From Nitrospirota bacterium (GTDB lineage Bacteria; Nitrospirota; Nitrospiria; Nitrospirales; Nitrospiraceae), in contig JACRLR010000032.1 in the NCBI GenBank assembly GCA_016219645.1, positions 1 to 43,196 of the forward strand: a DNA stretch of 43,196 nucleotides, given 5' to 3'. Position numbers and translations under genes: made by a program. Below are positions 1 through 43,196 of this stretch, piece by piece (positions within the stretch are counted from its first letter, which is position 1; each line of letters begins with the position of its first letter). Below the pieces are notes generated by a model, which did not search any database, was not told the DNA's origin, and was given only the letters and a program-made list of their open reading frames with translations.

Positions 1-126
1 CCGAGGTTCCGGGCGGCCCGACAGCGGGCTAACCCCGAGAAAGACGCGCTCGGACCAGCGGATTCCCACCTGTTTGCCCCCGTTGATCCACCCAGGAACA
101 GAGTTCTTCGTGCAAACATGAATTAA
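1..126 (+). CDS. Possible 3' end of an upstream gene (partial)
   Basis: Frame 1 is open from the first base to a TAA at 124-126 and would encode the last 41 residues of a protein, ending RVLRANMN. The composition (Pro, Arg and Asp rich) looks compatible with coding, but there is no recognisable domain and a second frame is also open over most of this stretch. It may be real coding or chance; no function can be given. Confidence 0.3.
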   Translation, partial: PRFRAARQRANPEKDALGPADSHLFAPVDPPRNRVLRANMN

Positions 127-188
127 TCAGACCTTCCCTAATGAATCCCACGATCGAAGCCAGACCTCGATACGGAAACTTGTGTCAG

Positions 189-578
189 TCAGGCCACCAC
201 TTGTCGTCGGGGTTGAGCCTCCTCGGCAGCGCCTTCTGGATGAACCAGTTTGCCCAGGGAGGGACAGGGGTCCAGTATGGACAAGTAGTGTTCCAGACTT
301 GTTTGGTGAAGGGCGTTGACGTGAATAAATTCGACTCCAAACAGTCCAAGGGCATTCCATCTGACAACCGCCAGTTGAATTTCGATCGACATGTCCCGAT
401 TCGGGACTTGTACAAGGAGGTGCAGGTGCTGCTCTTTCTCCGGAGCCTGTGCCACAGCGATCACACATCCGGTTGTACTGAGATTGACGATGTCGCCTTT
501 CGCATGGAACAGTTCGCCGAAGATCAGCACTGGCACCACCGTCAAGACTCGCCGATGTGCTCGATGTTCCCAGGACAT
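189..578 (-). CDS. PilZ domain protein (cyclic di-GMP receptor type)
   Basis: A 129-residue protein that is almost entirely one PilZ domain. Both signature elements of the c-di-GMP-binding PilZ family are visible: an RxxxR at residues 6-10 (RAHRR) and an NxSxxG (NLSTTG) about 23 residues further on, followed by the VRW...GVEF strands typical of the barrel. PilZ proteins bind cyclic di-GMP and pass the signal to partners for motility, polysaccharide synthesis or attachment. The partner is not indicated here, but a PilZ-containing cellulose synthase lies 7-9 kb away. There is no signal peptide or membrane segment, so it is probably cytoplasmic. The last 25 residues are a low-complexity tail beyond the domain. 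Confidence 0.8.
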   Translation of the reverse strand: MSWEHRAHRRVLTVVPVLIFGELFHAKGDIVNLSTTGCVIAVAQAPEKEQHLHLLVQVPNRDMSIEIQLAVVRWNALGLFGVEFIHVNALHQTSLEHYLSILDPCPSLGKLVHPEGAAEEAQPRRQVVA

Positions 579-967
579 GAGTCAGCCCTTTCTGGTTTCT
601 AGAGCGATCATCCGTTCGGAGGGCGATGCCTCCACTCCTTCGATTAGCCTGTTGAGCGCGGGCACCGTACGGCAATGACGCCCAGGTGAGCCGTGTCTCT
701 GTGTGACAGAAGGATAGCTGTAAGTTCAGGGGAGCGAAATTCCCCATGAGAGGTACTACGAAGGGGGGGTGAGTGCCATAATTCATTAGTGTTCAATACA
801 AGTACTGTTGTCGTGTCTATTAGGTTGACGCCACACACTGCTCGGCATCCTGGCGTGCGGTTGGTTGGCCTGATTCCCGGAGGATGATGTGCAGAGGGCG
901 ACCATATGCCCCTTGACCCTCGGGGAGAACCTGCGTACAAGCAGGGGGTCCTGCGAGGTGACGACCG
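579..967. other. Intergenic stretch between the PilZ gene and corA
   Basis: About 390 bases between two divergent genes. It should contain the promoters of both, but no convincing -35/-10 pair was found. Open frames here are antisense to each other, lack a ribosome site and have no protein-like composition. No RNA gene or repeat was recognised. Confidence 0.4.
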
Positions 968-2023
968 ATGAAGTTAGTCCAGAAACGATCCAGAAAGACG
1001 GGCCTCCCCCCTGGTACCCTTGTCCATATCGGCGAGAAAAAGACGGACAAGGTTGCGATTACGGCCTTCAGCTATGCCGGTGTCCGTTGCGACGAATACC
1101 AAGTCCTGTCGCTCGATGAGCTTGCGCCACCGGCCGATGAGTCCGTCACCTGGGTGAATGTCAGCGGCGTCCATAGAACGGACATTCTGGAATCGTGCGG
1201 GAAGCAGTTTCAGCTCCACTCCTTACTCCTCGAAGATATTGCCAACACTGACCAGCGGCCAAAACTTGACGACTATGAGACCTGCTTGTTCCTCGTGTTG
1301 AAGATGCTTTCCGTGACCGAGCGACAGGATATCGTTGTTGAACAGGTGAGTCTCGTCTTCGGGCGGAACTTTGTTCTGTCCTTCCAGGAAAACGGGACCG
1401 ATGTCTTCACACCAGTGCGGGATCGTCTGCGTGGAGGTAAGGGACGGCTGAGGCAATCCGGAGCCGATTACCTGTTTTATGCACTGGTCGATGCGATCGT
1501 GGATCAATATTTCGCTGTCGTGGAAGCGTTAGGCGAGAAGATCGAAGAACTGCAAGATCTGGTGGTCAGTGATCCCAAACCTGAGACACTGCACAAAATT
1601 CACGCCCTCAAACAGCAGTTGCTGTTTTTGCGGCGGGCGGTGTGGCCACTCCGTGAAGTGACAAACAATCTTTCCCGATCGGAATGTCCATTTTTACAGG
1701 AATCGACGAAGGTGTTCTTTCGCGATGTGTATGATCACGTCGTTCAAATTGTGGACACCATCGAGACGCTTCGTGAAATGGTCTCGGCCAGTCTCGATAT
1801 CTACCTGTCAGGCATCAGTTATCGGCTGAACGCCGTGATGAAAGTTCTGACGATCATTACGACGATTTTCATGCCGCTGACCTTCATTGTCGGTATCTAC
1901 GGGATGAATTTCGAGCATATGCCTGAGCTGAAGTGGGAATGGGGTTACCCACTGGTAGTCGGCGTCATGGTGATGATCGCGATCGCCATGCTGGGATTTT
2001 TTATACGTAAGAGGTGGATATGA
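968..2023 (+). CDS. corA: CorA family Mg2+/divalent cation transporter
   Basis: A 351-residue inner-membrane protein matching the CorA family in length and layout. It has a long charged cytoplasmic N-terminal part, a long helix and two transmembrane helices at the extreme C-terminus. The family signature GMN is at residues 312-314 (YGMN), in the loop between the two helices, and the protein ends in the usual short basic tail (RKRW). CorA forms pentamers and admits Mg2+, and in some members Co2+ or Ni2+. A GAGGTGA ribosome site 8 bases upstream supports this ATG. No Mg2+-sensing leader was recognised, and the gene appears monocistronic. Confidence 0.93.
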   Translation: MKLVQKRSRKTGLPPGTLVHIGEKKTDKVAITAFSYAGVRCDEYQVLSLDELAPPADESVTWVNVSGVHRTDILESCGKQFQLHSLLLEDIANTDQRPKLDDYETCLFLVLKMLSVTERQDIVVEQVSLVFGRNFVLSFQENGTDVFTPVRDRLRGGKGRLRQSGADYLFYALVDAIVDQYFAVVEALGEKIEELQDLVVSDPKPETLHKIHALKQQLLFLRRAVWPLREVTNNLSRSECPFLQESTKVFFRDVYDHVVQIVDTIETLREMVSASLDIYLSGISYRLNAVMKVLTIITTIFMPLTFIVGIYGMNFEHMPELKWEWGYPLVVGVMVMIAIAMLGFFIRKRWI

Positions 2024-2174
2024 CAGGCTGCAGTCGAATTCGTGAAGCGCGCCGGCCCGGAGTTCGTGGTTACGAGTGCCAGGTCTCACTTTTCAGAGAC
2101 GATCTGTACGTGGAGCCAGAGATGAGGAACGTGAGGTTTCTACGTCGACACACCAAAAACTCGATGGAGTGATG

Positions 2175-2720
2175 ATGAAACGACGATTGTTCACCATCAC
2201 GATAGGTGTGTTGCTGCTTGGTGGGCTGGCTGGGGCAACAATCGCGTCAGGAACACCGGCCGATCTGCCAGGCGTCGTCAAAAAGTCTGACACCACCATG
2301 CCGGCGGCGGAGCGGTTCGTCATCCTGCCCGCCTTGAACAACGACGGGGTATTGGATAAAGAAACCGGTCTCGTTTGGGAGAGGTCCCCGCAGACTGCGA
2401 GTTCCAGATGGAGCATGGCTCGCCGCACGTGCGCCGAGAAAAATGTCGGAGGTCAAAAAGGCTGGCGCCTGCCTTCCTTGTCAGAGTTGCAGAGTCTGGT
2501 CGATCCTTCCATAGCTCCCCCAGGCCCGACTCTTCCACCGGGCCATCCCTTTCTGGCGGTCCAGCCGGCCGTATATTGGTCGGAAACGAGGGCTGGTGAC
2601 AACCCATCGGGCGCGTGGGCCGTACATTTCGGCCTAGGAGGCGGTGCGGTTTTCATCAATTGGGCCCACGCCGTCCAAGCTTGGTGTGTTCATGGCGGCA
2701 TGAAGACGGATCAGCATTAG
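2175..2720 (+). CDS. Secreted DUF1566 (Lcl C-terminal) domain protein
   Basis: The chosen start encodes MKRRLF followed by a hydrophobic stretch, a clear Sec signal peptide, and has a GGAG site a few bases upstream; the same frame opens earlier but without such a signal. The mature part carries the DUF1566 pattern: LVWER, then a W...A..C segment, GWRLPSLSEL, and a late YWSET...AW.V.F.GG block. This fold is found in surface or periplasmic proteins of many bacteria and has no agreed function. The product is about 181 residues, one domain. It stands alone between corA and the leu genes. Confidence 0.75.
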   Translation: MKRRLFTITIGVLLLGGLAGATIASGTPADLPGVVKKSDTTMPAAERFVILPALNNDGVLDKETGLVWERSPQTASSRWSMARRTCAEKNVGGQKGWRLPSLSELQSLVDPSIAPPGPTLPPGHPFLAVQPAVYWSETRAGDNPSGAWAVHFGLGGGAVFINWAHAVQAWCVHGGMKTDQH

Positions 2721-2791
2721 AGGCATCGGTGATCGAGCTGATACGCGCCTTTAGCGCGGAAACTCAGGCTAGAGTCAAGTGAGGCGAAAGT

Positions 2792-3145
2792 CTATTCAGT
2801 GACCTCGAAGCGATCGACGAAGTAGGCGGTCTCTCCAAAGCAAGTCGTGGGGAGGTAGCGATACTCTTTGTAGTGCAGGACCAATCGTTTCCCCATGGCC
2901 TGCGAGAGCTGTGATGCGACTTTGTCATCCCGGACTGTAAAGGTCCACAAGACTGGGGCGACGCCCGGCACCGTGGTCATGGCCAGCTCACCTTCGTTCG
3001 TCTTGCAGATCCAACCCTTTTGGGAGAACTTCTGAATGTAGCCGGCTCGACTGCCGTTGGAGTAGCTGTAGTTGAAAGCGACGAGCAGATAGCCAGCGCC
3101 GATAAAGAAGAATAGGAGCACAATCACCAGAAACAGCTTCTTCAT
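2792..3145 (-). CDS. Small conserved protein with an N-terminal membrane anchor
   Basis: A 117-residue protein starting MKKLFLVIV with one hydrophobic helix (residues about 3-24), then a soluble part containing SNGSRAGYIQKFSQKGW and GELAM, which looks like a conserved family of small membrane-anchored proteins. I know no function for it. Its ATG overlaps the leuD stop (TAATG), so it is probably translated with leuD as the third gene of the operon. A role in leucine synthesis is not implied by the sequence. Confidence 0.7.
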   Translation of the reverse strand: MKKLFLVIVLLFFFIGAGYLLVAFNYSYSNGSRAGYIQKFSQKGWICKTNEGELAMTTVPGVAPVLWTFTVRDDKVASQLSQAMGKRLVLHYKEYRYLPTTCFGETAYFVDRFEVTE

Positions 3146-3783
3146 TAAGCCCTCTCTTGGTTGTGGCGAAGATCCGTGAATAACCAGGGGGCTTCAGTTT
3201 TCCGCCGAGTTTCGTAGGCGTCGATGGCTGCCTCGTGTTGCAAGGTCAATCCGATCGAGTCGAGACCCCGGTACAGACAGTCTTTTCGGAAGGGATCGAT
3301 CTCGAAGTGGAGACTCGTGCCGTCCGGAGTAGTCACTGTCTGGCTTCCGAGGTCCACCGACAGTTGGTACCCGGGCGTTGCAAGGACGTCGTTCATCATC
3401 ACCAGGACATTGTCCGCCTTCAACACGACAGGCAGTATGCCGTTTTGGAAGCAGTTGTTGTAGAAGATGTCGGCGAAGCTCGACGCGATGACACAACGAA
3501 AGCCCTGGTCGAGAAGCGCCCAGGGGGCATGCTCACGCGATGATCCGCAGCCGAAGTTATCGCGTGTCAGGAGAATCGTCGCGCCCTGGAAGCGCGGTTG
3601 ATTCAAAAAGAATGTCGGGTCCTGCGAACCGTCCTTCTGTTTCCGCCAATCATAGAATAGCCCTTCGCGGAGCCCCGTCCGCTTGATCGTCTTCAGAAAT
3701 TGTTTCGGGATGATTTGATCGGTATCGACATTGGCTCGGTCCAGCGGCGCGACCAGCCCTGTCATGGTGGTAAAGGCTTGCAT
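3145..3783 (-). CDS. leuD: 3-isopropylmalate dehydratase small subunit
   Basis: With LeuC this protein forms isopropylmalate isomerase, which converts 2-isopropylmalate to 3-isopropylmalate in leucine synthesis. Family motifs are [15 protein letters not shown] near the N-terminus and [16 protein letters not shown] in the middle, followed by FADIFYNN and NGILP. The start giving MQAFTTMTG yields 212 residues, the usual length. The same frame is open 56 codons further, but that would run into leuC and is rejected; a GGGGA site precedes the chosen ATG. It lies 7 bases after leuC. Confidence 0.95.
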
Positions 3784-3790
3784 AGGTCCC

Positions 3791-5194
3791 CTATTCCCAG
3801 GTTCGGATATCGACGAAGTGTCCCTCGACAGCGGCCGCAACAGCCATGGCCGGAGAGACGAGATGGGTGCGTCCGCCAGCCCCCTGACGCCCTTCGAAGT
3901 TTCGATTACTGGTCGAAGCGCAGCGTTCTCCCGGCTGAAGCACGTCAGCATTCATGGCCAGGCACATGCTGCAACCGGCTTCGCGCCACTCGAAGCCCGC
4001 CTCTTTGAACAGGCGGTCGAGCCCTTCCTGTTCCGCCTGTTGTTTCACCAGGCCCGAACCGGGCACCACCATGGCCCGTACTCCCGTGGCGACGCTCTTG
4101 CCTCTGGCCAAGCTGGCTGCCAGGCGGAGGTCTTCGATGCGTGAATTGGTACAGGAACCGATGAACACCGTATCGATCTTAATATCGGTCATGGGCATGT
4201 TCGGGATGAGGCCCATGTATTCCAATGCCCGCGTCGTGGCCTGGCGCTGGTTCTCGTCGGCGATGGTTTGAGGGTCCGGTACTCGTTGATTGATTCCTGT
4301 CACCATCCCGGGACTGGTCCCCCAGCTGACCTGTGGGGCGATGTCCTCAGCCTGCATCGTGACGGTCCTATCGTATCTCGCGTTCGTATCAGTCTTGAGC
4401 TGCTGCCATGTCTGTACGGCCTGTTCCAACAGTTCACCCTTCGGAGCTAAGGGCCTTCCTTTGATGTACGCGATGGTTTTCTCGTCCGGTGCCACCATTC
4501 CGGCGCGTGCGCCGCCCTCGATCGACATGTTGCAGAGCGTCATGCGCCCTTCCATGCTGAGGGCACGAATCGCCGAGCCTGTGTACTCGATGACATAGCC
4601 GGTTCCTCCGGCTGTGCCGATCTTGCCGATGATGGCGAGAATGGCATCCTTCGCCGAACAGTAATTCGACAGCACCCCATCGACGCGAACCTCCATGGTC
4701 TTGGGTCGTTTCTGTACCAAGCACTGGGTGGCCAGTACATGCTCGACTTCGCTGGTGCCGATGCCGAAGGCCAAGGCTCCGAACGCGCCATGGGTGGAAG
4801 TATGAGAATCACCGCATACGATGGTTGTCCCTGGAAGGGTAAAGCCCTGTTCCGGTCCGATCACATGCACGACGCCTTGACGGATATCATTCATGCCGAA
4901 GAGCATGATGCCGAAGTCATGGCAATTTTCTTCCAATGTCCGGATTTGTTTTGCACTGAGGGGATCAGCGATGCCCATGGTCCGGTCGGTGGTCGGGACG
5001 TTGTGGTCCGGTACAGCCAGCGTGGCGCCAGGACGTCGAGGTCGGCGGCCGGAGAGTTTGAGCCCTTCAAACGCTTGCGGCGACGTCACTTCGTGAACCA
5101 GCTGACGATCGATATAGAGTAAGGTAGTCCCGTCCGGCTCTGCACGGACGACGTGAGACTCCCAGATTTTGTCGAAAAGGGTGTGAGCGGCCAT
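3791..5194 (-). CDS. leuC: 3-isopropylmalate dehydratase large subunit
   Basis: A 467-residue aconitase-superfamily protein, normal LeuC length. It carries the [4Fe-4S] ligand motifs: one cysteine in GSCTNSR and a CxxC pair in GCSMCLAMN. Other family blocks are [31 protein letters not shown] and EGGARAGM. It is the catalytic partner of LeuD, acting in the cytoplasm in leucine synthesis. An AGGA ribosome site lies just upstream of the ATG. It is transcribed with leuD and a small membrane-protein gene; a candidate promoter sits about 55 bases upstream. Confidence 0.96.
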
Positions 5195-5247
5195 CGGTGT
5201 TCCTCGTTGATCGGTTCCTCCCGGAGAGGACCTCTGAAAGGAGACAT

Positions 5248-5278
5248 ATTATACAGAGTCCTCCTATGGTCTGTACAA
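5248..5278 (-). promoter_or_regulatory. Candidate sigma-70 promoter for leuCD
   Basis: On the minus strand TTGTAC (5273-5278) and a perfect TATAAT (5248-5253) are separated by 19 bases, slightly longer than the optimal 17. The -10 lies about 55 bases upstream of the leuC ATG, a sensible distance. No T-box or leader-peptide attenuator was recognised between it and leuC. Confidence 0.5.
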
Positions 5279-5373
5279 GAGCGCTCAGCCGAATTATTGC
5301 GTTGAATGCCTAAACGTGGTACCAACGCACCATCGGCAGGTATGATTTCCCATCCGCGCTGCTGCACCAGGGG

Positions 5374-5850
5374 ATGCGCGTGACTATTCAGATCTGGGCC
5401 AATCCTGCCGTCATGGATTGGTCGCAATTGCTCCTCAACAGTTTTCGTCACTGGATCGGGCGTGACTTGCTCGAACGAGTGGGCGATCCTGCTTATCAGG
5501 CTCACGCCCTCTTTCTCTCACCCAGCATCGTCATCTCACACGGGACGGAAGAGGATCCCATCATCAATTACGGGAATCAGGCGGCTATGGAGCTTTGGGA
5601 GACGACTTGGGAAGACCTGACTCGGACACCGTCACGGCTGACAGCGGAGCCTATCAATCGGGCTGAACGTGAATGGATGTTGGAGCAGGCCAGAATCCGC
5701 GGCTACCTCGACACGTATCAAGGTGTGAGAGTGACTTCAACGGGGCGCCGCTTTCTCGTCGAAAACGCCATCATCTGGAATGTCGTGGATGCAAGAGAGC
5801 AGAGGGTAGGGCAGGCCGCGACGTTCGCTCATTGGACCTGGTTGACCTGA
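5374..5850 (+). CDS. MEKHLA (PAS-like) domain protein
   Basis: A 158-residue protein matching the MEKHLA domain family: a LLLNSFRHWIGRDL segment, SHGTEEDPIINYGNQAAMELW, then TRTPSRLTAEP and YQGVRVTSTGRRF, ending near QAATF. MEKHLA is a PAS-like sensory fold first seen in plant HD-Zip III proteins and found alone in many bacteria; its ligand here is unknown. The ATG at 5374 directly follows AGGGG, which is close for a ribosome site, and a second ATG 13 codons later is possible. Its last 22 bases overlap the convergent bcsS-like frame. Confidence 0.72.
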   Translation: MRVTIQIWANPAVMDWSQLLLNSFRHWIGRDLLERVGDPAYQAHALFLSPSIVISHGTEEDPIINYGNQAAMELWETTWEDLTRTPSRLTAEPINRAEREWMLEQARIRGYLDTYQGVRVTSTGRRFLVENAIIWNVVDAREQRVGQAATFAHWTWLT

Positions 5851-6704
5851 CGGATCTTAGGAGCCTGTCCGACATTGACCGTTCTACTGTGGCGAACGAG
5901 CTGCAACCATCTGCGTCGTTCTCGGCCCTGAAAAATCCTCAACGTATTCCAGTGAATACGCCTCCGGTTTTTCCGAGCCTGCGGCCTTGCATCTGGTTGT
6001 ATCTCCTTCGCCTCGTCACGAAGGCAATGTCCATAGCTCCCGCTGTGAAAAGTATTATTGTTCTGGTATCCGCCCCTGACGAGCAGAGACACCTTCCCGA
6101 TCTGAACTTCGACGACGGGCCCTGTCATGACCGCTCGGAAATCAGCATTACCCATCCCGATCACGTCCCAGCCGCCATACGTTGCGCAACAGCTTTCATC
6201 GGGCTTGTAGACCAGAGCCTTCCCCCGCAGGCGACTCCAGAAAAAATTGTCGAGGTCAGCATACGACCCGATCGCGTGGAGATTCCATTTCTCATGCCAG
6301 TAGAATGCATCAAGTTGGCCGTAAAAGCCGGCCTGATAGGTGGTTGTGCTACTTGCGTTGAACTGCTGTTCTTCGATTCGGCGCATTTGGGGGCCGGCGA
6401 GGGCTGAGAGCGCCCATCCCCCGAGCGTTTTTGTGATGCCGAGCGACGGGACAAGGAACTGGACATTGGCATCCAGGACTTGCCCGTTGGTCTTAAAACT
6501 GTACCCGAGCCCAGCTGTCATGGCCTGAACGAACAAGTCGGCCCCTCCTGAGGTCTTCAAAAACGGTGTTCGGACGCCGAGGTAGCTAAAGTGCTGACTC
6601 TTATTGTCGATCTGAAATCCCGTGAAGACATCACCGGCTCTACTCAGGGCTGGTTGGCTAATGAAGATAAGTACCGCCAGTAGGACGAACGTTGACCGCG
6701 CCAT
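5829..6704 (-). CDS. bcsS: BcsS-like cellulose biosynthesis outer membrane protein, altered C-terminus
   Basis: The protein starts with a signal peptide (MARSTFVLLAVLIF, likely cleaved after SRA) followed by GDVFTGFQIDNKSQ and YLGVRTPFLKTSGGADL, which fit the cellulose biosynthesis protein BcsS family, a predicted outer-membrane beta-barrel-like protein. Alternating strands continue to about residue 228 (GGYQNNNTFHSGSYG). After that the frame becomes Arg-rich and unlike a barrel (QARKNRRRIHWNT) because it reads through a dispersed repeat at about 5917-5990. The normal C-terminal strand is probably lost or replaced. It lies 289 bases downstream of bcsA on the same strand, which supports a role in the same polysaccharide system. 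Confidence 0.7.
   Translation of the reverse strand: MARSTFVLLAVLIFISQPALSRAGDVFTGFQIDNKSQHFSYLGVRTPFLKTSGGADLFVQAMTAGLGYSFKTNGQVLDANVQFLVPSLGITKTLGGWALSALAGPQMRRIEEQQFNASSTTTYQAGFYGQLDAFYWHEKWNLHAIGSYADLDNFFWSRLRGKALVYKPDESCCATYGGWDVIGMGNADFRAVMTGPVVEVQIGKVSLLVRGGYQNNNTFHSGSYGHCLRDEAKEIQPDARPQARKNRRRIHWNTLRIFQGRERRRWLQLVRHSRTVNVGQAPKIRQVNQVQ
5917..5990. repeat. Palindromic repeat, family 1 core, at the bcsS 3' end
   Basis: The segment reads CGTTCTCGG, then CCTCAACGTATTCC, then GAATACGCCTCCGG, and ends GCGGCCTTGC. Most positions match the reverse complement of the central part of the element at 32536-32705, including the hairpin around TACGTTGAGG. The outer ends differ from the other copies: here the flanks carry CAACCATCTGC on one side and a related inverted block on the other, which suggests a sub-family or mosaic element. 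Confidence 0.7.
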
Positions 6705-6993
6705 CGCTCTTTCCCCTCCTCAGCATCCAAAGCAACCGACCAGCACCTTTGATCCTTGGGGCTCAATGTTGACAGGCCAGGCCTTCCACCAGACGAATGT
6801 CATTCACAGGATCCTGTCCCAGACCTGACCAAGGGAGAAGTCGAGAACCCTTGCGGTCAGTCCCGATTGGCAGGTTTTTTGACTATCCCTTTCTGTGGGT
6901 GGTTTCAGGTTGCATTTGCAACAGGTGAATGATGCAGCAGTCATGTAAAGACCTCAAGTGTTTGGCTCAATTGAACCTAATGGACAATGCTGT
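6705..6993. other. Intergenic between bcsA and bcsS-like gene
   Basis: About 290 bases with no credible gene. Nothing resembling a cyclic di-GMP riboswitch or a clear intrinsic terminator was found. It may carry a separate promoter for the bcsS-like gene, but none stood out. Confidence 0.35.
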
Positions 6994-9744
6994 TCAGCTT
7001 GGGTTGGGGGTTGTCCGCCAGGAAGGTGCCATATCCGGGCTGAGAATTGCGCAGGTGGTGTGAATCGGAAGGCGTGGCATTCGCCGTCGCTCGGCAGGGC
7101 GAGCTGACGGTTGGCCGAGGAGAATCTGGAGCCACCAACGAAATCCGCGAAGCTCTGGGTATTGATATTTCTCGATGAGGCTGATGGTGGTCTTGCCCGA
7201 TGATTCGGCTAACTGGATCCCGATGACGACCTCACCAATCCTTGTCTGATGTTGGCGGACGACACAGCCTGTCAGGTTAAAGAGGGAGCCGTCCTGGGTG
7301 GTTAGCATCACTTGCACTTGATCAAGGTCAGCGAAGACTGCTTTGGGAAGGACTACCGCGAGGCTCTGCTCGTTCAGGTTGAGGGTTTCCCCCTCCAGCG
7401 GCAGGTCTTGTGCGCTGTGATCGAGCGACGATCTCTTCAGCGCTGCCTGAATTTCTTGTTGTGCTACACGCCACTGTGCATTGTGCAGGCTATGCCACTC
7501 GTCTTCACCGGACTCGATACTTATAACCTGGAAGTGCACGACCATCTTCCTCTCTGTTCGGACCGTCCTGATAGGACTGACTTTCAGTGTAACTCCTGGA
7601 AGTTCCAGCAGGCTGTCGAGTAGCGAGTCTTGTGAGGATTCTGAAAAGATGGCGCTGAGACCTGTGAAGGACATATCCCCCACCTGGCCCTTGTAGACCG
7701 AAGTTGGCGTGGTGACCAGACACTGGGTTCCTCCCTTGACCCGAATCATGCTCCGGCGGTTCCAGGTGAGGGGGTGTAACGGGACGGTTAGGGCCTGAAA
7801 AAGCGAACGGAGACTGCTGCGGATCCCCGGCCAGATACGGTAGGACTCCTCCCAGGGGGCGGGGTCCCCATACATCTTATCGACGAGGATCTGTCGCGTG
7901 AATGAGTCCAACTCATCGAATTGGAGACCCACATGAACCCCGCCTGACGGTATTGGATCCTGTCGGATGATGTGAGCGGTGACAGGGAGCGGTAGGCCTC
8001 TCGATGAGGTGAGCACGAGCTTGACGGACTTCTGTAGCGTGAAGATTGGTTGCCCAATGGTCACCGCTGTTCCCCTCTCGCTCACGTCAACGACACGAGC
8101 CGGGACTCCTTCTCCGTCCACAAACAGCTGGCCGGCAAAATCCCGTTTCAGTCTGAACCCCTGACGCACCTGCGCTTGCTCCCTGGCAACGAACAGGGCG
8201 ACGGTGAGGAGAAGGAGGTTGATACTTCCCCAGAAGAGGCTGACCGGCAACCCTGGATCGCCGGTATCCTGCCACCAATTCCAGGTACCCAATGCCAACC
8301 CGACGACAAGGAGACCGAATGTAACCAGATGCGGCCAGGCCAAGGACAATTCGGTGGAGGAACTTTTCTTGACCCGCTGTCCTTTCGGGGTCACTTCAAA
8401 CGGCCGTTCCTTGCGTGGTGCGGCTAACGCCTTGAGGGCGACGACGGTAAGGGCGAAACACATGGCGACTTCATAGACATCCGACCAAAAAGGGTTGCGC
8501 GATCCTCGACTGACTGGCCGCATCACCAGGGCGGAGGCCAGAAAAAATGAGAAGAAATAGTTCGTCAGCGCGAGTACGTCAGCTTTCAGCGGTGGCATCG
8601 AGAAGAGCAGGCTTGCGAGCGGAGCGATGAGACAGATCAAGCGTGGGAGACCGAAGAAGAAATAGAAGATCGATCCGAAGTAGTCGATCCGCTGAGCCAG
8701 AGTCAGTCCGCGCTTGGTCAACGGATTATCTCGCAGCAACACCTGGATGCACCCCATGGCCCAGCGTTTTCGCTGCTTCAAGTATCCGTCAAAGGTCTCT
8801 GGCATCAGGCCCGCCGACAACACCTTATTGAGGTAGCAGGAACGGTAGCCCCTGGCATGCAGATTCATACTGGTGTGAATGTCTTCGGTGATGGTCTGGG
8901 TCTGGAATCCTCCGATCTCCATCAGGGGTTGCCGGCGTAGGAGACCACTGCTGCCCGCAAAAAATGCGCTGTTGTGCGTGTCACGACCGGCTTGCAGTGA
9001 ACGGAAGAAGAGCGCCTGTTCGTTCTTCACTTCATCTCCGACGCGCAGGTTCCGTTGGAAAATATCCGGATTGTAAAAGTGATGAGGGGTTTGCACGATC
9101 GCGACCTTCGGGTCGTCGAAAAACCCGACTGTGTCTTTGAGGAATGTTCGGGCCGGTATGTGGTCTACGTCGAAGATCGCGACCAATTCTCCGTGGGTCA
9201 CATGGAGAGCGTGATTCAAATTTCCGGCTTTTGCATGGCGAGGTTTATCCGGGCGTCGAATATATTCGCAGCCAAGCGAGTCGGCCAATTGCTGGGTTTC
9301 GACGCGATGCCCGTCATCCAAGACGTAGACAGTAAATCGGTCACGAGGGTACTCCTGCGCGAGACAGCTGAGCAAGGTCTGCCGGAGGATCGACAGGGGT
9401 TCGTCCACGACCGTCACCATGATGTCCACGGTAGGGTAGGTGGTAATGGGGGGTGGGGTCCGTTCCGTCGGCGACCAGGACTGATAGGTATAGAAGCAGA
9501 ACTGGCACAGTCCGTAGAGTTCCGCGAAATAGACCACTGATCCGAGGACCATAGCAGCTATGTCATCGGTAGGGATCGTGTACAGCAGACGCCACAGCAT
9601 ATACCGGGCGTATAGAAAGAGACTGACTGTCAACACCAGCTTCCTGCCCCGATGCTGCTTGATCAGGAGGCCGATCATAAAAAGCGCCAGGCCTGAAATC
9701 CCGAAGGCCATTGGCGTATCGAAGAAGGTGTCGAGGACTGTCAT
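6994..9744 (-). CDS. bcsA: Cellulose synthase catalytic subunit with several PilZ-type modules
   Basis: A family 2 glycosyltransferase of the inner membrane that would polymerise UDP-glucose and export the chain. Numbering from the ATG at 9744 (GGAG site 8 bases upstream) gives 916 residues. Motifs are VLDDG (143-145), DVD (192-194), TED (286-288) and QRKRW (324-328), the full processive-synthase set, with hydrophobic helices before and after the domain. A PilZ domain follows with RQGFR (527-531) and DVSERG (553-558). A second PilZ-like module has RSMIR (664-668) and DMSFTG (690-695). A third barrel-like stretch lacks the motif (NLNEQSLAV), and the protein ends soon after RRRMPRLP, as if another PilZ domain were cut short. 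No bcsB, bcsZ or bcsC is nearby. Cyclic di-GMP activation is inferred from the PilZ residues. Confidence 0.9.
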   Translation of the reverse strand: MTVLDTFFDTPMAFGISGLALFMIGLLIKQHRGRKLVLTVSLFLYARYMLWRLLYTIPTDDIAAMVLGSVVYFAELYGLCQFCFYTYQSWSPTERTPPPITTYPTVDIMVTVVDEPLSILRQTLLSCLAQEYPRDRFTVYVLDDGHRVETQQLADSLGCEYIRRPDKPRHAKAGNLNHALHVTHGELVAIFDVDHIPARTFLKDTVGFFDDPKVAIVQTPHHFYNPDIFQRNLRVGDEVKNEQALFFRSLQAGRDTHNSAFFAGSSGLLRRQPLMEIGGFQTQTITEDIHTSMNLHARGYRSCYLNKVLSAGLMPETFDGYLKQRKRWAMGCIQVLLRDNPLTKRGLTLAQRIDYFGSIFYFFFGLPRLICLIAPLASLLFSMPPLKADVLALTNYFFSFFLASALVMRPVSRGSRNPFWSDVYEVAMCFALTVVALKALAAPRKERPFEVTPKGQRVKKSSSTELSLAWPHLVTFGLLVVGLALGTWNWWQDTGDPGLPVSLFWGSINLLLLTVALFVAREQAQVRQGFRLKRDFAGQLFVDGEGVPARVVDVSERGTAVTIGQPIFTLQKSVKLVLTSSRGLPLPVTAHIIRQDPIPSGGVHVGLQFDELDSFTRQILVDKMYGDPAPWEESYRIWPGIRSSLRSLFQALTVPLHPLTWNRRSMIRVKGGTQCLVTTPTSVYKGQVGDMSFTGLSAIFSESSQDSLLDSLLELPGVTLKVSPIRTVRTERKMVVHFQVISIESGEDEWHSLHNAQWRVAQQEIQAALKRSSLDHSAQDLPLEGETLNLNEQSLAVVLPKAVFADLDQVQVMLTTQDGSLFNLTGCVVRQHQTRIGEVVIGIQLAESSGKTTISLIEKYQYPELRGFRWWLQILLGQPSARPAERRRMPRLPIHTTCAILSPDMAPSWRTTPNPS

Positions 9745-10028
9745 TGACGATGCTCCATTACTGTGCCGTCCGCACTTGAGATGATCCCTGCAGTACAATT
9801 GTGCTGCTTTACGACAGAGATGATGAATAGTTGAATATAGGCTTGAAGCGGAAAACTGCCTATCCCTACGGCGGAGGGAATACTATTGAGTGGTGATGCC
9901 CGTAAGCCTTTCTAGGGAGGGCGCCTTATTCCTCAAACGGGGGGGGGCGGGAGCTGTGGGCTCGTGTGGGCGCTGGCCTAGGAGTCACTGATGAAGCACT
10001 GTAAGAAATTGAGTCTGTTGAGGGTTGG

Positions 10029-10652
10029 TTATGTCCAGAGTTCGAGTGGGCTTCGGTGGACGATGGCTCTGAGAATATCGCTGGTTGTCAGAATGCCGAC
10101 CAAGTGACGGGAGCTGTCGAGGATCGGAATGGCGTTTACCTGTTCGTCGAGCATGACGTGAGCGACCTCGCGTATCTCTGTCGTCGGGGTGGCGGACAAG
10201 ATCCGGCTGTTCATGACACGGGTGAGTGTGTGCTCGGCCGACGGTCCCGGCGAATCAACGGATTCAAGTTCATGTGCATAGGGCAGCAGTTCCTGGTTCG
10301 ATACCATTCCGACCAATATGCCGTGGGCCGACATCACGGGGAGATGGTGAATCCCTTTGTGTTGCATCGTAGTCCACGCTTCCAGCAGTGTAGAGTCAGA
10401 GGGCAACCAGGTGACGGGTGAGGTCATGAGGTCCTGCGCAAGGAGGGATAGCTTTGGTGCGGGGGCCCGGTGTGTCTGCTGCTGGTAGGCCTGTTGGGCG
10501 AGGCGTGATGCAGGGTCGGCATCTTGACGCTCTTGGTCTTTCGCCCGATCTCGCCGATGGTCGGCGTCGGCCTGAGTTGCGGGTGGCCGGTGGGATACCG
10601 GTAGCGCAGGATGGATTTCTACGATGCCACCGACCGTGCGTATAATCGGCAT
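10029..10652 (-). CDS. Two-CBS-domain protein
   Basis: A 207-residue protein. The first 65 residues are polar and Ala/Gln/Arg rich (QQAYQQQ), probably a flexible tail. The rest is a pair of CBS motifs: LMTSPVTWLPSDSTLLEAW...GIHHLPVM...GMVSNQELL and VMNSRILSATPTTEIREVAHVM...AIPILD...GILTTSDILRAIV. Tandem CBS domains bind adenine nucleotides and usually regulate an attached or interacting enzyme; none is attached here, so its target is unknown. A GAGG site sits upstream of the ATG. It is transcribed away from the FAD oxidoreductase. Confidence 0.85.
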   Translation of the reverse strand: MPIIRTVGGIVEIHPALPVSHRPPATQADADHRRDRAKDQERQDADPASRLAQQAYQQQTHRAPAPKLSLLAQDLMTSPVTWLPSDSTLLEAWTTMQHKGIHHLPVMSAHGILVGMVSNQELLPYAHELESVDSPGPSAEHTLTRVMNSRILSATPTTEIREVAHVMLDEQVNAIPILDSSRHLVGILTTSDILRAIVHRSPLELWT

Positions 10653-10777
10653 GGCGACCTCACGATGCTTGTATCGGATCCCCGTTGGAAATACTTAAGC
10701 AGCAGGTCGGCTCTCAGGCCATGCATCTGGGAGAAGAAGGGATCGATTTCGCGTGAAATGCAAGAGATGAGCTGGTT

Positions 10778-10990
10778 CTAGGGTAGAGCAAGGAACTGAA
10801 ATCGAGGACAAGAACGACCATCAACGGTCACAGTTTCTAGGAACATAGCCTTGGGTCTGATCCATAGCCCTCGTTCGCCGTACAGGGCTCGATAGACGAC
10901 ATATTCTTCCTCTGTTTCCGAATGCCGAGCCACTCCCAACACTTCATATTCGTGGCCTTTATAGTGACGATAGCGACCAGGCTGCACCAT
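10778..10990 (-). CDS. DUF1653 protein
   Basis: A 70-residue single-domain protein. The pattern GRYRHYKGHEYEVLGVARHSET, then YVVYRALYGERGLWIRP and a final RF matches DUF1653, a widespread small family of unknown function with an SH3-like appearance. The whole domain is present and there is no signal peptide. It is divergent from the FAD oxidoreductase gene, with only 41 bases between the starts. Confidence 0.85.
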   Translation of the reverse strand: MVQPGRYRHYKGHEYEVLGVARHSETEEEYVVYRALYGERGLWIRPKAMFLETVTVDGRSCPRFQFLALP

Positions 10991-11031
10991 CGTGTATTCT
11001 TCTCCACCTGGATACTATAAGGGAACGATCA

Positions 11032-12441
11032 ATGAAATTACAAAGTCAGATTGCGACGCGCAAGACTCATGATGTCGTCGTCATTGGTGGCGGATCAGCT
11101 GGCTATGCTGCGGCACGGATCGCCCGTGATGCCGGCGCTGACGTTGCGATTGTAGATCAGGGCCCGCTGGGAGGGCTCTGCATTCTGCGTGGCTGCATGC
11201 CGACAAAGGCCATCTTGCGTTCCGCCGAAGTCGCAGCCCTCCTCAGGCGCACAAGGGAGTTCGGACTCTCCTCGGTGTCGTCCAGTGCAGATCTGTCGGC
11301 GATCGTGGATCGAAAAGATAGGCTGATTCGCGAATTCGCTAATTACAGGATCCAACAACTTCACGATCCCGCCTTTGCGCTTTACGAATCTCCTGGTAGG
11401 TTTTGCTCGCCTCGTGAAATTGACATAGAAGGCGCCAGGCTCTCTGCGCACACCTTCATTATTGCAACCGGCTCCAGCCCTTCCGAGGTCGCTATCCCTG
11501 GTCTATCGGACGTAGATTTCTTCACGAGCGATACGATTCTGGACCTGCGTACGCAACCAGCTTCTCTGTTGGTATTGGGGGCAGGGCCTGTAGCACTCGA
11601 GCTGGGTCAGTTCTTTGCCAGGCTCGGCACGAAGGTTACGATTCTCCAGAGGGGTCGCACGGTCTTGTCGCAGATGGACGGGGATGTCGGGCTGGCGCTT
11701 GAAGCGGCGTTGAAAGAGGACGGCATCGAAGTCGTGACGGAGGCGCAGGTGCTCCGCGTCACCTGCCAAGAGGGTCGGAAATCAGTGTGGGTACAACATC
11801 ATGGCCAGGAACGGGTATTCGCGGCCGAAGCGATTCTGCAGGCGTTAGGTCGTCGCCCCAATATTGCCGGGCTGCAACTGGATGCGGCGGGGGTGGATGT
11901 GACGGGAGGACGGATCGTCGTCGACGCGGCGATGCGAACATCGCAGCCACATATCTTTGCCGTGGGTGATGTGAACGATTTGAATCCGATCGTGCATCTC
12001 GCCATCCAACAGGGTGAGATTGCCGGGTACAATGCGACCCACGCGGGAAAGCTTGCAAGACACATCGATCATCGGCTTGATGCCGAGGTGGTCTTCACAG
12101 AACCACAAGTAGCAGTCGTGGGACTGACTGAACGGATGTGTCGCTCGAAGGGAATCCGTTATCTTACCGCCTCTTATCCCTTTGCCGATCATGGGAAGGC
12201 GCTGTGTCTCGGGGCATCGCATGGCTTCGTGAAACTCCTTTGTACGCCGCCGACAGGCGAACTCCTTGGCGCGCAGATTGTCGGGCCTGAGGCGGGTGAG
12301 CTGATCCATGAACTGATCGCGGTGATGTATTACCACGGGACCGTTGCCGACCTCTTGCAGATGCCGCATTACCACCCCACGCTGGCAGAAATCGTGACCT
12401 ATCCAGCGGAATCCCTTATGGAACAGTTGAGCGCAGGATGA
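11032..12441 (+). CDS. FAD-dependent pyridine nucleotide-disulfide oxidoreductase
   Basis: A 469-residue class I flavin disulfide reductase (dihydrolipoamide dehydrogenase / mercuric reductase / glutathione reductase superfamily). The FAD site is VVVIGGGSAGYAAARIA at the N-terminus; the redox pair is C50 and C55 in GGLCILRGCMPTK; the NAD(P) site is LGAGPVALELGQFFARLG; the second FAD block is IFAVGDVND; the C-terminal HPT base motif is MPHYHPTLAEI. The active-site context (LCILRGCMPT) differs from the common TCLNxGCxPSK, so the substrate cannot be assigned. No 2-oxo acid dehydrogenase genes or mer genes are adjacent. AAGGGAACG precedes the ATG. Confidence 0.88.
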   Translation: MKLQSQIATRKTHDVVVIGGGSAGYAAARIARDAGADVAIVDQGPLGGLCILRGCMPTKAILRSAEVAALLRRTREFGLSSVSSSADLSAIVDRKDRLIREFANYRIQQLHDPAFALYESPGRFCSPREIDIEGARLSAHTFIIATGSSPSEVAIPGLSDVDFFTSDTILDLRTQPASLLVLGAGPVALELGQFFARLGTKVTILQRGRTVLSQMDGDVGLALEAALKEDGIEVVTEAQVLRVTCQEGRKSVWVQHHGQERVFAAEAILQALGRRPNIAGLQLDAAGVDVTGGRIVVDAAMRTSQPHIFAVGDVNDLNPIVHLAIQQGEIAGYNATHAGKLARHIDHRLDAEVVFTEPQVAVVGLTERMCRSKGIRYLTASYPFADHGKALCLGASHGFVKLLCTPPTGELLGAQIVGPEAGELIHELIAVMYYHGTVADLLQMPHYHPTLAEIVTYPAESLMEQLSAG

Positions 12442-12546
12442 AAAGACTCACGATGGGTGAGCGTCGATCTGACGTGCTTCTTCGCACCTTCAGCATGGAT
12501 CTTTCAGAGTTGAACCAGCTGCGCCATCCAGTGTAGCGTACTCCCT

Positions 12547-12789
12547 ATGGCGAGACAGAGCGAGCCGGCTCGAATCAATCTGCACATGGTCGGGATGATC
12601 GCACGATCCGTGGGGATTGTGGCAATTGCACTCGGATTCGTCATCGGGATCTATGGACTGGAAGAGACGGGGACCTGGTGGCTGCAGACAGCCTTGGGAT
12701 TGTTGGTGACTGGGATGTTGGCTCAAGGGTGCGCCCTCTACTGCTCGATCAAACGCATGCAGCAACTACACAACAGGCCAAAGTTATGA
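12547..12789 (+). CDS. Small two-helix membrane protein
   Basis: An 80-residue protein with two hydrophobic helices (about residues 14-37 and 44-64) and a basic C-terminal tail (SIKRMQQLHNRPK). No family was recognised. Its TGA overlaps the ATG of the following lipoprotein gene (ATGA), so the two are probably translationally coupled. Confidence 0.65.
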   Translation: MARQSEPARINLHMVGMIARSVGIVAIALGFVIGIYGLEETGTWWLQTALGLLVTGMLAQGCALYCSIKRMQQLHNRPKL

Positions 12790-13211
12790 GAGGAATGGGT
12801 CGGCGTCTGTTCACCGCCGGTGCGATCCTCTGCGCAGGGGCGATGCTGGCCTGCGGTGGCCCCTGGCGCGACCGGTATTTCGACAAGGGCGTCGATCGAT
12901 TGACACAAGAGGAGATTTCTGAACGTATGGGGCCGCCCCATACGGCCAAGGTTCCGACGCTCGGTGGCGAGTCGGTCTGGACCTACCGCGTTCCGATCAG
13001 CGACAAAGACCTGGCCTCAGTGACCCTTTCCGGCCTGGCCGATCCGGTACAGGAAGTGACGGCATTGATGGGGAAGGTTGCTCCCGATAGCCCCAAGGCC
13101 ATGTTGTATTGCTACCGCTACACGCTGACATTTAACGAACAGAAGGTTCTGAAACAATGGAAGCGTGAAGAATGCACGCCGGGAACCCACGATACGCTCA
13201 ATGCGAACTAG
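12786..13211 (+). CDS. Lipoprotein of unknown function, BamE/SmpA-like pattern
   Basis: A 141-residue protein starting MRGMGRRLF with a lipoprotein signal peptide and lipobox MLAC, so the mature N-terminal Cys should be lipidated. The mature part begins with a segment (DRLTQEEISERMGPP ... ESVWTYRV) that recalls the small BamE/SmpA fold, in which a ligand helix precedes a G-P turn and a W-Y strand. That resemblance is by eye only. The start codon overlaps the stop of the upstream membrane-protein gene. Confidence 0.65.
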   Translation: MRGMGRRLFTAGAILCAGAMLACGGPWRDRYFDKGVDRLTQEEISERMGPPHTAKVPTLGGESVWTYRVPISDKDLASVTLSGLADPVQEVTALMGKVAPDSPKAMLYCYRYTLTFNEQKVLKQWKREECTPGTHDTLNAN

Positions 13212-13230
13212 TATTCTGATTCCCTAATCC

Positions 13231-14046
13231 ATGCCTGCCTGGCTACCGCATATCGACAGCTCGATCCTTCCGGACAGCCTCAAGTCGTTCTTGCTGCTCG
13301 TCACGCTCCTCATCACCCGTGCGCTGATTGTCCGCTGGATCGCCAAGAACCAGGCCCTGTCGATGGAAGCCAAGCGACGCTGGGTGGTGGCGACGAGAAA
13401 TTCCATCCTGTTCGCGTTGCTAATCGGGCTGGTGGTGATTTGGGCGCACGAACTGCAAGCCCTTGCCGTATCCCTGGTTGCCTTAGCGGCTGCGCTTGTG
13501 CTGGCGACCAAGGAGCTGCTCCTCTGCTGGAGCGGGGCGGCATTGCGGGTGGGAGGGAAAGTCTATTCGGTGGGCGATCGCATCCAAATCGCGGGACATC
13601 GAGGGGTGGTCTTAGACCATGATATTTTTGCGACCAAGCTCCTAGAGATCGGGCCTGGCCAAGCAGCCCACCTCTATACGGGCCGCGTGACAATCTTTCC
13701 GAACAGCTTGTTGTTTACGAATGTCTTGATCAAAGAGAACCCCGGCCAGGAGTACGGGCTCTATATCCTCGAGATTCCGCTCAAGGACGAGGATGACTGG
13801 CAGGATGCTGAACGGCGCCTGCTCGACGCAGCCAATGCCGAATGCACTCCCTTTATGGAGGAAGCGGGACGTCAGATGAAGCTGTTGGAGCAGACCAATC
13901 TGCTCGACGCTCCGTCCCCGGCACCCCGCGTCACGATCCAACTGTCCGAGCCTGGACGTATTCATCTTGTGCTACGGTTCCCGGCTCCAGATCGTGGAAG
14001 ATCGAGGATCGAGCAGGCAATTCTGCGAAGATTTCTGGCGGGATAA
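13231..14046 (+). CDS. MscS-family mechanosensitive channel-like protein
   Basis: A 271-residue membrane protein with three hydrophobic helices in the first 110 residues. These are followed by the MscS beta domain pattern: GGKVYSVGDRIQIAGHRGVVLDHDIFATKLLEIG, then GRVTIFPNSLLFTNVLIKENPG, and an alpha/beta C-terminal part. MscS channels release solutes during osmotic downshock. The pore helix is Ala/Leu rich (LVALAAALVLATKEL) rather than the classical Gly-Ala pattern. It starts 19 bases after the lipoprotein gene and may be co-transcribed with it. Confidence 0.8.
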   Translation: MPAWLPHIDSSILPDSLKSFLLLVTLLITRALIVRWIAKNQALSMEAKRRWVVATRNSILFALLIGLVVIWAHELQALAVSLVALAAALVLATKELLLCWSGAALRVGGKVYSVGDRIQIAGHRGVVLDHDIFATKLLEIGPGQAAHLYTGRVTIFPNSLLFTNVLIKENPGQEYGLYILEIPLKDEDDWQDAERRLLDAANAECTPFMEEAGRQMKLLEQTNLLDAPSPAPRVTIQLSEPGRIHLVLRFPAPDRGRSRIEQAILRRFLAG

Positions 14047-14211
14047 CGCTGAATCCTGTTCATGCGCGCGGGGTCAGTGAGATTCGCACGCCGTAATGTG
14101 TTCTTGATCTTTCACGGGGATTTACATATTCTTCAGATCTACTCTGTTCTCATCGCAGCACTCAACAATGTGGTCGAATATGGGTCGGCGGCATGACGTG
14201 GACGATCACCC

Positions 14212-15603
14212 ATGATTGACAGCGCGGTCTTTGGTGCGGGGGTTCTCGTCGGAGGCATCCTCGGCGCGCTGATTGTCGGGTTCTGGGTTGCGTCCCGCGT
14301 ACGCGCGAGTCTTCAGGCGCAATTGCTGATTACCGGTGAACGGGCGCAGCGCGCAGAGTCCCTGGCAGACGAATTACGCCGCCAAGCTGAGGAAGATCGT
14401 TGTGATCTCAATCGGCTCAGGCAGGATCTTGCGGAGGCCTCCCAAGCCCGTGCGGTGGCGGAGACCAGGGCAGCGGAGACCGCGCTCCATCTCAATGAAC
14501 AACAGACTCTGCTGGCTCAAGCCAGACAGGAATTGGCTGAGACCTTCCAAGCTCTTTCCGGCGAAGCCCTCAAACAGAACAACGAAGCCTTTCTCAACCT
14601 GGCCCGCAGCTCATTCGCGACGCTCCAAGTCGAGGCTAAAGGCGATCTCGCCCAGCGGCAACAGGCGATCGATAATCTGGTCAAACCCCTTCAAGACACG
14701 CTGCATCGATACGACGATCAGCTCCGGCAGCTCGAGCAATCTCGGCAAGCCGCCTACGGAGGCCTCGACCAGCATCTCAAGCTCTTGGCCGAATCGCAGC
14801 AGCGGCTGCAGTCAGAGACCGGCAACCTGGTAAAGGCATTGCGCGCGCCGGCCATCCGCGGCCAATGGGGAGAAATCACGCTCAAGCGCGTGGCAGAGTT
14901 GGCCGGCATGGTCGCCCATTGCGATTTTTTCGAACAGGAGTCTATTGCGAGTGACGAAGGACGGCTTCGCCCTGACATGGTCGTGCAGCTGCCGGGCGGG
15001 CGGCAGATCATCGTGGACGCCAAGACTGTTTTGGCTGGTTATCTGGATGCGCACGAAGCTTCGACCGAGGAGCAGCGTCTTGAAGGCCTGCGCCGTCATG
15101 CAGCTCAAGTCCGGTCGCGGATGGATGAATTAAGTCTGAAAGCCTACTGGAATCAATTCGCGCAGGCCCCGGAATTTGTCGTGCTGTTTCTGCCAGGCGA
15201 ACAGTTTCTTGGCGCAGCGCTGGAGCACGATCCACGGCTCATCGAGGATGGGTTCCTCCGAAGCGTGGTTCTTGCCACCCCTACGACGCTCATGGCGCTT
15301 TTACGGGCAGTCGCCTATGGATGGCGACAGGAGCGATTAACCGAGCATGCGGAGGAAGCCGGACGGTTGGGGAAGGACCTCTACGAGCGGATGGCCGTGC
15401 TGACAGAACATGTGAATGACGTCGGACAGGCGCTCGGGAAGAGCGTCCTGGCATACAACAAGGCAGTCGGGTCGCTCGAAACGAGAATCCTGCCAGCGGC
15501 CAGACGGTTCAAGGAGCTTGGGGTCTCATCGGAGAAAGAGATTCCCATGTTGGATCCGGTAGAACTGGTTTCCCGTAAGGCGTTGCCGTTTGACAGTGAA
15601 TAA
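14212..15603 (+). CDS. rmuC: DNA recombination protein RmuC
   Basis: A 463-residue protein with an N-terminal membrane helix (AVFGAGVLVGGILGALIVGF), a long coiled coil (about residues 30-190) rich in Gln, Glu, Arg and Ala, and then the conserved RmuC nuclease-like domain: RGQWGEITLKRVAELAGM, FVVLFLPGEQFLGAAL and LATPTTLMALLRAVAYGW. RmuC limits recombination at inverted repeats, a relevant activity in a region so rich in palindromes, though that link is only suggestive. Length and layout are normal. Confidence 0.92.
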   Translation: MIDSAVFGAGVLVGGILGALIVGFWVASRVRASLQAQLLITGERAQRAESLADELRRQAEEDRCDLNRLRQDLAEASQARAVAETRAAETALHLNEQQTLLAQARQELAETFQALSGEALKQNNEAFLNLARSSFATLQVEAKGDLAQRQQAIDNLVKPLQDTLHRYDDQLRQLEQSRQAAYGGLDQHLKLLAESQQRLQSETGNLVKALRAPAIRGQWGEITLKRVAELAGMVAHCDFFEQESIASDEGRLRPDMVVQLPGGRQIIVDAKTVLAGYLDAHEASTEEQRLEGLRRHAAQVRSRMDELSLKAYWNQFAQAPEFVVLFLPGEQFLGAALEHDPRLIEDGFLRSVVLATPTTLMALLRAVAYGWRQERLTEHAEEAGRLGKDLYERMAVLTEHVNDVGQALGKSVLAYNKAVGSLETRILPAARRFKELGVSSEKEIPMLDPVELVSRKALPFDSE

Positions 15604-15613
15604 GGAGTACCAG

Positions 15614-16060
15614 ATGCCAGACAAACAGGCCATGGTAGAAGCCTTCCACCGGACATTCGATATCACTGTCAATCCAGTTCCGACCGTCGCCGACAAGCAG
15701 ACCTGTGGGCTACGCGTCACACTCATTCAGGAGGAGTTCGATGAGTTGAAACAGGCCCTGGTGGCAGAAGATCTTTCGTCCATTGCAAAAGAAATGGCAG
15801 ACCTCCTCTATGTCGTCTATGGCACCGCTGTGTCCTATGGCATCGACATGGACCCAGTTTTCAGAGAAGTGCATCGGTCTAACATGAGCAAAGTCGGTGG
15901 CTATAAGCGGGAAGATGGGAAGTGGGTGAAGCCGGCTACATATTCCCCTGCCCGCATCGAACCGATTCTAGCGGAGCAAGGGTCGGTCCAACCCAAGGTC
16001 TGTTCTGGTCCAGGGGACGACTGCACTGACCAAATCACAGGACGTCCTTTATCCCTGTAA
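15614..16060 (+). CDS. MazG-like / phosphoribosyl-ATP pyrophosphohydrolase-like protein
   Basis: A 148-residue all-alpha NTP-pyrophosphohydrolase-like protein. The metal-binding pattern is visible as EEFDE in one helix and KEMADLLYVVYG in the next (ExxE...ExxD), followed by the conserved FREVHRSNMSK and KPATYSPARIEPIL. Such enzymes cleave nucleoside triphosphates or related compounds to the monophosphate and pyrophosphate. The substrate is unknown; histidine synthesis already has its own HisE domain in this window. The ATG at 15614 has AAGGAG six bases upstream and is preferred to an in-frame ATG inside rmuC. Confidence 0.75.
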   Translation: MPDKQAMVEAFHRTFDITVNPVPTVADKQTCGLRVTLIQEEFDELKQALVAEDLSSIAKEMADLLYVVYGTAVSYGIDMDPVFREVHRSNMSKVGGYKREDGKWVKPATYSPARIEPILAEQGSVQPKVCSGPGDDCTDQITGRPLSL

Positions 16061-16163
16061 TCGACCAGGAGGACAGAGCCAGTTCCCTGAAAAGCCCGTC
16101 GATGTGCATCTGTGTCGATGCCGGTTCCTAGGCCCTTCGTGAGTGAAGAGTCATAACCTCGAC

Positions 16164-17036
16164 TCAACCTGTTGCGCGACTCTTCCTGGCCGGTGTTTTT
16201 GCTAAAAGGTTATCGATCAATCGGATCGCCCCGATCCGGACCGCCCCCAAGAGTACCGCACGATCTGCGACGACGGACAGAGGTTCCAGACTGTTCTGGT
16301 CACAGACGGCCAGGTACTCGACATGAATGGTCGGTGCCTGTTCAAGCGTCTGCCGCATGACTCGCTCGATCACCATCACGTCGCTTGTCCCATCCTCGAT
16401 CATCTGCTGGCCTGATCGGAGTGCCTGAGAGAGCAAGGGGGCAATCCGACGTTCGTCGGCATTGAGATAGATGTTGCGAGAACTCATGGCCAGCCCATCC
16501 GGCTCTCTGACGGTCGGGCCTACCTGAATTCTCACACCGAGATTGAGGTCATCCACCAGTTGTCGAACCAGGGCTGCCTGTTGGTAATCTTTCTGGCCGA
16601 ATAGGGCGAGATGGGGCCGTACCATGCAGAAGAGTTTTGTCACCACCGTGGCGACGCCGGCGAAGTGATGGGGCCTGGCTGCTCCTTCCCATCGGCGCGC
16701 AAGCGCCGGGACTGTCACGGTCGTCTGAAAGCCCTGGGGGTACATGGTCTGGGCTGCCGGTTCAAAACAGGTATCCACCCCTTCCTCGCGGCACAGTGCC
16801 CGATCGCGGGCAATCGGGCGGGAATAAGTCGACAAATCTTCAGTTGGGCTGAACTGTGAAGGGTTCACAAAGATACTGACGACGAGTGCATCACAGCATA
16901 ATCGAGCGGTCCGAATGAGGGAGCGGTGGCCGTCGTGCAGCGCGCCCATCGTGGGGACGAATCCGATGGTCACACCTTCACGGTGGAGTCGATCGCTCCA
17001 TGACGCCATGGATCGTGCAGTGCGGATAATCTTCAT
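16164..17036 (-). CDS. panC: Pantothenate synthetase
   Basis: Joins pantoate and beta-alanine with ATP to make pantothenate, for CoA. The 290-residue protein has the class I nucleotidyltransferase HIGH-like motif in VPTMGALHDGH, then VVSIFVNPSQF, FGQKDYQQ and the KMSK-equivalent AMSSRN. The length is slightly above the usual 280. Its ATG overlaps the folK stop (ATGA), showing coupling of pantothenate and folate genes in one transcript. Confidence 0.95.
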   Translation of the reverse strand: MKIIRTARSMASWSDRLHREGVTIGFVPTMGALHDGHRSLIRTARLCCDALVVSIFVNPSQFSPTEDLSTYSRPIARDRALCREEGVDTCFEPAAQTMYPQGFQTTVTVPALARRWEGAARPHHFAGVATVVTKLFCMVRPHLALFGQKDYQQAALVRQLVDDLNLGVRIQVGPTVREPDGLAMSSRNIYLNADERRIAPLLSQALRSGQQMIEDGTSDVMVIERVMRQTLEQAPTIHVEYLAVCDQNSLEPLSVVADRAVLLGAVRIGAIRLIDNLLAKTPARKSRATG

Positions 17037-17590
17037 GAGCCTGGATGCGTGCTGCAGGAAGGGCGAGACCCATAGCGGGTAGAAGGCTGGGGAAATAGCA
17101 GTCGAACCTCGGACTGCTTTCCAGCCTCGGCAAGTAACTGACTGATCGTGCGCTGGAGTGCCGGATGTAGGAATAGGGGGTCAAGTTCGCTCAGCGGCAT
17201 GAGGACAAATCGGCGCTGGTGCATCCGGGGATGCGGCACCACAAGGTCCGGTTCGTTGATAATCTGTTGGCCGTAGAACAGAATATCCAGATCGATGGTC
17301 CTGGGGCCGGATCGATCGTCCGCGTCCCGGCCAAGTGCGAGTTCGATCTCCCGCAAAATAGCCATGAGGCTCTTCGGCGTGACATCCGTCTCAAGTTGCA
17401 CGACGCCGTTCAGGAACCACCCATCGCCTGGTTGAGCATGGTCGTACACTGGTTCTGTTTCATACAGCAACGATATACCCACGACTTGCGAGTGTGGCAA
17501 CAGGGTCAAGAGCGTCACCGCACGGTCGCAGAAATCCACCCGGTCCCCGACGTTGGACCCAAATCCGATGAAGACCGTTTCCCGTCCCAT
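17033..17590 (-). CDS. folK: 2-amino-4-hydroxy-6-hydroxymethyldihydropteridine pyrophosphokinase
   Basis: HPPK transfers pyrophosphate from ATP to the pterin in folate synthesis. Motifs are FIGFGSNVGDR at the N-terminus, YETEPVY, FLNGVVQLET, LGRDADDRSGPRTIDLDILFY (Asp pair binding Mg-ATP, split here from its flanks) and VPHPRMHQRRFVLMPLSEL. The length of 185 residues includes an extra C-terminal tail with low similarity to the family. It is followed directly by panC. Confidence 0.94.
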   Translation of the reverse strand: MGRETVFIGFGSNVGDRVDFCDRAVTLLTLLPHSQVVGISLLYETEPVYDHAQPGDGWFLNGVVQLETDVTPKSLMAILREIELALGRDADDRSGPRTIDLDILFYGQQIINEPDLVVPHPRMHQRRFVLMPLSELDPLFLHPALQRTISQLLAEAGKQSEVRLLFPQPSTRYGSRPSCSTHPGS

Positions 17591-17632
17591 CTTCTCTTCC
17601 CCCTTTCCACAAGGGTGATGGTCTAGTGTCGT

Positions 17633-17780
17633 GAGTCGGAGTGCCGAGGCGAGGGCTCACTGCGCGCGACATTCTCACCCACCCAACCCCGAGTGCGCCG
17701 AGACGCGCTCTTGTCCCAAGCGAGCACAGCTTTATCGTGCGCGTTCCGCGAGCGAGGAACTCGCCTCGGTACTCCGACTC
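17633..17780. repeat. Palindromic repeat with 21-bp inverted arms
   Basis: Arms at 17633-17653 (GAGTCGGAGTGCCGAGGCGAG) and 17760-17780 are inverted copies with one mismatch. The interior holds TTCTCACCCACCCAACCCC and GCGCCGAGACGCGC, modules also found in the elements at 19090-19336 and (as reverse complement) 32536-32705. It fills the gap between dapL and folK and ends 5 bases from the dapL stop, so in RNA it could act as a terminator or 3' stabiliser. Confidence 0.75.
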
Positions 17781-17784
17781 CAGT

Positions 17785-18960
17785 CTAAAATCCCGCCTTC
17801 TTCATACGCTCAACCGCCTCTGCTAACCGTTCCTTCGTCGTGCAGACCGTCATCCTGATATACCCTTCGCCCGGCGCGCCGAACCCATTGCCTGGCGTCG
17901 TCACGATCCCAGCCTTCTCCAGCAAGTGGGCGGTGAACGAAGCGGAAGTATACCCGTTAGGAACGGTCACCCAGATATAGAATGCAGCAGGCGGCAGATC
18001 GACTTCCAGGCCGAGCTTCTTCAAGCCCGGCACCAATGTGTCGCGCCGCTCTTGATAGATCTTTCGAATGCCGTCGGTCACGGAATCATCCAGTCCCAGC
18101 GCCGTAATCCCGGCGGCCTGCACTGCTTCGAACACGCCGGAGTCCAGATTGCTTTTCACCTTGCCAAGTCCGGCCAAGACGTCTTTATGGCCGACGGCAA
18201 AACCGATACGCCAGCCGGTCATGTTGTATGTTTTCGAGAGTGAGTGGAACTCCACACCGACGTCTTTGGCTCCGTCGATTTCCATGAAGCTCGTGGGGCG
18301 CTTTCCGTCGTAGTAAATCTCTGAATAGGCCGCGTCGTGACAGACGATCACCTGGTTCTCTTGCGCGAACTCCACCACGCGCTTGAAGTAGTCCTTGCTC
18401 ATGATGACCGACGTTGGATTGTTCGGGGAATTCAGCCACATCAACTTCGCTTTCCTGGCGACGTCTTTCGGAATTGCAGTCAGGTCTGGTAGGAACCCCT
18501 TCGCCTTCGTCAGCGGCATGAGGTGTGACACACCCCCTGAGAAACTTGTGCCGACCGGATAGACGGGATATCCAGGGCTGGGCACGAGCACGGTATCGCC
18601 AGGATCGACGAATGCCAGATGAATGTGACCGATCCCTTCTTTAGACCCGATCAAGGTCAGGACTTCGTTCGCCGGATCGAGCGTCACATTGAATCGGCGT
18701 TTGTACCAATCGGCTACCGCTTTGCGGAACGCCGGCATACCTTCGTAGGAGGGATATTGGTGATGTTTCGCGTTCTTTGCCGCTAAGGCCAAGCTCTCGA
18801 TAATCGGAGCCGGCGTCGGCAGATCAGGATCACCGATGCCGAGATTGATGATATCGACACCCTTGGAAATTGCGGCCTGCTTCATCTTATCGATCGCGGC
18901 GAACAGATAAGGAGGCAGAGTCTTAATTCGAGTGGCAACTTCAATGGGGAAACCGGCCAT
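17785..18960 (-). CDS. dapL: LL-diaminopimelate aminotransferase (class I/II aminotransferase)
   Basis: A 391-residue PLP enzyme. Motifs are INLGIGDPDLPTP, YPSYEGMPAFRKAVADWY, LNSPNNPT, VCHDAAYSEIYY and the PLP lysine in SLSKTYNMTGWRIGF, with the substrate-binding Arg in GYIRMTV. The pattern fits the DapL-type enzyme that makes LL-diaminopimelate directly from tetrahydrodipicolinate for lysine and peptidoglycan. Related aspartate-type aminotransferases cannot be excluded from sequence alone. It is single-gene, with repeats on both sides. Confidence 0.85.
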   Translation of the reverse strand: MAGFPIEVATRIKTLPPYLFAAIDKMKQAAISKGVDIINLGIGDPDLPTPAPIIESLALAAKNAKHHQYPSYEGMPAFRKAVADWYKRRFNVTLDPANEVLTLIGSKEGIGHIHLAFVDPGDTVLVPSPGYPVYPVGTSFSGGVSHLMPLTKAKGFLPDLTAIPKDVARKAKLMWLNSPNNPTSVIMSKDYFKRVVEFAQENQVIVCHDAAYSEIYYDGKRPTSFMEIDGAKDVGVEFHSLSKTYNMTGWRIGFAVGHKDVLAGLGKVKSNLDSGVFEAVQAAGITALGLDDSVTDGIRKIYQERRDTLVPGLKKLGLEVDLPPAAFYIWVTVPNGYTSASFTAHLLEKAGIVTTPGNGFGAPGEGYIRMTVCTTKERLAEAVERMKKAGF

Positions 18961-19089
18961 TTTATGAACTCTCCTTTTCTAGATAAGGCGCGATTGGGCG
19001 CAATCGAAGGCTCTAACAGGCTGAGAGACGAGTGTGGGCCCCTGAGAAATCAATGAGCTGCATCTCTGAAATCGCGAATGAATGTCCCA

Positions 19090-19336
19090 CAGGATGCTCA
19101 AAATGGCCAGACTTCTCACCCACCCAACCCCGGCAGTTATTTCACCCGCCCGCCCAGAGTCTGCCAAGACAGACTCTTCACCCTTGGACGCGCCGTTCCG
19201 CAGGCAAGACCTCAGCGAGTGAAGGGCCGAGGCGTACCCTCTGGGGTACGTTGAGGGTCTGAGCGATGCGACCTGCCTGCGCGAAGCGCTTCGGCGGAGG
19301 CAGGGAACGCCGCTGGCGGACTTTTTCAGCATCCTG
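19090..19336. repeat. Palindromic repeat, family 1, long mosaic copy
   Basis: This 247-base element starts CAGGATGCTCAAAA and ends CTTTTTCAGCATCCTG, inverted copies of each other. Near the right side is the core GAGGCGTACC...GGTACGTTGAGG hairpin and the tail AACGCCGCTGGCGGAC, shared with 25306-25427. The left half has an inserted module TTCTCACCCACCCAACCCC, also found at 17633-17780 and in 32536-32705. It fills most of the gap between the amidotransferase gene and dapL. Confidence 0.85.
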
Positions 19337-19364
19337 CTAGGCTACTTCAGGAACGTGGCAGGAA

Positions 19365-20051
19365 TCAACGTGCAGAATCTAGCAGATGGGCAACCAACCG
19401 ATCGGCGGTTCGATGGAGTTGTGGGAGATGAGAAAGTGCGGTCGATTTGACTTTCTCTCCAGCCAGACCTGCCCTCATGAGGTCTGGCGCACATTCCAGG
19501 CACAGCGAGTCGATGCCAGACGGCTCCATCTCCACATGAAAAAGAAGCCCATAGGCTCGTGCACCATAACGGAAGGCCTGTAACGGGGCAATCTCGGAAC
19601 CGGCTAGCGGTACGCAAGACTCCGGCAGATCGAACACCTCGCCATGCCATTCAAAGACCTGGAAGGTCTCGGGGCAGGCACCGAACACGGGATCACTCTT
19701 GCCCTCTTTCGTGAGATGAACAGGTGTCATCCCAATCTCCAGTTCTTTGCCGGATCGTACCTTGGCTCCCAGCGCCTTCGCCATAAATTGACTGCCAAGA
19801 CAAACGCCGATCACCGGCTTGCTGGCCAAGATCGCTGCTCGAATGAACTCCGTCTCCTCGGTAATCCAGGGGTCAGGATCATTCACCGACATCGGCCCAC
19901 CCATGACGATCAACACATCGCCCGCATCCTTCGGCAGTCCTCGTTGCGGGACGAGGTAGCGTTCCAGGCTTACCCCGCGCGCAGCCAGCGCCGTCGCGAA
20001 GGCTCCCGGCCCTTCAAAAGGGACGTGTTGGAGGCAAATGGCTCGGAGCAT
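19365..20051 (-). CDS. Class I glutamine amidotransferase-like protein
   Basis: A 228-residue class I GATase domain with no partner domain. The nucleophile is C84 in GVCLGSQF, with MGGPMSVND before it and the catalytic His/Glu in FHVEME. This resembles the GMP-synthase-like amidotransferases of the GuaA N-terminal type that stand alone; the acceptor and the product are unknown. It is convergent with nothing and divergent from the unknown gene at 20190. Confidence 0.85.
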   Translation of the reverse strand: MLRAICLQHVPFEGPGAFATALAARGVSLERYLVPQRGLPKDAGDVLIVMGGPMSVNDPDPWITEETEFIRAAILASKPVIGVCLGSQFMAKALGAKVRSGKELEIGMTPVHLTKEGKSDPVFGACPETFQVFEWHGEVFDLPESCVPLAGSEIAPLQAFRYGARAYGLLFHVEMEPSGIDSLCLECAPDLMRAGLAGEKVKSTALSHLPQLHRTADRLVAHLLDSAR

Positions 20052-20189
20052 GATGCTTCAGGTCGAATGAGCGGGAATGACAACAAGTACGCCTGGGTTT
20101 TCTCTGAGGTGAAACATACACTGTCTTCCGTCTCTCCGGCAAGAGGAGCGGCTAGCCTCTCCTGATCCCGCTGCGCTAGAATCACCCGC

Positions 20190-21008
20190 ATGACGCATTT
20201 CATCAAATCGAAAGAAGATCTGCGTTGGCTCATGGCCCATACCGGCGGGTTTCGTGGCGGCTATGTGACAGATGTGCAAGTGGCAAAACGCCGGCTGTTG
20301 GACGAAGCGTCGGGCCTCGAGGTGCCGGCTGGGACGACGGTCACGGTCGTGATCCGTTATCGCATGCGTCAGATGGCTCGTGTCGTCAAGCTCACGATGA
20401 CCGGTGTGACGGACTTCTCGATGTTCGAGCAGGAAGGGGCCGATTGCTCGACGTTGGGGGTGATTCAAGCGGAGTTGAACGACGGGAACCTCCGTTTCTG
20501 GTTCGATCCGCAGGGTGAACTCTATGTAGTGTGTGAGGAAGCCCAGCTGGAAGAAGTGGCAGCGCCAAGCCTGGAACCTCTCTCGTTGGAACAGGTGGCT
20601 CAATGGACATTTCAGAGTGCTGTGCCGGAGTGGCCGACGGTGACATGGTTCTTGGCAGAGTTGGATGTCGCAGGTGTTCCCTGTACCTGGAGAGTCATGA
20701 CGTCGGCGGCGGGTCGTCATCCTTCTATTCAGTGGGAAGGAGATCTCCTTCCGGCCTCGATGCAAGGATCAGAGGGGATTACCGGGGTTCACTGTATGTT
20801 GTACGGGCCGCTCGATGGTCCAGGATTCGGCATGGTCCTTCGAGTTCGCGGAGCGCAAGATCGCCGCACCGGTCAGGTGCTCTCAATCCTGGCGGACCTG
20901 ATCGCCCAGCGGTTCTCCGGCCAGTGTCTGGTGGGCAATACAATCATTCCGGGTGAAGAATGGCAGAATTGGAGATCATTGGGGCAGCAACGAGGCGCTG
21001 ATGAGTAA
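20190..21008 (+). CDS. Conserved hypothetical protein
   Basis: A 272-residue, probably cytoplasmic protein with no signal peptide, no membrane helix and no motif I recognise. The first half has beta-rich stretches (GTTVTVVIRYRMRQMARVVKLTM, in part), and a segment NLRFWFDPQGELYVVCEEA. An ATG with little ribosome-site support begins MTHFIKSKEDLRW. Codon use and length make it a credible gene. No function is suggested. Confidence 0.6.
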   Translation: MTHFIKSKEDLRWLMAHTGGFRGGYVTDVQVAKRRLLDEASGLEVPAGTTVTVVIRYRMRQMARVVKLTMTGVTDFSMFEQEGADCSTLGVIQAELNDGNLRFWFDPQGELYVVCEEAQLEEVAAPSLEPLSLEQVAQWTFQSAVPEWPTVTWFLAELDVAGVPCTWRVMTSAAGRHPSIQWEGDLLPASMQGSEGITGVHCMLYGPLDGPGFGMVLRVRGAQDRRTGQVLSILADLIAQRFSGQCLVGNTIIPGEEWQNWRSLGQQRGADE

Positions 21009-21075
21009 TGCGAGGGACGAGACGGGGGAGTATTCGTCCGGTTACTTTGGTTGATCTTGTTGGCCTGGTAGGCTC

Positions 21076-21807
21076 TTACACCAGCGCCTCACCGGGGGCT
21101 GGCTCCGTCAAATGTGTGCCGTTGCGATGGACATAGGCCGCAGCGCCGTTCCCGTTCTTGCTGCCGTTGATGTGCGTCTTGCCGTTCACATATTTTTCGT
21201 TCACACATTCCACCAGGGCCCAGAGTCGAAACGGGTTCACATTCTGCTTCCGGGAGACGTGGAGCTGCGTCCCTTCCAGCACAGTCTGGAGTGCCAGATC
21301 CGTCCGCCATCCTAGGTTCTTCGTGATGGGGGAAAGCACTTTTTCGATGGCGGCGATGAACTTATTATCATTACTGAAGTGATTCAGCATGATGATCCGT
21401 CCGCCAGGCCGGCAAACACGTATCATTTCGCTGACGACTTTGCGGTAGTCGGGGACAGCGGTCACGACGTAGGCTGCGACGACGGTATCGAAACTGTCGT
21501 CCTTGAATTCCATCGCGGCTGCGTCCATTCGGTGGAGTTGAACATGGTCCATACAGTGTTCTGCCGCTCGCTGCTTCGCTTGGTCCAGCATGCCTTCCGA
21601 AAAATCAATGCCGACGATCTGGCAATGGCGCGGGTACATCGGCAAGGCCAGTCCTGTTCCGACTCCCACTTCGAGGATTTTTTCATCACACTGGGCATTC
21701 AAATTCCGGATCACTGACTGGCGCCCTTCGTGAAACACTTTCCCGAAAACTCGATCGTAGATTTTCGCGTAGGATGTATACACACGCTCAACTTTTTCTA
21801 AATTCAT
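21076..21807 (-). CDS. Class I SAM methyltransferase, phospholipid/UbiE-like
   Basis: A 243-residue methyltransferase. SAM motif I is ILEVGVGTGLALPMYP, the acidic loop is IVGIDFSEGML, and later blocks are FDTVVAAYVVTAVPD and RVCRPGGRIIMLNHF. The pattern resembles phosphatidylethanolamine N-methyltransferases and UbiE-type enzymes; the substrate is not proven. The start at 21807 follows a near-perfect GGAGGTGAT site and is preferred to an ATG 37 codons upstream. The C-terminal 30 residues are a Gly/Asn/His-rich tail. Confidence 0.8.
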   Translation of the reverse strand: MNLEKVERVYTSYAKIYDRVFGKVFHEGRQSVIRNLNAQCDEKILEVGVGTGLALPMYPRHCQIVGIDFSEGMLDQAKQRAAEHCMDHVQLHRMDAAAMEFKDDSFDTVVAAYVVTAVPDYRKVVSEMIRVCRPGGRIIMLNHFSNDNKFIAAIEKVLSPITKNLGWRTDLALQTVLEGTQLHVSRKQNVNPFRLWALVECVNEKYVNGKTHINGSKNGNGAAAYVHRNGTHLTEPAPGEALV

Positions 21808-22041
21808 ATCACCTCCGACTCCATTAGTACTCAAGGTAACTTGCGCTCCTCGACACAGGGGGTATGAGCCGACTGCCGCAACTACAAAGGGGAAAATGTG
21901 CGGCGGAGCACCTGACATGGAGCGAGGGGACCCGCCTGAACAACAGTTCGGCTACTCTAGCCAACTCATTGCGACGAGTCAACAGATTATCTGGGCCAGG
22001 TCGCTTGATTCACCTGCGGCCCCTATGGGATAGGTACAGGC

Positions 22042-22662
22042 ATGATGTTCGCTGGCTTCTTTGCTGGTGCATTGTGTCTCGGTCTTATTCTTGGAGACTG
22101 GTTCTATTTCATGCGTCTCACTCCTGATGCGGGCCGGTACGGATGTGGGGTTGCCCGCACCTATGACCGACTCGCACCTATAACCATGAAGCAGTTGGCT
22201 GACCGGTTTGATGCCGATGGTCTTTTGGCCTTGCCGCATGGAACAGCGCGGTTATATCAAGATCTCAACCAGATCGTGATTCGCCAGAAGTACAGGCTGT
22301 TTGCCATGGGTTTTCGGACATTGTGGCCGCTAAAAGGGTTGGTCTCCTTGTCTCACGAAGGCGATGCACTCGCAGTGCTCTGCCGAAAGCTCACGCCCTG
22401 GTCCTCGGCTCTTCTCACAGGCCTCTGGTTTATTCTCGTGGTTGTCGGTACCGTGGGAGCCCTGATTTCCCTCTTCGTTGAAGGAGAACTGGTAGCCCTC
22501 GGTGGAATGGTGCTGGCATTTGGGATTCTAGGATTGGGGCTTGTGTTTTTACTCTCCGGAGCCATTACAGTTGTGTTTGCCTATCGGTTAGAGAATGCCC
22601 GGCTTACAATGGTGTATCAAGAACTCCGCGAAGTGCTTGAGGGAGTCAAGGTGCAGGCTTGA
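22042..22662 (+). CDS. Membrane protein of unknown function
   Basis: A 206-residue protein with an N-terminal hydrophobic helix (FAGFFAGALCLGLILG) and two more helices at about residues 130-155 and 165-185, ending in a charged C-terminus. No domain was recognised. It is divergent from the methyltransferase gene and convergent with the gene at 22746. Confidence 0.55.
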   Translation: MMFAGFFAGALCLGLILGDWFYFMRLTPDAGRYGCGVARTYDRLAPITMKQLADRFDADGLLALPHGTARLYQDLNQIVIRQKYRLFAMGFRTLWPLKGLVSLSHEGDALAVLCRKLTPWSSALLTGLWFILVVVGTVGALISLFVEGELVALGGMVLAFGILGLGLVFLLSGAITVVFAYRLENARLTMVYQELREVLEGVKVQA

Positions 22663-22670
22663 ACAAACCC

Positions 22671-22733
22671 GGTTTGTTTCGTGTGTTAGGTCTCTTTGAT
22701 TGAACGAAATAAACCAAAGAAACCAAACAGACC
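22671..22733. terminator. Candidate bidirectional terminator or palindromic repeat
   Basis: Between two convergent genes, GGTTTGTTTCG (22671-22681) is complementary to CGAAATAAACC (22705-22715) with one mismatch, and GGTCTCTTTG (22689-22698) to CAAACAGACC (22724-22733) with one mismatch. The two stems are mutually exclusive. Position supports a role in ending both transcripts, but there is no plain U tract. Confidence 0.45.
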
Positions 22734-22745
22734 AAATAAACGAGA

Positions 22746-23090
22746 TTACGAAAGGTACAGTCTCAGGAACTGCTCGTATTCGGCAGGGAGATTCAGGTTG
22801 GCCCTGTTGCGGGCGAGCCCTGCAATGATGCCGCGATGCTTCTTGCTGAGGCCAGACGATTGGAAGGCCTGACGGAAATACTGCCATCGCGCTGTCGCGT
22901 CGGTGGCCAGACGTTCTTGTTCCACCGGCGGCAGCGCATGGACCGAAGTTGTGAGGGAGCGAAGGGCGTTTTCGATGCTCTCATAGGGTGGCGCCAGCTT
23001 GAGTCGGCCGTAGAATGTTTCGAGGTGATAGCGAAATTCCTCTCGAAGCGTCATGGTATGATCGGTTAAGGGATTTATCGGTTTAGACAT
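22746..23090 (-). CDS. Conserved hypothetical protein
   Basis: A 114-residue, helix-rich, charged protein with no signal peptide (MSKPINPLTDHTMTLREEF...). It contains HLETFYGRLK and GLSKKHRGIIAGLARNRANL. No family is recognised. It reads towards the membrane-protein gene and away from rho. Confidence 0.6.
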   Translation of the reverse strand: MSKPINPLTDHTMTLREEFRYHLETFYGRLKLAPPYESIENALRSLTTSVHALPPVEQERLATDATARWQYFRQAFQSSGLSKKHRGIIAGLARNRANLNLPAEYEQFLRLYLS

Positions 23091-23581
23091 GGCGGCCAGG
23101 ACAGACGAATGATACGGGATGGCCTATCGTCATGACAACAGGCTCGTGAAGACCGTCGCCATCCAAGGTAGCCCTCGTGAGGGGTAGTCAGCTGTACGAT
23201 CTACAAGAAGCAATATCCATGTTGACAAGAAACATCGCTCGCGCTATTATGCCTCTACTATCTCAGTCCGATTCACAGTAATCTCCACACACAAGACTTC
23301 CGGGGCGCATCTCGACACAATTCATAATTATTCAGGGGACAGGGGCGAGTCAGCTCGGCATGTGTTCCGGCCTGCAACGATTGAAACTGAGTTGTGCCCT
23401 GGTAGCGACGAGCAAAGACAGGTAAGTCCTTCAAGGGTCACCCTCTTTTAGCTGTTATACACGATACAATCATCAAAGCATTACCAATACTAATCTGTTC
23501 GTGGACAATTTCCTATAGTTCACCATGTGCGATCGTTGCCGATAATAATAACGATGTAGCCAGGGGATTGAGAGGATATTC
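23091..23581. other. Long region upstream of rho
   Basis: About 490 bases with no ordinary gene. It contains the sigma-70 promoter at 23222-23250, so about 330 bases would be transcribed ahead of rho. A 21-codon reading frame (23360-23425) lies in the leader but has no good ribosome site. The last 60 bases are AT-rich. Confidence 0.6.
23222..23250 (+). promoter_or_regulatory. Consensus sigma-70 promoter for rho
   Basis: TTGACA (23222-23227) and TATTAT (23245-23250) are separated by exactly 17 bases. It points towards rho and is the best promoter match seen in the window. Confidence 0.75.
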
Positions 23582-24853
23582 ATGGCACAAACGAAGGGGG
23601 AGGTTATGCATCTCGCGGAGCTAAAGCAGAAGTCCATCGCCGATCTCAATGAGGTGGCGCGCGATCTGAAGATCGATGGAGCACCTAATCTGCGGAAGCA
23701 GGAATTGATTTTTGCGATTCTTCAGGCGCAGACCGCGAATAACGGCGTGGTCTTCGGCGAGGGCGTGCTCGAAACGCTCCCTGATGGGTTCGGATTTCTC
23801 CGCGCTCCCGATTCGAACTATCTTCCCGGTCCCGACGATATCTACATCTCACCCTCTCAAATCAGGCGTTTCAATCTGCGTACCGGCGACATTGTGTCCG
23901 GGCAGATTCGTCCGCCGAAGGAGAGTGAACGGTATTTCGCCTTACTCAAGGTCGAGAAGGTCAACTACGAAGATCCCGAAGTGTCCCGCGACAAGATTCT
24001 GTTTGATAACCTGACGCCGCTCTATCCGGAGGAGCGGCTGGTCCTCGAATTCGACCGTGAAGAATATTGCACCAGGGTGATGGATCTCACGACTCCGATC
24101 GGCAAGGGCCAGCGTGGATTAATCGTCGCGGCTCCCCGAACCGGGAAAACGATGCTGCTCCAGGCCATCGCCCGGGCCATTCTGAAAAATCACAAGGAAG
24201 TGACCTTGATCGTGCTGCTCATCGATGAACGGCCGGAAGAAGTCACAGACTGGCAGCGGCAGGTGAAGGCCGAAGTCATCAGCTCCACTTTCGATGAGCC
24301 GGCCCAGCGTCATGCTCAAGTGGCTGAGATGGTACTCGAAAAAGCCAAGCGACTGGTCGAACATAAAAAAGATGTCGTCGTTCTGCTGGACAGCATTACC
24401 CGTCTGGCTCGTGCCTACAATACCATTGCGCCCCCAAGCGGCAAGGTCTTATCGGGAGGTCTGGACTCGAACGCGCTCCAGCGGCCAAAGCGGTTCTTCG
24501 GGGCGGCTCGAAACATCGAAAACGGCGGCAGCCTCACCATTATGGCGACCGCGCTTGTCGACACCGGCAGCAGGATGGATGATGTAATTTTTGAAGAGTT
24601 CAAAGGGACCGGCAATATGGAAGTCCATCTCGATCGCCGTTTGGCCGACAAGCGGCTCTTCCCGGCCATCGATATCAGTCAGTCCGGGACGAGAAAAGAA
24701 GAATTGTTGGTGGACAAGGATCGTCTCAACAAGATGTGGATTCTGCGCAAGGTATTGAGTCCGTTAGGGACGATGGAAGCCATGGAATTTCTGATGGACA
24801 AGTTGCATGGCACCAAGACAAATCAGGAATTCCTGCAGTCAATGAATCGATAA
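23582..24853 (+). CDS. rho: Transcription termination factor Rho
   Basis: A 423-residue hexameric RNA helicase. The N-terminal Rho domain is [21 protein letters not shown] (in part); the cold-shock-like RNA-binding domain has [20 protein letters not shown]; the ATPase has Walker A APRTGKT (184-190), Walker B VVVLLD (265-270), [10 protein letters not shown] and [11 protein letters not shown]. No insertion is present in the N-terminal part. AGAGG six bases upstream supports the first ATG; a second ATG 8 codons later also has a purine-rich site but at poor spacing. The long leader suggests autoregulation, as known for rho in other bacteria. Confidence 0.97.
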
Positions 24854-24947
24854 TATCAGACTTGTATCTGGTTGCTGGGACAGGGTACAGTGACGGGCCT
24901 TCGAATGGGCGAAGGCTGATGATCGTGACGTTCTGGGAGTGTGAATT

Positions 24948-25154
24948 ATGAAGAAGGGTATTCATCCCGTGTATCGGGAGGTCGCGGTGCATTGTGCCTG
25001 CGGCAACAAATATAAAACCCGGTCGACGGGTGGCGATATCAATGTCGATATTTGTTCGAACTGTCATCCATTTTTTACCGGGACGCAGAAGATCATTGAT
25101 ACCGAAGGGCGCGTTGAACGGTTTAAGAAGAAGTACGCGAAAAAAGCCAAGTAG
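24948..25154 (+). CDS. rpmE: 50S ribosomal protein L31
   Basis: A 68-residue L31 of the zinc-binding type: cysteines 16, 18, 36 and 39 (HCACGN and CSNCHPF). A zinc-free paralogue elsewhere would be expected only if the organism uses zinc-replacement control. It starts [12 protein letters not shown] and ends in a lysine-rich tail. It follows rho by 94 bases and is ended by the terminator at 25177-25211. Confidence 0.95.
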
Positions 25155-25176
25155 CTCGAGGAGAGGCCATAGGAGG

Positions 25177-25211
25177 GACCCTGCTTCGCTGAGGGGCAGG
25201 GTCTCTTTGTT
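25177..25211 (+). terminator. Intrinsic terminator after rpmE
   Basis: GACCCTGC (25177-25184) pairs with GCAGGGTC (25196-25203) over an 11-base loop, followed by TCTTTGTTTTTG. It lies 22 bases after the rpmE stop, separating rho-rpmE from prfA. Confidence 0.8.
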
Positions 25212-25305
25212 TTTGTGCGGCCTTTCTAACAGGCTGCACAAAAATTCAGTTTATACCTAAGACACCGCTGAAATCTCACAGCACAGCGGTGATGTCATAA
25301 TGGCT

Positions 25306-25427
25306 CAGGATGCTCAAAAAGACCGTCCAGCAAGGCCGCAGCGAGCGAAGAGGCGAGGCGTACGCTTCGGTACGTTGAGCCTCTGAGCGATGCGAGAACG
25401 CCGCTGGCGGACTTTTTCAGCATCCTG
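25306..25427. repeat. Palindromic repeat, family 1, compact copy
   Basis: A 122-base element beginning CAGGATGCTCAAAAAG and ending CTTTTTCAGCATCCTG. The centre folds as GAGGCGTACGCTTCGGTACG, followed by TTGAGCCTC, with flanks CAAGGCCGCAGCGAGCGAAG and GCGATGCGAGAACGCC. It is the cleanest copy and serves as a reference. It lies 37 bases upstream of prfA, between the rpmE terminator and the prfA ribosome site. Confidence 0.85.
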
Positions 25428-25464
25428 CTAAGAGACTGAGAGTGAATCAAAAGGAAACGGGGCC

Positions 25465-26541
25465 ATGGAAGCAGCCTTATTGAAGAAATGGGAAGTGGTG
25501 GCAGCGCGATATGATGAGCTGACGAATCAGCTCATGGACCCCTCTATGATGAGCCAACCGGCGCAACTGCATAAAGTCAATAAGGAGCGGACAGACATCG
25601 AACCGGTGGCCAAGCTTCTGGCCACCTATCGGGACAATGCCAAGCAGTTGGAGGAAGCCGCTCAAATTCTTGCGGATCCCAGGGCCGGGGTCGAGTTGCA
25701 TAAGATGGCGGAGGATGAGAGCGTCACGCTTGAGCAACAGCAGCATGAGATCGAGCGGCAAGCCCAGGAGTTGCTCATCCCCAAAGACCCACGCGACGAG
25801 AAGAGTCTGCTCCTCGAAATCCGTGCCGGGACCGGTGGTGATGAGGCGGCACTCTTTGCCGGTGCGTTATTTCGGATGTATAGCAAGTACGCTGAGGTCA
25901 AGGGTTTCAAGGTCGATGTGGTCGAAGCCACCGAAACAGGGGGCGGGGGCTACAAGGGCGTTGTCGCGCTGATAGAAGGCAAGGGCGCCTACAGTCACTT
26001 CAAGTTCGAAGCAGGGGTGCACCGTGTCCAGCGTGTCCCGGTCACAGAAGCCAGTGGCCGGATTCATACCTCGACCGTTACCGTCGCTGTCATGCCTGAG
26101 GTGGATGAGGTGGATGTGCAGATCGATCCCATGGATCTCCGGATCGATACCTTCTGCTCATCCGGCGCCGGAGGGCAGAGTGTCAATACGACAAAATCGG
26201 CGGTGCGGATCACCCATATCCCGACCGGTGTGGTGGTCAGTTGCCAGGACGAGCGGTCGCAGCTGAAGAATCGTAACAAGGCGATGCGGACCCTGCGAGC
26301 TAGAATCGTTGAGGCAGAGAGGGAGAGGCAGGAAGCGGAAATCGCCCAGAGCCGTAAGGCTCAGGTCGGCACGGGCGAGCGAAGCGAGAAAATCCGCACC
26401 TACAACTTCCCGCAGAATCGTGTGACTGATCATCGCGTCGGTGTGACCTTACATAAGTTGGAACAGGTGCTCGAGGGCGACCTTGACGAACTTGTCCAGG
26501 CTTTGAAGGCGCAGCGGCAGCAGGAAGTGGGAGCGGCATAA
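25465..26541 (+). CDS. prfA: Peptide chain release factor 1
   Basis: RF1 reads UAA and UAG and releases the finished peptide. In this 358-residue protein the GGQ motif is at 236-238 (SSGAGGQSVNTTKSAVRITH) and the codon-recognition PxT motif is PVT at 192-194, which marks RF1 rather than RF2 (SPF). The coiled N-terminal domain and C-terminal tail are full length. It begins the prfA-prmC-murA-his cluster. The family 1 repeat separates it from rpmE, so its promoter is probably within or just after the repeat. Confidence 0.97.
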   Translation: MEAALLKKWEVVAARYDELTNQLMDPSMMSQPAQLHKVNKERTDIEPVAKLLATYRDNAKQLEEAAQILADPRAGVELHKMAEDESVTLEQQQHEIERQAQELLIPKDPRDEKSLLLEIRAGTGGDEAALFAGALFRMYSKYAEVKGFKVDVVEATETGGGGYKGVVALIEGKGAYSHFKFEAGVHRVQRVPVTEASGRIHTSTVTVAVMPEVDEVDVQIDPMDLRIDTFCSSGAGGQSVNTTKSAVRITHIPTGVVVSCQDERSQLKNRNKAMRTLRARIVEAERERQEAEIAQSRKAQVGTGERSEKIRTYNFPQNRVTDHRVGVTLHKLEQVLEGDLDELVQALKAQRQQEVGAA

Positions 26542-26542
26542 C

Positions 26543-27448
26543 ATGGATGCAGTTGCGCCGATTCCCCAGTCAGCAAGACAAGTGACAGTCGGTACGGTGA
26601 TTGCCGAGGCGCGAAGGATGTTGGAGCAGGCCGGTATCGAGAGCGCGGGGCAAGAGGCATTCTGGATCGTGGAGCACCTCCTTCATCTTCCCCCACATCA
26701 TGTGGTCGCCGAGAAAGATCGACTGTTGTCCCATGCCGAGCTGTTGGCTGCGAGAGAGCTGATCAAGCGGCGGGTTGGTCGTGAACCGTTGCAGTACATT
26801 CTGGGGACCCAGGAATTTTGTGGTTTGGAGTTTACGGTGAACCAAGCGGTGCTCATTCCAAGGCCGGAGACCGAGTTGTTGGTTGAATACGCGGCGCAGC
26901 GGATTCCCGTCGAGCAACAGGCAAACATCATCGATGTCTGTACGGGGTCTGGGTGCATTGCCGTGGCGATAGCACGTCTGCGGCCTCGTGCGCGGGTGAT
27001 TGCGACCGATCTCTCAAGCCGATCGCTCGATGTCGCCAGACAGAATGCCACCCGCCATACGGGATGCGAGCGCATCACGTGGTTGGAGGGCGACTTATTG
27101 GAACCATTGGCGGAGCAGGGGCTGGAAGGGGCCGTTGACGTCATCGTCTCGAACCCTCCTTATATTGCGGAGGCCGATTGGGCAACACTGCAGCCGGAAG
27201 TACGCCTATTCGAACCGCGAGGGGCGCTGGTGGCAGGGCCTCAAGGGACGGAGTTACACGAATGTTTGCTACGGGAGTCCGGTCGGTACGTACGTCCGGG
27301 CGGCGCCCTGATCATGGAAATCGGCGCCGGCCAGGCTCGTGCGATGCGTCGGATTGTTGACCGGATACCAGGGTATCGATTTCATCGATTGGTCTATGAT
27401 GCGGCGGGGCTTGAACGGGTTGTCATCATAGAGCGGGTAGGGACGTAA
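26543..27448 (+). CDS. prmC: Release factor glutamine methyltransferase
   Basis: PrmC methylates the Gln of the GGQ motif in release factors, so its place 1 base after prfA is meaningful. The 301-residue protein has the N-terminal helical domain ([11 protein letters not shown]), the substrate-binding [10 protein letters not shown]-like segment ([13 protein letters not shown]), SAM motif [15 protein letters not shown] and the catalytic NPPY at 204-207. Confidence 0.96.
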
Positions 27449-27453
27449 AAGCG

Positions 27454-28731
27454 ATGGATCGTACGGTCATCATCGGCGGGGTGCCGCTTCGAGGAGAAGT
27501 CAAGATCAGCGGAGCGAAGAATGCCACGTTGCCGATCTTGGCCTCCACCATTCTTGGCGGCGGCGAATGCGTCATTACCAACGTGCCTCGCGTGGTGGAT
27601 GTTCTTACCATGGGCAAGTTGCTGGGCATCTTGGGCGCGAAGGTTCAGCATGAGGGGAATCGCGCGGTCATCAACGCCGCGGTCATCACTTCAACCCAGG
27701 CTCCCTACGATCTTGTGAAGACCATGCGGGCCTCCGTACTCGTGTTGGGGCCGCTGTTGGCACGATGGGGAGAAGCGACCGTGTCGATGCCCGGTGGTTG
27801 CGCGATTGGGTCGCGGCCCGTCAATCTCCATCTGGCTGGACTCGCCAAGATGGGTGCAGAAGTTTCTATGGAACACGGGTATATTCATGCCAAAGCCAAG
27901 CGGCTGAGGGGCGCCCAAATATACTGCGATACGCCGACGGTCACCGGAACAGAAAATTTAATGATGGCAGCGTCGCTTGCCCAAGGGACCACGGTCATTG
28001 AAAACGCCGCGAAGGAGCCGGAAGTCGTGGACCTCGCGAATTTTCTGGTGAAGCGAGGGGCTCGCATTGTCGGTGCAGGGTCGGATGTCATTACGATCGA
28101 GGGTGTTCGTGAGTTGCACGGGAGCGATCACGACATCATTCCCGATCGCATCGAAACCGGAACGTATCTTGTGGCGGGCGCCATTACGAGAGGAGCGGTG
28201 ACGCTCGATCGCTGCCATCCGAATCATTTAGATGCATTGCTGATGAAACTGCGTGAGGCCGGTGTCGAGGTCCAAGTCGAGAAGGAACGGATTCACCTCA
28301 ATGCCGCATCGAGGCTCAAGGGAATCGACTTCCGGACGCTGCCGTATCCAGGGTTTCCCACTGACATGCAGGCGCAAATGGTGGCGTTAATGACGGCGGC
28401 TGAGGGCACAAGTGTGATTACCGAGACGGTTTTCGAAAGCCGCTTTATGCATGTTGAAGAGTTGCGACGGATGGGTGCCGAGATTAAGGTCGAAGGCAAT
28501 CGGGCGGTCGTGACCGGACCGACCAGGTTGGCCGGGGCTCCGGTGATGGCATCCGACCTTCGTGCGAGCGCAGGATTGGTCTTGGCCGGTCTTGCGGCGG
28601 AAGGTACGACGGAGATTCTCAGGGTCTACCATCTGGATCGTGGCTATGAACGGATGGAGGAGAAGCTGCGCGGGTTGGGTGCCACGATTACCCGGCACAA
28701 AGAGGGAGCGGTTCAGGCCGAGACTTGCTGA
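27454..28731 (+). CDS. murA: UDP-N-acetylglucosamine 1-carboxyvinyltransferase
   Basis: First committed step of peptidoglycan synthesis: adds enolpyruvate from PEP to UDP-GlcNAc. The 425-residue protein has [14 protein letters not shown] at the N-terminus, the active-site C116 in [15 protein letters not shown] (the residue attacked by fosfomycin), and the late segment [19 protein letters not shown]. It starts 5 bases after prmC and is followed by hisG after 4 bases. Confidence 0.97.
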
Positions 28732-28735
28732 CATC

Positions 28736-29440
28736 ATGCTGACGATTGCCTTGTCGAAGGGGAAAATGTTGGATCTCACGCTGGATGTCTTTCGCCGAGC
28801 TGGCTATGCCCTGGGCAGCTTCTCGAAGGAGAGCCGCCGGCTGGTGTTTCCCTGTCCTGAGATTGGAATGACCTTCCTGATCGTGCGGCCGACCGATGTG
28901 CCGGCCTATGTTGAACATGGGGCGGCGGATGTCGGGATTGTCGGGAAAGACGTCTTGATGGAGCAGGACAGCGATGTCTATGAGCCATTGGATTTAGGAT
29001 TCGGAGCGTGTAGAATTGCCGTCGCCGCGCTCAACGGGCAGGCGTCACGTGACCGGCTTTCATCAAAGATTCGTGTCGCAACCAAGTATCCGAAGGTCAC
29101 CGAGCGGTATTTCAATCAGCGCGGCATGCCGGTTGAAATCATCAAGCTGTACGGCTCGATTGAACTGGCGCCATTGGTCGGTCTGGCTGATCGAATCGTT
29201 GACTTAGTCGAGACGGGCAATACCTTAAAGGCGCATGGCCTGGTCGAGGTGGAGTGCATCGCGCGGTCCACGGCCCGGTTAGTCGTCAATCGAGCGAGTC
29301 TGAAGCTAAAGCATGCCGTGGTCACAGAGTTGATAGCAAATCTCCGGACCGCCACCAGCGCACCAACCGGGTCTCGAAAATCCGTTCCGCGCAAGTCTTC
29401 GCGCGGGGCAGGTCGAAAGGTTAGGCGGGCACTCAAATGA
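28736..29440 (+). CDS. hisG: ATP phosphoribosyltransferase, short form
   Basis: First enzyme of histidine synthesis (ATP + PRPP). The start at 28736 gives MLTIALSKGKMLDLTLDVF, typical of HisG, and 234 residues; the frame extends upstream inside murA and is not used. DVGIVGKDVLME and DLVETGNTLKAHGL (the PRPP-binding loop) are present. It lacks the C-terminal ACT-like regulatory domain of the long form, so by family knowledge it should need a HisZ partner, which is not in this window. The last 25 residues are a basic tail ([16 protein letters not shown]). Confidence 0.94.
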   Translation: MLTIALSKGKMLDLTLDVFRRAGYALGSFSKESRRLVFPCPEIGMTFLIVRPTDVPAYVEHGAADVGIVGKDVLMEQDSDVYEPLDLGFGACRIAVAALNGQASRDRLSSKIRVATKYPKVTERYFNQRGMPVEIIKLYGSIELAPLVGLADRIVDLVETGNTLKAHGLVEVECIARSTARLVVNRASLKLKHAVVTELIANLRTATSAPTGSRKSVPRKSSRGAGRKVRRALK

Positions 29441-30720
29441 AAATTGTAGCCTCCACCGAGCGAGCGTTCTCTCCCACACTCAAGAAGGTGACTTCGCGTG
29501 CCCGCGTGCAGGGGGCTGCCGTCGAGAAAACGGTCAAGTCGATCCTGCAAGCAGTGGAACGGGGCGGTGATAAAGCGGTCCTCCGCTATACAAAACAATT
29601 CGACCGCGTCTCTATGAAAGACTCTGAGCTGCGCGTCACCCCGGAAGAGATTAAAGAGGCCTATTTCCACATCCGGAAAGACGAGGGGGATGCACTCCGG
29701 TTCGCAGCCCAGCGGATCACATCATTCCATGAACGTCAGCGCATCAAGACCTGGATGTATCAGGACCACGAGGCCACGCTGGGCCAGGTGGTCACACCGG
29801 TCGATGCGGTCGGGGTCTACGTGCCGGGGGGCAAGGCCGTCTATCCCTCCTCAGTCTTGATGTGTGCCATTCCAGCCAAGGTCGCGGGCGTGTCCCGTAT
29901 AGTGATGTGTACCCCGCCTCAAAAAGGGCCGATCAATCCCTATTTGCTGGTCGCAGCCGACATTGCCGGAGTCACGGAGATCTATCGCGTCGGAGGTGTG
30001 CAAGCCATCGGCGCGATGGCCTACGGGACAAAGACGATCCAGCGCGTTGACAAAATCGTGGGCCCCGGCAATATCTATGTGGCGACGGCCAAACGGCTTC
30101 TGTACGGTGCAGTAGGACTCGACATGGTGGCAGGTCCGAGCGAACTGCTCGTTGTTGCGGATGGTGAAGCCAAGCCGTCACATGTTGCGGCAGATCTCCT
30201 GTGCGAAGCAGAACACGATGAAGATGCACAGGTCTATCTCGTGACCACATCAGCCCAGTTGGCAAAGGACGTGGTGCGACTGATCGAGAGCCAGTTGAAG
30301 GGGCTGCAACGGGAGAAAATCGCGGCCAAGTCCATCGCGCGTCATTCGGTGGCCTTCGTGGTCGCTACGATGGATGAAGCGATCCAGATCGCGAACGAAA
30401 TTGCCCCTGAACATTTGACCCTCTCGGTCGATGAGCCCTTTGAATATTTGGAGAAAATCCGTCATGCGGGGGCGCTCTTCCTGGGGCGGTATACTCCCCC
30501 ATCGGTCGCGGATTATATCGCTGGTCCGAATCATGTCTTGCCGACCGGTGGGACGGCCCGCTTTTTTTCGGCCCTGTCCGTACACGATTACATCAAGGTG
30601 AGCAACATCGTGCACTATACGCGTCAGGAGTTGAGTCGGGTAAAAGATCATCTCGTTCGGCTAGCCCATATCGAAGGGTTCGACGCCCATGCCAAGTCGG
30701 CCCAGAGCAGGTTCTCGTGA
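29437..30720 (+). CDS. hisD: Histidinol dehydrogenase
   Basis: Carries out the last two oxidations of histidine synthesis. It is 427 residues, a normal length. Motifs are [73 protein letters not shown] and [16 protein letters not shown] (zinc and catalytic residues). It overlaps hisG by ATGA and its own TGA overlaps the hisB GTG. Confidence 0.97.
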
Positions 30721-31325
30721 AGAAAAATGGCTGTGCCCCTCGACAATCGTCAATTCATCGAGCCACGAAAGAAACGGATATCTCTGTCGAATGGACGCTG
30801 GATGGCAATGGGCAGGGAAAGATCGACACAGGGATTCGATTCTTCGATCACATGCTGGAGTTGTTGTCCAAGCACGGTTTCTTCGACTTGACCGTCCAAG
30901 CCAAGGGCGATATCGACATCGACGAGCATCACACGGTAGAAGATGTCGGCATAGTCATGGGCAAAGCCTTGCATCAGGCCTTGGGGGAGAAGGCGGGGAT
31001 CAAGCGGTTTGGATTTGCTTCAGCCCCGCTGGATGAAACGCTGGCTCAGGTGACGGTCGACCTTAGCGGTCGGCCCTATCTCGTCTACAACGTGGCATTG
31101 CCGGATCGGAAGATCAAAGCCTTCGATTTAGGCTTGTTTGAGGATTTCTTCCAGGCCTTCGTCACCCACGGCGGTTTGAATCTCCACGTAAACCTCATGT
31201 ATGGCCGCAATCCGCACCACATCATGGAAGCTATCTTCAAAGCGCTAGCTAAGGCGCTCGATCAGGCGACGATGTTGGAAGAGCGGCTGGCAGGGAAGGT
31301 GCTGTCGACGAAGGGGCTGTTGTAG
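30717..31325 (+). CDS. hisB: Imidazoleglycerol-phosphate dehydratase
   Basis: Manganese-dependent dehydratase of histidine synthesis, 202 residues and monofunctional (no HisN phosphatase). Motifs are [34 protein letters not shown] and [17 protein letters not shown]. The start is GTG within the hisD stop (GTGA). Downstream the operon is interrupted by an antisense toxin-antitoxin pair and repeats before hisH. Confidence 0.96.
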
Positions 31326-31404
31326 CCTGTCGCGGGTCCTGTCACCAATCAGCCCAACCGTCCTCGCACCCCGCCCGGTGTAGGAGGGAATGGGTAACCC
31401 GTTA

Positions 31405-31468
31405 GTCTCCTTTGCTCGCGCAACGCGCGGCCTCCGAAGGCCCTCGTTGGACGCACGCAGCTGGAGAC
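31405..31468. repeat. Palindromic repeat, family 2, short copy
   Basis: Bounded by GTCTCC (31405-31410) and GGAGAC (31463-31468). The inside has TGCTCGCGCAACGCGCGG and CCCTCGTTGGACGC, both also found, in reverse complement, at 41415-41552; the first is also seen, with one extra C, at 36798-36815. It lies between hisB and the hepT stop. Confidence 0.7.
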
Positions 31469-31511
31469 CAATTGGGCCACATCAGATCTTGCAATCACAC
31501 ATCCGACCGCG

Positions 31512-31925
31512 TTAGGCGCACGCCTTCACGATCGTCGAAGAGAATGTACGGAAGTCGTCCAATTGTTTGGTAATGATGGCATGGACCACGTCCAGATTTA
31601 GGCGGGTGTATTCGTGCACAGCCACGTTACGGAAGCCGACCATTCGTTGCATCCGGGTTGCCAGATCGGCTGGGAGAATGCCTGCAGTTTGTAACAACGT
31701 AAATGCATCTCGGCTGTCCTGCGGCACGCCGAGCTTCCGCTGGCTGATGACATACATGGCGAGGTCAATGGCTGTTTCGCAGGCACGTTGAAGGTTGAGG
31801 ACGATCGCGTCTTGCTTCGTCTGGTTCGCCACCAGATTCTGTTTGTTCCCCGCATATTCTTCGAGCACGCGCAGTAGGCATCGTTCGATGGTGGCTGCTT
31901 TGTTGAGGACAACATCGTCAGCCAT
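31512..31925 (-). CDS. hepT: HEPN-type toxin HepT (DUF86)
   Basis: A 137-residue all-alpha HEPN protein. The Rx4HxY ribonuclease motif is complete at R99, H104 and Y106 (RNVAVHEY), the mark of the HepT toxin of the HEPN/MNT (type VII) toxin-antitoxin systems. In described systems the toxin is an RNase and is neutralised by MntA, which adds AMP to the tyrosine of this motif. It is the second gene of the pair and overlaps mntA by 8 bases. It lies antisense inside the his operon. Confidence 0.88.
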   Translation of the reverse strand: MADDVVLNKAATIERCLLRVLEEYAGNKQNLVANQTKQDAIVLNLQRACETAIDLAMYVISQRKLGVPQDSRDAFTLLQTAGILPADLATRMQRMVGFRNVAVHEYTRLNLDVVHAIITKQLDDFRTFSSTIVKACA

Positions 31926-32322
31926 AGATCAGCCCGCGCTGGGTAATGCCTTTCACAATTTCTCGCCGTTCCTCGTTGAGCCGAGCATAGTCTGCATAGG
32001 CGTACATCTCGAATGTTCGGTGGGCCGGCTCGTCCGGTGTATCGAGACAGCTTCCGGTCGAGATGACCTGTATCCTCATCACTGTTGATGCCGTGCGTAG
32101 GTCAACTAGATCGACATCGCGGTGGAGTTGTGTGGCCAACTCCTGAGAGATCTCAAATCGACGCAACGCGGGAATCGGGTCGCGCGCGAGCACGGCAAGG
32201 TCCACATCGCTGCCGGGGTGAGCGGTTCCCTTTGCTTGCGAGCCGAAGCGGTACAGGGCGATGAGGTCGGGTATAGACATTCTGATGTGTTTGATCAACG
32301 TCTGATCGTCCATGTCGGGCAC
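31918..32322 (-). CDS. mntA: MntA-type minimal nucleotidyltransferase antitoxin
   Basis: A 134-residue minimal nucleotidyltransferase with the GSx10DxD motif: GS at 27-28 and D39/D41 (FGSQAKGTAHPGSDVDLAVL). The third carboxylate is likely in VDLVDL. In characterised HepT/MntA pairs this enzyme AMPylates the toxin. The C-terminal helix (YAYADYARLNEERREIVKGI) is typical for the family. It is followed by hepT with an 8-base overlap. An ATG three codons later is also possible. Confidence 0.86.
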   Translation of the reverse strand: MPDMDDQTLIKHIRMSIPDLIALYRFGSQAKGTAHPGSDVDLAVLARDPIPALRRFEISQELATQLHRDVDLVDLRTASTVMRIQVISTGSCLDTPDEPAHRTFEMYAYADYARLNEERREIVKGITQRGLIYG

Positions 32323-32503
32323 CGTCCTTCGTGTCGGATCAGGCTACTGGTTCAGTCTGGCCCTGTCAATCTTCGGGCACTGATTCTTTATTACGGTCTG
32401 GTGGATTATTTGCGGTGGCTGGTTATGTTGTTTGCTAGTGGCAGGATCATTCTGGTTGCGGTATTGTTACGACCTCATAGCTAAACTAGGAGCAAGGGTG
32501 TGA
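32312..32503 (+). pseudogene. Small two-helix membrane protein frame with one in-frame TGA
   Basis: From an ATG at 32312 the frame gives 23 codons ending FSLALSIFGH, then TGA, then 39 codons (ITVWWIICGGWLCCLL..., RYCYDLIAKLGARV) to TGA. Removing the stop would give about 63 residues with two hydrophobic helices and a charged tail, which is unlikely to be chance. No ribosome site is obvious. It may be a decayed gene, a sequencing error, or chance; the N-terminus overlaps the antisense mntA start by 11 bases. Confidence 0.4.
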
Positions 32504-32535
32504 GAGGAATTAGGATTCTTCCCCCTGACATCCCG

Positions 32536-32705
32536 CAGGATGCTCAAAAAGGCCGTTCAGCAAGGCCGCAGGCAAGTCGAAACCGGAGGCGTACCCTCTG
32601 GGGTACGTTGAGGATTTCGATGAGCCGAGAACGATGCCTGGGAAAAGGCGCGTCTCGGCGCGCCTGGGTTGGGCGGGTGAGAAGGGCGACTTTTTCAGCA
32701 TCCTG
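32536..32705. repeat. Palindromic repeat, family 1, next to hisH
   Basis: A 170-base element beginning CAGGATGCTCAAAAAGGCC and ending CTTTTTCAGCATCCTG. The core is GGCGTACCCTCTGGGGTACG followed by TTGAGGATTTCG. The right half contains GGCGCGTCTCGGCGCGCC and GGGTTGGGCGGGTGAGAAG, the reverse complement of a module in 17633-17780 and 19090-19336. It ends 12 bases before the hisH ATG, so it forms the hisH leader. Confidence 0.85.
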
Positions 32706-32717
32706 CAAGAAAGTGAC

Positions 32718-33329
32718 ATGATTGCGATCATCGATTACGGCATGGGCAATCTCCGTAGTGTCTCCAAGGCCTTTGAGGCAGTGGGGCACCAGGCGATAGT
32801 CACGCGTGATCCACGCATGATCGGAAATGCGAGCCATGTTGTCCTGCCTGGTGTCGGGGCTTTTGGGGATTGCATGGCTAATGTCGAGCAGTATGGGCTA
32901 GCGGAACCGATTCGCGCGGCGATTCAATCAGGAAAACCTTTTCTGGGAATCTGCCTGGGACTCCAATTGTTGTTTGAAGAAAGTGAGGAATTTGGGACCC
33001 ACAAGGGGCTCGGTATCATACAAGGCAAGGTCAGACGATTTCCTGTCGATCAGGGGCTGAAAGTACCGCACATGGGTTGGAATAACGTCACGCTTGAACG
33101 GCCCTGCCCTCTATTCGAAGGGATTCCTAACGGGTCGTTCTGGTATTTTGTGCATTCGTTCTACGTCGATCCTTCTGACAAAGCTGTTGTGACAACCATG
33201 ACAGACTATGGAGCGACATTTGTGTCGGCGATCTGGCGGGACAATGTGGTGGCCTGCCAGTTCCATCCAGAGAAGAGTCAGTCCGTCGGGTTACGGTTGA
33301 TGAAAAATTTTGGATCCTGGCATGTGTAG
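32718..33329 (+). CDS. hisH: Imidazole glycerol phosphate synthase, glutaminase subunit
   Basis: Supplies ammonia to HisF. The start giving MIAIIDYGMGNLRSVSKAF yields 203 residues; the same frame is open through the repeat upstream, which is not real coding. The nucleophile is C79 in GICLGLQLLFE, and the His/Glu pair is in CQFHPEKSQSVG. The ribosome site is weak (AAGAAAG), and the family 1 repeat lies immediately upstream, so expression probably differs from the hisGDB part of the operon. Confidence 0.95.
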   Translation: MIAIIDYGMGNLRSVSKAFEAVGHQAIVTRDPRMIGNASHVVLPGVGAFGDCMANVEQYGLAEPIRAAIQSGKPFLGICLGLQLLFEESEEFGTHKGLGIIQGKVRRFPVDQGLKVPHMGWNNVTLERPCPLFEGIPNGSFWYFVHSFYVDPSDKAVVTTMTDYGATFVSAIWRDNVVACQFHPEKSQSVGLRLMKNFGSWHV

Positions 33330-33366
33330 CGGTCAGGGGTTAGGCGTGAGGGGTGCAGTCATTCGA

Positions 33367-34119
33367 ATGCGACACCAACGAATCATCCCGTTTCAACTGA
33401 CGCCTCACGTGCTCACGTTGATGTTCCTTGTGCTAACCGTAGTCGGCTGCAGCGGATCGAAAGTGACGACGAAATCGTCCGCAGAATTGCCGCGCTATCA
33501 GATCAGAACCATCGCCCTGGTTCCGTTCACGACTCTCGCCACGCCCCAGGTGAGGGATATCGTCGATCCGACCTTCTCGGTGCCAACAGAGGTTCGCCGG
33601 AATGATACGGGGATCGTGGTTCCGCCGAATACCGAACAGTCCGTTCGGCAGACAGTCATTGTACCGCCTAGCGCAGGTGAGACAGTTACACAGTTACTGT
33701 GGAGCCGGTTGAGGATCAGGCAGGGTATGACGGTCTTGGTACCGAGTGAAGCAGCCAAAGTGCTCGCGTCTCAGGCGACGGCTCGACCTCCGTCCGATGA
33801 ATCAATGGCGGTGGTGGTGGCAAGACAGCTCAAGGCAGACGCTTCGCTGATCGGCCAAGTGCGGGTGTACCAGGAACGAGTCGGTGGTCGCTTTGGCGCA
33901 AGCCCCCCGGCAACGGTGGGTTTTGAAGCGAAGCTTATCGCGGCCGATGGACAGGTACTATGGATCGGCAACTACTACGAGCGTCAGCGGCCGATGATTG
34001 AAGACATGAGGGGATTTCTCGATCGGTGGGGCATGTTTGTCACAGCGGAGGAACTGGCAGCCTATGGGGTTGAACAGATGCTCCTCGAGTTCCCGTTTGG
34101 AAAGGCAGAGGAGCGGTAG
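33367..34119 (+). CDS. Lipoprotein of unknown function inside the his operon
   Basis: A 250-residue protein with a lipoprotein signal: basic start MRHQR, hydrophobic LTLMFLVL, lipobox VVGC. The mature part starts SGSKVTTKSSAELPRYQIRTIALVPF, a pattern like outer-membrane lipoproteins with a TolB-N/LpoB-like fold, and includes ADASLIGQVRVYQERVGGRFG and ADGQVLWIGNYYERQRP. That likeness is by eye. It has no evident role in histidine synthesis, yet lies between hisH and hisA, 5 bases before hisA. An ATG 18 codons further is less good because it lacks the basic part. Confidence 0.7.
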   Translation: MRHQRIIPFQLTPHVLTLMFLVLTVVGCSGSKVTTKSSAELPRYQIRTIALVPFTTLATPQVRDIVDPTFSVPTEVRRNDTGIVVPPNTEQSVRQTVIVPPSAGETVTQLLWSRLRIRQGMTVLVPSEAAKVLASQATARPPSDESMAVVVARQLKADASLIGQVRVYQERVGGRFGASPPATVGFEAKLIAADGQVLWIGNYYERQRPMIEDMRGFLDRWGMFVTAEELAAYGVEQMLLEFPFGKAEER

Positions 34120-34124
34120 CGCTG

Positions 34125-34850
34125 ATGCTCGTTATTCCCGCGATCGATCTGAAAGACGGCCGCTGCGTCCGGTTACGTCAGGGCGATATGGCAGCCGAGA
34201 CGGTCTATTCCGACGACGTGCCGGCTGTCGCGAGGCAATGGCAACAAGCTGGTGCGTCGCTGATCCATGTGGTGGACCTGAATGGCGCTGTGGACGGGCA
34301 GCCGCGCAATCTTCCTCAGATCGAAGCGATCGTTCGTACTGTGACGGCAAAGGTGCAAGTGGGCGGAGGCATCAGGTCGATTGAGACGGTACGTCGCTAT
34401 CTCGGCGCGGGCGTGACCAGGGTGGTGCTCGGTACTGCGGCATTGGCCGATCGATCGTTGTTGGAGAAGGCCTGTGTGGAATATCCTCGTCAAATTCTGC
34501 TGGGGTTGGATGCGAGGGACGGGAAAGCGGCGGTGCGAGGTTGGACGGCGGTCACAGAGACGAAGGCGACGGATCTACTCAAGGAGCTGGAAGGCCATGC
34601 GTTGGGTGCCGTGATCTATACGGACATTGCTCGTGACGGGATGTTGGGCGGTCCGAATCTAGCAGCGTTGCGGGAGGTGGTCGAGTTATCGTCTTTCCCC
34701 GTGATCGCGTCAGGCGGGATTTCGCGCGTCGAAGACTTGCGGGCCGTGCAGTCGTTGGGACCACGTGTCGAAGGCGCAATCGTAGGCAAGGCGCTCTACG
34801 ACGGCAAGCTTGAGTATCGGGCCGCACTTGCGGCCCTTCGTGAGGCGTAA
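34125..34850 (+). CDS. hisA: ProFAR isomerase
   Basis: Isomerises the aminoimidazole carboxamide ribonucleotide ProFAR to PRFAR. It is a 241-residue (beta/alpha)8 barrel paralogous to HisF. Catalytic Asp residues are in VIPAIDLKDGRCVRL and in YTDIARDGML; phosphate-binding loops are VQVGGGIRS and VIASGGISR. It starts 5 bases after the lipoprotein gene and is separated from hisF by a G-rich palindromic repeat. Confidence 0.96.
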   Translation: MLVIPAIDLKDGRCVRLRQGDMAAETVYSDDVPAVARQWQQAGASLIHVVDLNGAVDGQPRNLPQIEAIVRTVTAKVQVGGGIRSIETVRRYLGAGVTRVVLGTAALADRSLLEKACVEYPRQILLGLDARDGKAAVRGWTAVTETKATDLLKELEGHALGAVIYTDIARDGMLGGPNLAALREVVELSSFPVIASGGISRVEDLRAVQSLGPRVEGAIVGKALYDGKLEYRAALAALREA

Positions 34851-34922
34851 GGGGTTAGGGGTGAAGCGCATGAGGATCAGAACCACTCACCTCACGCCTT
34901 ACGCCTCACCCCTCACGGTTTA
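34843..34922. repeat. G-rich palindromic repeat between hisA and hisF
   Basis: GTGAGGCGTAAGGGGTTAGG at the hisA end is an imperfect inverted copy of the CTCACGCCTTACGCCTCACC segment before hisF. The same kind of sequence (GGGGTTAGGCGTGAGGGGTG and ACTGACGCCTCACG) lies between hisH and the lipoprotein gene at 33336-33415. It overlaps the last codons of hisA and ends 3 bases before hisF. Confidence 0.6.
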
Positions 34923-34925
34923 CGA

Positions 34926-35687
34926 ATGTTGACCAAACGCATCATTCCCTGCCTCGATGTCAAAGACGGTCGTGTTGTGAAAGGCGTGAGCTTTGTCAAT
35001 TTGCGCGACGCAGGAGATCCGGTCGAAGTGGCAACGGTCTACGATCGTGAAGGAGCCGATGAGCTCTGCTTCCTGGATATTACGGCATCCCATGAAAATC
35101 GAAAGACGATCATCGGTGTGGTCGAGCAGACGGCAGCGCGGGTGTTTATGCCGCTGACTGTCGGCGGAGGAGTCAGAACGCTTGAGGACATCCGGGCGCT
35201 GTTGCAGGCTGGCGCGGACAAGGTGAGCATCAATACGGCGGCAGTCGAACGGCCTGAATTTGTGAAGGAAGCGGCGGAGCGCTTCGGAACGCAATGTATC
35301 GTCGTGGCGATCGACGCCAAACATCGCGCTGCGCCGGCGGCAGGATGGGAAGTGTTCACCCATGGCGGCCGCAAGTCGACCGGTCTCGACGTCGTCGAAT
35401 GGGCAAAAGCAATGGCGCAGTATGGCGCAGGTGAGATCTTGCTCACGAGCATGGATCAAGATGGGCAACAGCAGGGTTATGACCTTGCGTTGACTGCCGC
35501 CGTGTCAGAAGCTGTGTCGATTCCGGTGATTGCATCGGGCGGTGTCGGGAATTTGGACCACCTCTATGACGGATTTGTCAGGGGTAAGGCCGATGCCGTG
35601 TTGGCTGCATCTATTTTCCACTTCCGGACCCACACGATTCCGGAGGCGAAGATCTATCTTCGTCAGAAGGGAGTGGCAGTTCGATAA
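34926..35687 (+). CDS. hisF: Imidazole glycerol phosphate synthase, cyclase subunit
   Basis: Uses ammonia from HisH to make imidazole glycerol phosphate and AICAR. The 253-residue barrel has [53 protein letters not shown] and [11 protein letters not shown], all in the family order. Its stop overlaps the hisIE ATG (TAATG). Confidence 0.97.
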
Positions 35688-36340
35688 TGGATGTTGGGCA
35701 AGTGAAATTCGATGAGCAGGGACTGATTCCGGCAGTCGTGCAGGATTGGCGGGATGGCACGGTGCTGATGGTGGCCTTCATGAATCAAGAGGCTCTACAG
35801 AAAACGGTCGAAACCAAGTCCGTGCACTTCTGGAGCAGGTCGCGCCAGATGCTCTGGGAAAAGGGTGAGACGTCCGGCCACAGGCTGCAGCTCAAAGATC
35901 TGTTTCTCGATTGCGACGGGGATGCCCTTCTCGTGAAGGTCGAGCCGGTCGGCCCGACCTGCCACACAGGAGAACGGGCCTGCTTCTTTTCTCGTCTAGG
36001 CCAGTCGGGGACGAAGACGTCCGAGTCATGGGGCGGAATTCTTGAACGCCTTTCCCAGATGATCCAAGAGCGGAAGCGTCAGCCGTCGAGCGAGTCTTAT
36101 ACCTCAAAGCTCTTGGAAGGCGGTGTCGATCGAATTCTCAAGAAGGTCGTCGAGGAAGCAGGCGAAGTCGCGATTGCCGGGAAGGGTGGAAAGAAGGAGG
36201 AAATTGTCTATGAAACGGCGGATCTGTTGTTCCATACCATGGTGGCGTTGGGATACTACGGGATCACGCCGCAGGAGATTTATCAGGAGTTGGCGACCCG
36301 CTTCGGGAAGTCAGGCTTGAGGAAAGAAGCCACCAAATGA
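35687..36340 (+). CDS. hisIE: Bifunctional phosphoribosyl-AMP cyclohydrolase / phosphoribosyl-ATP pyrophosphohydrolase
   Basis: A fusion carrying out steps 2 and 3 of histidine synthesis. The HisI half (about residues 1-110) has WRDGTVLMVAFMNQEAL, SRQMLWEKGETSGH, DCDGDALLVKV and the zinc CHTGERACFF. The HisE half (about 120-217) has SYTSKLLEGGVDRILKKVVEEAGE, then EEIVYETADLLFHTMVALG. It is followed by a HIT gene with an ATGA overlap. Confidence 0.96.
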   Translation: MDVGQVKFDEQGLIPAVVQDWRDGTVLMVAFMNQEALQKTVETKSVHFWSRSRQMLWEKGETSGHRLQLKDLFLDCDGDALLVKVEPVGPTCHTGERACFFSRLGQSGTKTSESWGGILERLSQMIQERKRQPSSESYTSKLLEGGVDRILKKVVEEAGEVAIAGKGGKKEEIVYETADLLFHTMVALGYYGITPQEIYQELATRFGKSGLRKEATK

Positions 36341-36681
36341 GCGACTGTCTTTTTTGCAAAATCGTTTCGCGGACTATTCCAGCAGCGCTCATCTATGAAG
36401 ACGAGCTGGTGGTGGCGTTCGACGATATCAATCCCCAGGCGCCGGTACATTCCCTCGTTATCCCTCGAACACATTTCACCTCGATTGCCGAGCTCCAGGA
36501 TGCGGACGTCATGCTGCTCGGGCGTTTGCTGCTGGCTGCTAATGCGGTCGCAAAAAAGAAGGGGATTGCCGATACAGGCTATCGCTTCGTCGTCAATACC
36601 GGTGTCGATGGTGGCCAGAGTGTGTTTCATCTTCACCTCCATGTCCTGGGCGGGCGCCACATGGGCTGGCCTCCCGGCTAG
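36337..36681 (+). CDS. HIT family (HinT-like) purine nucleoside phosphoramidase
   Basis: A 114-residue histidine triad protein. The triad is H98, H100, H102 in VFHLHLHVLGG. The N-terminal CLFCKIV carries a CxxC, and DDINPQAPVHSLVIP is typical of HinT. It would hydrolyse AMP-linked phosphoramidates. A HIT gene as the last member of a his operon is a recurring arrangement. It overlaps hisIE by 4 bases. Confidence 0.93.
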   Translation: MSDCLFCKIVSRTIPAALIYEDELVVAFDDINPQAPVHSLVIPRTHFTSIAELQDADVMLLGRLLLAANAVAKKKGIADTGYRFVVNTGVDGGQSVFHLHLHVLGGRHMGWPPG

Positions 36682-36732
36682 CGCCTATTCACCAACTGAT
36701 CCTCCTTTACCAATCAATGTCCTGAATTGGAG

Positions 36733-36928
36733 AGGGAGCGGCCAGGTGCCCTTCTTGCTCGCAGAACAGAAGCGGGGTTGGAGCCTGATGCACTCCTGTG
36801 CTCGCGCAACGCCGCGGCTTCAGAAGGATGCGAGGGGGCAGGCAACCATCCTTCTTGCTCGCAGAGCCCCCACGATAAAGCGGTGGTCGCTCGATGCGCG
36901 CAGTGAAGGACGGTTTGCCTGCCCCCTC
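36733..36928. repeat. Palindromic repeat, family 2, long copy; left bracket of the accessory segment
   Basis: Positions 36733-36815 are nearly identical, inverted, to 41472-41552 (shared parts include AGGGAGCGGCCAGGTGCCC, TTCTTGCTCGCAGAACAGAAG in part, GGAGCCTGATG and GCTCGCGCAACGC). A second inverted pair lies inside: 36832-36853 (GAGGGGGCAGGCAA...) and 36906-36928. It starts about 50 bases after the HIT gene. Confidence 0.75.
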
Positions 36929-37177
36929 TGGAAAAATTGAGGAATTGGAAGGGCCTCGCTCGACGGCCGCAGTCAAAACTCCTCACGCCCTTGCTAGGCT
37001 GGGCATTGACATGAAGATAAGAATAGGAATGGACGCACGCAGGGGAAGATCAATCAGCCCCATCCCTGAAGAGATAGCAAGCAAGCTTGGAAGGATCGTT
37101 TATATCGTTCGACGCGCGCAATCAAGAATCGACTAGTATATCGTCTTAGTTGGGGGTGACCTTGAAGTGAGGCAGTC
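36929..37177. other. Intergenic stretch before the endonuclease-like gene
   Basis: About 250 bases between the repeat and the gene at 37178. A short frame here (MKIRIGMDARRG...) has no ribosome site and no recognisable domain. AT content rises, marking the start of the accessory segment. No promoter was convincing. Confidence 0.35.
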
Positions 37178-38221
37178 ATGAGCAGCTGGGCAAGAGGCCA
37201 CGAGAAATGTAACTCCTGCGGAACAACAGAGCATAAACATAAAGCCAGAGGACTTTGTGCGTCGTGTTACGACACTGTCTCAGAGACACGGGCTAAAATA
37301 CACATCACACGGAAAAGAGGAAGGCCTTTAGCCGTTCCCATAAAGAAGGAAGATCTGGAGAAAAAGTACAACTCTGGCCTATCACTCATCGATATAGCAC
37401 GCCAATACAACTGCACCCGTCAATACATCTATAAACTTTTAAAGCAGTACGCTCTTACCGTCAGGACAAAGAGCGAAGCAAGGGCTCTTGCCTTGAACCA
37501 GGGGAAAATTTCTTACAATTCCAACGTTTATTCCCCTGGCAAGACAATCAGTCATGAAAAGCGGCATGTCAATGAGTCTTTCTTCAAGACATGGACCCCT
37601 GCTATGGCGTACGTCCTTGGTGTCATCTATACAGATGGCTGTCTCGTTAAACCAATTGGTTCGGTCAAGTTCCGCGTAACCATTAGTCAGAAGGAGCCAG
37701 AATTATTGGAGAAAGTGCGGGCACTCATGGGAAGTGATGCATCAATACGTTATCGCGCTGCTCGTGGGATCGCTGGAGCGATTCATACGATGCTCATAGA
37801 CAGTCTAGACATTTACAGAGATCTCCAAGCTCTCGGTCTCACGGAGAACAAAAGTCTCACATTAAAGTTTCCGGAAATCCCATTTGAGTTAGTCGGGCAT
37901 TTTATCCGAGGCTGCTGGGACGGTGATGGCTCGGTCTATTGGGAGGGGGACGATAGGCGTAAGCCTTGCGCCAGTTATGTAAGTGGTTCAAAAGAGTTCA
38001 TTGAGTTGCTTGTGCAGCACCTGGTCGACCTAGGATTGCCTAACCGGACCATCCATAAATCGATGCGTAGTAAGAACCCCTCCTTTTACTTTCGTTTTAC
38101 TGGACTACCCTGCGTCAAACTCTACCATGTGCTCTATGATGGAGTTGATGAAAGCATGTATCTGACAAGAAAGCATTCGCGGTTCAAGGAAATCGATGGG
38201 TATTTTGAGGGGATCGTCTAG
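37178..38221 (+). CDS. LAGLIDADG endonuclease-like protein with zinc ribbon and HTH
   Basis: A 347-residue protein in three parts. First, a possible zinc ribbon with C11, C14, C27 and C30 (CNSCG...LCASC). Second, a helix-turn-helix at about 66-91 (LIDIARQYNCTRQYIYKLLKQY in part), resembling resolvase-type HTHs. Third, a two-motif LAGLIDADG domain: AYVLGVIYTDG (144-154) and FIRGCWDGDGS (242-252), each with its acidic residue. These are site-specific DNA cleavers, here not inside an intron or intein, so it is free-standing. The GC content is lower than its neighbours, in keeping with transfer. The target site is unknown. Confidence 0.82.
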   Translation: MSSWARGHEKCNSCGTTEHKHKARGLCASCYDTVSETRAKIHITRKRGRPLAVPIKKEDLEKKYNSGLSLIDIARQYNCTRQYIYKLLKQYALTVRTKSEARALALNQGKISYNSNVYSPGKTISHEKRHVNESFFKTWTPAMAYVLGVIYTDGCLVKPIGSVKFRVTISQKEPELLEKVRALMGSDASIRYRAARGIAGAIHTMLIDSLDIYRDLQALGLTENKSLTLKFPEIPFELVGHFIRGCWDGDGSVYWEGDDRRKPCASYVSGSKEFIELLVQHLVDLGLPNRTIHKSMRSKNPSFYFRFTGLPCVKLYHVLYDGVDESMYLTRKHSRFKEIDGYFEGIV

Positions 38222-38763
38222 GGCTGAACATGTAAGTGGTTGGGCGATGGGTGGCACTAGCGAATGTGATAGATAAGTGTACGGACTTTTCATTAGGCTC
38301 GCCCGCAACTGACTACTGGGACTACCTCGCTATGCTGCGCAGGTAAGTTGCGGCATACTCAACAGTTGGATCTCACCAGATGGGGTTTCGAGAGAGTAAT
38401 GATAACAAGTGGCTGCGCCAATCTTAAATTCCCTATCCCACGTCTGTAGTGCTCCCTGAAATCCAAGCCACCTGGGTTGATTTCAGGGGAGCACTATCCT
38501 CTCGGAAGGTGCGACCCGTTATAGCCCCGCTCAATGCTGCGGAACTAAGACACATCGAATTACTGGGAACCCTGACAAAGACCATATCTCTACCGCTATG
38601 TTGAGCGGATGAATTTAGATATCCGTATGGATATACGTCTGTTTACTCGATTGACCAATGCACATTCCAAAAAGATCCAGAACCTATTTCATGATTTACA
38701 ATTTCGCTCGAATCCATCAAGCTCTCCGCGTCACACCAGCCATGCAAGCGGGGGTTGCAGATC
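38222..38763. other. Non-coding stretch of about 540 bases in the accessory segment
   Basis: No credible gene. It holds a strong stem-loop at 38448-38495 and, near its end, the ribosome site of the next gene. No tRNA, integrase site or known RNA was recognised. Confidence 0.4.
38448..38495. other. Strong stem-loop in the accessory non-coding stretch
   Basis: AGTGCTCCCTGAAATC (38448-38463) pairs with GATTTCAGGGGAGCACT (38479-38495) with one bulged base; the loop carries CCACCTGGGTT. It could be a terminator without a U tract, a small RNA element or a mobile-element end. Confidence 0.6.
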
Positions 38764-39579
38764 ATGTATGGAGCATCGAAGACATTATTGGTGTGTTGGA
38801 TTCTCCTAAGTAGCCCCCTATGGTCATATGGGAATACACCAACTCCAGTCGTACCTACTGATAAACCAAATCAACATAACTCCAACACACAAGAGAAGCC
38901 AGCTCCCGACCAACGCGGCACCGAAGAAGCGCCTCTTGTTATCAAGTTACTGCCCGCCCCGAATGATGAGAAACCAGCCAACTATAACGCGAAGAATAAG
39001 ATAAGCGAATCGGCGGACTGGTGGTGGGATCACATCCCAGAAATCCTGCTTGCGCTGTTCACTCTTTGCCTTTTCATTGCTACTTATCTGCTATATAGAG
39101 CGACTAAAAAACTGGTCATGGGAGCCGAAGACACTGCCAAAAGGCAGTTGCGAGCGTACATCTCTATTACTGGTGGAGAACTGGTCGAAAGAAATGAAGG
39201 TTCCAACATTATTGGATTTCAGGTTCATTTCAAAAATGCTGGCCAAACTCCCGCCTATGATGTTCTTTCTGGAGCACAATGTACCATCATGGATCTGCCG
39301 CGCAATGCGCCACTGCCATTGGTACCTCTCACAGAAAAATCGAAATCTACGTTCGGGCCTGGCATCGACTCCTCCTTGTTCCCAACAATGAAAATTCCAA
39401 CGTCTGAGCAGAAGACGGCCATAGATAACCGGAAAGCAGCTATTTATATTCATGGGAGAATTGAATATCGGGACGCCTTTGATCGGGGCCAAACGACTAA
39501 CTTTAACCTTATTTACAGAATGACCAACACTGGCAGATACATTATTGGAAATGACAAGGATGGCAATGATGCAACATAG
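38764..39579 (+). CDS. Membrane protein of unknown function
   Basis: A 271-residue protein with a signal-like N-terminus (KTLLVCWILLSSPLWSYG), a polar, Pro/Asn-rich linker, one strong membrane helix (IPEILLALFTLCLFIATYLL) and a beta-rich C-terminal domain starting KRQLRAYISITGGELV. A pattern of membrane helix plus AEDTAKRQLRAY is common in orphan proteins of accessory regions. No function is known. GGGGG at 38750-38754 precedes the ATG; an in-frame TTG three codons upstream is possible. Confidence 0.65.
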   Translation: MYGASKTLLVCWILLSSPLWSYGNTPTPVVPTDKPNQHNSNTQEKPAPDQRGTEEAPLVIKLLPAPNDEKPANYNAKNKISESADWWWDHIPEILLALFTLCLFIATYLLYRATKKLVMGAEDTAKRQLRAYISITGGELVERNEGSNIIGFQVHFKNAGQTPAYDVLSGAQCTIMDLPRNAPLPLVPLTEKSKSTFGPGIDSSLFPTMKIPTSEQKTAIDNRKAAIYIHGRIEYRDAFDRGQTTNFNLIYRMTNTGRYIIGNDKDGNDAT

Positions 39580-39678
39580 CGCCAGCCAAACTTTACCAGT
39601 ACGATGCTTGACAGAGATCTCTAATTTACCTACAAGAGTACATCCTACCGGTCAGTAGTACATCGCAACAGTCAGGTC

Positions 39679-40476
39679 ATGGATCCTTCGCATCAGACCA
39701 CATTATTCCAGCCACACAATGCTCTGGCTCCAGGAGACTGTGAGCCAGCGCCTCAAGCAGCCACGTGTTCGTGTGATCTATCTGAACTCCCTCACACTGA
39801 CAACTCGGCGCTGACCGCTCATACCATCTCGAAGTTGTCCGGGTTTGCTGCAGCTTCTGATACTAATGCTGTCAAACTCGTCTCGAACATTTTCAACGAG
39901 AGCTTCGGTTTCAGGCCGGATGGGAAACCCTATCGTCTAGGGCCTAAATCGGTAAGTGAACGGCTCTTGAGCACGGACTATCTATTCATCGCTGGGGATA
40001 CACGTTCCGGAGTGGGATATTTATTTGGAAAAGAGATCTCTTCATCAGCCGGCAGAGTTGCATGGATAGAATCAATGGCTGTACTTCCCCTATACCGTCG
40101 GCAGGGAATCGCCACTACTTTGGTGAAGAGCTTTGTCTCGGCCACAAAGGCAGCCCCTTTTGTGGGATTCGCGACTCCGAATCCCATTGCAGGTCATGTG
40201 ATAACAAGATGTGTGCCTGGAAATCTTTACATCGGTCGTTGCTTCCCACCGTTCTCCGTGTATCAGATGCTTAAAGAAATACAGGATAACTGTTTCGATC
40301 TCCGCGGTTGTGCCCTCGACAAAGAAAACTTACTGATCAAGACGGGCTTTAGCCCCTTGTCCCGCTCTGATGAGAGACAATGGGCTCCTCGGCAAACGAT
40401 GGAGGCGCCGAAGTGGTGGACCTTCATAGAGCATTTGCCTAATGCGTTCGAAGCCCTAGTTGTCATCAAACGATAG
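39679..40476 (+). CDS. GNAT family N-acetyltransferase, first of a tandem pair
   Basis: A 265-residue protein with an unmatched N-terminal 70 residues and then a GNAT fold. The acetyl-CoA motif A is VLPLYRRQGIATTLV (RxxGxA), preceded by WIESMAV, and a motif-B-like FVGFATPNP follows. About half of the aligned positions are identical to the next gene, including PYRLGPK, ATPNPIA and DLRG, and both end with a WW...LP...EAL block. The substrate is unknown. The extra N-terminus is Ala/Pro/Cys rich and may be a start-site artefact. Confidence 0.75.
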   Translation: MDPSHQTTLFQPHNALAPGDCEPAPQAATCSCDLSELPHTDNSALTAHTISKLSGFAAASDTNAVKLVSNIFNESFGFRPDGKPYRLGPKSVSERLLSTDYLFIAGDTRSGVGYLFGKEISSSAGRVAWIESMAVLPLYRRQGIATTLVKSFVSATKAAPFVGFATPNPIAGHVITRCVPGNLYIGRCFPPFSVYQMLKEIQDNCFDLRGCALDKENLLIKTGFSPLSRSDERQWAPRQTMEAPKWWTFIEHLPNAFEALVVIKR

Positions 40477-40538
40477 CCATTCCTTCCCCTCACATCACTC
40501 TGTAATGACGTTCAGGATTCTTATGAGGTGCTGAGTTT

Positions 40539-41228
40539 ATGCTGTCGAAGCAAGATGAGTACGAATTCCACAGCTACAAGGGGGAAGAGGCCGCAGCCAC
40601 GCCGAGCTTGGTGAACGCAGTTTCACACGTTTTCAGCAATAGCTTTGGAACGAATCCTCAAGGGAGGCCCTATCGGCTCGGGCCTAAGACAACAAGGGAG
40701 CGGCTTGAAAGTACGGATCACCTATTTGTAGCCCATCATCAGACTGAGGGAGATGTCGGCTATCTCTATGCGAGAATCCTCCGTGCAACTCAAGGGGTCG
40801 TCGGTTGGATAGACTCACTCGCCGTACTTCCCGATCACAGAAGAAAGAAAGTCGCGACGCGACTGGTCAGTCGATTGGTTGACACAGTTTCAACCTGTCG
40901 ATGGGTTGGGTGTGCCACCCCAAACCCCATTGCAGCACTGGTCATAACAAACGTAGTTCGTGGAAAAATTTACGTTGATCGGTGTAATCCGCCAGACGAC
41001 GTTGTAGGCATGATTAAGGAAATTCGTCCGAAGTGTCCTGACCTCAGAGGAGCAGACTTCAACGCAAGCAATCTCCGAGTGAAAACACGTTTTACGCCAG
41101 TTTCAAGTGAGGAAACGAAGGAATGGAGTCCGCCTCACCCAAGCGAACCTCCACCGTGGTGGGCATCGCTTCAGAATCTACCCAGCGAGTACGAAGCTCT
41201 TCTTATCATTGACCGGAATCAGCACTGA
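40539..41228 (+). CDS. GNAT family N-acetyltransferase, second of a tandem pair
   Basis: A 229-residue paralogue of the gene 62 bases upstream. The acetyl-CoA loop is VLPDHRRKKVATRLV, so the usual RxxGxA/G has Lys in place of Gly (RRKKVA), which may weaken cofactor binding. Other blocks are PYRLGPKTTRERL, ATPNPIAALVIT and PWWASLQNLPSEYEALLII. The family outside this pair is not recognised and the substrate is unknown. Confidence 0.75.
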   Translation: MLSKQDEYEFHSYKGEEAAATPSLVNAVSHVFSNSFGTNPQGRPYRLGPKTTRERLESTDHLFVAHHQTEGDVGYLYARILRATQGVVGWIDSLAVLPDHRRKKVATRLVSRLVDTVSTCRWVGCATPNPIAALVITNVVRGKIYVDRCNPPDDVVGMIKEIRPKCPDLRGADFNASNLRVKTRFTPVSSEETKEWSPPHPSEPPPWWASLQNLPSEYEALLIIDRNQH

Positions 41229-41239
41229 CCAGAAAATTA

Positions 41240-41411
41240 GAACCTATCTCAAAATCGATTGAGCTGCATCGTGATCGATGAGACCCATATGAAACTCAGG
41301 ATCCTGACATTCAAATTCCCAGCAAAATGGGAGTTTTGGACTTCCAGGTTGGACTGCGCCGCCGACCAGATGACTGTACGTTCATCAAGAAACTGATTTT
41401 GAGATAGGTTC
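41240..41411. mobile_element. MITE-like element, 172 bp, 20-bp perfect inverted ends
   Basis: Positions 41237-41256 (TTAGAACCTATCTCAAAATC) and 41395-41414 are perfect inverted copies. With a TA duplication at 41238-41239 and 41412-41413, the element is GAACC...GGTTC. There is no transposase gene inside. The ends resemble those of DDE-type insertion sequences that target TA. It sits just after the second GNAT gene. Confidence 0.8.
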
Positions 41412-41414
41412 TAA

Positions 41415-41552
41415 GGAACAACCAAGCCGATCTTCCACTGTGCGCGTCCAACGAGGGGAGTCTTCGACCGCGCGTTGCGCGAGCATAGGAGATCATCAGG
41501 CTCCATCCCCCTCTTCTGTTCTGCGAGCAAGAAGGGCACCTGGCCGCTCCCT
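41415..41552. repeat. Palindromic repeat, family 2, inverted copy; right bracket of the accessory segment
   Basis: Positions 41472-41552 are the reverse complement of 36733-36815 with few differences. The part at 41415-41471 carries GTCCAACGAGGG and a tail shared with the short copy at 31405-31468. It directly adjoins the MITE-like element. Confidence 0.75.
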
Positions 41553-41650
41553 CCCATCTGTCCGAGATCATGCGCACGAGCCAAAGAAATCATCTGTCAA
41601 AGAATTTGGGGCTGGCAAGAGCATAAACGTACTGGAGCGTTCAGAAAATC

Positions 41651-42562
41651 TCAACGGAGATCTTGAGAACTTCTGAAAAAATCAATGATCGCCTTATTTT
41701 TGCCCGGCCATTCGCGGTGCGTCCCCGTGCCTTCGCAATAGCTGGTTGTGACATTCTTCTTACAACCTCTATACGTGACGCAGCCATTCGTCTCTTGCAC
41801 CAGGGTTGCCGTCTCGCAACCATTACAGGCGGCCCACCATTGTATTGCCTCTTTCCCATAACCAGGGAAAAGGCTGTCTTGTCTACTGTGCATGAGCAGG
41901 ACGGGAATCGGGTTAGGACAACTCTGGTCTTTCAAGTTTTCGCCCCTGATGCCCATCGCACTGGGAGCGATCGCCGCCGGGATATGTCTGGTGCCTTTGA
42001 GAAAGGCTATGCCCATGGCAACAGTCCCGCCATCGGAGTGACCGGTGAGGAAAATCCGCTTCTTCTCGATGCACCATTTCTCTTCAATCAGTCCCGGTAT
42101 TTCAGCAAGTTCTTCAATCGCTTTGGGAGACAACCTGCGGTTATCTGCGTAGGCCACAATAAAGCCCGCCGCCGTCGCTTCTTGTGTGAGAGACATGAAC
42201 GTTTCCGACTCATAACGACTCGTTCACGCCGGCGCAAAGACCATGAGTAACGGGTGGGCGATCGTTGAATTATAATTCACCGGCGTTTTGACCATATAGC
42301 GAATGCCAGCCGATGTCTGCTCATCATTGCTGGTGCCTGCAATGCCTGGTTTGGTTCCTGGCTCGCAGCGAACCGTATTACTGTCGACTGCATACACAGC
42401 CTCGCCGAGCATTTTGCCACGATCAACGGCTTCACCATTGTTCTTCCCGGCATATTGAATCGCGCCAATCACACCAAGCATCAATAGGCCTATGGTGACG
42501 GCAATAATAGTTCTCCGACCAGGCTGCTTTCGCCCCAATGTCTTCATCTGTCCAGTGTTCAT
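41651..42562 (-). pseudogene. PHB-depolymerase-like esterase gene with one in-frame TGA
   Basis: Two pieces in the same frame are separated by one TGA at 42224-42226. The upstream piece has a membrane anchor (IIAVTIGLLMLGVIGAIQYAG) and ends HPLLMVFAPA; the downstream piece continues ETFMSLTQEATAAGFIVAY and has the nucleophile Ser in TGHSDGGTVA, a likely Asp in LLMHSRQDSLFPG and a likely His in GTGTHREWPG. Read through, it is about 303 residues of the alpha/beta hydrolase family that includes polyhydroxybutyrate depolymerases and feruloyl esterases. The stop suggests a recent loss or a sequencing error; a Gly codon would fit (APA-G). Confidence 0.75.
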
Positions 42563-42580
42563 GTGGAGCTATCCTGCCCG

Positions 42581-42871
42581 CTATGATGCCTTGGCAGTCT
42601 TGAGATGCAGCTCCATCTGCACTCGTTCAAGCAGAAAACGTTTTAGGAGCTTCTGATAGGGAACATCGTGCTTGTTGGTCAACGCCTTGAGTTGATCCAG
42701 TAAAGATTTTGGCAGCCGGAGTGAAATCATCTCCGCCAACGGTTTGAACCGCGGGAAGATCCTCCTGCGGCTTTTCGAATCATCGAGATATGCCGTTGAG
42801 TCATGCGACGCCCAGAAGGCGGCTTCCTGCGCATCACTCTTGAAAGTCGGTCTCAGTTTTAACTTGCTCAT
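42581..42871 (-). CDS. CopG/BrnA-type antitoxin-like protein
   Basis: A 96-residue protein with the pattern FKSDAQEAAFWASHDSTAYL at the N-terminus and a ribbon-helix-helix-like part near the C-terminus (MISLRLPKSLLDQLKALTNK). This fits the CopG-type antitoxin family that usually pairs with BrnT-like toxins. No toxin gene is next to it, so it is an orphan in this window. GGGAGG seven bases upstream supports the ATG at 42871 over a GTG 8 codons earlier. Confidence 0.75.
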   Translation of the reverse strand: MSKLKLRPTFKSDAQEAAFWASHDSTAYLDDSKSRRRIFPRFKPLAEMISLRLPKSLLDQLKALTNKHDVPYQKLLKRFLLERVQMELHLKTAKAS

Positions 42872-43002
42872 GGTACATCCTCCCTTCCTTCGCACTCATG
42901 CCTCTGCTTGAAATAACACAAATCCTCCGCTTACGGATAGCGAAGATGAGAAAGAGCTGTCATCTAACAACCCTTTGAACCTTACCCCTCTAATTTATAG
43001 CC

Positions 43003-43035
43003 GGCCCCGCACTCCGGTATCCGGAGCACGGGGCC
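43003..43035 (-). terminator. Terminator-like hairpin after the last gene
   Basis: GGCCCCG and CTCCGG (43003-43017) pair with CCGGAG and CGGGGCC (43021-43035) around a 2x2 mismatch and a 3-base loop. It lies 23 bases after the stop of the minus-strand gene at the window edge. The U tract is weak. Confidence 0.6.
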
Positions 43036-43058
43036 GACGCACCCCCGCCGACTGTCCC

Positions 43059-43196
43059 TTAGTAGGGGAGGACGTGCAAGACCTTCTTGTCCTCGTTGTT
43101 CCAGACCACATCACACAGGTTCGACATGCGGCAGACAATCTGCGCCGCCACGCCGCCGGTCCCGCCGAACAACCCGCACCAGCCCAGGGTCACAAA
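43059..43196 (-). CDS. 3' end of an unknown gene (partial, runs off the window)
   Basis: The frame is open from the window edge and ends TAA at 43059-43061; 45 residues are visible: [20 protein letters not shown], then [14 protein letters not shown] and KKVLHVLPY. It is Gly/Ala/Val rich with several Cys. The hairpin just downstream supports a real gene end. No family is recognised. Confidence 0.6.

What the first reader, a model, noticed from the sequence alone, without database searches (positions are those of the whole stretch)
31405..32705. Toxin-antitoxin pair inserted antisense into the histidine operon, bracketed by repeats
hisG-hisD-hisB overlap by a few bases, and hisH to HIT continue the same pathway order, but hepT-mntA on the opposite strand separates hisB from hisH. 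The cassette is flanked by a family 2 repeat (31405-31468) and a family 1 repeat (32536-32705). A type VII pair inside an essential biosynthetic operon may have entered by repeat-mediated insertion, and its transcription runs against hisGDB.
Basis: partly seen in the sequence, partly recalled or inferred. Interest (0 to 1): 0.72.

Follow-up and report, generated by a model that had tools for sequence, protein, structure and literature searches.

The report
Accessory-gene hotspot splitting Nitrospira histidine genes
A common two-gene poison-and-antidote pair sits between two histidine-making genes of a Nitrospira bacterium, at a spot where related species keep gaining and losing different foreign genes, probably because this spot is a natural gap between two separately switched gene groups.

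Summary
An intact type VII toxin-antitoxin pair (hepT 31512-31925, mntA 31918-32322, minus strand) lies between hisB and hisH, with genome-dispersed repeats at 31405-31468 and 32535-32706. The genome is Nitrospira.

Close relatives have short junctions (140-166 bp) without the pair, so hisB-hisH is a real insertion site. But it is a general hotspot (62 bp to 18.2 kb) holding, by species, HepT-MntA, DUF4238 genes, acyltransferases or a Tc-toxin locus; all other his junctions stay within -99 to +218 bp. The mntA tree rejects simple vertical descent (AU p = 0.0002), and several copies are decayed.

The repeats are not the vehicle: the hisH-side repeat is present in many species without the pair, and the left one does not bound other hepT-mntA copies.

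The pair probably breaks no single transcript. Nitrospira hisB is usually followed by an intrinsic terminator, and hisH has its own conserved promoter-like block, seen once per genome. The hotspot lies mostly between these two.

A diverged duplicate of the hisB 3' end beside one insert, and a shared remnant in three other genomes, hint at integration into hisB in some lineages.

The parts
28736..29440 (+). hisG
   Evidence: TIGR00070, 206 bits
29437..30720 (+). hisD
   Evidence: TIGR00069, 533 bits; overlaps hisG and hisB by 4 bp
30717..31325 (+). hisB; its nt 492-609 are duplicated beside an insert in relative G004
   Evidence: PF00475 7.7e-65; duplication
31332..31384 (+). 5' arm of a truncated covarying hairpin family; a complete copy lies directly behind hisB in G010
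31512..31925 (-). hepT, HEPN RNase toxin, RX4HXY motif (RNVAVHEY) intact
   Evidence: motif by inspection, definition from PMC7641770
31918..32322 (-). mntA, adenylyltransferase antitoxin, GSX10DXD motif intact; likelier start is the ATG at 32313
   Evidence: motif by inspection, definition from PMC7641770
32341..32369 (-). candidate mntA-hepT promoter TTGACA-N17-TAGCCT, also recognisable in L123 (another genus-level group)
   Evidence: inspection; not reported by the consensus scan
32437..32470 (+). conserved hisH-specific promoter-like block AGTGGCAGGA-N8-GTTGCGGTATTGTTAC
   Evidence: one site per genome at the hisB-hisH junction in 21 of 32 genomes with the strict pattern
32721..33329 (+). 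hisH
   Evidence: TIGR01855, 243 bits
34125..36681 (+). hisA, hisF, hisIE and HIT, downstream genes of the second unit

Best explanation
The hisB-hisH intergenic region of Nitrospira is an accessory-gene hotspot between two transcription units: hisGDB, usually ending in an intrinsic terminator, and hisH-lipoprotein-hisA-hisF-hisIE-HIT, starting at its own conserved promoter-like block. DNA landing between terminator and promoter damages neither unit, so cargo is tolerated and turns over quickly. In this genome the cargo is an intact type VII toxin-antitoxin pair, mntA-hepT, with its own promoter back to back with that of hisH, so it is transcribed away from hisH and convergently with hisGDB. 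By homology HepT is an RNase and MntA neutralises it by adenylylating the tyrosine of its RX4HXY motif. Shown here: gene identities and motifs, the variable junction, scattered and decayed copies, conservation of the block, presence of a terminator in most relatives. Inferred: that the block is a promoter, that this explains tolerance, that entry was mostly by recombination in the conserved flanks, and the activity of this particular pair.
For: Junction length 62-18,163 bp within Nitrospira while every other his junction measured is -99 to 218 bp. Cargo differs between close species: HepT-MntA (window, G012, L135), decayed HepT-MntA plus Tc-toxin genes (G011) or Tc remnants (G025), mntA alone (G018, L123), DUF4238 (G029, L122), acyltransferase-3 (L124 by Pfam; L128, L129, L134 by resemblance). 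Sister species on the tree differ: window vs G030, G018 vs G023, G011 vs G017/G008/G009/G021. AU test rejects the his-tree topology for mntA, p = 0.0002, and a weaker constraint, p = 0.002. The block is hisH-specific with one site per genome and is conserved in both Nitrospira groups, at -42 to -44 from hisH in bare junctions. Of lineages with the block 17 of 34 have junctions of 500 bp or more; of those without it 1 of 23 (my count; not phylogenetically independent). Terminators behind hisB. HepT and MntA match the S. oneidensis pair of solved structures 5yep/6m6u-w/7bxo at E 2e-34 and 5e-23; mechanism from PMC7641770.
Against: No transcription data. The block matches a sigma-70 consensus weakly and the consensus scan does not report it. 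The window itself has no clear terminator behind hisB: palindromic repeats stand there. L135 carries the pair without a recognisable block. In G018 the 11-kb cargo lies between block and hisH, not between terminator and block. The species tree is built from his genes, which could themselves recombine. Most genomes are MAGs.
Confidence: 0.75

Rival explanations
1. The pair entered by repeat-mediated insertion or recombination between dispersed repeats.
For: Both flanks carry dispersed repeats. In the G025/G027/G028 clade the segment hepT-mntA-block-repeat is joined to a MarR-gene region and hisH is elsewhere, so the repeat coincides with real breakpoints. G018's extra 11 kb ends in a repeat copy beside hisH.
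Against: The right repeat is at the same place and orientation before hisH in at least 12 species without the pair at this site. The right edge of the shared cassette homology is not the repeat: homology runs from mntA through the hisH block. The left repeat is absent next to the other hepT-mntA copies, whose homology begins at the hepT stop codon.
Confidence: 0.1
2. HepT-MntA is an ancient resident of the junction, inherited vertically and lost many times.
For: Same place, same orientation and a recognisable shared mntA upstream region in two genus-level groups (window, G012, G025, G011, L123); hepT divergence between window and L135 (81% nt) is about that of hisB (82%); several copies are pseudogenes, as expected of loss in progress.
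Against: The mntA topology conflicts with the his tree (AU p = 0.0002 and 0.002): mntA of G018 groups with G012, not with the window's. In G018 mntA is on the other side of the block. Many losses would be needed.
Confidence: 0.2
3. The 3' end of hisB is an attachment site for a family of integrative elements which restore the hisB end on entry, as islands in 3' ends of tRNA or other genes do; the hotspot is the trail of such insertions.
For: G004: intact hisB, then a 578-bp insert with two small ORFs, then a second copy of hisB nt 492-609 (88% identical, so not an assembly duplicate), followed by DNA that matches the start of the junction of other species. A 27-42 nt remnant of the same stretch (hisB from nt 497) with shared non-hisB flanks lies 146-967 bp behind hisB in G011, G025 and G027.
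Against: No integrase in the junction proteins that were scanned. No such remnant in the window or in most relatives. No IMG/VR contig carries the core. Homology-assisted illegitimate recombination in hisB could leave the same duplication. Which of the two G004 copies is native by sequence is undecided.
Confidence: 0.2
4. The TA pair is functionally tied to histidine synthesis, for example by antisense or divergent-promoter control of hisB or hisH.
For: mntA's candidate promoter and the hisH block lie back to back within about 130 bp, and the pair runs convergently with hisGDB.
Against: Most relatives lack the pair and close sisters differ; unrelated cargo occupies the same site; some copies are pseudogenes.
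Confidence: 0.04

Closest known systems
HepT-MntA (HEPN/MNT) type VII toxin-antitoxin system, e.g. SO_3166/SO_3165 of Shewanella oneidensis
   Same: Domains, gene order (antitoxin upstream), 8-bp overlap, RX4HXY and GSX10DXD motifs, E 2e-34 and 5e-23 to the solved chains.
   Different: Only the location: between hisB and hisH, opposite to the his genes.
Chromosomal hotspots of horizontal transfer between core genes (PMC5635113)
   Same: A fixed core-gene interval with quickly changing cargo in related species. [quoted passage not shown]
   Different: Here the interval lies inside a conserved biosynthetic gene cluster, seemingly at a transcription-unit boundary that only this lineage has.
Islands integrated into the 3' end of a gene (from general knowledge)
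   Same: Duplicated, diverged gene end at the far side of an insert in G004.
   Different: No integrase found; the target would be hisB, and I found no report of hisB as an attachment site in the papers searched.
MITE or REP-type dispersed palindromic repeats
   Same: Short, non-coding, with terminal inverted repeats and dozens of copies per genome.
   Different: No mobilising transposase was linked to them; the genome has one Y1_Tnp match, whose relation to these repeats was not tested.

Membership tests
Type VII HepT-MntA TA system | HEPN (HepT-like, PF01934) protein encoded next to an MNT nucleotidyltransferase | tested here: met
Type VII HepT-MntA TA system | RX4HXY motif in the toxin | tested here: met
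   RNVAVHEY in hepT; motif defined in PMC7641770
Type VII HepT-MntA TA system | GSX10DXD motif in the antitoxin | tested here: met
   GSQAKGTAHPGSDVD in mntA
Type VII HepT-MntA TA system | Toxicity of HepT and neutralisation by adenylylation | not testable with these tools
   needs expression experiments
HGT hotspot between core genes | Flanking core genes conserved and syntenic, interval content variable | tested here: met
   in some genomes hisB and hisH have been separated by rearrangement
HGT hotspot between core genes | Cargo shows horizontal transfer | tested here: met
   mntA topology conflicts with the his tree, AU p = 0.0002; small data set with two decayed copies
HGT hotspot between core genes | Interval more variable than the genome-wide background | not tested
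   compared only with the other his junctions
Integron gene cassette | attC site behind the gene (RYYYAAC...GTTRRRY) | tested here: not met
   GCCTAAC overlaps the hepT stop in the window only, not in other hepT copies
Integron gene cassette | IntI integrase in the genome | tested here: not met
   TIGR02249 over cut-off only in G016 and G019, not in the window's genome
Site-specific integrative element at hisB | Duplicated attachment core flanking the insert | tested here: inconclusive
   present in G004, remnant in G011, G025, G027; absent in the window
Site-specific integrative element at hisB | Integrase or recombinase gene in the insert | tested here: inconclusive
   none among the junction proteins scanned with Pfam; not every ORF was scanned and elements may be remnants

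The most novel reading that the evidence does not exclude
The 3' end of hisB (about nt 492-537, encoding the conserved [11 protein letters not shown] stretch) is an attachment site used by a so far unrecognised family of small integrative elements in Nitrospira, which restore hisB on entry and deliver toxin-antitoxin and other cargo into the hisB-hisH gap.
Probability: 0.2. Interest if true: 0.6.

Novelty: new member of a known kind. Interest (0 to 1): 0.42.

Why it matters
It turns a single odd insertion into a natural experiment. One interval inside a textbook biosynthetic gene cluster changes from a bare 140-bp junction to an 18-kb island between close species, while all neighbouring junctions stay tight. 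The likely reason, a terminator plus promoter splitting the his genes, is simple and testable: a split operon can turn a gene junction into a safe harbour for foreign genes. It also corrects the picture of a toxin pair inside an essential operon. The finding is otherwise ordinary: the pair is a standard type VII system.

Tried and rejected
Integron cassette: GCCTAAC at the hepT stop suggested an attC site, but it is not conserved in other copies, the IntI model is over cut-off only in G016 and G019, and folding of the region was unremarkable (z -1.36). Tn7-like or phage origin: no supporting gene in the junction proteins scanned and no viral relative of hepT in IMG/VR. Known RNA motif: no Rfam match in the window at gathering and none for the hairpin loci beyond tRNA and weak plastid hits. 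Literature: no paper on Nitrospira combining genomic island and histidine biosynthesis, and none relevant on hisB as integration site. Which G004 hisB copy is native could not be decided by identity to sisters. One paper search failed on an unusable term.

Full report
What is there. The window is contig 32 of a 3.65-Mb genome whose relatives are Nitrospira. hisG, hisD and hisB overlap by 4 bp. After hisB (30717-31325) come, on the opposite strand, hepT (31512-31925) and mntA (31918-32322), then hisH (32721-33329), a lipoprotein-like gene, hisA, hisF, hisIE and HIT. HepT and MntA pass the NCBIfam equivalog cut-offs, match the S. oneidensis pair of known structure, and keep the RX4HXY and GSX10DXD motifs that define the system (PMC7641770). 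So the pair is intact and ordinary in kind.

The repeats. Both flanking repeats are dispersed in the genome. The right one (32535-32706) is a MITE-like palindrome with terminal inverted repeats. The left one (31405-31468) is a hairpin. A third palindromic family, cut short here, lies right behind hisB (31332-31384).

The junction in relatives. I measured the gaps between neighbouring his genes in Nitrospira and relatives. Every junction except hisB-hisH stays between -99 and 218 bp. hisB-hisH is 2-211 bp in outgroup families and 62-18,163 bp in Nitrospira. Bare junctions of 140-166 bp exist in G036, G017, G021, G026 and G009. Filled ones hold HepT-MntA (window, G012, L135), mntA without hepT (G018, L123), decayed HepT-MntA behind a Tc-toxin locus (G011, 18.2 kb) or behind Tc remnants with a broken mntA (G025), DUF4238 genes (G029 and L122 by Pfam; G031 and G005 by resemblance), acyltransferases (L124 by Pfam; L128, L129, L134 by resemblance) and others. 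A weak ParE/Phd pair stands behind hisB in L132, where hisH is not adjacent. In a tree of hisG+hisD+hisB, sister species differ: window vs G030, G018 vs G023, G011 vs four relatives. The hotspot reading follows directly.

Recent insertion or old resident? Neither extreme fits. The pair is absent from most relatives, yet it occurs at the same place and in the same orientation in another genus-level group. hepT is 74-81% identical at the DNA level between junction copies, somewhat below hisB (80-87%). The mntA tree among junction copies rejects the his topology (AU p = 0.0002; weaker constraint p = 0.002); the mntA of G018 groups with G012 and not with its near relative, the window. Repeated gain or exchange at one site, with frequent decay, is the best reading. 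Caveats: a short gene, two decayed copies, and a reference tree made of his genes.

Why here? In bare junctions hisB is followed by a GC-rich hairpin and a T run (for example GGGGACAGGC...GCCTGTCCCC-TTTTT), then by a 34-nt block AGTGGCAGGA-N8-GTTGCGGTATTGTTAC that starts about 60 nt before hisH. A strict pattern for the block hits 21 of 32 genus genomes, one site each, always on the hisB-hisH contig; with mismatches allowed it is found in nearly all Nitrospira with the junction on one contig, in both groups, and not in the outgroups or in L135-L139. Its TATTGT lies 18 nt from GTGGCA and about 36 nt from the hisH start, a geometry that suits a promoter, though the consensus match is weak and the consensus scan does not report it. 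The pair in the window lies between hisB and this block. Its own candidate promoter, TTGACA-N17-TAGCCT on the minus strand, points the other way; the stretch is still recognisable in L123. So cargo here sits between two transcription units. By my count, 17 of 34 lineages with the block have junctions of 500 bp or more against 1 of 23 without it; these are not independent data points. In the window the hisB terminator is not recognisable and palindromic repeats stand in its place.

Were the repeats the vehicle? No. The right repeat is just before hisH in the same orientation in many species without the pair. Homology between different hepT-mntA copies starts at the hepT stop codon and runs through mntA and the hisH block, so neither repeat marks a common cassette end. 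The right repeat does coincide with breakpoints later on: in G025, hisB, Tc remnants, hepT-mntA, the block and the repeat are followed by a MarR-gene region which in G027 is joined to the same segment about 60 kb from hisB, and hisH lies elsewhere in G028.

A hint of an entry mechanism. In G004, intact hisB is followed by a 578-bp insert, then by a second, 88%-identical copy of hisB nt 492-609, and then by DNA that matches the normal downstream flank of relatives. This is what integration into the 3' end of a gene leaves behind. G011, G025 and G027 share a 27-42 nt remnant of the same hisB stretch with common foreign flanks. No recombinase was found in the junction proteins scanned, the core is absent from IMG/VR, and the window carries no such remnant, so this remains a lead and not the explanation of the window.

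Verdict. The TA pair is a normal type VII system in an accessory-gene hotspot between what look like two histidine transcription units of Nitrospira. The hotspot is worth recording; the pair itself is not unusual.

Noticed in passing
window 31332-31384 (truncated); complete copies L066 604-700 and 27 places: A dispersed hairpin family of about 97 nt in Nitrospira and relatives: variable stems with strong covariation (16 of 32 pairs with double changes, 43 double-change cells against 10.0 in shuffles) around an invariant tip CACCCCGCCCGGTGTAGGGNCCCCGC. No Rfam match. 33 of 61 genomes have it, up to 21 copies per genome, some directly behind a gene. It may be an undescribed structured RNA or a hairpin mobile element.
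   Followed up: partly
L088 993-17657 (G011): Two giant genes with SpvB/TcdB and TcA domains (a Tc-type toxin complex) sit between hisB and hisH; remnants remain beside hepT in G025.
   Followed up: partly
L043/L120 (G004), hisB region: A 578-bp insert with two small ORFs of unknown family, flanked by a diverged duplicate of the hisB 3' end.
   Followed up: partly
L126 from 10603: hisB is followed after 6 bp by the lipoprotein gene and hisA; hisH is missing from the cluster.
   Followed up: no
L094 2385-4679 (G024): Shortened hisG and hisD reading frames are followed directly by the MITE-like repeat and hisH, and no hisB was found in this 70%-complete genome; either a deletion or an assembly problem.
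   Followed up: no
window 37178-38221: A reading frame with a LAGLIDADG_3 domain (E 6.4e-11) and a weak helix-turn-helix match lies behind the his genes.
   Followed up: no
G016:C280:2834-3772 and G019:C10:192882-193826: True integron integrases (TIGR02249 over cut-off) in two Nitrospira genomes; cassette arrays were not examined.
   Followed up: no
window 36732-36865 and 41508-41565: Another repeat with 98% inverted complementarity over 46 nt (CCCTTCTTGCTCGCAGAACAGAAG) lies behind HIT and again near 41.5 kb.
   Followed up: no
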